Of a stretch of 64,000 nt of DNA, positions 1-64,000 are shown piece after piece. The notes under the pieces are model-generated. The model was given only the letters and a program-made list of their open reading frames with translations. It ran no database searches and was not told where the DNA came from. The stretch is taken from assembly GCA_037974965.1 (NCBI GenBank), contig JBBPFI010000003.1, forward strand, positions 62,001 through 126,000, in the 5' to 3' direction. Each line of letters starts with the position of its first letter. Positions within the stretch are counted from its first letter, which is position 1. Both the position numbers and the translations under genes were made by a program. Source of the stretch: Dacryopinax spathularia (lineage: Eukaryota; Basidiomycota; Dacrymycetes; Dacrymycetales; Dacrymycetaceae).

Positions 1-689
1 GCGATAGCTCATGTGCAGTCCTGGGGATACATCAACACTGTTTTGTACGACCATCCAGGTTCGAGCGCTCACCTTAAATGTTCCAGAGCAAGGTCGGGTC
101 GGGAGACGGCGGACATGATGTAGGCCGAAGCGAGGTCTGGGTTCATCAATGTCAGCATAACAAGATCCCTCTTCATCACACAGGGTCCTACTGGTATGAG
201 CATCAGCGCTCCTCGGCTCCATCTCGATTGACTCGAGCCATGCTTCTATTGCTGCGTCGTAATTCTCTGCGATGGATGCATGAGCCTCACCGGTAGGTCG
301 GTCCTGACGACACGACTAACTGGCATGATACCGAATAACACCAAGATTATACAGCGTATGTGCAGTTCGCCGTATTTGCACGCTTCGCTCGTAGCACTTG
401 GTTGCGCCTTCAAGATCACCTTCTTCGAGCTTGCGTGTGCCCTCCTCGAGGGCTTTGATAGCTTCTGCATCGGTCGGGTCGACAAAAGAGGGTGTTCCAG
501 CCGTTGAGGAGGCAAATCCTTGACGAATGACGTGTATCAACATCCCACAGCAAGTCCCAGAAAGACGGATTTACGGTAATGAAATACACTAGAAGCTCGA
601 GTGGCCCTTGAGAGGGTCGGTCGGGTTGTCCTTGCTACAGCGCGAACAGTATGACGAGCAGCAGAAGAGCAAATAATCCGAGAAAGCAT
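1..689 (-). CDS. Mitochondrial TPR-repeat protein, 5' part only
   Basis: Tetratricopeptide protein that probably sits in mitochondria; its substrate is unknown. The start at 689 opens an Arg/Ser/Ala-rich stretch with no acidic residues (MLSRIICSS..., then RAVARTTRPTLSRATR), typical of a mitochondrial presequence, followed by a short hydrophobic run. A 56-nt intron at about 519-574 keeps frame into FASSTAGTPSFVDPTDAEAI and a TPR unit (EEGDLEGATKCYERSVQIR, HTLYNLGVIRY). Further exons carry NYDAAIEAWLESIEMEPRS and DLASAYIMSAV, the next TPR helices, so at least three introns are present. The boundaries of the second intron (about 250-340) are unclear. The gene leaves the window at base 1, so the C-terminus is missing. 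Codons further upstream of 689 are not ATG. Confidence 0.6.
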
Positions 690-1071
690 TGCTTCCAAGT
701 TTTTCAGGCGACCAGAATGCTTCACAATAGGTTTGACAGTATTTTAGAGGGTATCCAGAGGTAAAATCGTACTCAGATCGGCAGAACAGTCAAGCAGATA
801 AATGTGGATTTCGAAGGTGCGGACAAGGACAGGCTCTCGGGAAGTTGCGGTTGAAGTCAAGGGACACGAACTTTTTGGTTCCGCGGCTGAACCCCTGACT
901 TCTTGCAACGACCTTCCCGGCGGTGATGATCACGCGCAACATCGACTTATGTCGCCACAAATCCACGAAACGCATTATCAAAAGGACAATCGCCTCCCAC
1001 GATCCCATACGAATTGATTGCAGATTCGGGTATGCCATGTACAAGAGAATAGATAGCTAGCCCAATTCTCC
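690..1071. other. Intergenic, no gene seen
   Basis: Promoter side of the TPR gene and 3' side of MSC2. Only short overlapping frames without family features; I see no RNA gene or repeat here. Confidence 0.5.
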
Positions 1072-4000
1072 TCAACCAGCAAGGAGTTTCGGTCTACACG
1101 AGCAAAACGGCTGCCCGACACTCCCCTCAACCTGCACGCTCAGCTCCTCCAACCCGTCCAGCTTGCCCTTGAGCACCGTCTCGACTCTCCTTACGACTCT
1201 TTCCAGGTCCGCATAGCCCGTCTTCTGCACTGAATGTGGTCCGCCCGGGTCGCGTGATGCTCCGTTGGGTGAGAGCTGGATATGGATCGTCCCGATGAGA
1301 GTGACGGCGTCCTTAGGCCAAAATCGGGCGGCGCTATAGCTCGCCAGACCCTCAACAGCGCTCAGCTCGCTCAGCGCTTGCCTTATCTCGGCCTCCCTGT
1401 CCGAGCCCACGTCGAGCGCTAGTACGCGGCCAGCGTCGATCACGAGCGGGATGACGGATGCGGCGATGAGGACGGCGATAAATATCGATGCTATGGGGTC
1501 GAAGCCGTTCCACCCGTAGAACTTGATGAGGAGGGTGGAGATGATCACTCCGACCGAGCCCAGAGTATCCTGTGCATTGCCATCCTCAGTACGATGTACA
1601 CGTAGATGGAAGGGGATGCTTACAGCCATGACGTGCAAGAACACTCCGCGCATATTATGACTATGCCCATGGTCGTGTCCATGCGAATGCCCTGCGCCAT
1701 GTGAATGACCTGCATGCGAGTGGCCGCCGTGCGAATGATCATGCCCATGATCGTGCCCATCATGCGCATGCTTCTCCCCATGCTCGTGCTCGTGGTCATG
1801 CTCATGCTCGTGGTCATGTTCGGCATGATCATGCTCATGCACATGCACATGCTCTGCAAAACTCGGCACCCTCGGCGTCTTAAGAAAATGGTTCACCTCG
1901 TTCGGCGGACTCAGGTCGATCGGCTGGTCCAGCACGCCGCCCTTCCCAGCAGGCACACTTCCATTCACGGCAACTAGCCCGCTTCCTCCGCGAGAAGAAG
2001 GATGTCCGTTCCCCAGGTTGAGCGACGCGGGCCGGTGCCCATGTGAGTGTGAGTGTGAGTGTGAGTGGGGGGAGTGCGGGGCGTGCGGGGTGCGGATGGG
2101 CGTGGGGGAGTCGTCTAGCGCTGTGATGTCACTTTCCATCCCTGGCGAGTCTTGGTGGACGTGGGCGTGTCCGTTCGGGGTGTGGTGGTGCGAATGCGAG
2201 TGTGAGTGGGGAGTCGCCTGACCATTTGCTTTTGCATGAGAATGTGCGTGGTCGTGATCGTGGTCGTGGTCGCATTTCTCGTCATGCTCATGCGAATGAT
2301 CATGATGATGCCCCTCATGCTCATGATCGCATTTCTCGTCGTGTACGTGGGCATGTCCATTGATCTTGTCCTGATCGTGGGAATGTCCGTGCCCGTGATC
2401 ATGGGCGTGTGAATGCCCATGCGCATGATCGTGTTCATGCCCCTTGTCCGGCGACTGGAGATGATCATCATGCGAATGCGGATGCAGCGCATGATGGTGG
2501 TCGTGCTGTCCCATCACGGTATATCAGCATCTCCTTCATCTCAACGAACCGTGTCAAAGGAGGCAAAGAGCAAGGAAAACAAAGGCTCGCGGCGAAAGCG
2601 CGAGAGCCAGAGAGAGAGGGGAGAGACACAGAAAGGAAGGAACAGAGAGAGGCGGAGAGAAGAGATGACGCACGCCATGCGAATGCCCATGATGATGATG
2701 CCCATGTCCCCCCGTCGCGACCATCCCAAACAAATTAACCCCCAACCCGCCCAAACTAACCAACAACAGCTGGTTCGTATTCATCTCCGGCGGGTCCAGC
2801 AACCTCTGCACAGCCTCAAAGACGATAAACACACTGATGAGGATGAGGAAGATGCCGTTCGCAAAGCCCGAGAGGGTCTCGATCCGGCCGTAGCCGTATG
2901 TGTAGGTGCTGTTGGGGCGCCATTTGGCCATGACGGATGCTGTGAGGCCGAGGGCGATCGAGAGGCAGTCGAAGGCCATGTGGATTGCTGGGGTGGGGTG
3001 GGGTGGGGGGGTTAGCAAGGAAGGTGTAGGAAGAGTGAGAAAGAAAGGCGCACCATCCGAAATCAACCCCAAACTATTCGTCCAAACCCCCCAAACCATC
3101 TGCACGCCCATATACCCCAAATTAACCAGCAAAAACAAGAAGATCCGGCGGGACTCCGGGTGGTTCCAGATATGTGTTAGGTAGGTGCGGATTAGGTGCA
3201 GGGTCTGGTTGGCGGCTTTTTGGGGGGGGAGGGGGGTGGGGTTCGTTGTTTGTCTTAGGGCTGCGCGGGGGAAGGGGTTAGCTGGGTTGGAGGAGGGAGG
3301 AGAGGGAAGGGGAGGGGAGGGGAGGGGAGGGGGACGGACCGTAGAGCAGGATGGAGAAGAGGAGGATGTCGAGTATCCCCGGCGGGCGGCGGAACGCCAA
3401 CGCGCCAAACAACCCCGCCAGAGCCGAGTACGTGCAGAACGCGAGTGTCGAGTGGGGCTTTGCAGGGAGGAGGTCGGCGATGCTCGATTTTGTGTATGGG
3501 GCGAGGAGGTGGGAGGCGGCGAGGGGGAAGAAGAGGGGGAGGAGTGTTGTGGGCGGGACGGGGGGGATGAGGCCCTGCGTGGTGGGACGGAGGTTAGCGG
3601 TGGCTCGGGAAGGGGAAGGGGGGACGTACGAAGAGTGTGCTGATGAATGCTATTGCTAGCGCTATGAGTGCTGCTCCGAACGAGGCGTGCGCACTGCTGG
3701 AAGGGACGAAACGTTTTCTCGCATAGACGCAGGCTGCGAACCCCGCTACGCAGGCGTACGTGAGCAACGAGGAAGGGTGGGCGAACCCTGGGCGTGAGAA
3801 CCGGGACAGGACGACAATGAGGATAGGAGCGAGTAGTAGGCGAGCTTCGGGTATCTGCTTATCCCGATCAGGTACGATCTCGCAGGATTGAATGGGGTTA
3901 CGGACATTCGGCACGAGCGTAACCAGTTGGACGAACTGCGTAAGGAGCACCACCCTGTCATCCTGGTAAGCAACCAACGTCCGGAAGGGCAAAGGCGGGA

Positions 4001-4557
4001 AGCACGCACTTAACGGCACTCAACCCCCCTAACATCCCCAGCCCACACAGCACCTCCCCAAACCTCAACACGCTCTCCACCGCCCCACTCCCCACTCCCA
4101 CTCCCACTCCTGCCGTCGGCCTCAGCAGTCCCTGCACAGGACTCTCCCCCTTCTTCCCCCTCCCCCCTCTCCGAACGACCCTTCCCAAGCCCAACTCCAT
4201 CCCCGCTTGCGCCACGCACACCCCTAGGCTGGTCCAGATTATCCCGGCATCTTTGTCCACCAGCCAGAGTTTGCCCATGTGTGCCGATACCGCCAGGAGG
4301 GAAGCACTACAGACGAGCAACAACAACAGTTCTGGTGGAAGCGTTCTTCGTGCTGAGGGTGGGAGACCGGAGATGGAGATTGATCTTGCGCCTCTTGAGT
4401 GTCCTTGCGCGTATGGTGGCGCCAAGGAACTGGGGAAAGAAGGGTATGACGGGAAGGAAGAAGAGGAGTTTGGGTCGGTGAGGGTAGGGAAAGAAGAGGT
4501 GAAGGGTGTACCGAGTGAGACTGATAGTCTGCCACGCGTGTGGGCGGGGGCGTACAT
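1072..4557 (-). CDS. MSC2: Msc2-type cation diffusion facilitator (zinc transporter of ER/Golgi)
   Basis: Zn2+/H+ exchanger of the CDF family, closest in layout to yeast Msc2, fission-yeast Cis4 and ZnT5, which load zinc into the ER and Golgi. The N-terminal half has many hydrophobic segments; the CDF core follows with LGLISD, MAFDCLSIALGL and TYGYGRIETLSGFANGIF. After TM4 comes a His-rich loop of about 290 residues with more than 80 His in HxH runs (bases about 1640-2510), then DTLGSVGVIISTL with the second metal-site Asp and a C-terminal cytosolic domain. Six introns fit, e.g. 1570-1623 and 2506-2673; one GC-rich intron holds a GGGAGG-type repeat (3300-3340). I start at the ATG at 4557; the frame stays open upstream without another ATG, so an extra 5' exon is possible. 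It is divergent from RPC17. Confidence 0.88.
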
Positions 4558-5055
4558 CCTCCCTCGTCTTCGTGGGTTATAAGCGTCGAGCGGTGCGGTA
4601 ATGGTACGGCGGGACGGAGGGACGGTGGGCAAGGAGAGGGATGGAGCGACGCGCTCGATAGTGTCTTGCAACTGACGCGATATTACGCGCTGTTCCGACG
4701 GACCATACTCCACCCACTGATGCGCGCCAATCTCCCAGCTATCAAGCAAGGCAAGGCAAGGCTCCAACAACCCTACAAGCCACGAATAAGAAAGAAGAAG
4801 TCAAAGCGAGCGGCGACGATGGGCGATGGGCGATAAATCAGCGAGTGATGGACAGAGTGCGCGGTGGGTGCGGTGGCTACCAGCGCTTGGCATTGGATTG
4901 GGAAGGGAGGGATCGCGTTCGGCGTTTGCAATAGATCCCGGAGAAGCACGTTCTGAATCATGAAGTGCTCAGGGTTCACGCGTAACCCTAACAAGAACTT
5001 TTGGCAGGAGAGTGTTGGGCAGCGAGAGCAGTGAGAGGTTGTCAGAGGGGCGATC
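4558..5055. promoter_or_regulatory. Shared divergent promoter region, MSC2 / RPC17
   Basis: About 500 bp between two gene starts pointing away from each other. No convincing TATA box; I see no other gene. It could hold a 5' exon of MSC2. Confidence 0.4.
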
Positions 5056-5845
5056 ATGGAGGTACGTCGTCCTGCTACTCACTGAAGGGACTAAGTTGTT
5101 CATGAAGAGCGTTACAGGTCGCCAACCCCCGCGCCGCCTTCCTCTCAAACCACGAAGTCCTCACCCTCCTCACATCCCTCGACAGCGCCGCCCTCTCCCC
5201 CTCCGCACCCATAGCATACGCCTCCCTCCCCGCAAACCTCCGGCAGATCACCACCGAGACCCGTGCATACCTCACTTCAAAACACGTCGATGCCGGGGAA
5301 CAGACGGACGAGAGTGTCCGGATGCTCGTGGAGGGTCTTAAGGACTTGGGACTGACCAAGGCCGAGAAACTGCAGGTTGTTAACCTCATGCCTACTACGA
5401 TGGTCGTCCTGTACACCGTAAGTCCGCGTCCTACTTCCTCCTCCATTTACAGATTCGCCCTTGTTCTTTGCGTCTACGCGTATTACTCGACGAGGAAGCG
5501 TGCTGACGTGGAAGGCAGATAATCGAAGACTTCGAATATCGTTTCCCAGGCGAATCAGCCAACCAGATCCTCGCCCTCGTCTCTCAATCCCAGGCGCTCG
5601 CCTCCCAAGCCCTCGCCTCCTCTCGCCCGTCCCAGGCTTCTCCCTTCGCCCGCGAAGCAGGGGAAGGAGGAGAGGGAGGGGGGGAGGGGTTGTTCTTGCC
5701 GGATGACGAGGTCGATGTTGCTGGGCAACAGCGAGGGGGGGAGACGGAGACGGAGGAGGTGATTGGGGAGGGGGACTGGATGGACGACCTGGCTGGGCCG
5801 GAGGAGGGGGGGTATGAGCTTGACGAGGAGCGGGACGGGGACTAA
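5056..5845 (+). CDS. RPC17: RNA polymerase III subunit Rpc17 (RPC9/CGRP-RCP)
   Basis: Stalk subunit of RNA polymerase III, pairing with Rpc25 and contacting TFIIIB, so it serves tRNA and 5S synthesis in the nucleus. Exon 1 is only ATGGAG (5056-5061), followed by a 56-nt intron (5062-5117). Exon 2 gives VANPRAAFLSNHEVLTLL and LTKAEKLQVVNLMPTTMVVLYT, the family hallmark. A second intron at 5418-5518 leads to IIEDFEYRFPGE, the conserved C-terminal helix of the HRDC-like domain. The family usually ends about there; this protein adds roughly 85 residues of Ser/Ala- and Gly/Glu-rich acidic tail ending in DEERDGD. Splice phases agree at both introns, which supports the tiny first exon. Confidence 0.9.
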
Positions 5846-6267
5846 CTTTCCCCCTGAGGTGGGGTTCGAATATCTCCGCCTAGATCTCAGGGGGAGGCGT
5901 GCGAGGTGCTAGACTATTTGCAGGCATATGTACCAATATAATTCACACGATGCTTTCTCCGCCGTGGCTCCTTCAGCCCGAGTTCACGGGCGGACTGCGC
6001 GGGTGCATATAAACATCGATAGGATTAGAAACGCTCATATCCCCCCTCGGGACCGTCTACACTTCATCACGCGTGCACGCCGAAAAAATCAGTGCGAGTG
6101 CACACATCCATTAAAAGTCTTGTGGTATCCAGGAAATCAATCATGCGAACGAAACGGAACGGAACTGGACGATGTGAGAAGGTGGGAAACAAAAGAAGGC
6201 GAGGGATGGATCGAGAGAAGAGCATGCTTGGTCGTGAGTTAGGTTAGGATTGTCCGCTGCGCGGTGT
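5846..6267. other. Convergent 3' region, RPC17 / KAP123
   Basis: Two genes end facing each other. AT content is higher than in the coding flanks (for example near 5925-6010), as expected for 3' UTRs and poly(A) sites. No gene seen. Confidence 0.5.
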
Positions 6268-9200
6268 CTAAGCGATCGCCTGTGCCAGCCCGGCGGCCGC
6301 GACCTTGTCGGGCACGACCTGGTTCAGGTGCCTTACGAGGGCGATGAGCGCCGCACGGGTGTCGTCGTCTATCTCGCTTTCTCCAGCGGGCACGAGCACA
6401 TAATGGAAGACGGCTAGCAGCGTATCCCAGTACGGCTCCAGCAGCGCCGGCGACGCCTGCGCAAGATGAACGATCGCCTTGAACACAGGCTTGTTCTCCT
6501 GCGTGTCGTTCTTCAGCGGCAGGGCAGCAATGAGCGCCGGCAAGACCTGCTCGAGCGGGACGGCAGAGGTGTTCTTCAGCAGCATACGGGCGACCGCGCC
6601 GCACGCGTTGTCCCGCGCGTTCAGGACGGATCCGGAGGCGCCTTCGGGCAGCTGGAAGAAGGGTTGCAGGCCGCGGAGGATGTTGAGGAACTGGCTGGAG
6701 GTGTCGACTTCGCTGTTCTCCACCAGCACACCAAGCGCGTAGGCAGCATTTGAGCGCACTTCCGCCTCCTCGTCCGCGAGCGCAGGGTACAGGATCGTAA
6801 ATAACGCCTCGGTGAACTCGGTAACAGCAGACCCCATAGCACCGATGATCTCGCCGAACGTGCCGATAGATGCCGACCGGTCCGTAAGGCTGTGGCCCTT
6901 CCCTGCATACTGAGCGATGAGAGGGAGGAACTTGGGGAAAGCGGTCTTGAAGTCCGCCGCGTAGGCATGTGCGAGCCCGGCAACCAGATCCATCGCTGCG
7001 CTCGTAAGGATCGAGTCGAACTCGGCTTGGTCTTCGATCCCGTCGTCGTCGCCCACTTCATCTACGTCTGGGTCTTCCTGGCATTTATGCGAGCGGCTGA
7101 GGACGGCAACGGCGAGGTTGGCCACGGCGTCGCCGTGACTGCCGAGCACGGTGGGTCCGAAGCTGGTTAGGAGCTCGGCGATGCTGCTGCATACCGTTGC
7201 GATGGTCGACCTTACAACAGTGTCAGCGTTTGTTCTACAAAGAGGCGATTGTAGGATAGGATCAGACAAATGGAATAACGTTAGTCTCATGCGCCCTTGG
7301 GCGTCGAAGTGAGCTGAGTTAAAGGTTCTCATCAGAGAGAAATGGTAGGAAACGCAGCTTACTTGTCCTCTTCTTCCGGAGTGATGTCCATGATAGACTC
7401 TATGGCCACATCGCGAATCTTGACGACGTTGTCATGCAGAGGTGGCTACCCACCATCCAATCAGCATCTGTCTCGATTTGAACGGGGCAGAAAACGAGCA
7501 CGCACCGATGGCTGGCCGGGTATCCACTCATAGTTTGCCAGAACGTAGAACGTCCGCACATACTCGCACAAACTCTGCACAGCAGCCTTCTTGATCCCCT
7601 CATAAAAGTGGTCGAGCAACATGACGAGCACCTCGAGCGAGCTCTCCACAAATGGCAAGAAGGGGACTTTGACATTAGTAAATATCTGACCGAGCGCGTC
7701 GGCCGCGATCTCCTTCTCGACCGCTTGCGCCGAGGAGACCGTCATGAACTCTTCGATCTCGTTGGCGGCGCTTTCGCGTCCGTCGACGTCGACGTCTTCG
7801 TCCGACTTGATCACGAGCGGGGCTTCGGCTGTGCCGTTGCCCGCAGTGACAGCACCGTTCTCTCCTGCAGCGGGAGCGTCGTCGTCGTCGTCCCCGAACG
7901 CACGTTCCTCCGCCGCGCAGCTCTTGATGAGCGCGGGAACGACCGTAGGCAGGTACGGCTCCATAAGGTCGGGGAAGACGCGAGCCATAACGATGAAGAA
8001 GAGGAAGTTGCACTCGTTTATCCGGCTCGAATCGAGCTTGAGCCCGTCGATCGCCTGCTGCATCATCGGCTCAAAGTAGGGGCGGAACGCTTCGGGCCCA
8101 ACAGCCTCAGCGAGCGTACCAGCAGTATCAACAGCGATACTGCGCAGGTCGAGGTCGGCTTCTTCCGTCAGGAGGAAACAGGGCTCGATGCGCCGCATGA
8201 ACTCGGGGAAGTAGGGGATAAAGCGGGCTTTGGAGGCGTGCGCGGCAGAACCGATCGCACCGATCAGCGTGGTCTGCAGCTTGCGGTCCGCGGTCTCCAG
8301 GAGCTGGATGAGCTGGACCATGAGCTGGTCGAGGTAGGGCAGGATATGGTCGCCCAGGCATTCGAGGTACGAGTCCAGGGCCTGGCACGCGGTCGCCAAT
8401 GTCTCTTTCTCCCCCATGAGACGAATGATAGCGGGCAGGAAGACTTCGTGCCTCTCGGCAGCTTCGTCGCCCAGGTACTCGCACACGCACCCGAGGGCGA
8501 TGCAGGCTGCTTTCCGCACGCGCCATTCGGGGTCGACAAGGCCCGCGTCGAGGAACGGCCACAGGTTGTTCATGTGTGGCCGGATGAACTCGGAGCATCC
8601 CTCAATCGCGACGCCGAACGCGACCATAGCGCATTTTCGCTGTGCCGGGTCGGGCGAGGCGACGTAGTTTGTCACGAGCTGGTGCAGGGTGGGGAAGACG
8701 AGTGTGGGCGGGAAGGTCGTGGCGAGAGTGTCGATAGTGCGGAAACACAGCCGGCACGGATTGTCCTCGTCGTCCTCGTCTGGCTCGTCCTCGCACCCGA
8801 TGGGCATAACCCGCTCGAGGATCGTCTTGGCCATCCCGAGCGACTGCAGCTTGTTCTTCCTGTATTTGATCGTCCATACCAAGGCGTTGAGCGCCATGAC
8901 ACGAATTTCAGACTCGACGTCCTTGTCCGCCGCAGCGGTGAGGAAGAAGTCGACGAGGTCAGGCAGAGATTTCCCGATCAGAGGAACGTCAAGTATCAGG
9001 AGTGTCTCCACAACGTCGAACAGGTGCTTCGCTCCGTCCGTGTTGGCGGAAGCGACGCAGTCCCGGAGCACAGCGACGATGAGCGGGAACAGGCCCTGGA
9101 ACAACCTGATCTGCGCCTTCTCCTCCGTCTCGATAAACTGGGCGAGCATGCCAAGCGCACGAACGGTCGTGACGCGCACCTCCATGCTCTCCGGATCCTG

Positions 9201-9966
9201 GAGCAGCTGGCCGAACAGCTCATACACATGCTGCTCGTTGCCCTGGAACGGCTCGGCGACGCTGTCCGTCAAGGAATACAGGATGAACGCGCCGATCTCG
9301 CGTGTTGAGGCTTGTGGGGCCGTAGCGGCCTGGTACACCCATGGCAGGAGCTCGGGCCACGTCTTCTCCGGTACTTCGTGGCTCGCGATCGCGGCGATCA
9401 CACGGGCCACTGTATGCCGTACAATGGAGCTGCACCCCTGTATCAGCTCTTCCGCCTGATACCACCCGATAGAAAGGAGACGCACATCTGCTCATGGACC
9501 GCCACCTGAAGGATCTTCGACTTGATCTCCTGCCTGATCTCGAGCTGGTTCTGGATCCACAGCTTGCCACCCCCCGCGGACACGCGTTTCCTCAGTTCGA
9601 CACCCGCTAGTTGCCGGACCTATCCGGGCATCAGCCTTCAGGTTCACCCAAAACGTATTCATTGAGGGGACGTACACCAGCATCTTGTGACGAGAGCAGA
9701 ATTTGGAAGAGCGCAGGCACGCACTGCGGATCCTTATAGTACTGCTGCGAGAGCGCTGCCGTAGCCTACATCCAACAGAAATAGCATCAGCATACGCAGC
9801 ACAAATGACGCATATAAGAGGGTACTGACCGCTTTTAGGTGTGTTGTATCTGTTGAGCTGCTCAGCGTCTCGAGGAGCGCATGGAGGCTGTTGACGAAAT
9901 TGGGCTGTGGTGCATATACTCAGTCTGCTGTCTCAGATTTCGCGATGACATTTGGCTTACATCCAT
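6268..9966 (-). CDS. KAP123: Karyopherin beta, Kap123/importin-4 type
   Basis: Nuclear import receptor made of HEAT repeats. Yeast Kap123 carries ribosomal proteins and histones H3/H4 through the pore with Ran-GTP. The protein starts MDPNFVNSLHALLETL at the ATG at 9966, just two codons before a GTAAGC donor. The importin-beta N-terminal domain follows (AALSQQYYKDPQCVPALFQ, VRQLAGVELRKRV). The long central exon (7461-9485) is HEAT repeats throughout, with an acidic loop CEDEPDEDDEDNPC and a second one, GDDDDDAPAAGENG. A short exon (PPLHDNVVKIRDVAIESIM) and a last exon ending LAQAIA complete it. Total about 1090 residues, the usual family length. At least six introns. A 566-codon antisense frame over the long exon is a by-product of base composition. 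Confidence 0.93.
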
Positions 9967-11159
9967 GCTGGCCAAAAGAAAAGAGATGGGGTAAGGGGAA
10001 AGGGGAAGAGGGGAGTAAAGAGGGGAAAGGGAGGAGTGAAAGTGGCGCTTAGATGGTGCTGCAAATGAAAGAAAATCTTGTGGTCGGGGTCCTTGCGCAC
10101 CGCTCCTGCTGCTGCTGCTCTGCCGGGCGCGACCGTGACGATGAGGAGAGAGGGAAAGAAGAGGAGGAAGGGCCCTTGCGGTGAGAAGGGTGTGACAAGG
10201 CAAAGATGATGCGGACGGTGGCCGAGCTGTGAGAGATGGAGAGGGACGGTATGAACTTTTTTTCGTTCGCCCCTCAATTTCGCCTCGCACATCACACCCT
10301 TCTCCCAAATTTCATGCGCGTCCACGCGTAAGGGCGAAAAGGGGTGATTGCTCCCGCTCTTTGGGCGTGCAACGGGCGTCCCCTATTTCGGTAGGAGCCA
10401 CACTGCGGCAGTCTTGCTGAGGCTCTTCGGGGACCTCCCTTACGTTGAACCTTGTTTTCGGTCACAGCTATGGCCGGGCACTCCCTTGTTCTATTGTCCT
10501 ATTGATAGTGCCTTGACGCTGGAAAGATCCGGTGACTATTCTGCAAACTCTTGCTGTTAGGATCGGCAGCCTGAGAGTTCGTGGCCTCGGATGTGATGCG
10601 ACGTCTGATAGCAGCTCACACGGCAACCCAATGAACTTCATCATCTGGCCTTTGGCGACAATGCTGCGGGTACCAGGGCTTGGACTCTGGTTTCTCCTTC
10701 CTATAGCTGTATTTGCACATAATCTGGAAGTCCAATCTGTGGAACGCCGTTCTCTCCAGCTTATCCGGATCCTATCGATTCCAACAAGGTGCCTTCGATA
10801 ATGTGGAGGCTTACACCACCCACACGTCCCTCGAGCGCTAATCAGCCCTCCGGGCGCTTCCTGCTCAACACTAGAACAGTCAGTCACGGAGTGTACCCAC
10901 ATCATTCGAAGGTAGGAGGGCTCTTGGGTTCCCCGAATGCCAAATAAGGAAATAATCGAGCTCTGTTATGTAAGACCTACGAGATAACAGGGAAAACTAG
11001 AGGAGGGACTACGCATGAGACTGTTCGTAAGACCGTTCGATCGCGTTCGTAGAGACTGGAAGAGGGTGAGACGGTTCGTGGTAGGTGGTCGTGGAGGAAG
11101 ACCAGAGTGACGTCCGCTCGAACCCGCTGGTGATTATGCTGGCCTGGAGTGGGAGGCGC
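9967..11159. other. Intergenic 1.2 kb, no supported gene
   Basis: Upstream of KAP123 and downstream of the CYSTM gene. The first 350 bases are purine/pyrimidine biased (GGGAAAGG runs near 9990-10040), probably promoter and 5' UTR of KAP123. A minus-strand frame at 10468-10905 has no family features or believable exon structure. I see nothing else. Confidence 0.4.
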
Positions 11160-11713
11160 TCAGAAGCACATCTCGCAGCAATCTGTTCTCCCCTTCAGTT
11201 TCAAGAGGTGGGAGGAAGGTAGAAGAAAGGACGCACCCTCAGCACAGCAGCACAAACACATTCCAGCAAGACAAGCCATGCACGTCCCCGCGCCCGCACC
11301 GCCGCTCGACTGCTGGGGCGGAGGCGCCATCGGCTGCTGATACATCGGTTGTTGCTGTGGGTAATAACCCGGTTCTGTTCACACACTTGGTCAGCGGGTG
11401 TGGGAGGGAGAGGGAGGGGAGAGGAGAGGGGGGACGTACGACCGCCGGGCTGGTACGTCTGGCCGGGGGGAGGGGGGTAGTACCCTCCTTGACCGGGGGG
11501 AGGGCCGCCTTGCGGTGGGTAGTAGCCCTGCTTTGCTCGTTAGTGCGTACTCGAAGAGTGTGGAGATGGAGGGGGAGGGGACGTACGCCCTGCGGTTGGC
11601 CATATTGAGGGCCGTATTGAGGTCCGCCGCCGTAGTACTATACTTCTCGTCAGCGCCGCCGCCGGGCAGAATAGGAAGCACGCAATAAGAGGACATACAT
11701 CTTTGTTAGACAT
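11160..11713 (-). CDS. Small CYSTM-type protein (Gly/Pro/Tyr-rich, Cys-rich membrane tail)
   Basis: CYSTM proteins are short tail-anchored plasma-membrane proteins linked to stress and metal tolerance. Exon 1 encodes only MSNKD (ATG at 11713). Short exons follow with YYGGGPQYGPQYGQPQG, GYYPPQGGPPPGQGGYYPPP and YQQPMAPPPQQSS. The C-terminus is GAGTCMACLAGMCLCCCAE, joined across a last intron (phase 1, acceptor GAACAG) to DCCEMCF and the stop. That Gly/Pro/Gln/Tyr-rich head with a Cys-rich hydrophobic tail is the family pattern. About 95 residues with four or five introns, a high number for its size. Phases of the exons I checked agree. Confidence 0.75.
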
Positions 11714-13058
11714 TGTCTTTGTAGATGTTACGAGTGTGTTCTTGTGATTAGAGCAGCAGAGTACAGAGCGTTATAGCCAACAACCGCGAGAGTTCAAGGT
11801 TAAGAGGCTACTCGAGTTAAAGATGATGAGGGAGGTAGGGAGGTAGGGATCGTTCGATCAGGCCAGAGAGAGACAGAAGATACAGAACAACGGTTGCGGA
11901 TTGGTGAGGGCCACCACATCACCGCCCCGCGGATCGCCTTTTGAGCCCTCGAAGCCACCGACGCGGTTACTCCCCTTCCGCGTCGTTCGAGCATCCTCCT
12001 CCGCCACCCGGAGGAGAAGGTGCGCAGCGTCATCCCACGGACCCACCGTGCTTCGGCAAAATCGGGAAACGGAAACGACGCCACCACAGCCTTCCGCGGT
12101 CGGCCGCTATGTGGACTCACGCGGAAGGGAGTTGGCTTGGCAGTTGTTGTTATCCTTCTTACTGTATCAGTTCCTCTTTTCCCGGGTTATTGTCATCCCT
12201 CTCAGGGCACTTTCTCTATTACCAAAACGATACTTGTCCCTGGAGCCTTCTAGTCGACCGTCATCCCTAACCTTGCAACACTCAGCGCAGCCCACGACCT
12301 CTCTTCTCTTCTCTTCTCTTCTCTTTTCATGGCCGAACGGCTGACGTAATCCCGCCCGTCCCCGGGATCCCGCCTGTCTTCCCACTGCATCCCACCGGCC
12401 TCGATCGTACAGCTATCATGTCAGACGCAGTTCATGAACTGGCCCAGGGGCGGGCGGCGGTGTACCTACTGTACTGTACTGTACGCGAGTTGTTGCCTTA
12501 GGAAGGGTCGTTGCCGATTTGCTTTTCCGGAGTGCTGCGCCGTTAGCGAGTACTGCAGGCCGCGCAGTTTACTGTGCAGTATACGTATCCAGCTGCCGGC
12601 CAGAGGGATGCGAGGCGTATGGCGAGCGGTACCGACTGCTAGGTATTGCCGTCTTGAAGGTTAAGGCTGAGGTGCGGCAATGTGGTCGTATCCTGCGGGA
12701 AGACCTTCTTCTCTAGTGCATCCGCTCAGGTTCATGCATTGCTGGAACGTTCCTGTCCACAGGCAATGCAAGAGCAGTCGAAGGTCTGCAAACGCGCTGG
12801 ACAGAACGACACCTCACCACTGTGTTAGGATCCGGACCGCAGTCTGCATTCTCTGGTACGAACTGGAGTAGGAGATGAATAGCATTAGAGCAGAGTAGTG
12901 CAAAGAGAATACAATGGTGCAACGACACATCCACATCACATCCATATACCAGCCAGACTCCCAATGTCCCTGCTCGATGCTGACCGGGCGAAGTAATCGC
13001 TTCGGGGACCGAGCAGTCTAACAGCAGGTTCCCAACGCAGACAATCAGAACGCATCGT
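11714..13058. other. Intergenic 1.3 kb, no supported gene
   Basis: Contains a CTCTT microsatellite (listed separately) and a run of TACTG units near 12470-12487. Overlapping frames between 11800 and 12350 on both strands have no start context, domain or splice logic I can defend. Confidence 0.4.
12301..12325. repeat. CTCTT microsatellite, five units
   Basis: Five perfect CTCTT units in a row in noncoding DNA. Confidence 0.9.
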
Positions 13059-13906
13059 CTATACAATGACGGTCTTGATCCAGCACCATGCACCCGCGAA
13101 ACCTGTCATGACCGCAGCACCAGCCAGGGCAGGCTTGATACCAGCTGTATCGAGCATCAGCACATCCGCTCAGTCAGCCTATGAAGAGGGACAACGCACC
13201 CGTCGACTTGAAGAACGCGCCTGTTAAAGCACCGGCCGCTAACGACCCATACGTATCATGTTTCCCACGGTATGCATCGATAGACGAGTTGATGGCGTTG
13301 TACACGAGCGCTAACACACAGTCAGCATACAGTTCAGGCAGAAGACGGAAAAAGAGGAGACATACCAAGCACACCAGCCGAGTTCCCGATGAAGGTGCCT
13401 CGTCGAGTTACGCTGTTCAGGATGCTGTTGATCCGGAGTCGCATGTTTGACACGGCGAGCGGGCGGACGGCGCCTTCCCTAAATCCCCAGAGACCGCCGA
13501 GCGCCAGTCCTGTTCCTCATCAGCATATACTTCATCAAGAAGTAGAGGCAAAGGCAAGCGCACCGGAAAGGTAGGTCGTCCCCGTCCCATAGCACAGATC
13601 GTCGCTCCACCCTCTGCTCGGGAGCGCCGTGCTCGCACCAGGAAGCGTATTGACCTTGTCGTCCTCCAGCAACAAGTAGTCCAGCTTGTCCCCGAGCTGA
13701 GCCATAGGATGCAGTTTTGCCGGATCGAACGAGCTTGCGCTCAGCAGGTCCGAGGCCGTCACTGCGTCCGGTGCGGAGGGGGAGATCGTCCTGCTTGCCC
13801 CGCCCGTGCGGGAGATGGGTGTGTTGCCGAGGATTTCATTTGCGTCCGGCGCAGTGGACGGTGCGGCGCGGCTGTTCTTGTCCCGGTTGAAGTCGAACAA
13901 TGACAT
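13059..13906 (-). CDS. TIM23: Mitochondrial inner-membrane translocase Tim23
   Basis: Channel subunit of the TIM23 complex, which moves presequence proteins across the mitochondrial inner membrane. MSLFDFNRDKN opens a Ser/Ala/Asp-rich intermembrane-space domain of about 70 residues, with LHPMAQLGDKLDYLLLEDD matching the Tim23 receptor segment that binds presequences. The PRAT-type membrane domain follows: GWSDDLCYGTGTTYLSG, LGGLWGFREG, RRGTFIGNSAG, SLAAGALTGAFFKST, PALAGAAVMTGFAGAW, giving four Gly-rich membrane helices. Three introns separate these blocks (around 13150, 13320 and 13510). The stop is at 13059 after KTVIV. About 220 residues, the expected size. Confidence 0.92.
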
Positions 13907-14223
13907 GGTGGGCGATTAGAGGATAGGAAGAGGAAAGAAAGATATGGTTGAGGGTGATGATATCAGCTCCGGCTAGAGAGGAAGCAGCAGCGAGGGACGA
14001 CAAAGCCTCGAAAGCTCGAAAATCTCGGCGGAGGCAATTGAGTCCTTACCTCGGTTCCGGCCGGAGTAGGGGGAGCGAAATTACGTGTGGGGCCAAGCGC
14101 GGGCGCGAACTGAAGTCCCTGACGACTTCGAACAGAAATAGAGATGCGGTCACCGGTCAACACGCTCTAGGGAGGGCTTTCTTTGGCTTTGCACTCCTTC
14201 ACAGCTACGATATCGGATTTGGG

Positions 14224-14910
14224 ATGGAATCCAGCGATTTGAGAAGAGCGTCTACTACGGTCGTCCCTCCTGTTGAGGCACCACCACCCTTCTCGCGCGC
14301 CTCGACTGCTACCGACTCGGTCAACGCCGCCGATGGGCACTCTGCAGCCTCGCAGAGCGAAGCGAGCGACGTCTCATCTTCCGTCTCTCAAGCTGCGACC
14401 CCGGGCGAGCTAGAGCTGGAGACGAGGTTGAGGGAGAAACAGGCACTGTTGGATCAGGCGCGTGCTGAGAGGCGCGAGATCGAGAGGAGGCTCGAGGAAC
14501 TGGACAGGCTTAGGGAGGAGGTGGGGAAGAAAGTCGAGTTGGCTATTATCGCCCGGAAAGTGATGGGAACGGTGAGCTCTCTCATCCCTGCATGTACATG
14601 TGGCGAAAGCTAACGTTTGCCGCTGGTGCAGGGCGATGATGACGATGAGCCAAGCGCAAGCAAGGACGGGATTACCCCTTCGGAGATCGCAACATACTGG
14701 GATTCCCTGGCGGAAGACATTCAAGGCCTGGATATGCGTGTCAAGCTGCAACTCGGCATCCATGACGATAGGGCAGAGGACGCAGAGCATGCTGCCGGCT
14801 CGAACAAGGGACAAGCGAACGGTGTGAATGGTGCATCTGTTGAGGAGCAGGAGGAGGAAGGAGAGGAGAGGAAGACGCCTCCGACGATGAGGAGGTCAGA
14901 CACTGCTTGA
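14224..14910 (+). CDS. Coiled-coil protein of unknown function
   Basis: Not recognised. MESSDLRRASTTV is followed by a Ser/Ala-rich head of about 60 residues, a strong coiled coil (ELETRLREKQALLDQARAE, then RREIERRLEELDRLREEV) and a segment with SEIATYWDSLAEDIQGLDM that may form a second helix bundle. The tail is acidic (VEEQEEEGEER). One 60-nt intron (14572-14631, donor GTGAGC) joins VMGT to GDDDDE in frame. The frame is open upstream to 13948, but that part overlaps the promoter side of divergent TIM23 and is unlike the rest, so I use the ATG at 14224. The 317 bases between the two starts hold no other gene. Confidence 0.6.
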
Positions 14911-16521
14911 GCAGCAAAATTTGGATACCACGCAACACGATACCGCATCTCAAGGATAGGACATGGACCATTCGCTTCTTAACCCTCTTACATCTCTGCA
15001 GTGAAAATGTGATTCTCAGGCAGAATCTGCTGCGATATTGTTTCTGCTTCATGCGTTTCTGACCCGCTGGTTTCGGTTGTCGTTGTCGCTGCGTTTATGA
15101 CCGAAGGTGCTGTCTATTTTACGACCGAAGACGTGCACAACACGTGTTGTATTACGTGAAAGGCTGACGCGTCCCCTGCCCCTTCCCCACATCTTCCTTG
15201 TCTGTGCGCATGTAGACCACGCACAACGCGCACCCAAATCCCAGACCACAAGACCACCAAATACCCAAACGAAAGGAAGTGAGTGGTCAATTGATAATTT
15301 CGAATGATAACGGTTGATAGTGATAAGTGACGGATGAGACCACCATCAGCAGCTGTTATCGCACAAAACGACCGTTGCGATGCGAAAAATCGCTTGACGA
15401 CCGCTTCTTTTATGGACGCCAGAAGTCGGGAAAAATCGCGGGTTCCGGCGCTAAAATGACATGTTCATGCCGTCTGATTTTGTCACGAGTTGGTCTCACG
15501 GCAGAAAGGCTCGCATTAGGGCCGGCCTGAGCTCTCAGTACTGACCAATTGTCCTGGACAGTGGCCATTTTGATGGAAGATACCATTGTTAGCAAGTGAG
15601 ACATGGTGTAATGTGTCGGACAAAGAGCAGGCCGCGGCCCAGCTCCTTTCGGCGATGTACGATGCTGCACGTGGGATGACGCCACGTGTGCCGATCGAAA
15701 GCAAAGAGCCTCTGCCTCTGCTCCCCGACAACACTAGCAAAGTTCCAGCCAACAGACCGTTGTAGATGGCTCATGGGTGTTGGTCGCATGGACATCATGA
15801 TATCGTAAAAAAGCGTAATTGTTATGAGCCTAGATTAGGATCGTCGTTAGCGGTTCGATTGCGGGGAACGGAAGCAGTTTGAGAAGGGCGGACGGAGCGA
15901 GGGACGGGTCGGGCCCGTGTTACCCGTTCCCCCGCTGGCCCCTCGCCTCCCTCTTGCCCAGACCCGGCTCACCCGCATCCCGCACGGCACTCACCACACA
16001 ACAGGCTCTCATCGACTCGAGCAAACGGACGGCCTCCCCTACCCTCCTTCCCTTCCTTCTCCTCCTCCCTCGAGCACCACTCGCCCACCCTGGCGCTTTA
16101 TCGACAAACGTAGCTGCTTTAGAGCAGGCAAGACGACACGTAAGCACCACGCAAAGAACGCGACGACGCTGGCACGCTTAGGCTCGACCCGGCTTCTCCT
16201 AGCCGACTACTAAAGGCTGCCATCGCAATAAGACGACGCAGACGCCACACCACCTGCCTCCTTCGATACCAACGCCTTCCACGCTCTGTTTCGTACAGCA
16301 CGTACGAATCCGATCGACTCAAGGCACGAAAGTACAGCTCTCGAGCACGAAGAAAGTCCAAAGAAGCAATCAAAGTCAAAGAATCAAGAACCCTGTACCT
16401 TGTACCAAAACCCCTGCACCGCACCACTCGCACCCTCCGTTCTTTTCTGCATCAAACACCCAAAAACGGCTTATATCGCACACCTCTATCTCCAAATTCG
16501 ACCCAACCTGCATAGAAAACG
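14911..16521. other. Intergenic 1.6 kb, probably 3' UTR plus a long promoter/leader
   Basis: No convincing gene on either strand. The last 600 bases before the Smr gene are C/A-rich and G-poor on the plus strand (15900-16510), like a long fungal 5' leader. A partly palindromic motif around ACACGTGTT lies near 15135-15150. No tRNA found. Confidence 0.4.
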
Positions 16522-19500
16522 ATGTCAACAGATCTATCCACCTCTCCTCCCCTAACACCTTCCTCCGGGCTCGCTCCCGCTATCTCTACGCCTTCATCCA
16601 ATCCAAAGTACCCGCACACTCGCGCACTCCTCGCCTCCCTCGCACGGCAGTATCGTCCCGGCTCATCGTTCGACGACCTCGGCACATCCCCGGTCAGCTT
16701 GGGCGGAGTCGGCTCGGACGGAGAGAGCGAGAGTGAAGCCCGTGATCCGATCAGCACTCTGGGTGGCAACGAGTTCGTGCGACGTGTTGTGGGCTATGTA
16801 AGAGACGAAGATGAGGCAGAGCTTCGGAAGACGCTTAAGGAGAGCTTCGGTGGCGATGGTAACGATGTGCGTCTGGTCCCTCGCATCTAGGCTGGATATA
16901 TGCTAACTTTTCTGCTTAGTTCGACGCGAACTTGGACGCGCATGTGCTGGAGCTCATGCATAAACACCATAGCGACGTGACGGGCGTGCCATTCTCCGTG
17001 CTTACGCCGATCAAGAGACCTCAGAACCTCTCTCGCCCATCATCCCGCGCATCTCAACGTCGTCCGGAGACACCCACCCTGCTGGGCCAATCCGGCCGTG
17101 CAGGAAGCTTCAGCTCACGCGGCAGACCGCATACACCAGTCAACACGAGTCGACTCACTAGCGTCTTCTTGCAAGCGCATGCCAATTCAGCGCTCTCAGG
17201 AGAGGACAGCGATGGCGGAGGTGGCTTGAGCTCTCTGCATGGAGGGCCAGGCAGCACGTTCTCGGACTCGCCAACTCCGTCACCGCGACTCGGCAGCGTA
17301 CGCATGCCCTCTGCTCGTCCAATGTTGCCAACAAGCCTGAGCAGTTCGGACCTCGCCGCGGCTGGCGGAGCATCACCCGGCAGTTCACCTCGTTATCTCA
17401 ATGCCAAAGCGCTGGAGTTCCGCCCAACTGGTACGGGCAGGCCGCTAAGCGCAATGAGCGGAAGCTTCAGCGCGAGCGGCGCGTCATCAACCACGCATGG
17501 AGGCCGAGAAAGTCCGGGGGACAGCTTGTGGGCTCACAATCCTCCCGGTACCGAGCCCGGCCTACTTACGCCCAGCTTCTCAAGCAAGCTTGCTATCGCA
17601 GCCCCGCTCCTGCCTGAGCACTCGCGCGAATCACCGGCGCCCAGTCCGCTAGCTTCAAGCTTCAGGGCTTCGGGCAAGGGCACGGTTGCCGTGCATGGGG
17701 ACGATGATGACGACGATGACTCACAACCTGGAACCCCCGCGAGTCATGACGCTACTCCTGTCAAGTCCAATACCGCGACAGGAACTCCGACTACTGCGGC
17801 GAGTGGAACGCAGCCGATCCGCATGCGACCTCGCTCCGACACGCTTGATGACGAAGAGTTCTCGCCCTTCTTCATGGGGTCAAAGCAGCAATCATCTAAT
17901 GGCAACGGCCTACTGAGTGTGCCTTATGGCTGCTCGCCGTACGATGTGGAAGGTGGTTCAGGTGGGAGCAGCGCCAGTGCTAGCAGCCCCGGCCACTCAT
18001 ATGACGTTCCAGGCATGAACATGCTTGGCGTCACCGCACCTAACCCGTACGCCCAGTCAGCCGACGATGAGATGGGTGCTCTTTCCGGCCAGTTCGGTCG
18101 GATCGACATGGACGACTCGCCTCCTTCAGACGAAGACATGCTCCATCTGCCCTCGCAATACCTTATGGGAGGGCTGGACGAGGATGGCTATCCCTTGCCT
18201 GGTCCTTACGGCGGGCAGTATGGTCAACCTGGCGAGGACGGCATGGGCATGACACCGATGGAGATGCTCGTCCAGATGTTCGGCTCGACGGCGTCTGAGC
18301 AAGAGCTCGAGCAAGCACTGCAGGAGAACGGGTACGACTTCGAGGGGGCGATCGCCTGGCTCGTCGACCGGCAGAATGGCGGGAACGGTATGGGTACCGC
18401 TGGAAGTGGCGCACAAAACGGAAATGGAGCGCATCATGTTCATCCTCGGGCGCATCCTCACGGTGGTGGAAGGGTGCTGGTCGTGCCGAGGGAGGAATAT
18501 GGTCGCATGGCCAACGGGGGACGCGTCAGTCCGAGATATGGCATGATGGGGCCACCTTCCAGAGCTCAAGGCGTGCCCAATCGCGTCTGTCGGTATTTCT
18601 TGCAAGGAGAATGCAGAAGGGCAGATTGTCGCTTCAGGTATGTTCGGTGTTTCTTTTGCTGAAGGGCGACACTAATACATTTTGCCGTCCAGCCACGACA
18701 TTGAGCGCGCACTCTGCCGCTTCTGGCTTCGTGGGCAATGCGCCAAGGGCGAACAGTGCGAGTTCGTGCATGAAATCCCGCCTGGCTGGGATCAGCAACA
18801 AGTGCAAGCCGTCATTGCCGCTAATCGCGCCGGTGCTTCTGGCTCCCGCCCGCAGACACCAGGCGGCGGTATGGTGGACGACTTCCCCCAACTTGGTCGG
18901 CGCGGCTCATATCCCTTCGGTGGTCATCGCGGAGGTTTCGACCCTTCCCGCAGCCGGTTCGCCAGTGCTGTCAAAGGCCCTAATGCAACCAGGGGTTACG
19001 GCCCGCATACCGCTGTCACTGGTCGGCAGTTCATGGTCAACCCGCAACAACGCGATTCGCAGAACTACATGGCTCAATCCGCTTACGACAGGATGCCGCA
19101 ACCGCGGCAATCGAACCGTATTCGCCTTCGTCCGCCATCGTTGCTACCGACTTTGCCGACCGGTCCGTCCGTCAACGCGCTGTACATGGCTTATCGGAAC
19201 CGCGCACATCAGCTCGCTGCGACTAGGAATGCGAACCTGACGAAGGCCGCCAACGCTTGGAGAAGTCACGACGGTGCAGCGGCGAAGAGCTTCTCTCGTG
19301 CTGCCGCAGACCTCAATGCGCGCATGCAGGCTGAGCTTGCGCAATCGGCCCGCCTGCTGGTCAAAGAACGCGCCAGGATCGCTCAAGATGCAGTCAGGAA
19401 CCGCGACAACTGGGCAGCAGATGATGCAGCGGACCGGAACAGCCGTGGCAAGTCATGCGGTAACGGTTTGGGCGTTATCCTCGGAGTCGCAAGGGAAGGT

Positions 19501-19844
19501 GCACCTACACCTGAAGAGCGGATGGAATGTGTACTCGATCTTCATGCGCTACATGCCAATGAGGGTCAAGAAATCCTTGACGAGTTTTTGGCCGGCTTGG
19601 AAGCCGAACATTATCTTGGACTGGGTGAGTTTCCAGTTCTTTTACACCTAACATATACTGATCCTGTTCAATAGCTTACATCGTCGTTGGTGAGGAACGG
19701 CATACTGCAGCGAACGATCCCGCTCGCGGTAGCTCCAAGCTTCGACTCGCCAGCGGTGTGAAGGAATATCTGCACCAATTTGGTTACGCATGGCAGGAAC
19801 GCGACGGCGTGATCTGGGTAGACCCATTGACGCATGCTGAATAG
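16522..19844 (+). CDS. CUE-like, tandem CCCH zinc finger and Smr domain protein
   Basis: Predicted RNA-binding and RNA-cleaving protein. Smr domains with CUE domains occur in Cue2/N4BP2, which cut mRNA in stalled ribosomes. Exon 1 ends GDGND, then a 53-nt intron (16867-16919). The long exon is Ser/Pro-rich and disordered, then MEMLVQMFGSTASEQELEQ and YDFEGAIAWLVDRQ form a CUE/UBA-like helix bundle. The CCCH pair is VCRYFLQGECRRADCRF and, across an intron (18638-18692), LCRFWLRGQCAKGEQCEFVH. The Smr domain is DLHALHANEGQEILDEFLA, split by an intron (19625-19674) from AYIVVGEERHT and the tail ending DPLTHAE. About 1050 residues. The DLHxL motif of Smr nucleases is present; the usual TGxGxHS loop reads VGEERHT. 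Activity is inferred. Confidence 0.85.
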
Positions 19845-20222
19845 ATTGGGCGGAGGATAGGTCTCGTATGACTTCTTGAAAGCCGATGAATGAGGGACTG
19901 AGGTTGTTGTGCTGTTATTGAGTTGATAGGACCCTCACGAGCTCTGATGTTGATACCGAATACAAAGAGCAAGAAAGAGAATGATATCGCATATTATGGG
20001 TTGTACAGTATATAACTACTTGCAATGAGATTGTATAAAGCTTGAGTGTGCTAGTAGACTGAACATCCGCCGGGGGGCGCCAATCCGTTCAGTATCTCGA
20101 AGCTTGGTAGTAGGAAGGCGCCAAACGAGGTTTTTGGTATGGCAGTAGAGAGCGCCTTGTGAGCCCTTTGGTGTTCGATGAGTCGCCGAATGACTGACCA
20201 AAGAGGTGTCTCATGCAAAGAA
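19845..20222. other. Spacer between the Smr gene and the inverted-repeat element
   Basis: AT-richer than the gene before it, likely 3' UTR. No gene seen. Confidence 0.4.
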
Positions 20223-20539
20223 CAAAAGAAAACCTAGTGAGCTTAGCTTATTAGAGGAGCTGCGTACCTTTGAATCTGTAGACGGTTGTTAGTTTTCTTT
20301 GCATATTCATATTCCACTTCCAATTGCAGACTTGCGGGGCCCACTGTAGAATTAATTATTCGAATTCTGCGGTGGAGGACGCGAGAATCGAACCCAGGAT
20401 CTTCAGGGATGACGGCTACTCGCGCGTCTTAACCACTGAGCCATCCTGGGGCGGCGAAAGTATTCCCCAAAACTCAGTTTAAGGGCCGCAGTTGGGAAGG
20501 TGCCCACGGTGGGAAATGGAGAAACGGTGCTCGGCTCCG
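20223..20539. repeat. Left arm of inverted repeat
   Basis: Pairs with 20936-21249. The match is close up to CGGCTCCG at the inner end, after which the arms diverge by small insertions. Confidence 0.85.
20373..20450 (-). ncRNA. tRNA-like sequence (A box and B box), left copy
   Basis: Read on the minus strand it contains TGGCTCAGTGG (perfect Pol III A box) and, about 40 bases on, GGTTCGATTCT (B box with one deviation), ending TCCTCCA. The spacing is that of a tRNA gene. A normal cloverleaf does not close: acceptor and D stems mismatch, and strong alternative pairings (CCCAGGAT with ATCCTGGG, ACGCGAG with CTCGCGT) compete. Best read as tRNA-derived, not a working tRNA. Confidence 0.55.
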
Positions 20540-20935
20540 ACAAGAAAGGCCACTCGCACACGCACGGGTGGGGCGAGCTTCCATCGGTTCAAGGGCGTTC
20601 TTCACGTGGCTTGGAATCTGCAGGAAGAATGCCTCCGCGGTGAATCAGAAGAACAGTCACTTATTGCTTCCGCCTGACGACCAGCTAAACGACGAACTGA
20701 ACGTCTCTTTGCCTCTGAAGTCCCCCCTCAGTGCCGTTCATGCTGATGGAACAGGACGGAGATGGGTTTTCGGCTCTCATCGAAAACTCGTGAAGAGTGG
20801 AAACGATATCCTCTGTGCTCTGAATGCCGACCCCGAGCCGTGGTGCCTTCGCCCCCGAGGGTCGAGTAGCACCCTGATCAAAGAAGCCCTCTTCCCCCCG
20901 TTGCGATCGGCCCTTCTGGAAAGAATTTTCCTCGC

Positions 20936-21249
20936 CGGAGCCGAACACCGTTCCCCCGTTTCCCACCGCGGTCACCTGCCCAACCGAGGGCCCTTAAACC
21001 CAGGTTTGGGGAGTACTTTCGCCGCCCCAGGATGGCTCAGTGGTTAAGACGCGCGAGTAGCCGTCATCCCTGAAGATCCTGGGTTCGATTCTCGCGTCCT
21101 CCACCGCAGAATTCGAATAATTAATTCTACAGTGGGCCCCCCAAGTCTGCAATTGGAAGGGGAATATGAAATGAACTACTAACAACCCTCTACAGCTTCA
21201 AAGGTACGCGTCTCTTCTAATAAGCTAAGCTCACTAGGTTTTCTTTTGC
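20936..21249. repeat. Right arm of inverted repeat
   Basis: Reverse complement of 20223-20539, including the outer CAAAAGAAAACC terminus and the tRNA-like unit. Confidence 0.85.
21027..21103 (+). ncRNA. tRNA-like sequence (A box and B box), right copy
   Basis: Near-identical to the left copy over its full length, in the opposite direction. The same A box TGGCTCAGTGG, B box GGTTCGATTCT and TCCTCCA end. The near-perfect match here, compared with more drift elsewhere in the arms, may mean this part is constrained or recently copied. Confidence 0.55.
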
Positions 21250-21645
21250 CATTTCACCTGGGCGCCTTGTCCCATAACATCAGTACTGTAAAGTCGACTG
21301 GCGTACCAAAGCATGCCGCGGCCGTGTATAACTATGCAGTGTTGTCTGGAAAGATAACGCGTATGAACTGTCCTTGGTCAATTACTTGTACTTGGAGGGA
21401 CGTATGCAGATCCTTCTCGAGCTCGGAACGTCGCCCGAGTCATACAATCTGTTCCATATCGTCGATCCAGACACGGATATGGTCTCATCGTCCCGGCGCC
21501 GTTGGACTGACCTTTGTCATACCACCGGCGCGCGCGCATAGTTTCAAGCTCGCGTAGTATGCATCCGAAGTCCCCGTCCAAAGGCACCTCAACATCATCA
21601 ATTCGGCACTCCATCTATGACTATCTAGCTAAACGAGTATGCTCA
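21250..21645. other. Spacer, no gene seen
   Basis: Between the inverted-repeat element and the 3' end of the amidase gene. Short unconvincing frames only. Confidence 0.4.
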
Positions 21646-23830
21646 TCAAGCACTCTGTAGGGCTGTTACAACGATTTCGGTCATCGCAATCACGGCCTCA
21701 TCTTCGAGCTTCTGCCCTACAAGCTGTAAGTTCACCGGCGCGTCCTTGTACACCTCCGGCGATGTGTCTAGATGAAATGATCAGACATGGTATAGGCATC
21801 TACTGTTTATGATACTTACATAGATTGTATGTCAGTTCATCCTGCGGGCAATGGAACTCGTGAGGTGGTTGAGGCAAGTCGATGGCAGGATCGACGACCG
21901 TAACGGGGAAAGTTGAAGCGGGATAATCCAGGGTATTGCAGAACGACGTGTAGTAGGAATACCTGTTTCAACTTCAGCATTTGTCTGTTTCTGTATCGAA
22001 CCGTCACTGACGTGTTCTTCCCATGAGGTGGTGCAACGTAAGGCGCGACCGGGGTGATAAGGCCGTCAATAGGTCGCCCGGTCCCCGTCTTCTCCGCGGT
22101 CGCCATCCAGCCATCCAAGTACTCCTTCCTCAGCGCTCTCAACTTCCATTGTATCTGCCACAACTCATAGGCCGTGAGCGGCTTCAGCGGCTCCGGAACG
22201 GTACCGCCCTTGTTCAGGGGCGCAGCTCCGAATGGCATATCGAGCTGTTCAGCAGGCGGCACATCGGGCGCCATGCTCTTCAAGAGCGGTTCGCGAGTCG
22301 GGACGCAGGCATCATGGAAGTTCTCTCCACCATCGGCGTAGAAGACAGACATGGCGTGAGAACGAAGGACGGCATGGGAAACAGGCGGAATCCAGTCGAC
22401 GACTGGAGAATATCATCACAGGGTGATCGCGGAGAGAAGTGGCTTGCTTACCAGTATGTCCAGCGGCAAGCAGAGCCTTCTTCGTCATCTCCATCGCTCT
22501 GATTACCGGCGGGTGCGGCTTGATCACTCCATCGTCCCACATGAAGGCGAAGCACATTTTCTTGCCTTCGCCATGCTTCTTCAGCTGATATTCTCCCTCA
22601 TCCCAAGGCTTGCGGATGCATACGGGGTCGTACAGCCATGGCTCGCCCTCGAGGACTGCCTTAGTGAAAACCCGCAATCCCGAAAGTGAGGCACAAAGGG
22701 GGCCAAGCACTGATGGGATACATTCTTGCCCAAGAGAGGAGTTCATCGCGCCTTCATACGGTATCCTGGATTATCGTCAGCCAGGTTGGGGTGGACCACG
22801 TAAATATTGCAACCGATTGTATGATGGTCGAAGACCATATAGACCACAAAAGCCAGCCGGGATCCGAACGCTTCCTCCGATGTCCTAAATGACAATGCTT
22901 CAGAGATGTAGCAGGCAGTCGCCGCTGATCGCTTACAGATCCCACACCCATCAAAGAACCGCCAAGAGCAATGAGAGAGCCCTCCCCTCCACTCGAGCCA
23001 CCCGGTGTTAAGCTGCGGTTGTATGGATTCGTTGTCCTGCCAAAGATGACGTTGAACGTCTCCGGGAACATCAGAGTCTAGACCGACTTCAGCATACTTC
23101 AGCCTGAAAGCGGGTTATGCATACCTGCGGAACGTTCGTCCGCACAAATGGTACTGCTCCCGCCCCAAGCAGCACATCTGCCCAATGGGTGAATCATGGA
23201 GCCGCGTGCACCGAGGAAGTCCCATACCAACAAGTACCGCGTTCTTCTTAGCTGGCTTCCCTACCCAGCTAACATAGCCTGGTACGCCCACGATAAGCAG
23301 TTGCGAGAGGAAGGGGGATGCGACTGACCCATAACAGTATCCAATCCTTCGATACAAATCTGGTCTTTCAAGCTGACGGGCAAGCCGTGCAGAGGTCCGA
23401 CTGGGTTGCCCGTCTCCTTGAGATGCTTATCCAGCGATCCCGCCCATGCGAGTGCTTTCTCGATAAAGATCTCTGTCAAGCAATTCGTCTAGGAAGATCG
23501 CGTCTATGTTCAGAGCAGACCATGACCCGAGATGATCCCACGAACGACTTGATGGGCAATGATTGCCCGCTTATAGAACGCAGAGGTCACCTCAACCGCG
23601 CTGTATTCACCAGAAGCCAGCTTGGGAAGCAAGATGTCCGCATCCTTAATGCTCGTAATCTCGAGTTCCTTCGGAGTGAGCAAGCCGCAGCTCTCAGGAA
23701 CGGACATGACGTTCAGCACGTCCTCCGGAGGAGGCGTAATCAGCCATTCCTTTGGGATCTTCGCGATCTGCTCCGCTTTCTTACGCGCTGCAATCGTCTT
23801 CCAGCTCGGTGCCTCCTGAGTGTCACCCAT
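21646..23830 (-). CDS. Acetamidase-type amidase (amidase signature family)
   Basis: Serine amidase of the AmdS-like fungal group, which frees ammonia from small amides for nitrogen nutrition. From the ATG at 23830: [17 protein letters not shown] and IPKEWL, the usual N-terminus. Across introns come [24 protein letters not shown] with the catalytic Lys, [11 protein letters not shown], then [15 protein letters not shown] and [17 protein letters not shown] with the cis-Ser loop. GVGS joins [10 protein letters not shown] across an intron, placing the nucleophile Ser in GGSVR. The C-terminal part has [29 protein letters not shown] and [10 protein letters not shown]. About 560 residues and seven or more short introns. 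The triad Lys/cis-Ser/Ser is complete. The frame is open to 24037, but without a conserved start. Next gene upstream, on the same strand, is an M20 peptidase 264 bp away. Confidence 0.88.
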
Positions 23831-24093
23831 GTTGCCCAGATGTGAGAGGTAAAGCAGGACAAGTAACAAGCCCAGGCATGTTTGCGAGTCAGGTATCAAA
23901 GTGCAGAGATAAGGGTCTGCCGATGTATTCGGTCGGAACGAGCGGGATAACAACGGCACTTGATTGGGCCGAATGACCCGAATGTTTCGAAGGCACGCGT
24001 CACGCGTTTGGGCGCTTATTCTCGCCCAGTTTAACAAGCCTTGGTGCTAGGCGAGCTAAATAGCAATAAATCTATAGTCCTCCATCTGCTTTT

Positions 24094-25850
24094 CTACTGC
24101 GGTTTTCCGGCCTTGAAATCCTTCATGACCTGGTCCGCAAAGTCCTTGTCCAGCAACACCCTCAGCCCAGCAAGCGCAATCCCCTTGGCAGCGAACAGCG
24201 TCGCTGTATGCGCTTCGGGCGTAGCAGCAGCATCCGCAAACAATCTCGTATGATTTCCTCCATCCTTCACAGTGGGAATGGCGAACATCGGATGCAGGCC
24301 CGGAAGAGCGTAGCTGATGTTGCCGAAGTCTGTTGAACCGCCTATCGCGCCGTCTGCACCAGGGTCGATGAACATCCCATATCGGCCCTCACAGATGCGC
24401 GAGTATTCGGCGACAAGCGCGCCATTCTGGAAGACGTCGTACATGACAGTGGATGGGTCGTAGGTCAACTTGGTGTTGGTGGCGTGCGCACCGGCTCTGT
24501 TGGATGATCAGACACCGAGCTGGTTCGACAAGCATGTAGTAACGCACTCGAAACATGCTTTGACTCTCGGCTCAAGCGCTTCCACCTCCTTGTATGTTGG
24601 CGCACGTACGGCATAGCTGAGCTTGGCATAGTCCGGGATGACTGCGTATAATCAGTCCCGGCACTAGAACAAGGCAGAGGCGACACGCACTATTGGGAGC
24701 CCAGTCCTTCCCGCCGACAATCCCGTGTATGCGATGCGTCGGCTTCACCTGCTGGCGCAGGGCAGAGATAGCCGAGTAAGAAACGAACGCAGCATCGAGA
24801 GCATTCCTGCCTTCCCACGGCGCCGCACTCGCATGCGCCGTATGACCAGCAAACTCAGCAGTGATTCGCTGGACGGCGAGAGATGAGCCTGTGCCTGTCC
24901 CACGTGCACGGCCGGGACCAGGGTGGATCCTGCGCCCAGTTGGTAAGTAGCCGTTCGAGTATGTTATGGTGCACATATACGCACATCAAGCAGGCAGCAA
25001 AGTCCTTGTATGCGCCTTTCTTCAGCAGGATGATCTTCCCTCCTCCACCTTCCTCGGCCGGCGTACCGATAAGGCTGACCGTGCCCGGCAAGTTATGCTT
25101 CTTCAACGCAGCTGCAACTCCAAGCGCTGCAGCCACACCACTGTTACCTCATCAGCCCTTCCTGACTCATGCCCCGTGATATCATGAACGCACCCAATTG
25201 CGATCAAGTTATGCCCACACGCATGCCCGATCCCGGGCAGTGCATCCATCTCCGAGTTGAAGCCTAGCGTCCGGCCGCCAGAGCCAAAGGTAATGGTCGC
25301 AAACCATGCAGTCTCCAGTCCCAGATAGTGTCGGGTAACGTTGAAGCCGTGCGACTCCATAAAGGAGGTGAGGGTGTCATGAGCGTATCTGGAGGTGCCT
25401 GTCAGTCGATCTCGACCGCAGAGGTTGATAGCACGCACTTCTCCTGGAAAGCCAGCTCGGGATGATCTGTATGAACGTCAGCTATCTTCATGCTTGCGGG
25501 TCGTGAGAGCACGTACCGTGGATCTTCAAGCTTAGCTCCCTCAGCTCGCCATTCAGCGCATCGATCGTTTCCTCCACAGTCCGAGTAGCGGCCTCGTCAA
25601 ATGCATATCCAGCCGAAGAATACACAGGAAGAGGATCTTCCTCGCCCAGATGCCAGAGCTTCTTCTCCGTTCCATCGTCAGCGTGCTGAGGGACAGAGAA
25701 GCCGCAGCAGCCAGTTAACGCGAGTGGGTCAGTAGAGGAGTGGTCATGCGTATGAGGGGCCGCGACGGGTGCGACGGGTGCAGAGTTGGCAGGAGCGCCT
25801 CGCCGCCTACGAAGGAAGGAGAAGCAACCGGGCACGCTGTCCTCCGCCAT
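24094..25850 (-). CDS. M20 family peptidase/amidohydrolase, PM20D2-like (copy 1)
   Basis: Zinc amidohydrolase of the M20 dipeptidase/aminoacylase group, acting on amide bonds of small acyl or dipeptide substrates in the cytosol. The N-terminus MAEDSVPGCFSFLRRRR and an Ala/Pro/His-rich stretch precede the catalytic domain. Motifs: FNSEMDALPGIGHACGHNLI (metal ligands; the GHACGHNLI form is typical of PM20D2), GTPAEEGGGGK (catalytic Glu pair), then the lid domain with EFAGHTAHASAAPWEGRNAL (ligand His), and NISYALPGLHPMFAIPTV. It ends DFKAGKPQ at 24094. Five or six introns at about 24490, 24645, 24950, 25140, 25385 and 25465. A paralogue lies at 50043-51726 with about 80 percent identity over the last 70 residues. 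No secretion signal seen. Confidence 0.85.
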
Positions 25851-26188
25851 CCTGGTCGTCGTAGAGCTCCAAGTACGACAGTTGGTGGTGAGCAGGAGGA
25901 CTGTTGTCCATATTGGATGGCGTCAACACCCCGCCATTTCAGGGTTCGGCGTTCGGGGAAGCAACGTCCCGCGGATTTCGGTCGGATGACGGCCGAGAGC
26001 GCATACACTCAGCGATTTTGTTTCGAGGCAAGCAAGGGATAGCAATAGATAAGACAGATCTTATTACAGTAACACCATGTGGAACAAATGTTAGACGACG
26101 CGGTTGTGATGAGCGCTCGAGACGATTATTCCTCCTCTGGGTCGAGCGCGACTCTTCTCTATCCTCCGGCACTAGGGCAGAGCCAGCC
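25851..26188. other. Spacer, promoter of M20 copy 1 and 3' end of LEO1
   Basis: No gene or repeat seen in these 338 bases. Confidence 0.4.
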
Positions 26189-27906
26189 TCATGTTGTTGA
26201 CCTTCCCCTATCCTCCTCCTCCTCACTCTCAGGTTCATCCATCGCTTGTTCAGGTGCTGGATTCTCATCCGCATTCCCATCATCAGCACCTCCCCCTGAT
26301 GACCGTTCCTTCTTTGCCTTTTTTCGCTGCCGCCGTTCCTCCTCCATCGCATCCTCTGCAAGCTCGATATCATCTTTCTCCTCTTCTTCTTCCTCTTCTT
26401 CATCCCGGTGACGTGACCGCTTCCGCCCTCGAGCGGGCGACCCTTCCTCATCATCATCTTCGGCATCTTCCTCGCCCTCCTCTTCCGAGTCCTTAACAAG
26501 GAAGTCGTCCTCTTCGTAGCTGCCCGCTCTGCGACCTTCCCTCGGCGGAGCTTTCCGGGGCGTATCCCTGGCTCTCCTCCTTCCACCACCCTCCTCGTCA
26601 TCCTCTTCATCTTCCTCCTCTTGATACTCCTCCTCCTCATCGCTCCACATCTCCTCACCTCTCCTTCCCCTGACAATCGTTCTCCTCTTTCTTGGTGTAC
26701 CCAACCCGTTCGCTGCCCGCTCCTTCGTTCGGCTCTTGGCCGCCCGCCTGCTCTCCTCCTTCAGCAGCTCCTTGTGCCTCGCTTCAGGCGCAAGGTCGCC
26801 ATCCTGAGTCATGAGAAGCCTTGCGATCTTGCTATGCTTCTGCCCGATAGCGCGTACGAGATCACGATGTGTGCGGCTATTAAGACCGGTAGGACGGAGC
26901 GCCATTGAGCCTGTGAGTGCTCGAACCGCTTGGAGGATACCGGGTGCCTCCATCTGTACGACGGCGAAGGACGTATCACGGGAGGTGGGCGCGTCTTCAG
27001 GGTTTTGCGTGATGTCCCAAAACTCGGTACCGACTTGCAGCGACATCGTTCCGTCGGACCATTTGACGATGCGGGAATTTGACTCTTTCCTCTGAACAGC
27101 TACTTTAGCATCTATTCCCTATGCAAGGTCATGGATGCTCACCATCTGGCTATCCTCGCCCTTGACCCATCGCCACCTCAGCGCGTTCTTCACCTGATAT
27201 TGGATGAAGTGGCTCATTTCCTGGACCTTCTGGGCTTTCGCTTCGGGGGTAGGAGCGCTCATGACGTCCGGATCGTTCATCTCTGGACCTTGGTATGTCA
27301 GCGGCTCGAATGGCTTCGGATCTATGGTGACGTAGTTGGGCAGATGTAGCATCCAGTACTGTGATAGTGCACATCCAATCAGACGCGCTCTTCCTAGCCA
27401 TGGAAGAGATGCCGCACCTTTCCGTCGCTCGACTCTGGACGTGGCAGCTTGGGCGCATACACCTCCGCAGTGATGGTGCTGACTGGCACCGGCTCCTCAT
27501 CATCGTCGTCCTCAGCATATTCCAATGCCTTCCGCCTCTGCCTCTCGGGACTATCCAGTCCGTCCAGATCACGTCCCTCATCACCCGAAGCAAGCGCTCG
27601 TCCTTCCTGCTCGTCCACGTCCGGGTATTCCTGCTTCGCGGCCAAATCCCCTTCATCCCCTCCCTCTCCACCAGCTTCGGCCTCCTCAACAGCAGCATCT
27701 CCGAACAAGTCGTCATCGTCATCGTCTTCCTCAGCAGGTAAAGGTGCGAGCGCCGTAGGGTCCCTCTCCTCCGCCTTGTGTTCCTCGCCGGGTGAAGGGA
27801 TGTCGGCGCCCATCATATCTGGGTGGTCGTCGCCTCTTGACGGTGACAGGACCTGCTTGAACTCGCCGGCGAGCTCATCGTGTGCGAGTGAGTCGGCGAT
27901 AGACAT
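26189..27906 (-). CDS. LEO1: Paf1-complex subunit Leo1
   Basis: Nuclear RNA polymerase II elongation factor; with Paf1, Ctr9, Cdc73 and Rtf1 it supports histone modification during transcription. The start MSIADSLAHDELAGEF opens an acidic, disordered head of about 165 residues (EEDDDDDDLFGD). After an intron the Leo1 domain begins: YWMLHLPNYVTIDPKPFEPL, VKNALRWRWVKGEDSQM, then across an intron RIVKWSDGTMSLQVG, TEFWDITQNP and RTHRDLVRAIGQKHSKIA. The rest is a long charged tail with Asp/Glu and Lys/Arg tracts, ending DRGRSTT. About 525 residues. This acidic head, folded core and charged tail are the family layout. Two introns. It is divergent from an F-box-like gene. Confidence 0.92.
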
Positions 27907-28529
27907 TGTTCCTCTTTTCGAGAAATGTGCTCCCAAGTTAATGGGCTTTTGACTGCAAGTTGAAGGTAGTTACACTGACGCGCATGAACGCGGGAACAAA
28001 GGATACATTCAGAAGGCACTGCCACCGATGTTGGCATTCGTGTCTTTGACGTGTCTATAGGTCCACCGCGGACGATGGATTCCCTGTCTCCTGAACTGAT
28101 AACGAGGTCCACTCAGTGCGTAGCCGATCCTCATTAGAATCAGTCTTCCTCTAACTCTTGCAAGTCAAACCGAATCAACATCGGAATCGCCGAGGTTCCC
28201 AATGGCTCTACGCTCCGGCCCGCTTAGTGCGACACTTTCCACAAAGCAGTGTACCAGTGAAGTCCGGATCGTTCTAGTCCTAGCAATGTAGCCGTTCCTC
28301 GACGGAGAAGATTGCAAGATGGTCGAAGCACCGAGGTCATGGCGTCCATTATTCCAACTATAGCGCGGAGCCAAAAGCAAGAGCAAAATTGACTTATTCC
28401 GACCTGCCAAACGACGCGACGCGCCAGGTCCGCGTCGCGTCACAACCCTTGCCACGTCGTGTGCGAAAATCGAAATCACTTCTCCTCTGACCTACTTACT
28501 CTACACACTCGCTTGTGCATATCGATATG
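27907..28529. promoter_or_regulatory. Divergent promoter region, LEO1 / F-box-like copy 1
   Basis: About 620 bases between two starts. No TATA box or coding region that I can support. Confidence 0.35.
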
Positions 28530-30088
28530 ATGCGGTCCATTTGGAGGATACCCGAGGTCGCTCAAATGATTATCGGATACCTGCCCGAGGAGGACCAGAA
28601 ACGAATCTTACCATGCTCACGCCGTGACTTCGAACTGGCCTCGCCCATCGTTTGGGGGAGCGCAAAGACCGAACACATTCGAAGGCTTGAGTTTTCCCTC
28701 CAAGAGCAGAACGATGAAAATGAAGTGCGTGTTCTCCTCTATTCACCCCCACTACTCGCTAACTGTTTGACAAGGTATCGGCACGTACCACACTGTATCT
28801 CTCCCTTGTACAGAGACTGCGATTGGATGGTGACCTCTGGTTTTCGACCTTTTGGCTGCAAAAATACACCGACCTGGAGGACACCGGAAAGGCAGTCCGG
28901 TGACTGCACGTTCTGCTCTCCAAGCCCCTGCTTAGTCGATCCTGCTTTCAACGCCTGCGATGTCTGACTATCGAAGTATCTTCTATTCGACACCTTCAAG
29001 TGGCGAAGATGCTCATGCGACCAACCTTACAAGAAGTGATATTCCAATCGCTCATGACCGAACACGATCCTGCTGATACCGTGACCTTCTGGAAAACGGA
29101 GTTCGAAGCGACGATGCAAGCCCTTACTGCGGCGCGGTATCTCACGAAGCTCTCCCTAGCTGAAGGGAGATGGATCGCTCCATTTGAAACATCACTTCAG
29201 CATGCGCTCCCTGCGTTCACGCACCTCACGCATCTTTCATGCAATGTCCTCCCTTCTTTCGCCATCATGGTGCAACTGCCCTCGTTGATATCTCTGATTG
29301 GCACATATGCACGAGCTATGTCTCCTTCATCAGATATTGACTGTGTACCCGCGTTTCCCAGCCTGAAGGTATTCAAGTGCACTGACACGATCGGAATGCT
29401 GGATGCTTGCGGCTTGCTTTCAAGACTGACATCCCTTACCGAGCTGCAGCTTCAAGTACATACCGACGAGCGGGACGATTTTCGTGAACTCCTTTCCTGT
29501 ATCGCACTGTCCGGCGGATCGCTACGCAAGCTGCACCTCCATACCCGATCCTATCATCTCGTCTACGTGCACGACATTTCACCGCTCTACAACTGTCATG
29601 GCTTCACGGATGTCCACATCGAGATGGAGGCGGACACGTTTCTCTGTACCGATGCAGACCTGCACGGCATGGCAACCTCTTGGCGAAATCTTTGCCAGCT
29701 TGACCTGGAGCTCGATGGGCTGGAGGACGTATTACCGGACAAGGAGCGGCCCCAGATTTTCTGGTCAATTCTGCGCTATTTTGCCACCTTCTGCCCCAAT
29801 ATGACCGACCTCGCCTTGCGTGGCTTTCGTCAAACTCCAGAACCACACGGAGTCGATTTCTCGCCCCTACCCGTGGGGCTGCTGGACCTGCCTCTCTCGA
29901 TCAACGGCTCCAACTTCCTCTACGGAAAATACCACGAACAGGTGCAGCTGGCGCGTTATATTGGACGGTTATACGCTGGTCGAAAGATCGAGCTTATCGA
30001 TGGTGATCCTGCTCTCCAAGTCTTCCTGGACGAGCAGACCGACTTGTTCCAAAGGGGAATGCGCTATCAGCAGTCGCTCACTGGATGA
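28530..30088 (+). pseudogene. F-box-like/LRR family copy 1, with an in-frame stop
   Basis: First of four family members in the window. MRSIWRIPEVAQMIIGYLPE and CSRRDFELASPIVWGS form the F-box-like head. A 60-nt phase-0 intron (28725-28784) lies where the other copies have theirs. The next exon reads VSARTTLYLSLVQRLRLDGD, then TGA at 28901-28903 in the same frame, then LHVLLSKPLLSRSCFQRLRC and the long C-terminal part to 30088 (VARYIGR-like end, FQRGMRYQQSLTG). The stop sits in a variable linker about seven residues longer than in copies 2 and 3. No GT-AG pair I could find removes it cleanly. Either a young pseudogene, a missed intron or a sequencing error. Other family features (Leu-rich body, GRLYAGRKIELIDGDP end) are intact. 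Confidence 0.6.
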
Positions 30089-31646
30089 AAGCGATGACTA
30101 TGGACCAGCACCGCCTACACCGCCGTGATGCTCCACGACAAACGCCACTTGCTCATCGGAGACTTTAATATTGTGGTGGCCATGACTGTCACTCTCTCTT
30201 CTACCCTTCAGTATAACTTACGCTGAGTTGCTTAAGCTGCATATCGTTGCCTTCCTCCCGGACTGTCTCTCCTCGCAAATCACTCTCCTTGTTCTGCAGT
30301 CACCCCTTCCAATTACCTAAACCGTCCCATAATTACTGTAATAGATTCAGCTCGATCCACGGGCCTGGGCTGACAACACCTGCCATCTTTCTATGCGGTA
30401 TTTCAAGTAATAGTATTTCACTTGCTCATGCATGCATATCATCCCACGTCTCCAGAATCATATTCCCTACGCTGCCGTCCGTCTGAGGAAATGCCCCCTC
30501 CCCCCCCCTTCCCCACTCACTCCTCTCTACCGGCAAATCTCCTTTCCATCTTGAAACCACGTTCATCTATCCCCGCTGCTCGACATCACGTACAGCAACT
30601 TCCGCCATTTCCTTCTTCATCCCCCCATCTCCTCAAATCCAGCACGTCCTGCGCACGTGTTTCCAACCCATGCTCATCCCCTGTCTTGACCTTCTTCTTC
30701 TCGCCCAGCACACCCTTCAGAACAGGTACATCCCTCACCAACTGGATGGATGACTACGGCCATGCCAAGTTCTCCGCTCTACATTTGCGCTCCCACGACG
30801 GGCAGGTCTTGGACAGGGAAGAGGACGTGAGACGTATTTCGTTTGTAATAAGTTGGAAACAACTGCTCAACTTGCTGCTTCTCCTCCCCATCGTATCTCC
30901 AACCTACAATTTGTAGATAGAAAGGGATGGATGGGAGGCGGTTGCGTACTCGGCAGGAAGAGCATAACCACTCAGCAACAACCGTTTCCTCCCTTCTCCC
31001 CAAGTTCCTTCGTCCGTGTTCTGGCAAACCTGCTCGCGGTGTCCTCCGCCGCCCCTGCAGCGACCCTCGCCCCCTTCCCCCGACCTCAGCGACTGTTCCT
31101 CCACCTCCTCGCAGGCAGGTTCCTCAGCACAGGATCCATTTTGTACACCATGATAACCTCGCCGAACCCGGACTCGCTCTCGCCCTCCCGCTCAAGTCGT
31201 ACGCCTCCACCGCATACTACATGGGTTTTCCTAGATCGGCATGTCCTAATCAGGTGAATGTGAGGCGAGACCTTGGAGCCTGGAGGGTCCTCAGTATTAT
31301 GCATGGATGACTGAGTCCTGCGCGGTGCCATACCCACCACCATTTGAGGCATAACTACAACCATCCTTTTCGTCCGTCTTTTATACTGGGCTTCCCCTGC
31401 AATCACGCGCGTATCCTCTGTCTGCATTCGATTCTCGCTATTCTCGGGGAAACCAACGTAGATATATCCGGTATATAACGAGCTCGGAGAGAAAATAGCG
31501 TCCGGCTGCATTCAGCGCGGCCGCTGAGCACGGACGGGTTGCCCCTCACAATTCTCCTTCGCGGCTTCGACGATCATCGTCTCAAAACCAGCGCGCATCC
31601 GACCTTTCCTTCTTCCACTCCAGAGGTTTTGCTTGCACCATACCCG
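30089..31646. other. Intergenic 1.6 kb, no supported gene
   Basis: Between two tandem F-box-like copies. Pyrimidine-rich blocks (for example around 30490-30640) give long shadow frames on both strands. A minus-strand frame starting with ATG at about 31511 (MQPDAIFSPSSLYTGYIYV) has no family features. I leave it uncalled. Confidence 0.35.
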
Positions 31647-33238
31647 ATGCATCCTGTCTGGGGTATACCTGAAGTAGCCGGCATGATCATAGGGTATCTG
31701 CCCACAGCGGCTCAGAAACGACTGTTACAATGCTCGAAACGAGACTTTGAGCTTGCATTGCGGGCTGCATGGGAAACCAGCACCAGTAAAGAGATTGGTG
31801 TACTCTTATCGTCATTTGCACTAGAAAGCGAACAGATCGATGTGAGGACTTTCTCCGCAACACAGAGCCTGTGACGGTAACTTATTACTAAACGCTGCAG
31901 CAACTTCTGAAGTCGTGCGATCGCTTCCTTCTCTACACATCAGCCATCCGCAGATTAGACCTTCTGGAGCCACGAGGACAAACCCATACTCCCAGTGTGT
32001 TGGATTCACTTCTATCTCTGTACGACGTCCTCTCCATTTTGGGTTTCCCACAGTGCTGCTTTCCTCGTCTGCAGTATCTCACCATCCCAGTATCGTTACC
32101 CCGGCATCTTCGCCTAACGAGAATGCTGATATCGCGGACGTTGGAAGAAGTACGGATTCAGCATCCCGCACGCCGACTGGAATTGGGCAATAGGGCGGTT
32201 TGGGAGAAGGAATTCAGTGAGATTCTGCGAGTCCTCTGGGCAAGTGAAAGGCTCAAGACAGTTTCTTTCACCGGATACTGGGCCTTCGCGGTGCTCGACT
32301 ACCATTTCGAACTTGCTCTCCCAAACTTCAAGAAGATATCGCATCTCACCTGTCCGGAGTTGCCCGCCTCGCGGTCCTTCGTATCTGCCCTTGTCCACCT
32401 ACCCTCGTTAGTGTCCCTGCACTTCGATGTTCCCCAAGACTCGGAGGAGGAGGTGCTACCAGGATATATCGACGACCTTCCGACATTCGCAGCTCTGAAA
32501 ACATTCAAGGTCCATTACGCTACTGATGTAGCTAATGTGCGACCATGGCTTTCCAAGATGCGGTCTCTTAATAAGCTATCTCTCGCGTTATGGTCGATCA
32601 AGGAAGATCTGGAGCCAGAGGGCGAGGTTCGGTTACTGTTATCCTGCATCGTACATTCCAGCGAAACACTCTCCTACCTCCAACTCAATCTGCAGGTCGA
32701 AGCATCCCTTTCTATGCCCGATATCTCTCCCCTCTATGCTTGTCGCAATCTCGTGACGGTGGATTGCACTTTAAAGGTGGCGGGATTTGCTTGCTGCGAG
32801 GCAGACTTCGACATAGTTGCACCCTCTTGGCCGTGCTTGCAATCTTTCCATTTCGAAGTCGCCCTGACCGGCGGGAGTAACCGGCTTGAGAATCCCCCAC
32901 CCCGACTCAGTTGGTCTATTCTGCATAAACTTGTCCGATGCAGTCCCGAGTTGTGCTGCATCACCGTGCGTGGCATTGAGTTGGTCGAAGGATCGGCTGG
33001 CCTGGAACTACCTCCACTGCCGGTGAAACATCTGGATCGTACCGTCTGCATCGAGGTCCTCGATTTCGACTTCCATATCTCGTATACCAAGCTAGCCCGT
33101 TTCCTGGGGCGCTTGTTCCCTGGCCGAAAAGTGGAGTTCAACGACGGAGACCCCGAAGACGAGATTCAGAGGCTCCTGGATCTCCAAACCGAATATTTCC
33201 GTAGCGGCCAGCAGCACCAGCAAGCAATCGCAGGATGA
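31647..33238 (+). CDS. F-box-like/LRR family copy 2
   Basis: Likely substrate adaptor of an SCF-type ubiquitin ligase, inferred only from the F-box-like head. MHPVWGIPEVAGMIIGYLPT and CSKRDFELALRAAW give the head (residues 1-45). A 59-nt phase-0 intron (31842-31900) follows residue 65. Exon 2 has FLLYTSAIRRLDL, FPRLQYLTI, then Leu-rich strands at about 25-residue intervals (LPNFKKISHLTCPEL, LVHLPSLVSLHF, MRSLNKLSLAL, SWPCLQSFHFEV, CSPELCCITVRGIEL), as in irregular leucine-rich repeats. It ends LARFLGRLFPGRKVEFNDGD and QQHQQAIAG. About 510 residues. No transmembrane segment or signal peptide. Confidence 0.72.
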
Positions 33239-33866
33239 ACGGTGAAATTGTGTCCTATGGACGATCATCCGCTTCAAGCAAACAATTTGTACCGTTACCA
33301 TCTGCTCATCATACGCGATTGATTCCCCTCTCGCATGTTATGATACAGCCTTCAGGTGCTCACCGTGTTTCTGCGCTGTGTTCTAAACCCTCCTTGCATT
33401 GTGATCCATGCTGGGAATTCCCCTCTCCTCGCCCCTCTCGCCTCGCGCGAATGGATGCCTTCTTGAATTCATCATTCAATGCCCCCTATGAACCTTTCCA
33501 GATTTGAGCAGTGCAGGTACACTGCTCTCAACCAAAAGGCCAAAGATTTTCCAACATACATGGCTCGGGGCGCTTCCGGCACATCCGAACGCACGACTCG
33601 CATGCAACATAACATTATATCGTAGTATGACCGTACCTCTAACAGTGCACGAAGTGGAGTAGGCTAATAGAGATTCGGGACTGCTCTGAAAGAGACTCGT
33701 CCGCGCCGAATAGATAGTAGAGTAGGGTGTACCACTCGGCGACTCCTAACAGCTACATACGTACATCAACCACAACCCATCCACCCATGTCCACACGCAT
33801 TCCTCCGGTCTCTCACAGCTCGGCGATATGGAGAGAAATCCGAAGCTTGCGCCCAAGGCCCCGAGC
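33239..33866. other. Convergent 3' region, F-box-like copy 2 / RIM2
   Basis: Two genes end facing each other. No gene seen in these 628 bases. Confidence 0.45.
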
Positions 33867-35365
33867 TCAGTTCATCGTGCTCACCCCGTACCACCTCAGC
33901 ACACCCTCATAGATCGAGTACATCACCGCTGCGTTCGGCACCACCCTCAGAAGATGCGCGCTCAACCCGCCATACAGGCTCCTCACGCCCTCTTCACGAA
34001 CGACAACAACGAACGTCCGGAACAGGCCCGTGTACTTCGTCCCCCCGCCTGCGTCGCGCGGCTGCCGTAACCGGGTACGGACGACTTCGTGTGGGTAGGT
34101 AAGGAGGGAAGCGATGAGCTTCGCGCTGCCGGCCGCGCAGAGCATGCCGAGCCATTCTGCTGTCCCTCCTTGGGCTTGGCCTCCTCCTGATAATCGTGTA
34201 GGAGGGACGTCGCCCACTTTCCGCCCCGCGAAGAACCGCTTCAGGTTCTCGTATAGTGTCCACTGGATAACGCCCTCCGTCGCACCCAAGTAACTCGCCG
34301 ACAGGCCCTTGTAGAACCCGGGGATGCCTTCATTTGCCCAGATATGGCGGATGCACGCGAGGGAAGAGGTGAAGGGCTTGGATTGGGAGGCGGAGAGTTG
34401 GAGTCGGGTCTTGACGACCCAGATGGGGTTCGTTGCTGTGCTTGTTACCATGCCTGTGGGTGGAGTTAGCATGTAGCTAGCGGAAGGGCGCATATACGGC
34501 AAATACGTTGGAGGGAAAAAGGGCGCATATATGGAGCAGATATGCATATATGGAGAAGAGAGGAGGGGATCAAGCAAGAAAAGACCAGCGGAACGCGCAT
34601 ATATGTAGGAAGGGGATTAACGGTGGGTGGAAAATGGAAGGGATCACTTCGAGGAATCCGAGGTGAAAAGAGACGCACCAGCCAGCGCCGCAGCGCTCAA
34701 AAACACCCACGACTCCTCCTTCCCGCCATTCAGCTGCTCAGCAATAATCTGCTTCCCATTCCCATACGTAAAGAAGTTTATACTCCTCGCCGGGACAACT
34801 CCCACCAGCGTCGGACCAAGGCCCTTGAACAGGGCGGAAGGACCTTCGTATTTGTAGATGGAACGGATGAGCAGGGCGGTGTCGTAGAATGCGTAGAGGA
34901 TGTTACGCGGTGAGCGGGCTTGGGCTTGGGCGGTGGCGTGGAATCCGGGCGGGAGGCGGGGTTGGAATGCTGGTCTGGATGCTGCTGAGGCGGAGGATGA
35001 AGACGAGGAAGAGGTTGTGGCAGTGGAGGTGGCGAGGTGGGGAAGATGATGTGGAGCGTGCTCGTGTGCCGGGACATGCTGGAACATACTGCTCTGCAAG
35101 CGGGTCTTGACGACGTCAAAGGGGGAAGTGACGATCGCGCCGCACATCCCTCCTAGCCTGTAGTCCCCACCCCCAAGTCAGCGACTCTCCTTGTGGTGAG
35201 TTGAGGAGCGGAATAGACGCACCCGCCAGCTACGAAATGTGCCCCCGACTTAGCGGGTATCCAGCTGCTCGTGGGGGAGGTGATAGGCGGTGGTGGGTCC
35301 GCCGTCATACTGGCTGAAGACGAAGATGAGGACGAGGCCGTCATGCTCGATCTGCTGGAGGACAT
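33867..35365 (-). CDS. RIM2: Mitochondrial pyrimidine-nucleotide carrier, Rim2/SLC25A33-36 type
   Basis: Six-helix carrier of the mitochondrial inner membrane; Rim2 exchanges pyrimidine nucleotides for mitochondrial DNA and RNA synthesis. The first exon (MSSSRSSMTASS..., ending AHFVAGG) joins GGMCGAIVTSPFDVVKTRLQ, the first PxDxxKxRxQ signature. Between helices 1 and 2 is a long insert rich in His, Ser and Ala, as in other Rim2 proteins. Repeat 2: GMVTSTATNPIWVVKTRLQL (the Trp in PIWVVK is typical of this subfamily). Repeat 3: LTYPHEVVRTRLRQP. The end is GGLSAHLLRVVPNAAVMYSIYE. Two introns; the second (about 34450-34680) is long and holds several GCGCATATA-like repeats. I start at 35365; longer frames upstream lack ATG support. 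It is divergent from HER2. Confidence 0.9.
34486..34606. repeat. GCGCATATA-like short repeats inside a RIM2 intron
   Basis: Four dispersed copies of GCGCATATAY or GCATATATGG (near 34488, 34523, 34544 and 34596), three followed by purine runs. All lie in the same unusually long intron. Confidence 0.5.
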
Positions 35366-35816
35366 CCTTCTGCTCTGGGCGTTGCCGAAGATGTCGGCTT
35401 TTGGAGTAGAGTCGTCTAGTGTATTACTGCCGGAATATAGACAGGCAAGATAGATAAGCAGTCTAAGGACAAAGCAGGTCGATAGAAAAGGAACGAAAGA
35501 CGAGAGCGAGTCGAAGATGTGAGAGGCTGAAGGGCAAGGAACGTGCTCCGTTGTGGACTGCCCGCTTTTCAAAACCCTTTCGAGGACCGCTGTGAATTTC
35601 GCAGGCGCGCGTCCCACTCGGCAACCAGCGAAGCAAATCGAGCGCCACTCGGAGGGGGCTAGTCATTTTCACAGATCGGGCGGGCTAACTATCGGCTCCG
35701 GGTTCACGGGGAGATTATGTAAGGGAGGGATCCCTGAGCAGGAGCAGGAAGCGCTTCGGTTGAGCGACTGAACTGGGGGAATTTGGCGTGTAAGGCGGTT
35801 GAATGAGAGAGGAGGG
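35366..35816. promoter_or_regulatory. Divergent promoter region, RIM2 / HER2
   Basis: 450 bases between the starts of two genes for mitochondrial proteins. No obvious TATA box. Could coordinate the two genes (inference). Confidence 0.35.
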
Positions 35817-37675
35817 ATGCGTCGTCGTATACCACCTTTCCGCTCACTTCAACGTCGAACGCTTTCTACCCAAGCGAAGAGATGGGAGCCCAAATGGTCA
35901 CCGGCTGAGTATCTCTCCGCCGCGATAAAATATGATGGCGGTCCAGAAGGATACAACGCATTCGTAACCCTCGATGCCGACGGTCCGCACATTTCATACT
36001 CCCAACCCAATCTAACCAGCCTGACTTGGCACCTGCTTAGCTGAGAATCATACCGAGCCTGCTTTAACCGTAGCAGTGAAAGACAACATCTGCACAGCCT
36101 TCTTCCCCACCACCTGTTCATCCCTCACGCTCTCCACTTTCCGTCCTCCATACGACGCGACATGCGTCCGACTCCTGCGCGAGGCCGGCGCACAAGTGGT
36201 AGGGAAGACGAACATGGACGAGTTTGGGATGGGGTCATGGGGCGTGCATTCCTTGCATGGAGCAGTACGGAATCCGAGGGATATGAGGAGAGTAGCGGGA
36301 GGGAGTAGTTCGGGGAGCGCTGCGGCTGTCGCAGCGGGTCTATGTGACGTGTGCGTCTTCATCTACCCATGTACTGATCCTCATCCAATTCTACCTTCTC
36401 TTCTTTCCCCTTTACCATTTCCCTTCATCTCCTCCGTCTTCGGCTTCTGGCCGACTAGGCTGAACATGTTGCAGAGCCCTAGGTACCGACACAGGCGGCT
36501 CCACCCGTCTCCCCGCCTCCCACACCCACACCTACGGCCTCAAACCCTCCTACGGCCTCATATCCCGACACGGCCTAATCTCATACGCCGATTCCCTCGA
36601 CACGATCGGCCTCCTCGCCCGCAGCATCCCACCCCTCCGCGCTGCATTCCAGATCGTCGCGCAGCCCGACAAGAAAGACCCGACGTCTGCGCCGCTGGAG
36701 GTGAGGGAAGCTGCTTGGAGGTTGATGGAGCGCCGGCTGGATCAGCTGGACGGTGTAAGGGGCTTAAGGGTCGGTGTACCTGCCGACCTATTCCCCGCCT
36801 CGCTCAGCCCCGCCGCGGTAGGCCCGCTTCAACGGGCGCTGGAGGGCTTAAAAGCGAGAGGTGCGGAGATCAAGAGTGTCAGATTACCGAGCACGAAATA
36901 CGCCCTTAGTGCGTACTACGTGATCGCCAGTGCAGAGGCAAGCTCGAATCTAGCGAGGTACGACGGAGTGCGGTATGGGTTTCGTGCGGAGGAGACGTCG
37001 GAGGAGCAGAGGTTGCAAGCAGGGAGTGAGGACACAGCGAGCAGGTATGCGAGGACGCGGACCAAGGCGTTTGGGGAGGAGGTGAAGAAGCGGCTGTTGT
37101 TGGGCACGTATGCTTTGACTGCCGAGTAAGTCCCTTTCGAGCCTCACTCTGTTCTTGCCCTTTCGGATAGTTGACAACGTCAAAACAGCGCATTCGACAA
37201 CTACTTCCTCCAAGCTCAGCTCGTACGCAAGCTGATCAAAAAGGAATACGACGCCCTCTTCCGCGCCCCGAACGTCCTCTCTTTGTCGCCCTCCGAGCTC
37301 GCCAAGCATACATCCTTCGACTCCGATCAAGCGTGGGGGTGGAATGAGGCAGGCGTGGATGTGTTGCTCCATCCGAGTGCTGTTGGGCCGGCGCCGTTGT
37401 TGGAGGACGTAATGGGTGGGAAGGGAATGGGCCAGGCAGGGGATGGGCTGGCAGCGTATGTGCAAGACGTATTGAGTGTGCCGGCGAGTCTGGCGGGGCT
37501 GCCGAGCTTGAACGTGCCTGTTCCGCCTGCTCCTACTTGGTCCGCGACGGATGGGGATGCGGAACAGGAGGTGAAGGGTGAGCTGGAAGTTGGGGTGAGC
37601 GTCGTAGGCCAGTGGGGTTGGGACGAGCTGGTTTTAGAGGTGGGGGAGGCGATCGCCCGCGGAGAAGAGGACTGA
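35817..37675 (+). CDS. HER2: Mitochondrial glutamyl-tRNA(Gln) amidotransferase subunit A
   Basis: GatA homologue (yeast Her2, human QRSL1) that turns Glu-tRNA(Gln) into Gln-tRNA(Gln) inside mitochondria. The ATG at 35817 opens a basic presequence MRRRIPPFRSLQRRTLSTQ. A 58-nt intron (about 35980-36040) joins LDAD to AENHTEPALTVAVKDNIC with the catalytic Lys. Then YDATCVRLLREAGAQVVGKTN, MDEFGMGS and RRVAGGSSSGSAAAVAAG with the cis-Ser. After an intron (donor GTGCGTCTTC, acceptor before GCCCTAGG) comes ALGTDTGGSTRLP with the nucleophile Ser. The tail has GEEVKKRLLLGTYALTA, FLQAQLVRKLI and PSLAGLPSLNVP-like sequence ending ARGEED. About 520 residues, the family length. An upstream TTG in frame is not used as start. 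Confidence 0.9.
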
Positions 37676-38374
37676 TTCTTGACCTTCTGGAAACGTTATA
37701 CTGTATCACGTCAGTAGCAGCTAGGACGGGCGCTGGAATTCGCCCCGACCCCGCACGCGCCTCCCGGCTGACATCCTACCACAGGCATTGTAACGAGCAC
37801 CGCTACTAATCCCAGCTTGGCGGTCAAGGCTTCAACTTGTCCCCCTCCCAACTTCGACCTTTCGTATCCTCCCTTGCCCGCACTGTATGTCGAAGGTCTC
37901 AGATGTATGACTATAAGGTTTCACAGGGGGCTTTGTGCTTTCTACAGATTGTTTCATGGAAGCGACGGAGGGAGTGTTCCAGTGGGCGCTTTACGAGAAT
38001 TTGAAGCGACGTGTTACTAAAAGAGGGTGGGCGACCTATATCCATCCAGTGGCAGTCCGTCTATTGGGAAGAGGGTTGATGTAGCTTCTACTAGGACTAT
38101 TTGAAGTGGAAGCACTCCACTTGATATCGTTCCACGTGAGCTCGGCCAGACCGAACAGATCGTCTCCTGACTTTCCTCACAGTCAATCTCGTCCCGAAGC
38201 GGTAGCATGTCCTCCTCGTATACTGCCGTTCATTCGGTGCTCTCAAGTCGACGACCCGGAATGCAGGGCTCATGAGCAAGTATTCATAGTCTCGATATGA
38301 TAAGCTTATAGCGTGATGCTATACTAAAGGGTAACGGAGGGCACAATTAACCACCCAAAGCAGGGGAGACGCAG
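37676..38374. other. Convergent 3' region, HER2 / F-box-like copy 3
   Basis: 700 bases with no supported gene. Short frames on both strands lack family features. Confidence 0.4.
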
Positions 38375-39957
38375 TCAGCGTGAGGAAAGTTTCTGCTGAA
38401 ATCGTCGTCCCAAATGGAAAAACTCCGCTTGGTTGTTTAAGATCCTCTGCAACTCCCCTTCCCTGTCACCCAACTCGGAGACCTCGATCCTACGCCCAGG
38501 GTATAACTGTCCGATGTAAAGAGCCAGTTGTGCAGGACTGACGTCCTCGAAGGTATACAAATTCAGGTCCATGGGAGGATAGTGGTTAGCCACTGGTATG
38601 GTCTTGAAGGCATGAAGTGAAGTGCTTCCCTCCACAAGTCGAATCCCGTGCAAGCTAAGGTGCGTCAGGGCAGGACAGAAGCGCGCGAATGAGCCAAGGA
38701 TATCCCATTCGATTTCGGGTCCGCCCTCGTCGCCTTCCTGGGACGTTTCCAGCACCACGTTGAGGTCGGTCAGCTTCCTCCAAGACGCGGCCACATTATG
38801 AAAGTATTCATCGTCACACTCAAGCTCCTTCGATAGTATGCTGACTCTCGCGATAGTGAGCCGGGTACACTTCAGAAGTGCAGAGAGGTTCCGCACAGAG
38901 AAAGCGTGCTCGGTTTCGAGATCGAGTACGAGGTCGCAGAGCGTTGCGCTGGACTGCACAATGTAGGCGCACAGTGTTTGGATTGCCTCTTCCTGGCTCC
39001 ATCTGTCTCCAGAAAGCGTTACACCGTTCAGGTGTAGCTGGCTGAGGGAGGTCATCTTGGAAAGCCAGACACATGCATTGGCTATGCGACAGTTCCCCAT
39101 AATGATGAAACGCCTCAAGGCGGGGAAGGCAGGAAGGTCGTCGAAGTCTTGTGCCGTAAGTTGGGCGTGTTGGGACGCAACCAGTTGCAGCGTTGTCAAC
39201 GACTGCAGCTGCAACAACGTCGAGACGGTGGTGCGGCTGAGACGCAAGTCGGGGCAACGAAGGCTCGACAGGTGAATGAAGGCGGGCAGCGCATCTTCAA
39301 GCGCGTTGTCGAAAGGCGCTATCCAGGCCCCGCCGAGCATGAGAGTTTTCAAACAGTCCGCCCCCTTGAGTACCTCCATCGTACGACGGAACTCCTGCCC
39401 CCAAGCATCCGGAGCTTGGATCGGACTGCTTTCAGCTGGCACGTGGCAGTGTAAGATGCTGACCTCTTGAAGGCTATGCGACATGAGGAGTCGGGCGACT
39501 TGATGGTGCTGAATTGAGTGCGCGTCGATACCCAGGAAGTGGAGATTCGGAAAGCACTGTCCCATACAGCCTGGCATGGAGAGCACTCTGTGCAGCCAGT
39601 CGATTGATCGTCTCCGCTCTGAGGGACTACGTGATGATCCCCGAGGCTCCTGAAGATCCAGCCGCCGAACAACGGATGTGTAAAGAAAGAGACGAGCCAA
39701 CGCCTGCAGGTCGCGATGTAAGCGCTTATTTAATTCCGTTTGGCGCAGCAGCTCACCATATTCCCCTGTTGGTCCTCCTTCAAAGGGAGCGCTGCTACAA
39801 GCTTCCGGAGACGCCGTTCAGTCGTTTTTCGCCAAGCCACTGGCAAGGCGCATGCAAATACCCCCTTCGAGCACAGTAGAAGCGCTTTCCTCTCCTTCAG
39901 AGGTAGGTACTCGATGATTTTCTCAACAAGTTCTTGTATGGTCCACACTGAGTGCAT
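38375..39957 (-). CDS. F-box-like/LRR family copy 3
   Basis: Same layout as copies 2 and 4. Head: MHSVWTIQELVEKIIEYLPL and LLLCSKGVFACALPVAW. A 52-nt phase-0 intron (39704-39755) follows GNM. Exon 2 starts ALARLFLYTSVVRRLDLQE and contains the FPNLHFLGI, VARLLMSHSLQEVSIL and LPAFIHLSSLRCPDL blocks, then further Leu-rich strands, and ends LALYIGQLYPGRRIEV and RFQQKLSSR. About 510 residues. The reading frame is uninterrupted, so this copy looks functional. Function as a ubiquitin-ligase adaptor is inferred from the head only. Confidence 0.72.
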
Positions 39958-40487
39958 AGTGGTAGTATATGAAGCAATCCAAGTAAGCTGTTGGAGTCGT
40001 GGATTGGAAGGCGCGAGAGTGATGGAGGTTTTGACGACAAGACCGACGCGACGCGGGAAGTTACATGTATGAAACCGCATCAACTGGGGGGTGGCAGTGC
40101 CTTCCGAGACATTCCTACAACCGGCCGAGCTCGCCTGCATGTCTTGACGTAGCCCGGTACCCCTCGACAGAACCGTTCCCCCCATGGGAGTCCAAACTTT
40201 CCTTAATGTTAGCCCTGGGCGCAGGGATGAGTCCCAGTTCGGGCCTCCGGCGAGGCTCCTGAGTTCTCCGGAATCAGTGGTCAATGGACTGGAGAGGCCG
40301 AGGTTCTGTCAACGTCGACAAACGGGACTACTCTACTCGCGAAGCACGACCACACTTGAGTCTTCCGGGCGTGCTCCAGGGGACCACGCTCCAATCAATT
40401 GCGTACGAATTCCTCTCCCATACGGTATTGCACCGGGCTACCACACCCAATCTGCAGTCGCCATGCTCAGGACCTAAACGCTTCAAG
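39958..40487. other. Spacer, F-box-like copy 3 promoter and ataxin-10 3' end
   Basis: 530 bases with no supported gene or repeat. Confidence 0.4.
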
Positions 40488-42320
40488 CTACATCCCATTC
40501 TGCGGCAATTTGAGCCTCAGCTCTTTGATCCCCCCATCATCCTCCTCCTTCCCAACCAGCTCGAGTCCCTCCACCTTCTTCTGGTTCCCGACATTCCCCG
40601 CGAGCAAGTTGCGCACAGCAAAAAGCGCATGTTCCCTCAGATCTGCGCCTCAATCAGTACACCTCCTCGCTCAAGTCGAAGAATCGAGGACATACAAGGG
40701 TTTCTCCCGTCCCCTGTTGTCAAGCTGAGAATGAGCTCCAGCCCGCCTGCCGCACCGACCCGATCCTGAACTTCTCGGGAAGAATGAGCGAGCGTCGAAA
40801 TGAGCCTAACGAGGGAGCGATTGATGTAGCTCAGCGCGTCTGGCACCTCTGAGGTTGTTGGTGCGTCTGGTAGTGAGCCTGATATCGGAACTGCGAGGGG
40901 CGTGCTAGGAGGGGCTTGAGCCGTGAGATGCCGCAGAAGTTCTGTATGGATCGTTAGTTTCGGCTGGTATGCAGAATAGATTGGACGGACCTATTAGGGA
41001 TTCTGGCACTCCGAGCCCTTCGTCATCTCTGCTCCTCTCGAGTACGACACGCAGATCTCGCCGGCCTTCCGTATCTTCCCGCAAGATCGACTCGTTCAGG
41101 ATATCGAGTACGAGGACGGTTCCCTGGCCCACATTGAGTTCCGGCTGTTCGTGTTCTCGGAGATGACGTATATGCGCCGATAGTGAGAGAAGTGATGGGA
41201 CGAGGGAGTAAACGGATGATGTTGATCCGGATGGGCGCGATGCCGAGTGAAGGTAGGAGTCGTACAATTTCAGTAATGTGAGCTGGGCTGGCGGTAACGG
41301 ATGTGCGGGTCTGGAATATGGTTAGCCACCGGATCCGATCATATCAAGGAACCGCACATTGATGATGATGCAAATAGATGGTCGAATAAATCCAGCTTGA
41401 AGCTGTTGCTAAATATGGCATATCTGGAATCAAGTCATCAGGTTAAGGTCTGCTGCGGGCGATTTTGGAGACGCACCCTAACTCAAAGATCCTCGCTTCA
41501 TCGCCTTCCTCTCCTGCCTCAAACACCCGATCTATCCAGTCTAGCAAAGGTAACATCGTTCGACTCTCCGGCAGCAGTTGTGTTCGTGTGCTGCTCCCGG
41601 CGGTGCAGTTGAGCACCAGGACAAAGGTAGGGACAATCGTCTTGAGATCCTTGCTGTATAGGAGCCGTCTGTGTGGAAAGTAATCAGAAACATACAAGAT
41701 AGTGGAAGTTGGTTGAGAGCAAGCGTACAAGATCGGTGATGACTCTCCCGGCATTGACGCATACGTGGACCACAGCTCGTCTGCCAGGACGTTGTTGGAC
41801 GTTATGAGATTCGACAGCAACTGAGCGAGACCTTGAACATGAGGATGATCTGAGCTGAGGTCAGCCCACGACGCCATACTGAGGATGGCATTAGCGCACA
41901 GGTTTCCTCTTCCAGCCAAACGCCTGCCGAAAGCTGCTGAAGGATGCTCCTGATGTGCGGTTCGGCCGCACTGAACCTGAATCAGCCATTGCCATCACGG
42001 CGTCATTGCAATACGCACAATGCGGCCTTTTGATTCAGAGATACACCCGCCACCGCATTTCTGGTCACTCTCGTCAATCCCAGCAGATAATCGGCGTATC
42101 CATCGTCGATGACCCCAGGCTGAAAAGTCGCAGCGAGTAGCTCCCAGTTACGATTCAAGCCGCTCCAAAATGCCGGTTTGGACGCTAGCGCCGATCTTGC
42201 TTCCACCGATGCCGCAAGATCGCGGGCGTATGTTAGGAGACCGTGGCCCGTCGAGGATCGACTTTCCTGGCTAGCATCTGACTCGCCAGTATCGAGGTCG
42301 AAGGGGAAGGACGCAGACAT
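40488..42320 (-). CDS. Ataxin-10 family armadillo-like protein
   Basis: Cytosolic helical-repeat protein of the ataxin-10/Ctr86 family; its fungal role is poorly defined (cytokinesis and copper-related phenotypes are reported for relatives). MSASFPFDLDTGESDAS opens the protein, followed by armadillo-like helices (LARDLAASVEARSAL-like, YLLGLTRVTRNAVAGV, VQGLAQLLSNLITSNNVLADELW). The hallmark C-terminal block is split by a 56-nt intron (donor GTATGTCC, acceptor GGCGCAG): DGRNP joins YLREHALFAVRNLLAGNVGN, the conserved NPxxREhAiFAiRNLL motif. The stop at 40488 follows KLPQNGM. Several short introns (near 40900, 41290, 41420, 41670 and 41950). About 470-500 residues by my exon reading; exact 5' exon joints are not all checked. 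Confidence 0.8.
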
Positions 42321-43784
42321 TTACTGTGCGAAGGACCCTGGCGACAGACGTCAGCTTTCATTCCAAGGATTGCTGATCACGTGCAGGTACATTGCCATCA
42401 TTCCCTGTGCCATTGGATCGGTCTGCGCGTATGGCTTCCCACCTTTCTGGGCATTTAGCGCTGACCCCTCAATCGTTTCATCCGATGATTTGGAAAGGAC
42501 GGCCGCCATTTGGATACGAAGTCGAACTTCGCAAAACGATTGTCGCAGCGCCCAAATATGTACGCATGGACAACCTCACCACCGCCCCGTTCTGCAAATA
42601 TCGACGAAACTCGCAATCGCATATTCCGACGATGGTACTATCCGTTGCTTTCGGCGTAGTTAGAAGAGAAATGAAAACTTGTTTGCATCAAGCTGCTTCA
42701 CGACGGCCATCGCCCAAGTTTGATGGATTCCTTCGGCACGTTATCCATGATGACTCATGGTGCTTCCCAATACGAAGTTCTCGGAAAGCGAAGCAACACT
42801 TCTTTGATCGTTAGCAAAGCCGCATGAGCACCTTTGATGAAGGACTGCACCGTACAGCCTTCGGCATGAACGCCTGGAGGGAGCTTGCGGTGAATTCCTT
42901 CCCCGCAGTCCATCCTCGGCATGAAGATGCCGTCCATGTCGTCGGTTGTCTTTTAGAGTGACGGCGGGATCCTTCTTACGAAGCCTGTCAATGTTCCTAG
43001 TGGCACGGTTGCGTTGGCTTCGTCCGATTCTCGCGGCACGCGCTGGGGCAGCTTCTCACCCAGAAAGCAGGTCAAAGGAAAGCTTCTCCGGCACGCACAC
43101 CCGCGATCCATCCCCCGCTGCCTGAACCTTCACCTCGCCGTGTAACGGCTTGATGCTTCTTTCAGGGCACAGCCTTGTTTCTTTTGATTATCATACTCAT
43201 CATGCTTCTGCAACGCGGAGGCCGATGCTCTCCCCAGGCATCTGCGGTCCGGAACTCAAGATCGGAGCTGTAATCAGCACAGTTTGTACGGGTCACCTGC
43301 ACAGCACGCGTTCGATCCTTCTCGATAACGGCTAGCGCTCGGCTTCCATACGGTCCACCTGGCCCATGAGCTGCGCTGGCATCGGTACTTGGCTCGGATT
43401 GGCAAGTCACCTTTAGCTACTTGCACCGACAACCAAAATGAGAAGCTATTCTCGCGCGATCTCGAGGGGACCGATGTAGACAACGCGAAACTGCTATCTT
43501 GCCCATAGGATTAACCGAATGAGCCTTGCCGTCGTCAGGCCAGGATACTCTGCGGTGTTATCTCGGTCAGTGGAATGGACCAGTCTTACCTGAATGATCT
43601 TCCTTATAAAGAAAGTCCAACTTCTTCTGGACGGGATGATGCCCGTGATCGGCCGGACTATCCTCGTGGGAGGAACGTTTTGATGGAAGACGTTGTATTG
43701 CGAAGCATCAGACTGGCTGAGGTCATGCGGGGTTCTGGCGTGTCCTCACGATGCGACAGCTGGGCGAACCCCAGCTCGAAAGTC
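42321..43784. other. Intergenic 1.5 kb, possible gene relic on the minus strand
   Basis: No gene I can support. On the minus strand, 42755-42937 encodes a protein-like peptide (DGIFMPRMDCGEGIHRKLPP, then HAEGCTVQSFIKGAHAALLT), and further upstream, about 43040-43150, another (LHGEVKVQAAGDGSRVCVPE). They are in different frames without a clear intron. This may be a decayed gene; family unknown. Confidence 0.3.
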
Positions 43785-43792
43785 TATAAAAG
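43785..43792 (+). promoter_or_regulatory. TATA box of the small gene at 43858
   Basis: TATAAAAG, an exact consensus, 66 bases before the ATG. A pyrimidine-rich stretch with CTTCCCTCACACTTTC follows, a typical fungal initiation region. Confidence 0.6.
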
Positions 43793-43857
43793 GGGCGACC
43801 TTGAAGTCGCTCTTCCCTCACACTTTCGTCACAACCGGCCTTCATCAAAGCCCTTAT

Positions 43858-44411
43858 ATGCTCAGTCCGACAAGTCGTTGTGAGTTGTCCTTCGTTTGCC
43901 TGCTATACGTCCATCTCATGTTCGCCAGATGTTGTCCGGAACGATTATGGCACCAAGTACAGACGTATTGAGAAGGACGGATTGACCGATCGTAAGCCAT
44001 CCATTCCGATCCACCGTCTCAAGTACTGACATCGTTGCAGCCGAGAGACAGCACTACCTTGCCCTCCTGCGAAAGACGGTGGCAGAGGACTTCACACTGC
44101 CTTTCCAGCAGGACAACACCGGCAACTGGGTGCTATACGACAGCTATGCCGAGATCCACGACTGGACGTTGGCATCCGGCACGTATCGGACCCTAGAACA
44201 GACACGCTGGTTCGTTGTTCTGATGCACCATCGCGGACAAGAAGCATGCCGTGTTGTTGGTCGTCTCGTCTTCGAAGACAGTCTGCCGGCCAGCGGTGTC
44301 CAGCTCAAGTCCGCGCTCGAGATGAGCATCAGGTACGGTGCGATCGCGATCGAGATGAAGAGGGGCGTGGTGCACGAGCCCGTAGCGCAAACTCAGTTCC
44401 AGCTGTTCTAG
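43858..44411 (+). CDS. Small conserved-looking protein of unknown function
   Basis: Not recognised. About 150 residues in three exons. MLSPTSR joins, across a 49-nt intron (43880-43928), YVVRNDYGTKYRRIEKDGLTD. A second 49-nt intron (43992-44040) joins PERQHYLALLRKTVAEDFTL. The rest is QQDNTGNWVLYDSYAEIHDW, TRWFVVLMHHRGQEACRVVG, then SALEMSIRYGAIAIEMKRGV and the end QTQFQLF. Both introns keep frame with good splice signals, which supports a real gene. No signal peptide or membrane segment; mixed alpha/beta character. A consensus TATA box upstream suggests strong or inducible expression. It ends 110 bp from the 3' end of the SEC72 gene, facing it. Confidence 0.7.
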
Positions 44412-44521
44412 CTGCGCGAGCCCCTAAACTGTATCAATAGCACCTGTTTTCAAGCATTCGCATAGTATTTGCGACAGGGAACGGATAACATCCACGAGAA
44501 TACTGGTCTGACAGCTGCGCA

Positions 44522-45590
44522 TCAAGCGGTGACTGGCGTCTTCTCTTGCGCGGTCATCCGATCTATATCCTCCACCGTCTTCTTCATCTCCTACGGGGAG
44601 TGTGAGCCAGAAATGACGATACAGGTATGGTACGAGCATACCTCGCTGTCTGCGTCAAAGGTCAGGCCTAGTTCGAGCGCCTCCTTCGCCTCCTGATATC
44701 GGCCCATACCAATCAACGCCTTCGCCTTTCTGAAGTGACCTTTGCTCCAGGGACGCTTCAGCCCAATGACAGCATCGGCATCCCATAAACCGAATTCGAA
44801 CTCGCCATCTGCCACGTATGCGGCCGATCGATTGGAGAGGCACATGGCAAGTTCTTCACGCATGATGATATGTGGTTCCCATGGTGGACGGGAAGCAGCG
44901 ATATCGAGTGCCTGGGTGTAGTGCTTGACTGCGATCGCATGCTGTCCCTTTTTGAACATGGTCTGGAACGGAACGTGAGATAAAGTCGCATGCTAGAGCA
45001 CATGTGCGTACATTGCCCTCATCCTTGAACTTCGTCATTCTTTGCGTTCGTGCTCCACCATTCGGTATACCTGGCTGGTTTGGAGGAGGCGGTGGTGGTG
45101 GAATACCATCCTTGCCGAGGTTCGTCATGAGCTGTTCCGCAAGCTCGTTCAACGCGGCGAAATCCGTGCCGCACTTCTCGCATGTTACCTCGCCATGGTC
45201 CTTGCAAACCGCTGTCATCCGCTCTTCATCCCCAAATGCGACTGGAACCGGTTTGTAGTTGCTATCCAGCAGTGCCTGCATTGCTGGATCCAGCGGTGGA
45301 GGTGGTGGAGCAGCCATGGCCTGAGCCTGTTGTGCCTGCTGCTCTCGTAGTCGTTGCTGCATCGCAAGGATCTGAGCTCTCTGCTCTGGCGGAAAGCGAG
45401 CCAGCATTTGTGGGGTGATGTTGCGAATATCGATACGCTGCGGTTGTGGTTGTCCACCAGCCGTGCTTGCCGTTCCGGGAGTACTCGGCGTTCCCGGCGT
45501 TCCCGGCGTCGACGGCGTGTAAGGGGTACCAGGAGTACTGGGTGTAAAGGGCGTATTGGGCGTTGGAGGCTGCATCGGTCGTCTAGCCAT
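44522..45590 (-). CDS. SEC72: Sec72-like TPR subunit of the ER translocon
   Basis: Cytosolic partner of Sec62/Sec63/Sec71 that helps post-translational import into the ER by docking Hsp70. MARRPMQPPTPNTPFTPSTP opens a Thr/Pro/Gly repeat head, then LARFPPEQRAQILAMQQRLR. A small Cys/His block, CKDHGEVTCEKCGTDFAALN, is seen in fungal Sec72 proteins. The TPR domain begins MTKFKDEGN and, across an intron, TMFKKGQHAIAVKHYTQALD, CLSNRSAAYVADGEFEFGL and FRKAKALIGMGRYQEAKEAL. A last intron (donor GTATGCTC, acceptor CCCGTAG) gives EMKKTVEDIDRMTAQE and the stop. The ATG at 45590 is the first in frame; codons before it are not ATG. About 320 residues. A general TPR co-chaperone is the alternative. Confidence 0.75.
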
Positions 45591-45947
45591 GTTGATCAGC
45601 GGCAAGCGGGCTTCAAGTCAATAGAAGGAAGAGGAAGTGCGAGAGCTCGTTGTATGCGGATTGGACGATGTTTGCTGGACGTGGACGCCTGGCTCGAAAC
45701 ACGGTGATCAGGGCCCTGACGGCGGTCACCACGTCGACGCGCACGATGAGCAGACACGTTTCAGCAGCGCTTCCGGAAGGTCGCACCACTGATATGCTGA
45801 CTGCTCAGATGATTCATCTAGCACTCTTCACTGTCATCTCGGTCTGGTTGACGTGGTCCTCCTGCTTAAGTAGAGCTTCGACCTGAACATTGAGGATGTC
45901 AAACCATGGCGAAGCGGCAGTTGGCGGCCATGTAAACATGATGGTTG
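45591..45947. promoter_or_regulatory. Divergent promoter region, SEC72 / aldo-keto reductase
   Basis: 357 bases between the two starts. No TATA box seen, no gene. Confidence 0.35.
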
Positions 45948-47884
45948 ATGTTCTTATCGCAAAACGTTCGTCCGTCACTTCTCGCCAGTCTCGCTACTAC
46001 ACGTCTTCACTCAGTTCCGCCTGCCGATCTACGATATGTATGCCGACGCATGTTGTCTGATCATCCTTCTCTGGCGTCGGAATTGCGCGACATCGTTAGG
46101 CGACAGCGGCAAGGAGAGCCTGTACGAGTTTCACCATCAGCAGAGACTTTGGCTACGGACTGGGCGACCTGCTTGCAAGACTTTAGGCTTGACTTTCTCT
46201 GTGGCCTTCATCATCGGGCGCTGCAACGCGTCACTGCGCTTGTGAAGGCTTTGCATGATGCTGGTGAAGGCAGGGAGCCTCGGAGGGATGAAGACTCGGC
46301 AACCATACTCAAGCAAATTGAGGGCGATATCATCCAGTGTATGCAGGCCATGAAGGAGAGTCCGCCAAGCAGCTTGGAGTCTGCCGACCTCAAGAAAGCT
46401 CTGTACGGCCTTTGGTCGCAGCTTCGCGATGTTCAGCCACAGTCTATTCTGGGTAGAGCCTACTCTCAGGTGGGAGACGCATATGAGCTTCTATTTCCTG
46501 GCGCACAGCTTTCGACACACTTGCCGCTGAATTTGGTCGTACGAGATATCCAGATCGGCCGCATGGATGCCACTATACCAACAATCTCTCTTGGGCCGAT
46601 CGAAATGCCTCGCCTCCTTTTCGGATTATGGCAACTCTCAAGTCCAGCATGGGGGACTGCCTCTGAAGACGAGTTACAGTCATCTCTGGTCGACCTAGTT
46701 CAACATGGTTTCCGCGCTGCAGACATGGCCGACCACTACGGCGACGCCGAGATTATCTTCGGCCGCTTCCGCCAATCGTTACCGAAGTCAATAAATGATC
46801 GACTCCTCACGTGCACCAAGTGGTGCGTCTTCGCCGGGTCGGACAATGTCTCGATAGAAGAATGGGTGCCTAGAATGGTGAAGGAAAGAAGGGACAGGTG
46901 TGGAGGTTATCTGGACGTGCTGCAGTTCCATTGGCAGGACGTGCGTTTAGTTCCTCTCATTAAAAACCGCTCGCCGCTAACTGTTCTCTTAGTACTCCGA
47001 CAAACGATACCTGCCCATATGTCATCAGCTCGTTTCGCTATCCCGGCAGTCCACCGACCTGGTGAAAGCAATAGGACTCGTTAATTTCGACTCCGAACGA
47101 ACAGACGAGATCTGCACCTACTTGAAGGCTCAGGGAGACGGCCAGGGGAGAGTGATCACCAACCAAGTCCAGGTCCGTTAACCACAATACACGAAGTGGA
47201 TTTGTACTCATGACAGACCAGTACTCGCTCATCGATCAGCGTCCACGGTATCGGATGGCCGAGGTGTGCAAGAAGCATGGGATCAGGCTTCTGACTTACG
47301 GAACATTCGTATGCTTGCTTCTGATCCTCCATGACACTATTGTGCTCACCGATCGGTTACAGTGCGGCGGCTTCTTGTCCGACAAATGGCTCGATCAACC
47401 AGCCCCTAACTTGTACAGTGATCCCATCACTCCTTCCCAGAGAAAGGTGCGCGGTGATTCTTTCCAGTCGCACAGATACTGACCGTAAACTTGCAGTATT
47501 ACGACATGATTACATTGTGGGGAGGATGGCAACTCTTCCAGGATCTCCTCTGCGTCCTTCGTCTGGTCGCGGACAGGCATGGAAATGGGATAGATATCGC
47601 CAATGTTGCGACACGATGGGTACTAGAAAAAGAAGAGTTGGCATCAGTCATTGTCGGTAAGACAATGTCCTATCTCTCTCGGGCAAATGGCTGAAGGACT
47701 CATTATCCCAGGAACACGGCTGGGCGTGTCTTCGAACATCGCCTCTAATCTTCGTGTCTTCACGTTCAAACTTACAGACGGGGATCATACAGCGATCAAC
47801 GGCGTCCTGCAGAAGAGCCGTGCCGAAGAGATGTTCACAGAAATGGGTGATTGCGGCGCGGAATACCGACACATCAGTCACTGA
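45948..47884 (+). CDS. Aldo/keto reductase with a 200-residue N-terminal extension
   Basis: NAD(P)H-dependent oxidoreductase. The reductase half starts near MDATIPTISLGPIEMPRLLF: FGLWQLSSPAWG, then GFRAADMADHYGDAE (Asp and Tyr of the tetrad), LLTCTKWCVF (Lys) and DVLQFHWQD (His). Five introns of 49-55 nt (46941-46992, 47173-47221, 47309-47362, 47447-47496, 47657-47711) join YSDKRYLPIC, YSLIDQRPRYRM, CGGFLSDKWLDQ, YYDMITLWGGW and GTRLGVSSNIASNL in frame. The end is CGAEYRHISH. Ahead of this, in the same uninterrupted exon, are about 205 helical residues (LRYVCRRMLSDHPSLASELR, ATDWATCLQDFRLDFLCGLH, LKKALYGLWSQL). These resemble the helical bundle of Cut8/Sts1, the nuclear proteasome tether, but only weakly. 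Its 3' end is 29 bp from that of the hexosaminidase gene. Confidence 0.78.
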
Positions 47885-47913
47885 ACATTGGTTCCCGTAC
47901 AAATTGAACACGT

Positions 47914-49790
47914 TTACACTTTCCCGTCCAAGACAGGAACCTTCCCCACTGCCTTCAGCCCTCCGAACAACACCTGCGCCGCAGTCTCCAAAGCTGGTAT
48001 CGTAAACTCAAAAGTCGCCATATAGGTCAAATCTTCCATCCCCGTCACACCCATCAAGTCGTATGGTGCGCAAGTTGCGAGCACCACAATTCTGGGGCTT
48101 GCAGTACCCAAAGCGGCGAAAAGCGTACGGAGTTGCTCGATTTGCCATGGACTGCGATCGGCATTACGCGTGCAAAAGATCACGGACGTGCTCGTTGATA
48201 CAGGCAATAACTTGTCCAGTACTGCGTCGACTGGTTGACTTGGTCCGTAAACGACATGTTGCGTCGGCGTTTGGCTGCTCAGATAACTGGCGAACGAAAG
48301 ATATGAAGGACCAGCAGTATTGCGAAGCTTCCCGTTCTTGTCGGCAAGTGCACCTTCCGGAGGGTTGTTATCAACGGCCAGGTTGATCTTTTCCACTTGA
48401 GGCGTAAGAAGCACCAGGGGCGCTTCCTTGCTCAAGGGTAGGAGGTGACCTGGATCGCGGATCAAAGCTGTCGAGGCGGCGTATGCTCGCCTGCTGAGCA
48501 GGGTATGCGCCTTCTTCAGCTTCTCCCATTCTTCTGCTACGGGAGGCTGCAAGGCGCTCTCCCAATCCTTGGCAAATCGCTTCTTCAAGCTCCTGATGCG
48601 CTCGCCGCTGGTCTGTATCTCGGCAAGGTTTAGGCGGCCGGTTCGAACAGCTTCATATGTTTCCTCGATAGCACCTTTATGCCTGTTGAAGGTATGGCAT
48701 ATCATGACGATGTCGGCTCCGGCTTCCAGGGCCATGACCGCCCCACCTTCGGAACCGTACTTCTCCGCAACAGCCTCCATCTCCAAGCAGTCGGTAACGA
48801 TGACGCCTTCGTACTTCAATTGATCTCGCAATAGCTCCTTGGTCAGCCGGCGGGAGAGAGAGCAAGGAGTGTCGTCGCCAGAGACTTTCGGGAGAGCCAT
48901 GTGGCCAGTCATGATTGTCGCAACGCCGTCCGAGATGAGATCTCGGAAAGGGATAAGCTCGACCTCTTGCAGGGCTTGCATATCCTTTTCGATGACTGGT
49001 AACGCTAGGTGGGAGTCCACATGAGTGTCTCCATGTCCAGCAAAATGCTTCGGTGAAGGGGCAACACCTGCCCCCGTAAGGCCGCGAGCAACGGCTCGAG
49101 CAAGATGCGAAACTGTAACAGGATTGTCACTGAAGGACCGTACCCCGATCACGGGATTGCGAGGGTCGGAGTTGATGTCTGCCACAGGACTGTAGGCCCA
49201 ATTGATCCCTGCGGCCGCCAGCTCTTGACCAGTTGCGTGAGAGATCTCTTCAGCCAGCTCGGCCGATCCAGTCGCCGCAATGGCCATTGCGCCCGGACTA
49301 CCTTGTGTCAGTGACGAAAGTGAGAAAGGCTCATGGAGAGAACGGACAACTGCGTTCCGGCTGTGGGAGAGCTGAAGGCAGAAACCAGTCCTAAATGCTG
49401 TCAGACACCCTTCATGTATACTAGGACTACAGAAGCTTTACCGTTCTCCTGGTCAATCCCGATCATTAGGGGAGCATCTTGTCCACTTTCCCTGGCAAGC
49501 ATTTGAAGTTGCCGTACGAGACGGCGTGTCTGATCGAAATCCTTGATGTTCCGCTTCATCAGAATGATATTTCTGTACTTCGGTCAGTACAGGTGGAGAT
49601 TTCGGGAATAAACCGAGTGACCCAAGGTAGCAGTCCTTGATTAGCGTTTGGATCTCCGGACTCGCCTCATGGCCGTGAAATCCCAGGACGAAATGCTATC
49701 CGAGTATGGGATCCCTTCTCGACATTGAGGAAAGATCGAGCTTACTTGTCCAATTTCCCTCTTAATCTCTTCTGTGAGCCCCACGACCAT
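47914..49790 (-). CDS. GH3 beta-N-acetylhexosaminidase (NagZ/NagA-like)
   Basis: Retaining glycosidase that removes beta-linked N-acetylglucosamine, likely from chitin or glycoprotein fragments. MVVGLTEEIKREIGQ starts at 49790. Across introns come HFVLGFHGHEASPEIQTLI, NIILMKRNIKDFDQTRRLVR, PLMIGIDQENG and VVRSLHEPF. The main exon has GINWAYSPVADINSDPRNPV, RSFSDNPVTVS, then KHFAGHGDTHVDSHLALP, the His/Asp loop that acts as acid/base in this GH3 branch, and YEGVIVTDCLEMEAVAEKYG with the nucleophile Asp. A C-terminal domain of about 190 residues ends KVPVLDGKV. About 560 residues, no signal peptide, so it may act in the cytosol. Neighbour upstream on the same strand is M20 copy 2. Confidence 0.87.
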
Positions 49791-50042
49791 GATGCTGACT
49801 GTTTAGTCTGATTAAACTAGGCCTATGCAGGGGAGGAAGAAGAACCACGAGGAACGAGCATGTACAGCATGGCGCCTCCACCAACGAGGTTGATGCTGGA
49901 CGCGCGTCACGTGTACCATGGCCGAACACCGTTCTCGGCGTCACTCACTTCAAACCCAGAATAGCTTGATGAATCTAGTTATATGATGATACAATAACAC
50001 CCATTCTTTATTCCCACTTTCCCGCTTTCCCAGTAGTAGCAA

Positions 50043-51726
50043 TCACTGCGGTTTTCCCGCCTTGAAATCCTCCATCACCCTGTCCGCGAACTCCTTATCT
50101 AGCAGCACTCGCAAGCCCGTCAGAGCGATGCCCTTCGCAGCCAAGAGCGTCGCCTCGTGTGCCTCCGGTGTGGCAGCCGCGTCCGCAAAGGCACGAGTAT
50201 GATTCCCGCCGTTCTCCACCGTGGGGATTGCATAACCAGGATGTAAGCCCGGCAAAGCGTACGTGACGTTGCCGAAGTCGGTGGATGCCCGAACTTCTCC
50301 CACAGCCCCGACGCCGACTCGCATGCCGTACCGCGACTGCACGATCTTAGAGTATTCGGCACCGAGAGCGCTATTCTGGAAGAGGTCATACATGAATGTT
50401 GCGGTGCCGTACGTCAGCTTGGTGTTTGTCGCGTGAGCTGCAGCTCTAGAAAACTAACTGTTAGCGCTCAATCGGCCGACGTTGCTGTGTGCCGTACTCG
50501 AAGCAAGCCCGCACTCTAGGCTCCAGATCCATTACGTCCTTGTAACTTGGTGCACGAATGAGATAGGTCATCTTCGCATAGTCGGGAATAACTGGCAACG
50601 ACCAATAAGAGCATATACGAATGGAGAAGCAAAGAGCACGCACTGTTGGCCGCCCAGTCGCGTCCTTCGACTACTCCATGAATCCGATGAGTGGGCTTGA
50701 CCTGCTGCCGAAGGGCCGAGATAGCCGCGTAGGACACGAAGGCAGCATCGAGCGCGTTACGACCCTCCCAGGGAGCGGCACTCGCATGTGCGGTATGCCC
50801 TGCGAACTCAGCATCGAGTCGTTCGATGGCCAAGGTACTGGCCAACCCAGTAGTGAGACGCTCTCCGCGGGTGGGGTGGATCCTGAACCGACGTTAGCGG
50901 CGAGCTCAGGAGGAGAACGGCTTCTGACGCACATCAGGCATGCCGCGAACCCATCGTAGGCACCTCGTTCCAGTAGAATAGCCTTGCCAGCACCACCCTC
51001 CTCCGCCGGTGTACCGATAAGACTGACTGTTCCCGCCAGGTTATGTTTCTTGAGCGCTGTCGCAACACCGATAGCTGCGGCCACGCCGCTAGGAGATGCT
51101 TCAGCACCAGTCAACCAGATCCAGAAGAAAGGGGCGCACCCAATAGCAATCAGGTTATGTCCACACGCATGTCCAATGCCAGGAAGCGCATCCATCTCCG
51201 AGTTGAATCCCAGAATCCTGCCACCCTTGCCGACGGTGACGGTCGCTAGCCAGGCTGTGTCCAAGCCTTTGTAGTGCCTCGTTACCGCGAACCCGTGGGA
51301 CTCCATGAACGCTGTCAGTTGATCATGCGCATAGTGTTCACGGAACATGAGCTCGGGATGATCTGCGGCAGAATGAGAGGCGCTATGCGGACGCGTAGTC
51401 ACAGACATACCGTGAATCTTCAAGCTCAGTTCCCTCAGCTCGTCCTTGATAGCGTCGACAGCCTCCTCAATCGTCTTGCTCGCTGCCTCATCGAACACGT
51501 AGCTGCTATGCTCGTAGCTTGGCGGCTCGTCCTTGGCGTCTACAAGTGGTGGAATGACGAAGTCGCAAAGTCCATCGCACGGGAATGGCTCGGTGGAAGA
51601 AGTGGTATGCGTGTGTTCGCAGCACGGGGCTTGCGCGGGTGCGGCTGCAGGCGCCCTCCTCTGGGCAGGCTGAACCGCAGTCCTACGCTTCGCTAGAAAT
51701 GGGAAACAGCCTGGCACGCCTGGCAT
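50043..51726 (-). CDS. M20 family peptidase/amidohydrolase, PM20D2-like (copy 2)
   Basis: Paralogue of the gene at 24094-25850, same strand. From the ATG at 51726: MPGVPGCFPFLAKRRTA, an Ala/Pro/His-rich stretch, then FDEAASKTIEEAVDAIKDEL and SLKIH at an exon end. Catalytic motifs match copy 1: GFNSEMDALPGIGHACGHNL, GTPAEEGGAGKAIL, EFAGHTAHASAAPWEGRNAL, and ALPGLHPGYAIPTVENGGNH. It ends DFKAGKPQ. Introns sit where copy 1 has them (about 50450, 50600, 50890, 51105 and 51370). The upstream leucine codon at 51744 is not a likely start. It follows the hexosaminidase gene, which may hint at amino-sugar amide substrates (inference). Confidence 0.85.
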
Positions 51727-52172
51727 ATCGAAATGCTGCAACAAGCGGAGAGCAGAGGCTCAAGCTGCACCACGTCAACATTGGCCGGTTATGTACCTGT
51801 GGAGGGGTCCAGGCCGGGAGCGGGGAAGAAGCCGAGCGGCTTTTCAACGGAATGCTAGACAGCGGCACGCATCGCTTGGATGACTGATGATACAACCAGT
51901 CTTGATCTACACATACAGGTCGGTCTCATGGTAGAAACGGTGATCTCCTGCGTGCAAGCGTATGATGGCAAGCTTCGGCGGCAAAATAGCCGGTCCGCTT
52001 AGAGTGCCCGGTATTTGTAGACACATTTCTGCTTGCTGTAGGACCGGGGTAGGCCTAGGCTGAATGAAACAGTCTCGGAAGTCGGTTTGTTAGGATGACG
52101 ACCACGGCGACAGCTTCCCCTCATTGTTCTACTTGCTTCGCACTGGCTTGGACGCTACAGTATATGTCAAGG
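51727..52172. other. Spacer, M20 copy 2 promoter and 3' end of F-box-like copy 4
   Basis: 446 bases with no gene or repeat I can support. Confidence 0.4.
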
Positions 52173-53700
52173 TTAGCATTCTGTAGCTAGCGACTGCCGC
52201 ATAGATACTATCGCCTTCACATTCCTCTCGAACTCATTCATAGTATCCAACTGTATTTGCCGTCTTGGAAATATTGTAGTCAGAAAACGCGCAACCTCTG
52301 CCTCGGTCACACACGACGTGGACAGTCCACTCAGAACGCTGAGGTGTACAGCAGTCGCGGTTCTGACGGAAGCGACGGGCGGCGTTGGATACGAAGTGTG
52401 CGGGTACTTGATGAAATTTGCGGTAACTGTGTGGATCATCGGACAGTGCAGGGCAAAGTGGTACAGCGCGTCCAGGCTGGCGTCGAAGCGCTCGCTGAGC
52501 TCGACAGCCCCGATCAGGCTCTCTCGCTCCTCCGCGTCGCAGTACAGATAGAAGCTGAACTCCTCCAGTGCCGGCCAGGCCTTAGCCGCTTTCTCCCAGC
52601 TGAAGATTATTGGTGAGGTTAGGGAGTGGATTGGATCCATGTCGATGTCGAGGTACACGAGCTTGCGACACTGGTATAGAGGAGAAAAATCGACGTATGT
52701 CACGATTGTTGGCCCGCTGATGCGCACCGACACTCGCAGAAGAGAGTTCTTTGACTGGCTCATGAGCGAATATAATTGGGACATATTGATCTCGGTGCCT
52801 TGCAGGTTGAGCTCGACCTTGCGAAGCGTTTTCATTTTCGAGAGTAGAGCGAGAAGGACATGGTGATCCTGAACAGTTGGCCACGAAAAGTCTGCCAGAC
52901 ATGGGAAATCGGGTGATTTTGACAGATCGTCCAGACGCACTCCTGCCCCAGCCTGAAAATATCCCAGCTGCAAAGCCTTGAGATGGGGTAGGCTCATCAC
53001 AGCAGAGATGACGCCGAACGAGGCCGGACAAATTCGAAGCCGGACCGCTGCGAGCTTTCTGTTGCGAGTGAGAACGACTCTCAGCGCAGTAGCGTATGGC
53101 TCAGGCGGGTCATCCATCCGTCCACTGTCGTCTTCGAAGGTAGTCAAATCCTCCAAACCCTGGATCTTCTTGCTAAGGGGAGAGGCAGTGGCCGTCCAAT
53201 CGAAGGGCGAGGGCTGCATACCCGAAGGCGCGATGCGCAGCTCTCGCAACGAGGGGGACAGCAGCATGGCAGCGATGCGCATGTGTTCGTGTGACTTGAC
53301 AGCGACGCACAGCTTTTGAAGATGGCGGAACAGCGGCTCTTTTGTGTTAAACAATAGGTTCAGCAGCTGTTGTATGAACCAAGCGTTGTGTCGACAACGG
53401 GTTGCTAGAAAGAGGGTACGGATGGAGGCGGTATACAACCGCAGCCGGGCATATGCCTTGCTAGCAGTCAGATGAGAGCCCGTTGCTGATGGCCTGATCG
53501 CTCACATATGCAGGATCTGAATCGAAGGGCAAAACACGCAGAAGATGAGTCAAATTCCGCGGCTCGCCCGTTCGCCATGCTAGCCGAACTGCAAGTTGAA
53601 AATCTCGGCGGCAGCAGCAGAGGATTTTCACCCAGTCGCTGGGCGACAGATATTGCAATATTTGCTCCGCAAGCTCCTGTATTCCCCAGACAGCATGCAT
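52173..53700 (-). CDS. F-box-like/LRR family copy 4
   Basis: Most diverged of the four. Head: MHAVWGIQELAEQILQYLSP and CRRDFQLAVRLAWRT. A 59-nt phase-0 intron (53457-53515, acceptor GCAAG) joins DPAY to AYARLRLYTASIRTLFL, the same point as in the other copies. The body has Leu-rich strands (LFRHLQKLCVAVKSHEHMRI, SLRELRIAPSG, MSLPHLKALQLGYFQ, KMKTLRKVELNL, ALEEFSFYL) and ends AEVARFLTTIFPRRQIQLD and MRQSLATEC. About 485 residues with an intact frame. The retroelement starts a few hundred bases beyond its 5' end. Confidence 0.7.
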
Positions 53701-54204
53701 GACTCAAATGAACGCAGAGACGTCCCGCTGATGATCATGAGGGTTGGATCGAAGGCGCACTACTTGACCTCATATTGTGTCCCGGCCTGGCAAATGGAGA
53801 CAAACGGTCACGTGTTTATCATTCTGTAAACATGCCTCCACGTAGTCGGTTGAACTGTTTCGAACACACGTTGAGGTTTCAAGAAGCTCAGCTGGCGCCT
53901 CCATTACTGGGTATGCTGAGATTGACCCTGTTGGATGGTTAGAAGAGCTACTGTCCCAACTGACAGCCAGGGTGTAAGGGACTACCCTTAGTAATCAACC
54001 TGCCGTAAGCAGGTTGAGGTTTATCTCGTGCCTCTAGGGCACGCGTGGTTTTCCCACGTCTTCTTTCCTACACCCTGTCGTAGGCAGACTCAATACATTG
54101 GTTCTGCGTACTACGGTGTAGATACACCGAAGAGTCTAACGACTCTTACATTTTTTTACGCACGCCTACGTGCGATTCTGCTACAGGGTATTACCGCTGT
54201 CCAA

Positions 54205-57060
54205 ATGGATCAGCGGCAACCTCGCCCGCCTGACGCTCTGCGCCAGGAAACTCCAGGGACAGCAACCGACGTCTCTGGCATGATACCGCCAGCATCGACG
54301 GGCAACAGCCCGGGCGCTGGATGGCGATCGACGCCAAGCCCTGTAGGGACTTGGGTAGGACCTCATCCGACGTTACCGTCGGCTGCACCTCCGGCGTCGG
54401 CCTCGACCCGTGCGATCGACGGCGCGTCGCTCACGAGGATGACCTCAACATCTGGTCCGTCACCGACACCAGCTGGAGGCCACCTCGAGCCTGACTGGGT
54501 CGAACAATCCCGGCCCGTAAGCCGGTCCGCCAGCCCTGGCGTTCTTACAGCCGCTCCAGCGGAAGGTATACATCAGCTGGCTAAGCTGTTCGCCAATCTG
54601 GCGCAGGGTTATGATATCCTGAAGAATATCAACCCCGAACAAGCCGAGGTGATCGCCGAGCTGGCTGCTCGGATAGCTGGAGGGCAAGGGGCTGCGGTGG
54701 ATGGCGATCCACCATCCGGAGGTGCCTCGAGGGCATCCGGGGTAAACTCCCCGGCGTCTCATCATGCTCCTATCCAGGAGGATAGTCTCGTTCGTGGCCT
54801 ACGCCGAGCCGCGGTACAACCATTGGACGAACCAATTGGTGCGTCGACTCCCATCGACGAAGGGGACCGTTTAGAGACGGAATCGGTGAGGATCGCTCCT
54901 CAGACCGATAGTCAACAAAACCCGGGACTTCGACCTCCCGGTGGGACCTCCAGGGTTGGCGGCCAACGCTCTGGGCATAAGTACCCCGAGGGGTACTACC
55001 GTTCTGAACCGCCCGGCCCTTATGGGAGGGACGGACAGAACGGAAAATCCGTTGGACCTGATCTCGAGGGATTTCCTCGCACCCCGATTCAATCGAGGAA
55101 ACATCGTGGACACACGACGGCTACGGTTTTCGCGTCTCTAGACGAGACACGCGGTCGGCCTGCCCCGGTGTCGACCGTATTGGTGCCTAACGCGCCCAAC
55201 GCTCGCATCCAGAATTGGCTGGATGATGCGATGGAGCCCCCATCGGGAGCTCATAACTCCGGCTTGGTCAAACCAAGACACCCCGACCCGCCCTACTCGG
55301 GCGAACAGGATACCGAGGTATTCCTGACCTTCCTCGCACAATTGGTGCGTATGTTCCGCATTGCGGGGACCACTGGCCCCGAGTATACGAGGTGGCAGGT
55401 CACAGTCCTCGGGCAATACCTGACCGGTTCAGCGTCCCGCTGGTATGAAGCGAACGTGGAGCAAGGAAGCGTTCCACGGAGGGACTGGGATTTCCCCAGA
55501 ACGATCAAGGGGTTATATGGTCATTTCTTCACTAATGAAGAAACGTACAAGGCGTACGATCGGTTCGAGCGCCTTAACCAAGGCAGCAAGACCGTAGAGG
55601 CCTTGAAGGACGAGCTCCTAAACATACTCGGGCAGATGACCGAGGTACCGAACGAGTACTACATTCGTCGGCGGTTCCTAGAGGCTCTAGGTTCAACTAT
55701 CCGTACTCGTATTATCGAGAACGGTTACGATCTGGAGCAAGGCTCCTTCGACGAGCTGTATAGCCGCGCTCGCGAAATAGAGCGGGCTAGAGATCTAGCT
55801 CGTGAGGTTAACTCCTCGGTCAACTCGTCTCGTGCCTCTGGGCACGCCTTATCTACACCAGCGGTTAACCGTACCTCTGGCCGAGCGAAACCATCCGTTT
55901 CGACGCACACCCCGCAGGTGGGGGAACGGTCCGTACACCGACCGACGCCGAAAGCGGGTGATAGACCGCACAAATCCCGTTTTGGTCGTTCACCGAACGG
56001 GGCAGGAGATCGCAATCGATCTATCCCTGATAGGTCGGGCTCTAAAGCCCGAACTCCGGCCCAGAATGGCAAATCGCCTTTGGGGAACGCTTGCTTCAAT
56101 TGCGGCAAGTCCGGCCACTGGGCCGCGGAGTGCCCCAACCAAAGGGCTGTCCGTTTCGCCGAAACGGGAGAGGCCACGAGCCGCATACAGCTCGATGATG
56201 GGGGGGTAGAAAGCATCCTCACGGCGCCTGCCGTGCCAGTCGACGAAGCCGCTGAGTCCTCCTCAGCGGATGATTACATGCATCACCCAGTGGATTCCCC
56301 GGGTGTGGAATCGTCTCCCGAGGAATGGGAAACGGATGAGGACTGCGGACCTCGCTCACTCTCCGGGGATACTTCAACCCCGCCCGAGGATATTCCTCGG
56401 TTTGCCGTCCGGGCAGCATATATTACTCCGTGCTCCAAGCTGAGCACGGTCAGCGTATCTGCTGTCTCTCCTCACTTGGGGAGCAAGACGCCAGACTCGG
56501 GCGATCTGTGGCGGCACGATAATACTGTGCGCTTGCGCAAGGGCCAGCCCTTACGGGATCCGGTGGCTTCTTCACCGATCGAGTGCTATATCGGGATTGA
56601 TGGGCACCCCGCTTGGGCGCTGATTGACAGCGGCGCTGAGATCGATACGATCTCGGCCGATTTCGTCAAAGCGCACAACCTCCGCTTTGAGAAGCTGGAT
56701 ACCCCAGTTGCTCTGCAACAGATGAGCAGAGGTAGCCGAACTGTCATCCAGTTCGGACTTCACGCGGAAGTGAAGGTCTTGGACAAAACGTCCAGCCACT
56801 ATTTCGATATAGTGAATATGGATAAATACCAAGTCATCCTTGGACTGCCTTTCGGCAGGCGGTTCCAGGTCCTCGTGGACCTGTACGATAAGGGTGTCCT
56901 TATCGGAGGAAGGGGTGGCTCCTGGCTCCCTTCGGGATCTAGGTTGTCTAGCAACCTGGCCTTGCCTGGCGTGATCAGTAGCCCGGATGGTTCATCATCC
57001 GGGAGGGTGCATAAGAGAGTGTATCCACCTTCCCGCCCGGGAAGGACGAGCCAGCATTGA
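54205..57060 (+). CDS. Retroelement gag-protease region (fossil)
   Basis: Starts MDQRQPRPPDALRQ. A Ser/Pro/Gly-rich head of about 380 residues precedes a capsid-like helical region (FLTFLAQLVRMFRIAGTTG, SRWYEANVEQG, KAYDRFERLNQGSKTVEALK), a basic linker, and a single CCHC zinc knuckle CFNCGKSGHWAAEC for RNA binding. The aspartic protease follows, with WALIDSGAEIDTIS as active-site motif and VILGLPFGRRFQ as the flap-side strand. This order is standard for Ty3/gypsy. Confidence 0.85.
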   Translation: MDQRQPRPPDALRQETPGTATDVSGMIPPASTGNSPGAGWRSTPSPVGTWVGPHPTLPSAAPPASASTRAIDGASLTRMTSTSGPSPTPAGGHLEPDWVEQSRPVSRSASPGVLTAAPAEGIHQLAKLFANLAQGYDILKNINPEQAEVIAELAARIAGGQGAAVDGDPPSGGASRASGVNSPASHHAPIQEDSLVRGLRRAAVQPLDEPIGASTPIDEGDRLETESVRIAPQTDSQQNPGLRPPGGTSRVGGQRSGHKYPEGYYRSEPPGPYGRDGQNGKSVGPDLEGFPRTPIQSRKHRGHTTATVFASLDETRGRPAPVSTVLVPNAPNARIQNWLDDAMEPPSGAHNSGLVKPRHPDPPYSGEQDTEVFLTFLAQLVRMFRIAGTTGPEYTRWQVTVLGQYLTGSASRWYEANVEQGSVPRRDWDFPRTIKGLYGHFFTNEETYKAYDRFERLNQGSKTVEALKDELLNILGQMTEVPNEYYIRRRFLEALGSTIRTRIIENGYDLEQGSFDELYSRAREIERARDLAREVNSSVNSSRASGHALSTPAVNRTSGRAKPSVSTHTPQVGERSVHRPTPKAGDRPHKSRFGRSPNGAGDRNRSIPDRSGSKARTPAQNGKSPLGNACFNCGKSGHWAAECPNQRAVRFAETGEATSRIQLDDGGVESILTAPAVPVDEAAESSSADDYMHHPVDSPGVESSPEEWETDEDCGPRSLSGDTSTPPEDIPRFAVRAAYITPCSKLSTVSVSAVSPHLGSKTPDSGDLWRHDNTVRLRKGQPLRDPVASSPIECYIGIDGHPAWALIDSGAEIDTISADFVKAHNLRFEKLDTPVALQQMSRGSRTVIQFGLHAEVKVLDKTSSHYFDIVNMDKYQVILGLPFGRRFQVLVDLYDKGVLIGGRGGSWLPSGSRLSSNLALPGVISSPDGSSSGRVHKRVYPPSRPGRTSQH

Positions 57061-57335
57061 CTCGTAGCGGAGACCTCTTCGACAGGGGCTACCATCGCCC
57101 CGACGGAGAGCTCTCCGCGGACACTAGTCGCCGTACAATCGGCGTCTGCCCTCAAAGGTGGGGAAGGTCTCTCCTCGTACCCAGAGGACCATATGCAAGG
57201 TATACGAGATACCTTGATCGCGGAGATAGTGGACCTCACGGGGGAGATTCCCCCCGTGCTTCCGCCCTTGAGGGCGGTCAACCACCGCATCAATCTGATT
57301 GATGATAACGCGTCCTACGTGACGCGGCGTCCTAC

Positions 57336-60300
57336 GTGACGCGGCGTCCTACCTGTCCCGAAGCGCACCTCGATGAGCTGCGAGAAAAGACCCAGCAGTA
57401 CCAAACTGCTGGATGGTGGGAGCCCAGCTTCTCTGGTAACGCGTTGCCCATGCTCTGCGTTACCAAGAAGAACGGCAAGCTGCGCACGACAGTGGACTGT
57501 TGTGAACGTAACGCCAATACGGTAAAGGACGTTACGCCCATGCCGGATCAGGACGAGATCCGTCAATGGGTCGCTCGACACCCATTCAGATCCAAATTGG
57601 ATCTGCGCAATGCATTCGAAATGCTTCGAGTGGAGCCAGACGATGTCTGGAAGACTACCTTCAAAAATCCCTTTGGGACTTTTGTTAGCCATGTGGGGCA
57701 ACAGGGAGATTGCAACCTCCCTGCATCATTCCAACGAATGATGATGTTCATCTTCCAGAAACACTGGATGACCAAGGTAGTCTCGTACCTTGACGACATG
57801 TTCATTGTCGGAGAATCCTTAGTCGAGGCGATCGAAAACCTAAGGGTGGTTTTCGCTATTCTGCATGAGCAGAAACTATACTTGTCGGTGGACAAGGTCT
57901 GTCTGCTTTCAGACAGTATCGAATGCCTCGGGCATACGATTACGGATGACGGCATATACGCTGATGAGGACAAAATGTCCGTCATCCGCAACGCGGCTTT
58001 CCCGCGGGATGTTAAGTCCATGCAGAGCTTTCTCGGCATGGTAACATATCTGGCTGCATATATGCCGGGGGTCGCAGCGTATACTGCGCCCCTATCCGCG
58101 CTTACGCACAAGAACAAGAAGTTCTTGGTTACACCAATGCATAAGCATTGTTTTCAGAAAATCCTGGCCATGACGGACAGGTACCCGGTGCTTAAACCCA
58201 TCGATCCGAAGAACGGGTTACCGATCTTCGTCATTACCGACGCGTCTGTAACAGGCGTCGGCGCCTATTACGGGCAAGGCCCTTCCTGGGACCAAGTACA
58301 ACCGGCGGCGTTTCATTCGCGCCGGTTCACGAATGCGCAGATGGCGTATCCGACGTACGAGCAGGAACTGCTCGGAGTGCTCGAAGCACTCCTCAAATGG
58401 GAGGATAAGCTCATCGGGCGCCGGTTTACGGTGGTCACCGACCACGAATCCCTGCGCTATCTTCAAACGCAGTCATCCTTGTCTAGACGACAAGCCCGGG
58501 CCTTGGAGTTCTTGGCCCGGTTTGACTGCACCTTTATGCACGTGCCGGGACGACTTAACGTCGTCTCGGACTGGCTCTCTCGCTTCACCGAGGAGAAATC
58601 GAGCGTCATGGCTGACGCTCGCATAGACAAGGAAGGGGATACCTTATCCTTGGCAAGACGCGCCGAGCTTATGCCCAACGTGTCCGTTCGCATCATGCAA
58701 ACGCGATACCAAGGGACGAAGATCCCTCCTCGGGAGAGGGTGGAGCGCCCTGAACCTCGTACACTAGAAAGTGTACGGATTAACAATCCCAAGCCCAAAC
58801 GGGCTAAGACTGATATCCCGGCCATAGACCGGTCCGAACCGCGCGTACGCGAAAGCGTGCGAATTAACGGTGACCCCAAGGGGATACCGGCGCCTTCTGC
58901 TGCTGCTGAAGTGGTTGCTGCCGCTGATGCTGCTACCGGGGCTGTGGCTCCGGCGAAGGATAGCCTCGTCTCTGTAAACAAGGGTGACGTCTCGGGCTTG
59001 GGCGAGGGGCATTCTAGCCCCCAGGGGGCCAGTGCGAACCGGTCCATCCTGGATCGAGAAGATCGACCGCTCACAGTCGCTAATTCCCGATCTCCGGGGG
59101 TGCCAGCCTCGCTGGAGTTCACAGATCAACCTGATCTGCTCCTGGCAATTCGCCAGGGATACGCAGACGATCCTTTTTATAAAAAGGTGCAGGCAACGTT
59201 GCCTGGATCCACCCTGTTCGCATTAGACGCAGGGGGTTTCCTCCTATCCCTCTCCGGTGGCGGATCGGCGGTATACGTACCCGAATCATGGGTCGACGGA
59301 CGCAAGGTACGTTCCTTGCTCATCGAGCAAGCGCATATTAGCGTAGGACATTTCGGTCCTACGAAGACTTGGGGCTCGCTTTCACCCCGATTCTGGTGGC
59401 CGGGCATGTCCCGGGAGATCAAGGCTTATTGTAAAGCCTGCCCTCGATGCGTTACATCGAAGGACTCAACGTCCAAGCCTGTTGGCTTGCTTCATTCCCT
59501 TCCCACTCCGGAAGCGCCATGGCGTTCGATCACCATGGATTTTATGGGTCCTTTGCCGCTCTCTGGCGGGTTCGACTATTTATTAGTCGTTGTCTGCCGA
59601 TTCTCGGCGATGATCCACCTCATCCCTCTGATGACTACATCATCATCGGCGGATGTGGCTCGCTTCCTCCTCAGGGAGGTGATCCGCTTGCACGGGGTTC
59701 CGGCGAGTATCGTATCTGATAGGGATACGAAGTTTACTGCCAAATACTGGCAGGAACTGCATAAACAGCTAGGGACGAAGCTGCTTATGTCCACCGCCTT
59801 CCACCCGCAAACGGATGGGGTAACCGAACGCATGGTTCGCTCGGTAACGCAGGTACTGCGCGCCGTCATCAAGGACGATCAGACGGATTGGTTCTACCGT
59901 CTACCCATGGTGGAATTCGCGGTTAACGCTAGCGTTAGCGCTTCCACGGGCTTCAGCCCGTTTGAACTCAACTATGGGTATACCCCATCCTTGACCAACC
60001 TGGTCAAGCATACCGAGTCCGAATTTCTCGGAGTAGATAGATATGCCCGAGAAGCTTGGTATAATGTGCGCATCGCTACGGATGCGATTATCGAGGCACG
60101 GGTACAACAGGCCTCGTCAGCCAATCGACACCGGCGACCTGCGCCGGAGTACCAAGTGAACGACTTGGTTTACTTGTCTACGCGGAACTTAGCTGTTCCG
60201 AAGGGCAGGGTAGCGAAGCTCATGCCTCGCTACATTGGTCCATTCACGGTCACCAAGGTGACCGGCACCGATAACTGTAAGTTATCGCTCCCAGATTTTA

Positions 60301-60683
60301 TGCTGGCACGCCGTATCCATCCGGTGTTCCATACGAGCCTGCTTAGGCCGTATGTACAGTCTGACTCTGCGATCTTTCCAGATCGCAGCCCCGAAGCAGT
60401 TTTCGGAGATGCTCCAGCCGATGAGGAGTACGTCGAACAAATCGACGACCACAGATGGCATCGGGGCCAACTGCGCTTCCACTTCGTCTGGTCTGACGGC
60501 ACCCAAACGTGGGAGCCGCTAGGCAAGGCAGACCGATTGGCTGCCTTGGATGAATACCTCGCATTGCGAGGGGTCCGTAACCCGGACGAACTTCCCCAAA
60601 TCGGGAAGGAAGGGAGATCGGGGGTTTCCCCGCACAACCATAAGGCCAGAAGGCCAGAAGCACGGAAGCCGCGAAGCCCTTGA
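57336..60683 (+). CDS. Retroelement pol region: RT, RNase H, integrase, chromodomain (fossil)
   Basis: About 1115 residues. Reverse transcriptase: LPMLCVTKKNGKLRTTVD, RSKLDLRNAFEMLR and VVSYLDDMFIVG (YLDD active site, near residue 150). RNase H: ITDASVTGVGAYYGQG and ARALEFLARFDCTFMHVPGR. Integrase: HISVGHFGPTKTWGSLSPRF with CKACPRC (zinc-binding HHCC), then TMDFMGPLP, SDRDTKFTAKYW and TDGVTERM for the DDE core. The C-terminal chromodomain reads YVEQIDDHRWHRGQLRFHFV and WSDGTQTWEPL. Chromodomains of this kind guide insertion to marked chromatin in chromoviruses. Confidence 0.9.
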   Translation: MTRRPTCPEAHLDELREKTQQYQTAGWWEPSFSGNALPMLCVTKKNGKLRTTVDCCERNANTVKDVTPMPDQDEIRQWVARHPFRSKLDLRNAFEMLRVEPDDVWKTTFKNPFGTFVSHVGQQGDCNLPASFQRMMMFIFQKHWMTKVVSYLDDMFIVGESLVEAIENLRVVFAILHEQKLYLSVDKVCLLSDSIECLGHTITDDGIYADEDKMSVIRNAAFPRDVKSMQSFLGMVTYLAAYMPGVAAYTAPLSALTHKNKKFLVTPMHKHCFQKILAMTDRYPVLKPIDPKNGLPIFVITDASVTGVGAYYGQGPSWDQVQPAAFHSRRFTNAQMAYPTYEQELLGVLEALLKWEDKLIGRRFTVVTDHESLRYLQTQSSLSRRQARALEFLARFDCTFMHVPGRLNVVSDWLSRFTEEKSSVMADARIDKEGDTLSLARRAELMPNVSVRIMQTRYQGTKIPPRERVERPEPRTLESVRINNPKPKRAKTDIPAIDRSEPRVRESVRINGDPKGIPAPSAAAEVVAAADAATGAVAPAKDSLVSVNKGDVSGLGEGHSSPQGASANRSILDREDRPLTVANSRSPGVPASLEFTDQPDLLLAIRQGYADDPFYKKVQATLPGSTLFALDAGGFLLSLSGGGSAVYVPESWVDGRKVRSLLIEQAHISVGHFGPTKTWGSLSPRFWWPGMSREIKAYCKACPRCVTSKDSTSKPVGLLHSLPTPEAPWRSITMDFMGPLPLSGGFDYLLVVVCRFSAMIHLIPLMTTSSSADVARFLLREVIRLHGVPASIVSDRDTKFTAKYWQELHKQLGTKLLMSTAFHPQTDGVTERMVRSVTQVLRAVIKDDQTDWFYRLPMVEFAVNASVSASTGFSPFELNYGYTPSLTNLVKHTESEFLGVDRYAREAWYNVRIATDAIIEARVQQASSANRHRRPAPEYQVNDLVYLSTRNLAVPKGRVAKLMPRYIGPFTVTKVTGTDNCKLSLPDFMLARRIHPVFHTSLLRPYVQSDSAIFPDRSPEAVFGDAPADEEYVEQIDDHRWHRGQLRFHFVWSDGTQTWEPLGKADRLAALDEYLALRGVRNPDELPQIGKEGRSGVSPHNHKARRPEARKPRSP

Positions 60684-60710
60684 CTACGCGGAAGAAGCAA
60701 TTTCTTTTGT

Positions 60711-62967
60711 ATGCTTCTTTCTTCCGCCTGGTGCGGGAGCAATCACGGGCCTAATCTGCCCGTGCCCGCCTTCACAAGGCGGAACGCCTCTAATATTGAG
60801 GCCACCACCCTTACTAAGGGCGGCGTCAGCGAGCTCGAGCTCGACATCCCCTCTCCTTCCGCGACCACCCACCCCGTCTCGATGAACGACGAGGAGGAAC
60901 CGCTGTTCCTCCCCGACACCCCTCCTCCAGCCCCGGCTCGAGCTAGCAATAGCTCGCCGATACATCGTTCAGATGTATCGGGAAACTCCTTGGGCGTGGA
61001 CTTAGGTCCATCGTCCAGTACTGCGGTGGAGTCATCCACCGATGCCGATTCAGTAGCTGCCTCGGCTGCTGCTGCTGTCGCTGCTGCCGCCGTACCAGGC
61101 GCGGCAGTGTTTCCAGCCACAAATTGGCCGGCCACGTCGACACCTCCTGTCTCGACAGCCATTACGGCTGAACCATCCCTTGTAGCCTGGTCTACGCCCC
61201 CCCTCTGGATCTTCGTCCGCGGTGATGGTGTCACCGATAACTACGGCGTCCTCTATGGACTTCGTATCCCACGAGCAGCTCGTAACCCGCTGCTCGGAAC
61301 TCGCGGAGCAACTCCGTGTCCGCACGATCGAGCGTGATGATGCTCGCGCGTCCATCGTGAGCTGGAATCGCGCTCTGGACGAAGCCAACCGCAAGGTTGG
61401 GATACTCGAAGGTCGCGTGTATGACCTCAAAAACCAGCTCGAACGAGCTAAGGCCAGGGAGGTGTCCCTGGAAAAGGCCCGGGACTCGGCGGAGTCCCGC
61501 TGGGAGTCGATGCAGGTACAGCTCGCCGAGTATATCACTCGGTGCACGGAGGAGCGGGAGAGGACGGACCACGCCCGTGGGCAGAGAAACCGCCTGGAGC
61601 GGAAGTACACGGAGCTCAGGCGAGAGTACGATATCCTCGAGGAGGATCTCCGTCGCCTTCGACGTGGTGCGGACCGTTCCAAGGGAAAGGAACGCGCCTC
61701 CTCTCCGAGGAACTCTCGGTCGCCTTCCCCCTACAAGGAGGGGGGTGGGTACCGGGCTTCCCGGCGACCTGCTCGATCGCCGACGCGCTCATCCTCTGAG
61801 GATGAGGATATGGATTGAGGTAACCGCTCCCCGACCCCTCGCACCCGCTCGCCAACCCCGCAGGCGCGAACACCGACTCCCGACCCGCATGCCGGGAGGA
61901 TAACCTCCCGGGACTACTGTGAGAAGGGCATTGCCAGCCCTTCTTACATTTTCCCTCAGCCTGACGTCGCGTCAGGACCGGCTCAGGCGTCTTCATCGAG
62001 GGCTGCCTCGCTTGTGCCTCCGTCCTCATCAAGGACGGCACCATCGAACTCGAGGGGAACCCCCTCGTATGCGAGTGTTGCTCAAACACCCGCATATACT
62101 CCTCTGGGTAAACGCCCAGCTGAAGAACCTCCGATGGGTCCCCCTCCCCGCAAACTCCCCACTCCTAGGAGTGGCTCCGTCCCCCTGGGGGACATTCCTG
62201 ACGGCTCTACGAGCCATCAGGCTCACCCTCCCCTTCCAGGGGCGCCGGAGCTTCCCCCGGATTCACCATGGAGACGCGTGAGGAGTCCTCACGATATCAC
62301 AGCCTTGCGCCAGGCTGGTGGTGAAGTTTGGCGTCGTCTCAAGACTGACGCGCCCGTGTATCGTGCACGGTTTGGGATTACCCGGGAATACCGGAAGTGG
62401 GAAGGGCTCGCCGACAAGCCCCTCCTCGGCAAGGATAACCTGCGAAATGCAGGGCGTGGCGTGCGTCGCACGATGGACGGCCGATATTATCGACCGGATG
62501 CCGATATCTTCTTCGAGATCGAGAAGATCCGGGAGAACATGGTTAAGAGCAACCATGTAACCAAGGCCATGCGGACCTTGTTCTTCGAGGAGCTCCTTCC
62601 CTCGCTCTTCCAAATGCCTACCTCTTGGCGGGAAGCCATGGATGGGTATTCCATCCCGGATCGCCCATCCTCTCGGATGGTGTTCAATATTCTGGCTGCT
62701 TTCGAGCCAGTTCCTCGGGGTGCCCCAAACGTCCCCGTTGCGTGGTCCCGGCGCGAGGTGGTGCGTCAGCTCTCCCTCACCGGCTTGGCCCGGGGTTCTA
62801 GTGAGAAGTTGAATCACTACTTTGCCCGCAAGAAGGGCGAGCGCCCGTATATCATATACGATCATCAGCTTCCCTATTGGGACGCTGCGGATTTCACGGA
62901 GCCCCGCGACGGAGCGGCTCCGACCGCACAAGCGCTCGCGGCGCTGTGCGACCTTCTTCCCTTCTAA
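60711..62967 (+). other. Extra coding region downstream of pol (fossil), unrecognised proteins
   Basis: Mostly open on the plus strand, in the same sequence style as gag and pol. First part: MNDEEEPLFLPDTPPPAPAR and Ser/Ala-rich sequence. Middle part: a long coiled coil (HEQLVTRCSELAEQLRVRTI, KNQLERAKAREVSLEKARDS, RKYTELRREYDILEEDLRRL) followed by an SR-like tail (SPRNSRSPSPYKEGGGY). Last part: a Pro-rich linker (RPAEEPPMGPPPRKLPTP), then a compact-looking domain (GGEVWRRLKTDAPVYRARFG, ADIFFEIEKIRENMVKSNHV, SEKLNHYFARKKGERPYIIY) ending ALCDLLPF. I recognise none. They could be accessory proteins of the same element or of a second one next to it. Confidence 0.5.
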
Positions 62968-63497
62968 GGCGAGTGCGACTCTCGGGTAGTGGTCGAGGTT
63001 GGAGGGGTTGGTGTCCGACCCGGAAAGGGGCGATCTGGTAGTTCGGGAAGGGTGGGGGAATTGGGAGCAGGAAGGAGGATCAACAAGGACGATTTGACGA
63101 ACGGTACGCGGGCGGGAAATCGGACGAAGACGCGGAGCTGGGGCTAACTAATTGGATGGTGGTCGAGGATCGAAACGCGGCCACGAGCCGCATAGCTGTA
63201 CAGTTTGTACTTCTAGGTAAACGGAACCCTCCTTTTCCCGTGTGGAGCGGTTTCCCCCGACCCTTCCGCGAATCCCCGTCCGGCACCCGGGATCGATATA
63301 CCGGAGCCGGCCGGAATCCTGCCGGCGAACAGGCCGGTACCGGGCCTCGCTGAGTCATCCGCACCTAGGCGCTTACGAAGCCGCACACCTCCCAGGGACT
63401 TTGCATCCGAGGCCGTCCCCGGCCTCATCGTCCGACCTTCCTCGAAAGCCCAACCCCCCTACTCACCGACAGCCCACGCACAGGTGTCTTAGCCCAG
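62968..63497. other. GC-rich noncoding stretch
   Basis: No supported gene. It still holds a few strong inverted repeats (63270-63345 with GCCGGC blocks, and 63409-63426), the last of the series seen in the retroelement. The right limit of the element probably lies here. Confidence 0.4.
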
Positions 63498-64000
63498 ATG
63501 GCCGACGACAATCCTCCCGACATACCTGTTCCCCCGGACTACCCGCGATTTGTCGCCGAAGACGCGCCCTGGTCGCCCGAGCTCGCGAAATGGGTCGAGT
63601 ACCCAACCAACTACGAGGCCTTCGAAGGGTGGTTGGAGGGAACGTGGGGAGAATGGGTGCGTCCGTCGTCGTCCATCCGATCGCTGTTTACTAACCCGGA
63701 TTGTCGGCGAAGGCTCGATTGACACGGGAATGGTCCCAGCACGGCTCCTGGAGCGAGGAGAAGATGGAGGCGGCCGCCGCGTACTTGGCGTTTGTCGAGG
63801 CGCGGCAGCGCGAGGACCTATGGGACTACGCCCCCGAGGACGACTCCGGGTGGGACGGGGCGCTGGATGAGGCCCTCCCGGAGGGTGTCCGCCAACGAAT
63901 GAGAGCCCTCGAGGCCCGATTCCCCGTAACGGCGTCCGCCTCCGATTCCCCGAGTCTCCCAGCCGGGCAAGAAACCTCGTCCTCAGCCCCCGTTCCTCTC
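63498..64000 (+). CDS. Spliced gene of unknown function, 5' part only
   Basis: MADDNPPDIPVPPDYPRF opens at 63498, with AELAKWVEYPTNYEAF-like and EGWLEGTWGEW sequence. A 56-nt intron (63657-63712) has donor GTGCGT, a perfect TACTAAC branch site and acceptor GCGAAG. It joins in frame to ARLTREWSQHGSWSEEKMEA, YLAFVEARQREDLWDYAPED, GALDEALPEGVRQRMRALEA and a Ser/Ala/Pro-rich stretch that is open to the window edge. Acidic and Trp-rich; no family recognised. It could be a host gene, or the first gene of a further element, since element proteins of this size and charge are common. It lies just after the retroelement, so the latter cannot be ruled out. Confidence 0.5.

Follow-up and report, generated by a model that had tools for sequence, protein, structure and literature searches.

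What does it mean that a retrotransposon is packed along its whole length with short perfect inverted repeats? The question is raised by a locus of Dacryopinax spathularia, in a stretch of 64,000 nucleotides (the window) where a preliminary description had placed a densely hairpinned retroelement of about 9.5 kb at 53940 to 63430. Hairpins were counted per kb as perfect stems with loops of 2 to 12 nucleotides, at several minimum stem lengths. The counts bear out the density: that interval carries 34.0, 16.65, 8.0 and 3.69 hairpins per kb at stems of at least 5, 6, 7 and 8 bp, respectively, against 8.7, 2.22, 0.59 and 0.18 in the rest of the window. The 15 hairpins quoted as examples are all present, with stems of 7 to 9 bp. 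However, the right-hand boundary has to be moved: the dense zone spans 53975-62922, only 2 stems of at least 6 bp begin in 63001 to 64000, and the last ~490 nt of the interval, with the last quoted hairpin (63409-63426), belong to a later insertion that lacks the property.

The element proper is a Ty3/gypsy-type LTR retrotransposon at 53973 to 62944, a copy of family A on contig C3. Its parts, with example hairpins, are as follows.

53968..53972, no strand: 5-bp target site duplication CAGGG; second copy after the 3' LTR at C3:141146
53973..62944, + strand: LTR retrotransposon, family A; homology to four other copies spans this interval; 17.4 stems of at least 6 bp per kb
53973..54150, + strand: 5' LTR, 178 bp, TGTAAG...CTTACA, hairpin-rich too; LTR pairs in other copies
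53995..54017, + strand: example hairpin, stem 9, loop 5
54205..57060, + strand: gag-protease frame with Ty3_capsid-like region, CCHC zinc knuckle and retroviral protease, ending in TGA (Pfam)
54980..54997, + strand: example hairpin, stem 8, loop 2
56384..56400, + strand: example hairpin, stem 7, loop 3
57310..57326, + strand: 17-nt tandem duplication that breaks the pol frame, private to the window copy (0 of 4 other A copies)
57336..60683, + strand: pol frame with RT, RNase H, integrase and Tf2-1-type SH3 domain, ending in TGA (Pfam)
57724..57743, + strand: example hairpin in the RT-coding region, stem 8, loop 4
60711..62944, + strand: ORF3, the third reading frame, with a coiled-coil-like part and an unknown domain; found in families A, B and B2
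62537..62558, + strand: example hairpin in ORF3, stem 8, loop 6
62945..64000, no strand: insertion of ~15.7 kb, only its start in the window, outside the hairpin-dense element; density at background

Beyond the insertion, the element picks up again at C3:140669. All five A copies are bounded by direct TG...CA repeats, the 178-bp LTR standing at both ends, and by 5-bp target duplications (CAGGG, CGGCA, ATATT, CCCAT and CGTTT); the family A LTR occurs at 10 places in the genome. The end repeats of the divergent families B and B2 measure 230-233 bp, and those of B run from TGTAAG to TTTCA. In the gag-protease frame, Pfam gave zf-CCHC and RVP_2 above the cut-off and Ty3_capsid under it; the listed open reading frame opens at 54028, and ATG 54205 is its probable start. 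The order protease, RT, RNase H, integrase was recovered by Pfam in A (two frames) and in B (one frame). One extra base at 61197 breaks the frame of ORF3 in the window copy, which is also interrupted at position 62944. ORF3 gave no Pfam match above the cut-off, a 317-amino-acid piece from the window gave no homologue at E<=0.001, and a single-sequence fold model was unusable (mean pLDDT 39.5). Where a primer binding site would stand after the 5' LTR, family A has a T run, TTTTTTTACGC, and no TGG. The longest complement of the post-LTR sequence, compared with the element's own LTR only, was 7 nt in A and B and 10 nt, lying 52 nt downstream, in B2.

Such a density could simply follow from base composition, codon use or protein sequence. 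However, 30 dinucleotide shuffles of the element yielded 2.54 +- 0.53 hairpins per kb (maximum 3.68) at stems of at least 6 bp. Because the frames of the window copy are broken, codon-level shuffles, 25 of each kind, were run on the sister copy C9 with protein, codon use and dinucleotides held constant. Its gag carries 15.0 hairpins per kb against 3.7 +- 0.7 in shuffles, its pol 18.9 against 3.1 +- 0.6, and the last 1137 nt of its ORF3 15.8 against 4.6 +- 1.7; stems of at least 8 bp are strongly enriched in family A only. With a hairpin-rich 5' LTR and all three frames above their shuffles, the property extends over coding and noncoding sequence alike, and synonymous sites do appear shaped for pairing, both as initially proposed. 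Host sequence behaves differently, again as anticipated: two 9-kb stretches stay near their own shuffles at stems of at least 6 bp (2.0 against 2.69 +- 0.58, and 2.56 against 2.07 +- 0.49 per kb), the second being 2.3 sd over them at stems of at least 7 bp. Between window positions 1 and 53000, the six longest open frames all stay within their own shuffle maxima, and one (0.57 per kb) lies 2.5 sd under its shuffles. The density of the element equals neither that of codon-preserving shuffles nor that of the host frames examined. Dinucleotide, codon and codon-plus-dinucleotide shuffles all fail to reproduce it, which rules out chance, base composition and codon use as its cause; it is also missing from most other retroelement loci examined, and a by-product reading, with no observation speaking for it, is extremely improbable.

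The genome holds five copies of family A, 0.5-3.8% apart, and three copies of families B and B2. At the RT-region loci of all eight (L001-L008), we counted 10.8-20 stems of at least 6 bp per kb, whereas among the next-nearest RT relatives (21 loci, L034-L054, cut from 88 matches, ~31-32% identical, and including many copies of one family) 19 loci have 1.66-2.91. Among the genome loci examined, hairpin density is specific to the A/B/B2 lineage and no ordinary trait of the host genome or its retroelements; most other loci are at background. A weak excess, 1.8-2.7x at stems of at least 6 bp, was seen at L037 and L038, L057 and L058, and two further 3' pieces of B2 carry just 5.0 and 6.8 stems per kb. 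In viral_contigs, no relatives were found with a single sequence and one locus of 27% identity with an alignment; in genome_contigs, three contigs matched at 29-34% identity. These four loci, flanks included, show a hairpin excess of 1.05-1.9x, far under that of the element. All evidence on the hairpin array comes from one genome, where the array is present in three diverged families. Across the lineage there are ~25 non-overlapping hairpins per kb, chance ones counted in, with stems mostly of 5-8 bp and loops mostly of 3-7 nt; ~40% of the coding sequence lies inside simple hairpins with stems of at least 5 bp, a raw figure without a chance baseline.

Identity at third codon positions between the families is 0.38-0.43, near saturation. 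Hairpin centres coincide between families in 11-16% of cases (2-3% by rotation), mostly via unchanged bases, so few are common to families and conservation of individual RNA structures is unsupported. Most hairpin positions have turned over between A, B and B2, while the density persists.

In B and B2, enrichment is highest at a stack energy of -10 to -12 kcal/mol and falls off in stems stronger than that. Short stems are GC-rich; seven-bp stems are AT-richer than in shuffles, and GC-rich ones of this length are far less enriched than AT-rich ones. Loops are rich in A and T, and their sizes are family-specific, 3-4 nt in B and 5-7 nt in B2 (B versus B2, p=2.7e-8). Of 53 five-base loops of B2, 36 have T as their fourth base and 28 have A as their second. 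Hairpins are centred on 8.8% (37/420) of the A-N-T triplets in this family, compared with 1.3% of all odd centres. This loop motif is strong in B2 alone, weaker in B and absent from A; of the two fresh 3' pieces of B2, one has the A-N-T centre in 9 of its 17 odd loops and the second in 3 of 18, with 5 for G-N-T. As a strand cue, an A immediately 3' of the hairpin reaches significance in family B alone (p=0.0016; B2, 0.077; A, 0.31).

On the C5 branch, the deepest in family A, stem losses run at 0.43x the neutral rate (95% interval, 0.29-0.61) and stem gains at 2.2x (1.5-3.0), ratios that weaken to 0.65x and 1.45x if C5 carries the ancestral states. The gains are spread over both arms, 24 versus 28, and the transition shares are alike (gains 0.83, losses 0.87, neutral changes 0.81). 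Family B2, with 127 substitutions, shows the same trend. In the other four A copies, the 101 private changes are near neutral, as expected once a copy has inserted. The gain excess is absent from some groups of changes: those common to C3 and C4 comprise 5 gains, 10 losses and 38 neutral changes, and those common to C4 and C5 comprise 8, 3 and 24, respectively. The 48 changes outside the main coding part do not depart from the null (p=0.19).

The preliminary description had raised the possibility of a copying mechanism that makes hairpins, in which reverse transcriptase folds back on the nascent strand and one arm templates the other without selection. Such copying would account for stems that are perfect and show scarcely any wobble, bulges or continuation, and a family-specific loop size could be a property of the enzyme; the 17-nt duplication and a 10-nt deletion among the A copies also both fall within hairpins. 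However, to deplete losses on the C5 branch it would have to erase ~25-40 mismatches, leaving an estimated ~12-20 doubly changed pairs, and each of 8 comparisons, covering 1,657-1,719 pairs, turned up only 0-2 Watson-Crick pairs changed on both sides. Codons in stems are conserved in protein at 0.63-0.75, about like the rest (0.60-0.71). It also fits poorly with the low enrichment of GC-rich seven-bp stems, and it leaves the B2 loop motif unexplained. Disfavoured by the few doubly changed pairs and by stem-codon conservation, arm-copying is very improbable. Since losses on the C5 branch are rare, gains are common on both arms with ordinary transitions, and compensated pairs number 0-2, the pattern seems to reflect selection rather than arm-copying. 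The transition share of gains does not discriminate between the two.

Folding energies were computed as z-scores in 66 windows of 120 nt along the element. The mean was -2.46 on the plus strand and -2.40 on the minus strand, compared with -0.07 to -0.27 in the two host stretches, 0.04 and -0.21 at gypsy locus L034, and -0.66 and -0.57 at L037. Plus-strand means of -2.3 to -2.8 across the three families place folding energy under that of shuffles along the genome. Four RNA phages served as a yardstick: the families exceed them in density (11.4-17.4 versus 5.0-7.8 per kb) and in Watson-Crick stem excess (7.5-9.4x versus 4.0x pooled), and have a similar folding z (-2.3 to -3.2 versus -2.0 to -3.0). 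Of the meanings first suggested, genome-wide ordered structure is the one these values favour.

The selected molecule might be DNA, with hairpins of first-strand cDNA (or cruciform-prone double-stranded DNA) serving compaction, protection, strand transfer or integration. Pairing is nearly strictly Watson-Crick: stems with one G.U and a predicted stability below -4 kcal/mol are enriched 0-3.5x, pure Watson-Crick stems 3.1-10.1x. A.C is enriched at least as much as G.T (G.T versus A.C: A, 2.10 versus 2.43; B, 1.32 versus 2.20, from 25/19.0 against 50/22.7; B2, 1.90 versus 1.99), and the A/T-rich loops, 3-5 nt long in A and B, together with strand symmetry, would suit DNA. However, folding z is nearly equal on the two strands in RNA phages as well, so symmetry is no proof of DNA; the single-stranded DNA phage phiX174, the one example run, has no hairpin excess, and B2 favours loops of 5-7 nt. 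Selection on DNA is improbable. Excluding plus-strand RNA for want of G.U was not upheld, since the phage control shows near-equal strand symmetry and only a mild G.U preference (pooled G.T 2.02 versus A.C 1.62, reversed in MS2 at 1.72 versus 2.54). The G.U test is weak, yet it leans away from plus-strand RNA alone.

Ordered structure could also be generic: selection might favour RNA folded compactly on itself, as a defence against nucleases, RNA interference or sense-antisense pairing, with no specific reader. The strong folding z on both strands, a density kept while positions mostly are not, and the stability optimum in B and B2 agree with this. Generic structure should nevertheless draw on G.U pairs, on bulges and on longer helices that are imperfect, and beyond the scarcity of G.U stems, continuation past a one-base bulge is at most ~2x chance; the family-specific loop sizes and the loop centre of B2 also call for a reader. 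We regard a readerless structure as unlikely.

We favour, at a probability of roughly 0.5, a selected hairpin array on the single-stranded genome that offers dispersed sites to the element's own Gag/NC or ORF3 protein. Natural selection would hold the whole sequence, LTR, gag, pol and third ORF, as simple local perfect stem-loops whose site of action would be the single-stranded genome: the packaged RNA in all likelihood, and possibly first-strand cDNA too. The array is plausibly read by the element's own Gag; the hairpins would be recognition and folding sites, and by analogy with the dispersed packaging signals of RNA phages, the putative reader may select, compact and protect the element genome. 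A further, tentative step is that the some 200 stem-loops of each family form a "hairpin dialect", defined by loop size and in B2 by the loop centre, which is selected and read by the family's own Gag or ORF3 protein as a self-recognition code that sorts co-resident families; the odds are against it.

The closest known elements are Ty3/gypsy retrotransposons of Agaricomycetes with a Tf2-1-type SH3 domain (named hits in Trametes, Phanerochaete, Mycena, Ceratobasidium), which have in common the TG...CA LTRs, 5-bp duplications, Gag zinc knuckle and PR-RT-RH-IN-SH3 order; among 120 listed matches of 458, pol relatives share 39-51% identity with the query along its full length or a part of it. The present element differs in its third ORF and in that no tRNA-type primer site was seen in it, and, as seen above, the next-nearest relatives in its own genome are mostly not hairpin-dense. 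Yeast Ty3, likened here by published description and not by its own sequence, is also an LTR retrotransposon with local RNA structure, RT-coding region included. By SHAPE-MaP its genomic RNA is described as a mosaic, not a uniform array: ~24% of nucleotides pair with high probability and as much as 30% lie in well-folded regions, and the known packaging and dimerisation signals of retroelement RNA sit in the 5' part (PMC11381356). In RNA viruses, dispersed packaging signals are proposed to be many short stem-loops along the genome with a common loop motif read by the coat protein (PMC6281560, PMC4751978, PMC7612645). The stem-loops of the element are likewise spread along its genome beyond chance, but family A has no loop motif and the reader is putative; the RNA phage genomes are less dense, and Qbeta and AP205 have somewhat more paired continuation beyond the stem. 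Genome-scale ordered RNA structure (GORS) of RNA viruses is a genome-wide folding-energy excess in which positions are mostly not conserved; the element resembles it in both respects and differs from it in having isolated perfect hairpins with family-specific loop sizes, in an LTR retrotransposon. No report of a hairpin-tiled retrotransposon was found in open-library titles and abstract openings searched with limited word combinations.

Overall, the hairpins seem to have been kept by evolution, which suggests that the sequence carries a structural message atop the protein code. The co-resident families have the trait in common but mostly not the hairpins themselves, and selection on these is measurable; comparing such families within one genome makes two questions testable: by what means a retroelement distinguishes its RNA from all other RNA, and what share of synonymous sequence truly serves structure. 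They also offer a natural case outside RNA viruses for testing the theory of dispersed packaging signals. If true, the dialect reading would mean that an LTR retrotransposon spreads a self-recognition code along its genome, and does so more densely than RNA phages do.

The preliminary description had placed a retroelement densely packed with hairpins (perfect inverted repeats) at 53940-63430. With stems of at least 6 bp and loops of 2 to 12 nt, we found 16.65 hairpins per kb in that interval versus 2.22 in the remaining window (3.69 versus 0.18 for stems of at least 8 bp), and the excess started and stopped at the boundaries of a Ty3/gypsy-type LTR retrotransposon belonging to a family termed A. 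Its features were as follows (C3 is the contig of the window):

53973-62944: LTR retrotransposon, one copy of family A
LTR of the family A copies: 178 bp, TGTAAG...CTTACA
62945-64000 and on to C3:140668: other DNA within the element, approximately 15.7 kb

The final 490 nt or so of the interval originally described therefore lie outside the element, since other DNA follows 62944 and the element resumes at C3:140669. Both ends of the copy are present, and the CAGGG that follows the end of the 3' LTR (C3:141146) is the same as that at 53968-53972; A copies carry 5-bp target duplications and a G-rich tract preceding the 3' LTR. We infer that the intervening DNA is one nested insertion. Within it, on the minus strand at C3:135489-136805, lies a 1276-aa RT frame only distantly like that of the element, and the hairpin excess was absent from the stretch of this DNA at 62945-64000.

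Dinucleotide shuffles of the element gave 2.54 ± 0.53 hairpins per kb (stems of at least 6 bp). A sister copy with open frames (on contig C9) was shuffled while preserving protein, codon use and dinucleotides: gag and pol had 15.0 and 18.9 per kb and the closing 1137 nt of ORF3, the third reading frame, had 15.8, versus 3.1 to 4.6 after shuffling; none of the six host frames tested exceeded its own shuffles. The mean folding z-score of the window copy was approximately -2.4 per 120 nt on either strand, versus values near 0 for host DNA and for the gypsy locus L034, and near -0.6 for another retroelement locus, L037. The hairpin density first described was confirmed.

In family A, a single reading frame holds gag-protease, pol and ORF3, with lone TGA codons between them (57058-57060, TGA-CTC; 60681-60683, TGA-CTA); the TGA-CTA context we take to be like known stop-readthrough contexts. 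Two diverged families of the same lineage, B and B2, were also recovered, and B joins gag and pol into one 1985-aa frame with no stop between. Pfam domains comprised a zinc knuckle, protease, RT, RNase H, integrase and a Tf2-1-type SH3 domain. Directly after the 5' LTR (54151-54180 in the window and the matching places in B and B2), a T run followed by TAC occurs in all three families, and a tRNA-type TGG primer site was not seen just 3' of this LTR in any of them. The C11 copy of B2 has an additional open frame (positions 1-918 of locus L023), presumably resembling a Tc1/mariner-type transposase.

DNA and protein searches of this single genome (29.2 Mb, 24 contigs) identified five copies of A, 0.47 to 3.77% apart, one of B (C18) and two of B2 (C2, C11); B and B2 share 67 to 70% identity with A in RT-region protein. 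All eight RT-region loci (L001-L008) had 10.8 to 20 hairpins per kb. Among the next-nearest RT relatives (21 loci excised from 88 matches), 19 had 1.66 to 2.91, and L037 and L038 had 4.56 to 5.05. Two of three copia loci examined, from seven matches, were at or below background, and one had 4.84 versus 2.28 expected. Against codon-preserving shuffles, B had 13.1 versus 2.75 per kb and the B2 copies 10.9 and 12.0 versus 3.3 and 3.1. Stems of at least 8 bp were barely enriched in B (0.67 versus 0.24) and B2 (0.33-0.34 versus 0.20-0.25), versus 2.6-4.7 against about 0.3 in A. The retroelement loci L037, L038, L057 and L058 showed a weak excess (1.8- to 2.7-fold over shuffles, stems of at least 6 bp), which may represent this trait in weaker form. 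RT matches carrying many TGA codons on C19, C23 and C24 are probably mitochondrial intron RTs with a different genetic code. Relatives in other genomes, known as proteins alone, were 39 to 51% identical in the 120 that were listed out of 458; the named ones suggest that the host is an Agaricomycete fungus.

Between A, B and B2, about 57 to 62% of third codon positions in pol differ, and hairpin centres coincided in only 11 to 16% (2 to 3% by rotation); therefore, hairpins were mostly replaced while their density was kept. The analysis covered eight copies of three related families, and the substitution tests were built on a few hundred changes. Among 186 substitutions private to the C5 copy of A, 31 lowered and 47 raised the stem score; versus neutral changes, losses were 0.43x (0.29-0.61) and gains 2.2x (1.5-3.0), or 0.65x and 1.45x with C5 treated as ancestral. 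In the other four A copies, 101 private changes were near null (breaks 0.32 versus 0.37, gains 0.13 versus 0.08), as expected if mostly post-insertion. Shared changes were few (C3+C4: 5 gains, 10 losses, 38 neutral; C4+C5: 8, 3 and 24). The 127 substitutions between the B2 copies gave losses of 0.27 versus 0.33 and gains of 0.14 versus 0.11 in one direction, and 0.13 versus 0.31 and 0.28 versus 0.11 in the other.

A copying mechanism that makes hairpins had also been proposed. We estimated that arm-to-arm copying, if strong enough to cause this depletion of losses, would leave approximately 12 to 20 doubly changed pairs (half of the 25 to 40 missing losses); only 0 to 2 per comparison were observed, and protein conservation at stem codons was about the same as at other codons, so this proposal is disfavoured. 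Transitions made up 83% of C5 gains and 81% of neutral changes, and gains used both arms (24 versus 28). From the C5 pattern, the scarcity of doubly changed pairs and the stem-codon conservation, we conclude that the array is kept by selection. Of the indels private to a single A copy, the two larger ones each coincide with a hairpin:

57310-57326: 17-nt tandem duplication, window copy only
Place of 61797-61806: 10-nt deletion, C4 copy only

Variants among A copies (alignment of 53973-62000) fall in blocks of differing groupings, with, for instance, mostly C3+C4 split from the others at 57422-58963, which suggests that element lineages have recombined.

Stems are mostly 5 to 8 bp in A; those of B and B2 are mostly 5 to 6 bp, reaching 7. 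Counting stems of at least 5 bp, there are about 25 non-overlapping hairpins per kb, spanning 40 to 42% of coding sequence, chance coverage included. Pairing past the first mismatch was near chance, continuation past a one-base bulge did not exceed chance by more than about twofold (in B, 8 and 7 versus 3.4), and stems with one internal mismatch were mildly enriched for most mismatch types. Enrichment peaked at intermediate stem energy in B and B2, being smaller for stronger stems, and climbed with energy overall in A, where GC-rich seven-bp stems were enriched 3.6x versus 30.6x for AT-rich ones. Preferred loop sizes were 3 to 6 in A, 3 to 4 in B and 5 to 7 in B2 (B versus B2, p = 2.7e-8; A versus B2, 0.0008; A versus B, 0.016). 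Five-base loops of B2 had T at position 4 in 36/53 and A at position 2 in 28/53, three-base loops of B were enriched for T at position 1 (34/79) and A at position 3 (37/79), and A loops showed no clear motif. In 3' parts kept out of this analysis, the loop-size preference recurred in B (11 loops of three bases and 8 of four versus 1 of five) and, less clearly, in B2, whose sparser pieces (5.0 and 6.8 stems of at least 6 bp per kb) had an A-N-T centre in 9/17 and 3/18 odd loops.

Loop sizes that differ by family, together with the loop centre of B2, point to a reader co-evolving with each family; the simplest candidates are Gag/NC and the fast-evolving ORF3 (24 to 29% identity between families), which may recognize the hairpins. 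Such a reader would resemble the analogous reading by protein proposed for dispersed packaging signals (PMC6281560). Generic structure serving protection or compaction is a less probable alternative.

As to the molecule, a single G.T within stems was no more favoured than A.C, and one-G.U stems were far less enriched than Watson-Crick stems at equal predicted RNA stability, as might suit hairpins formed in cDNA. However, the positive control, a set of four RNA phages, had z almost equal on both strands and a mild pooled preference (G.T 2.02x versus A.C 1.62x, reversed in MS2), and phiX174 had no stem excess. The test is therefore a weak one against RNA. The cDNA explanation appears slightly less probable still than generic structure. 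Watson-Crick stem excess was 7.5-9.4x in the element families versus 4.0x pooled in the phages, and density 11.4-17.4 versus 5.0-7.8 per kb. An A at the hairpin 3' flank was a plus-strand cue in B (103 versus 52, p = 0.0016) and not significant in B2 and A.

Overall, the best account is a stem-loop array under selection, which would act on the element's single-stranded genome. Since yeast Ty3 RNA is described as a mosaic in which approximately 24% of nucleotides pair with high probability (PMC11381356), a uniform hairpin array such as this would be new among LTR retrotransposons, as far as the literature searched shows.
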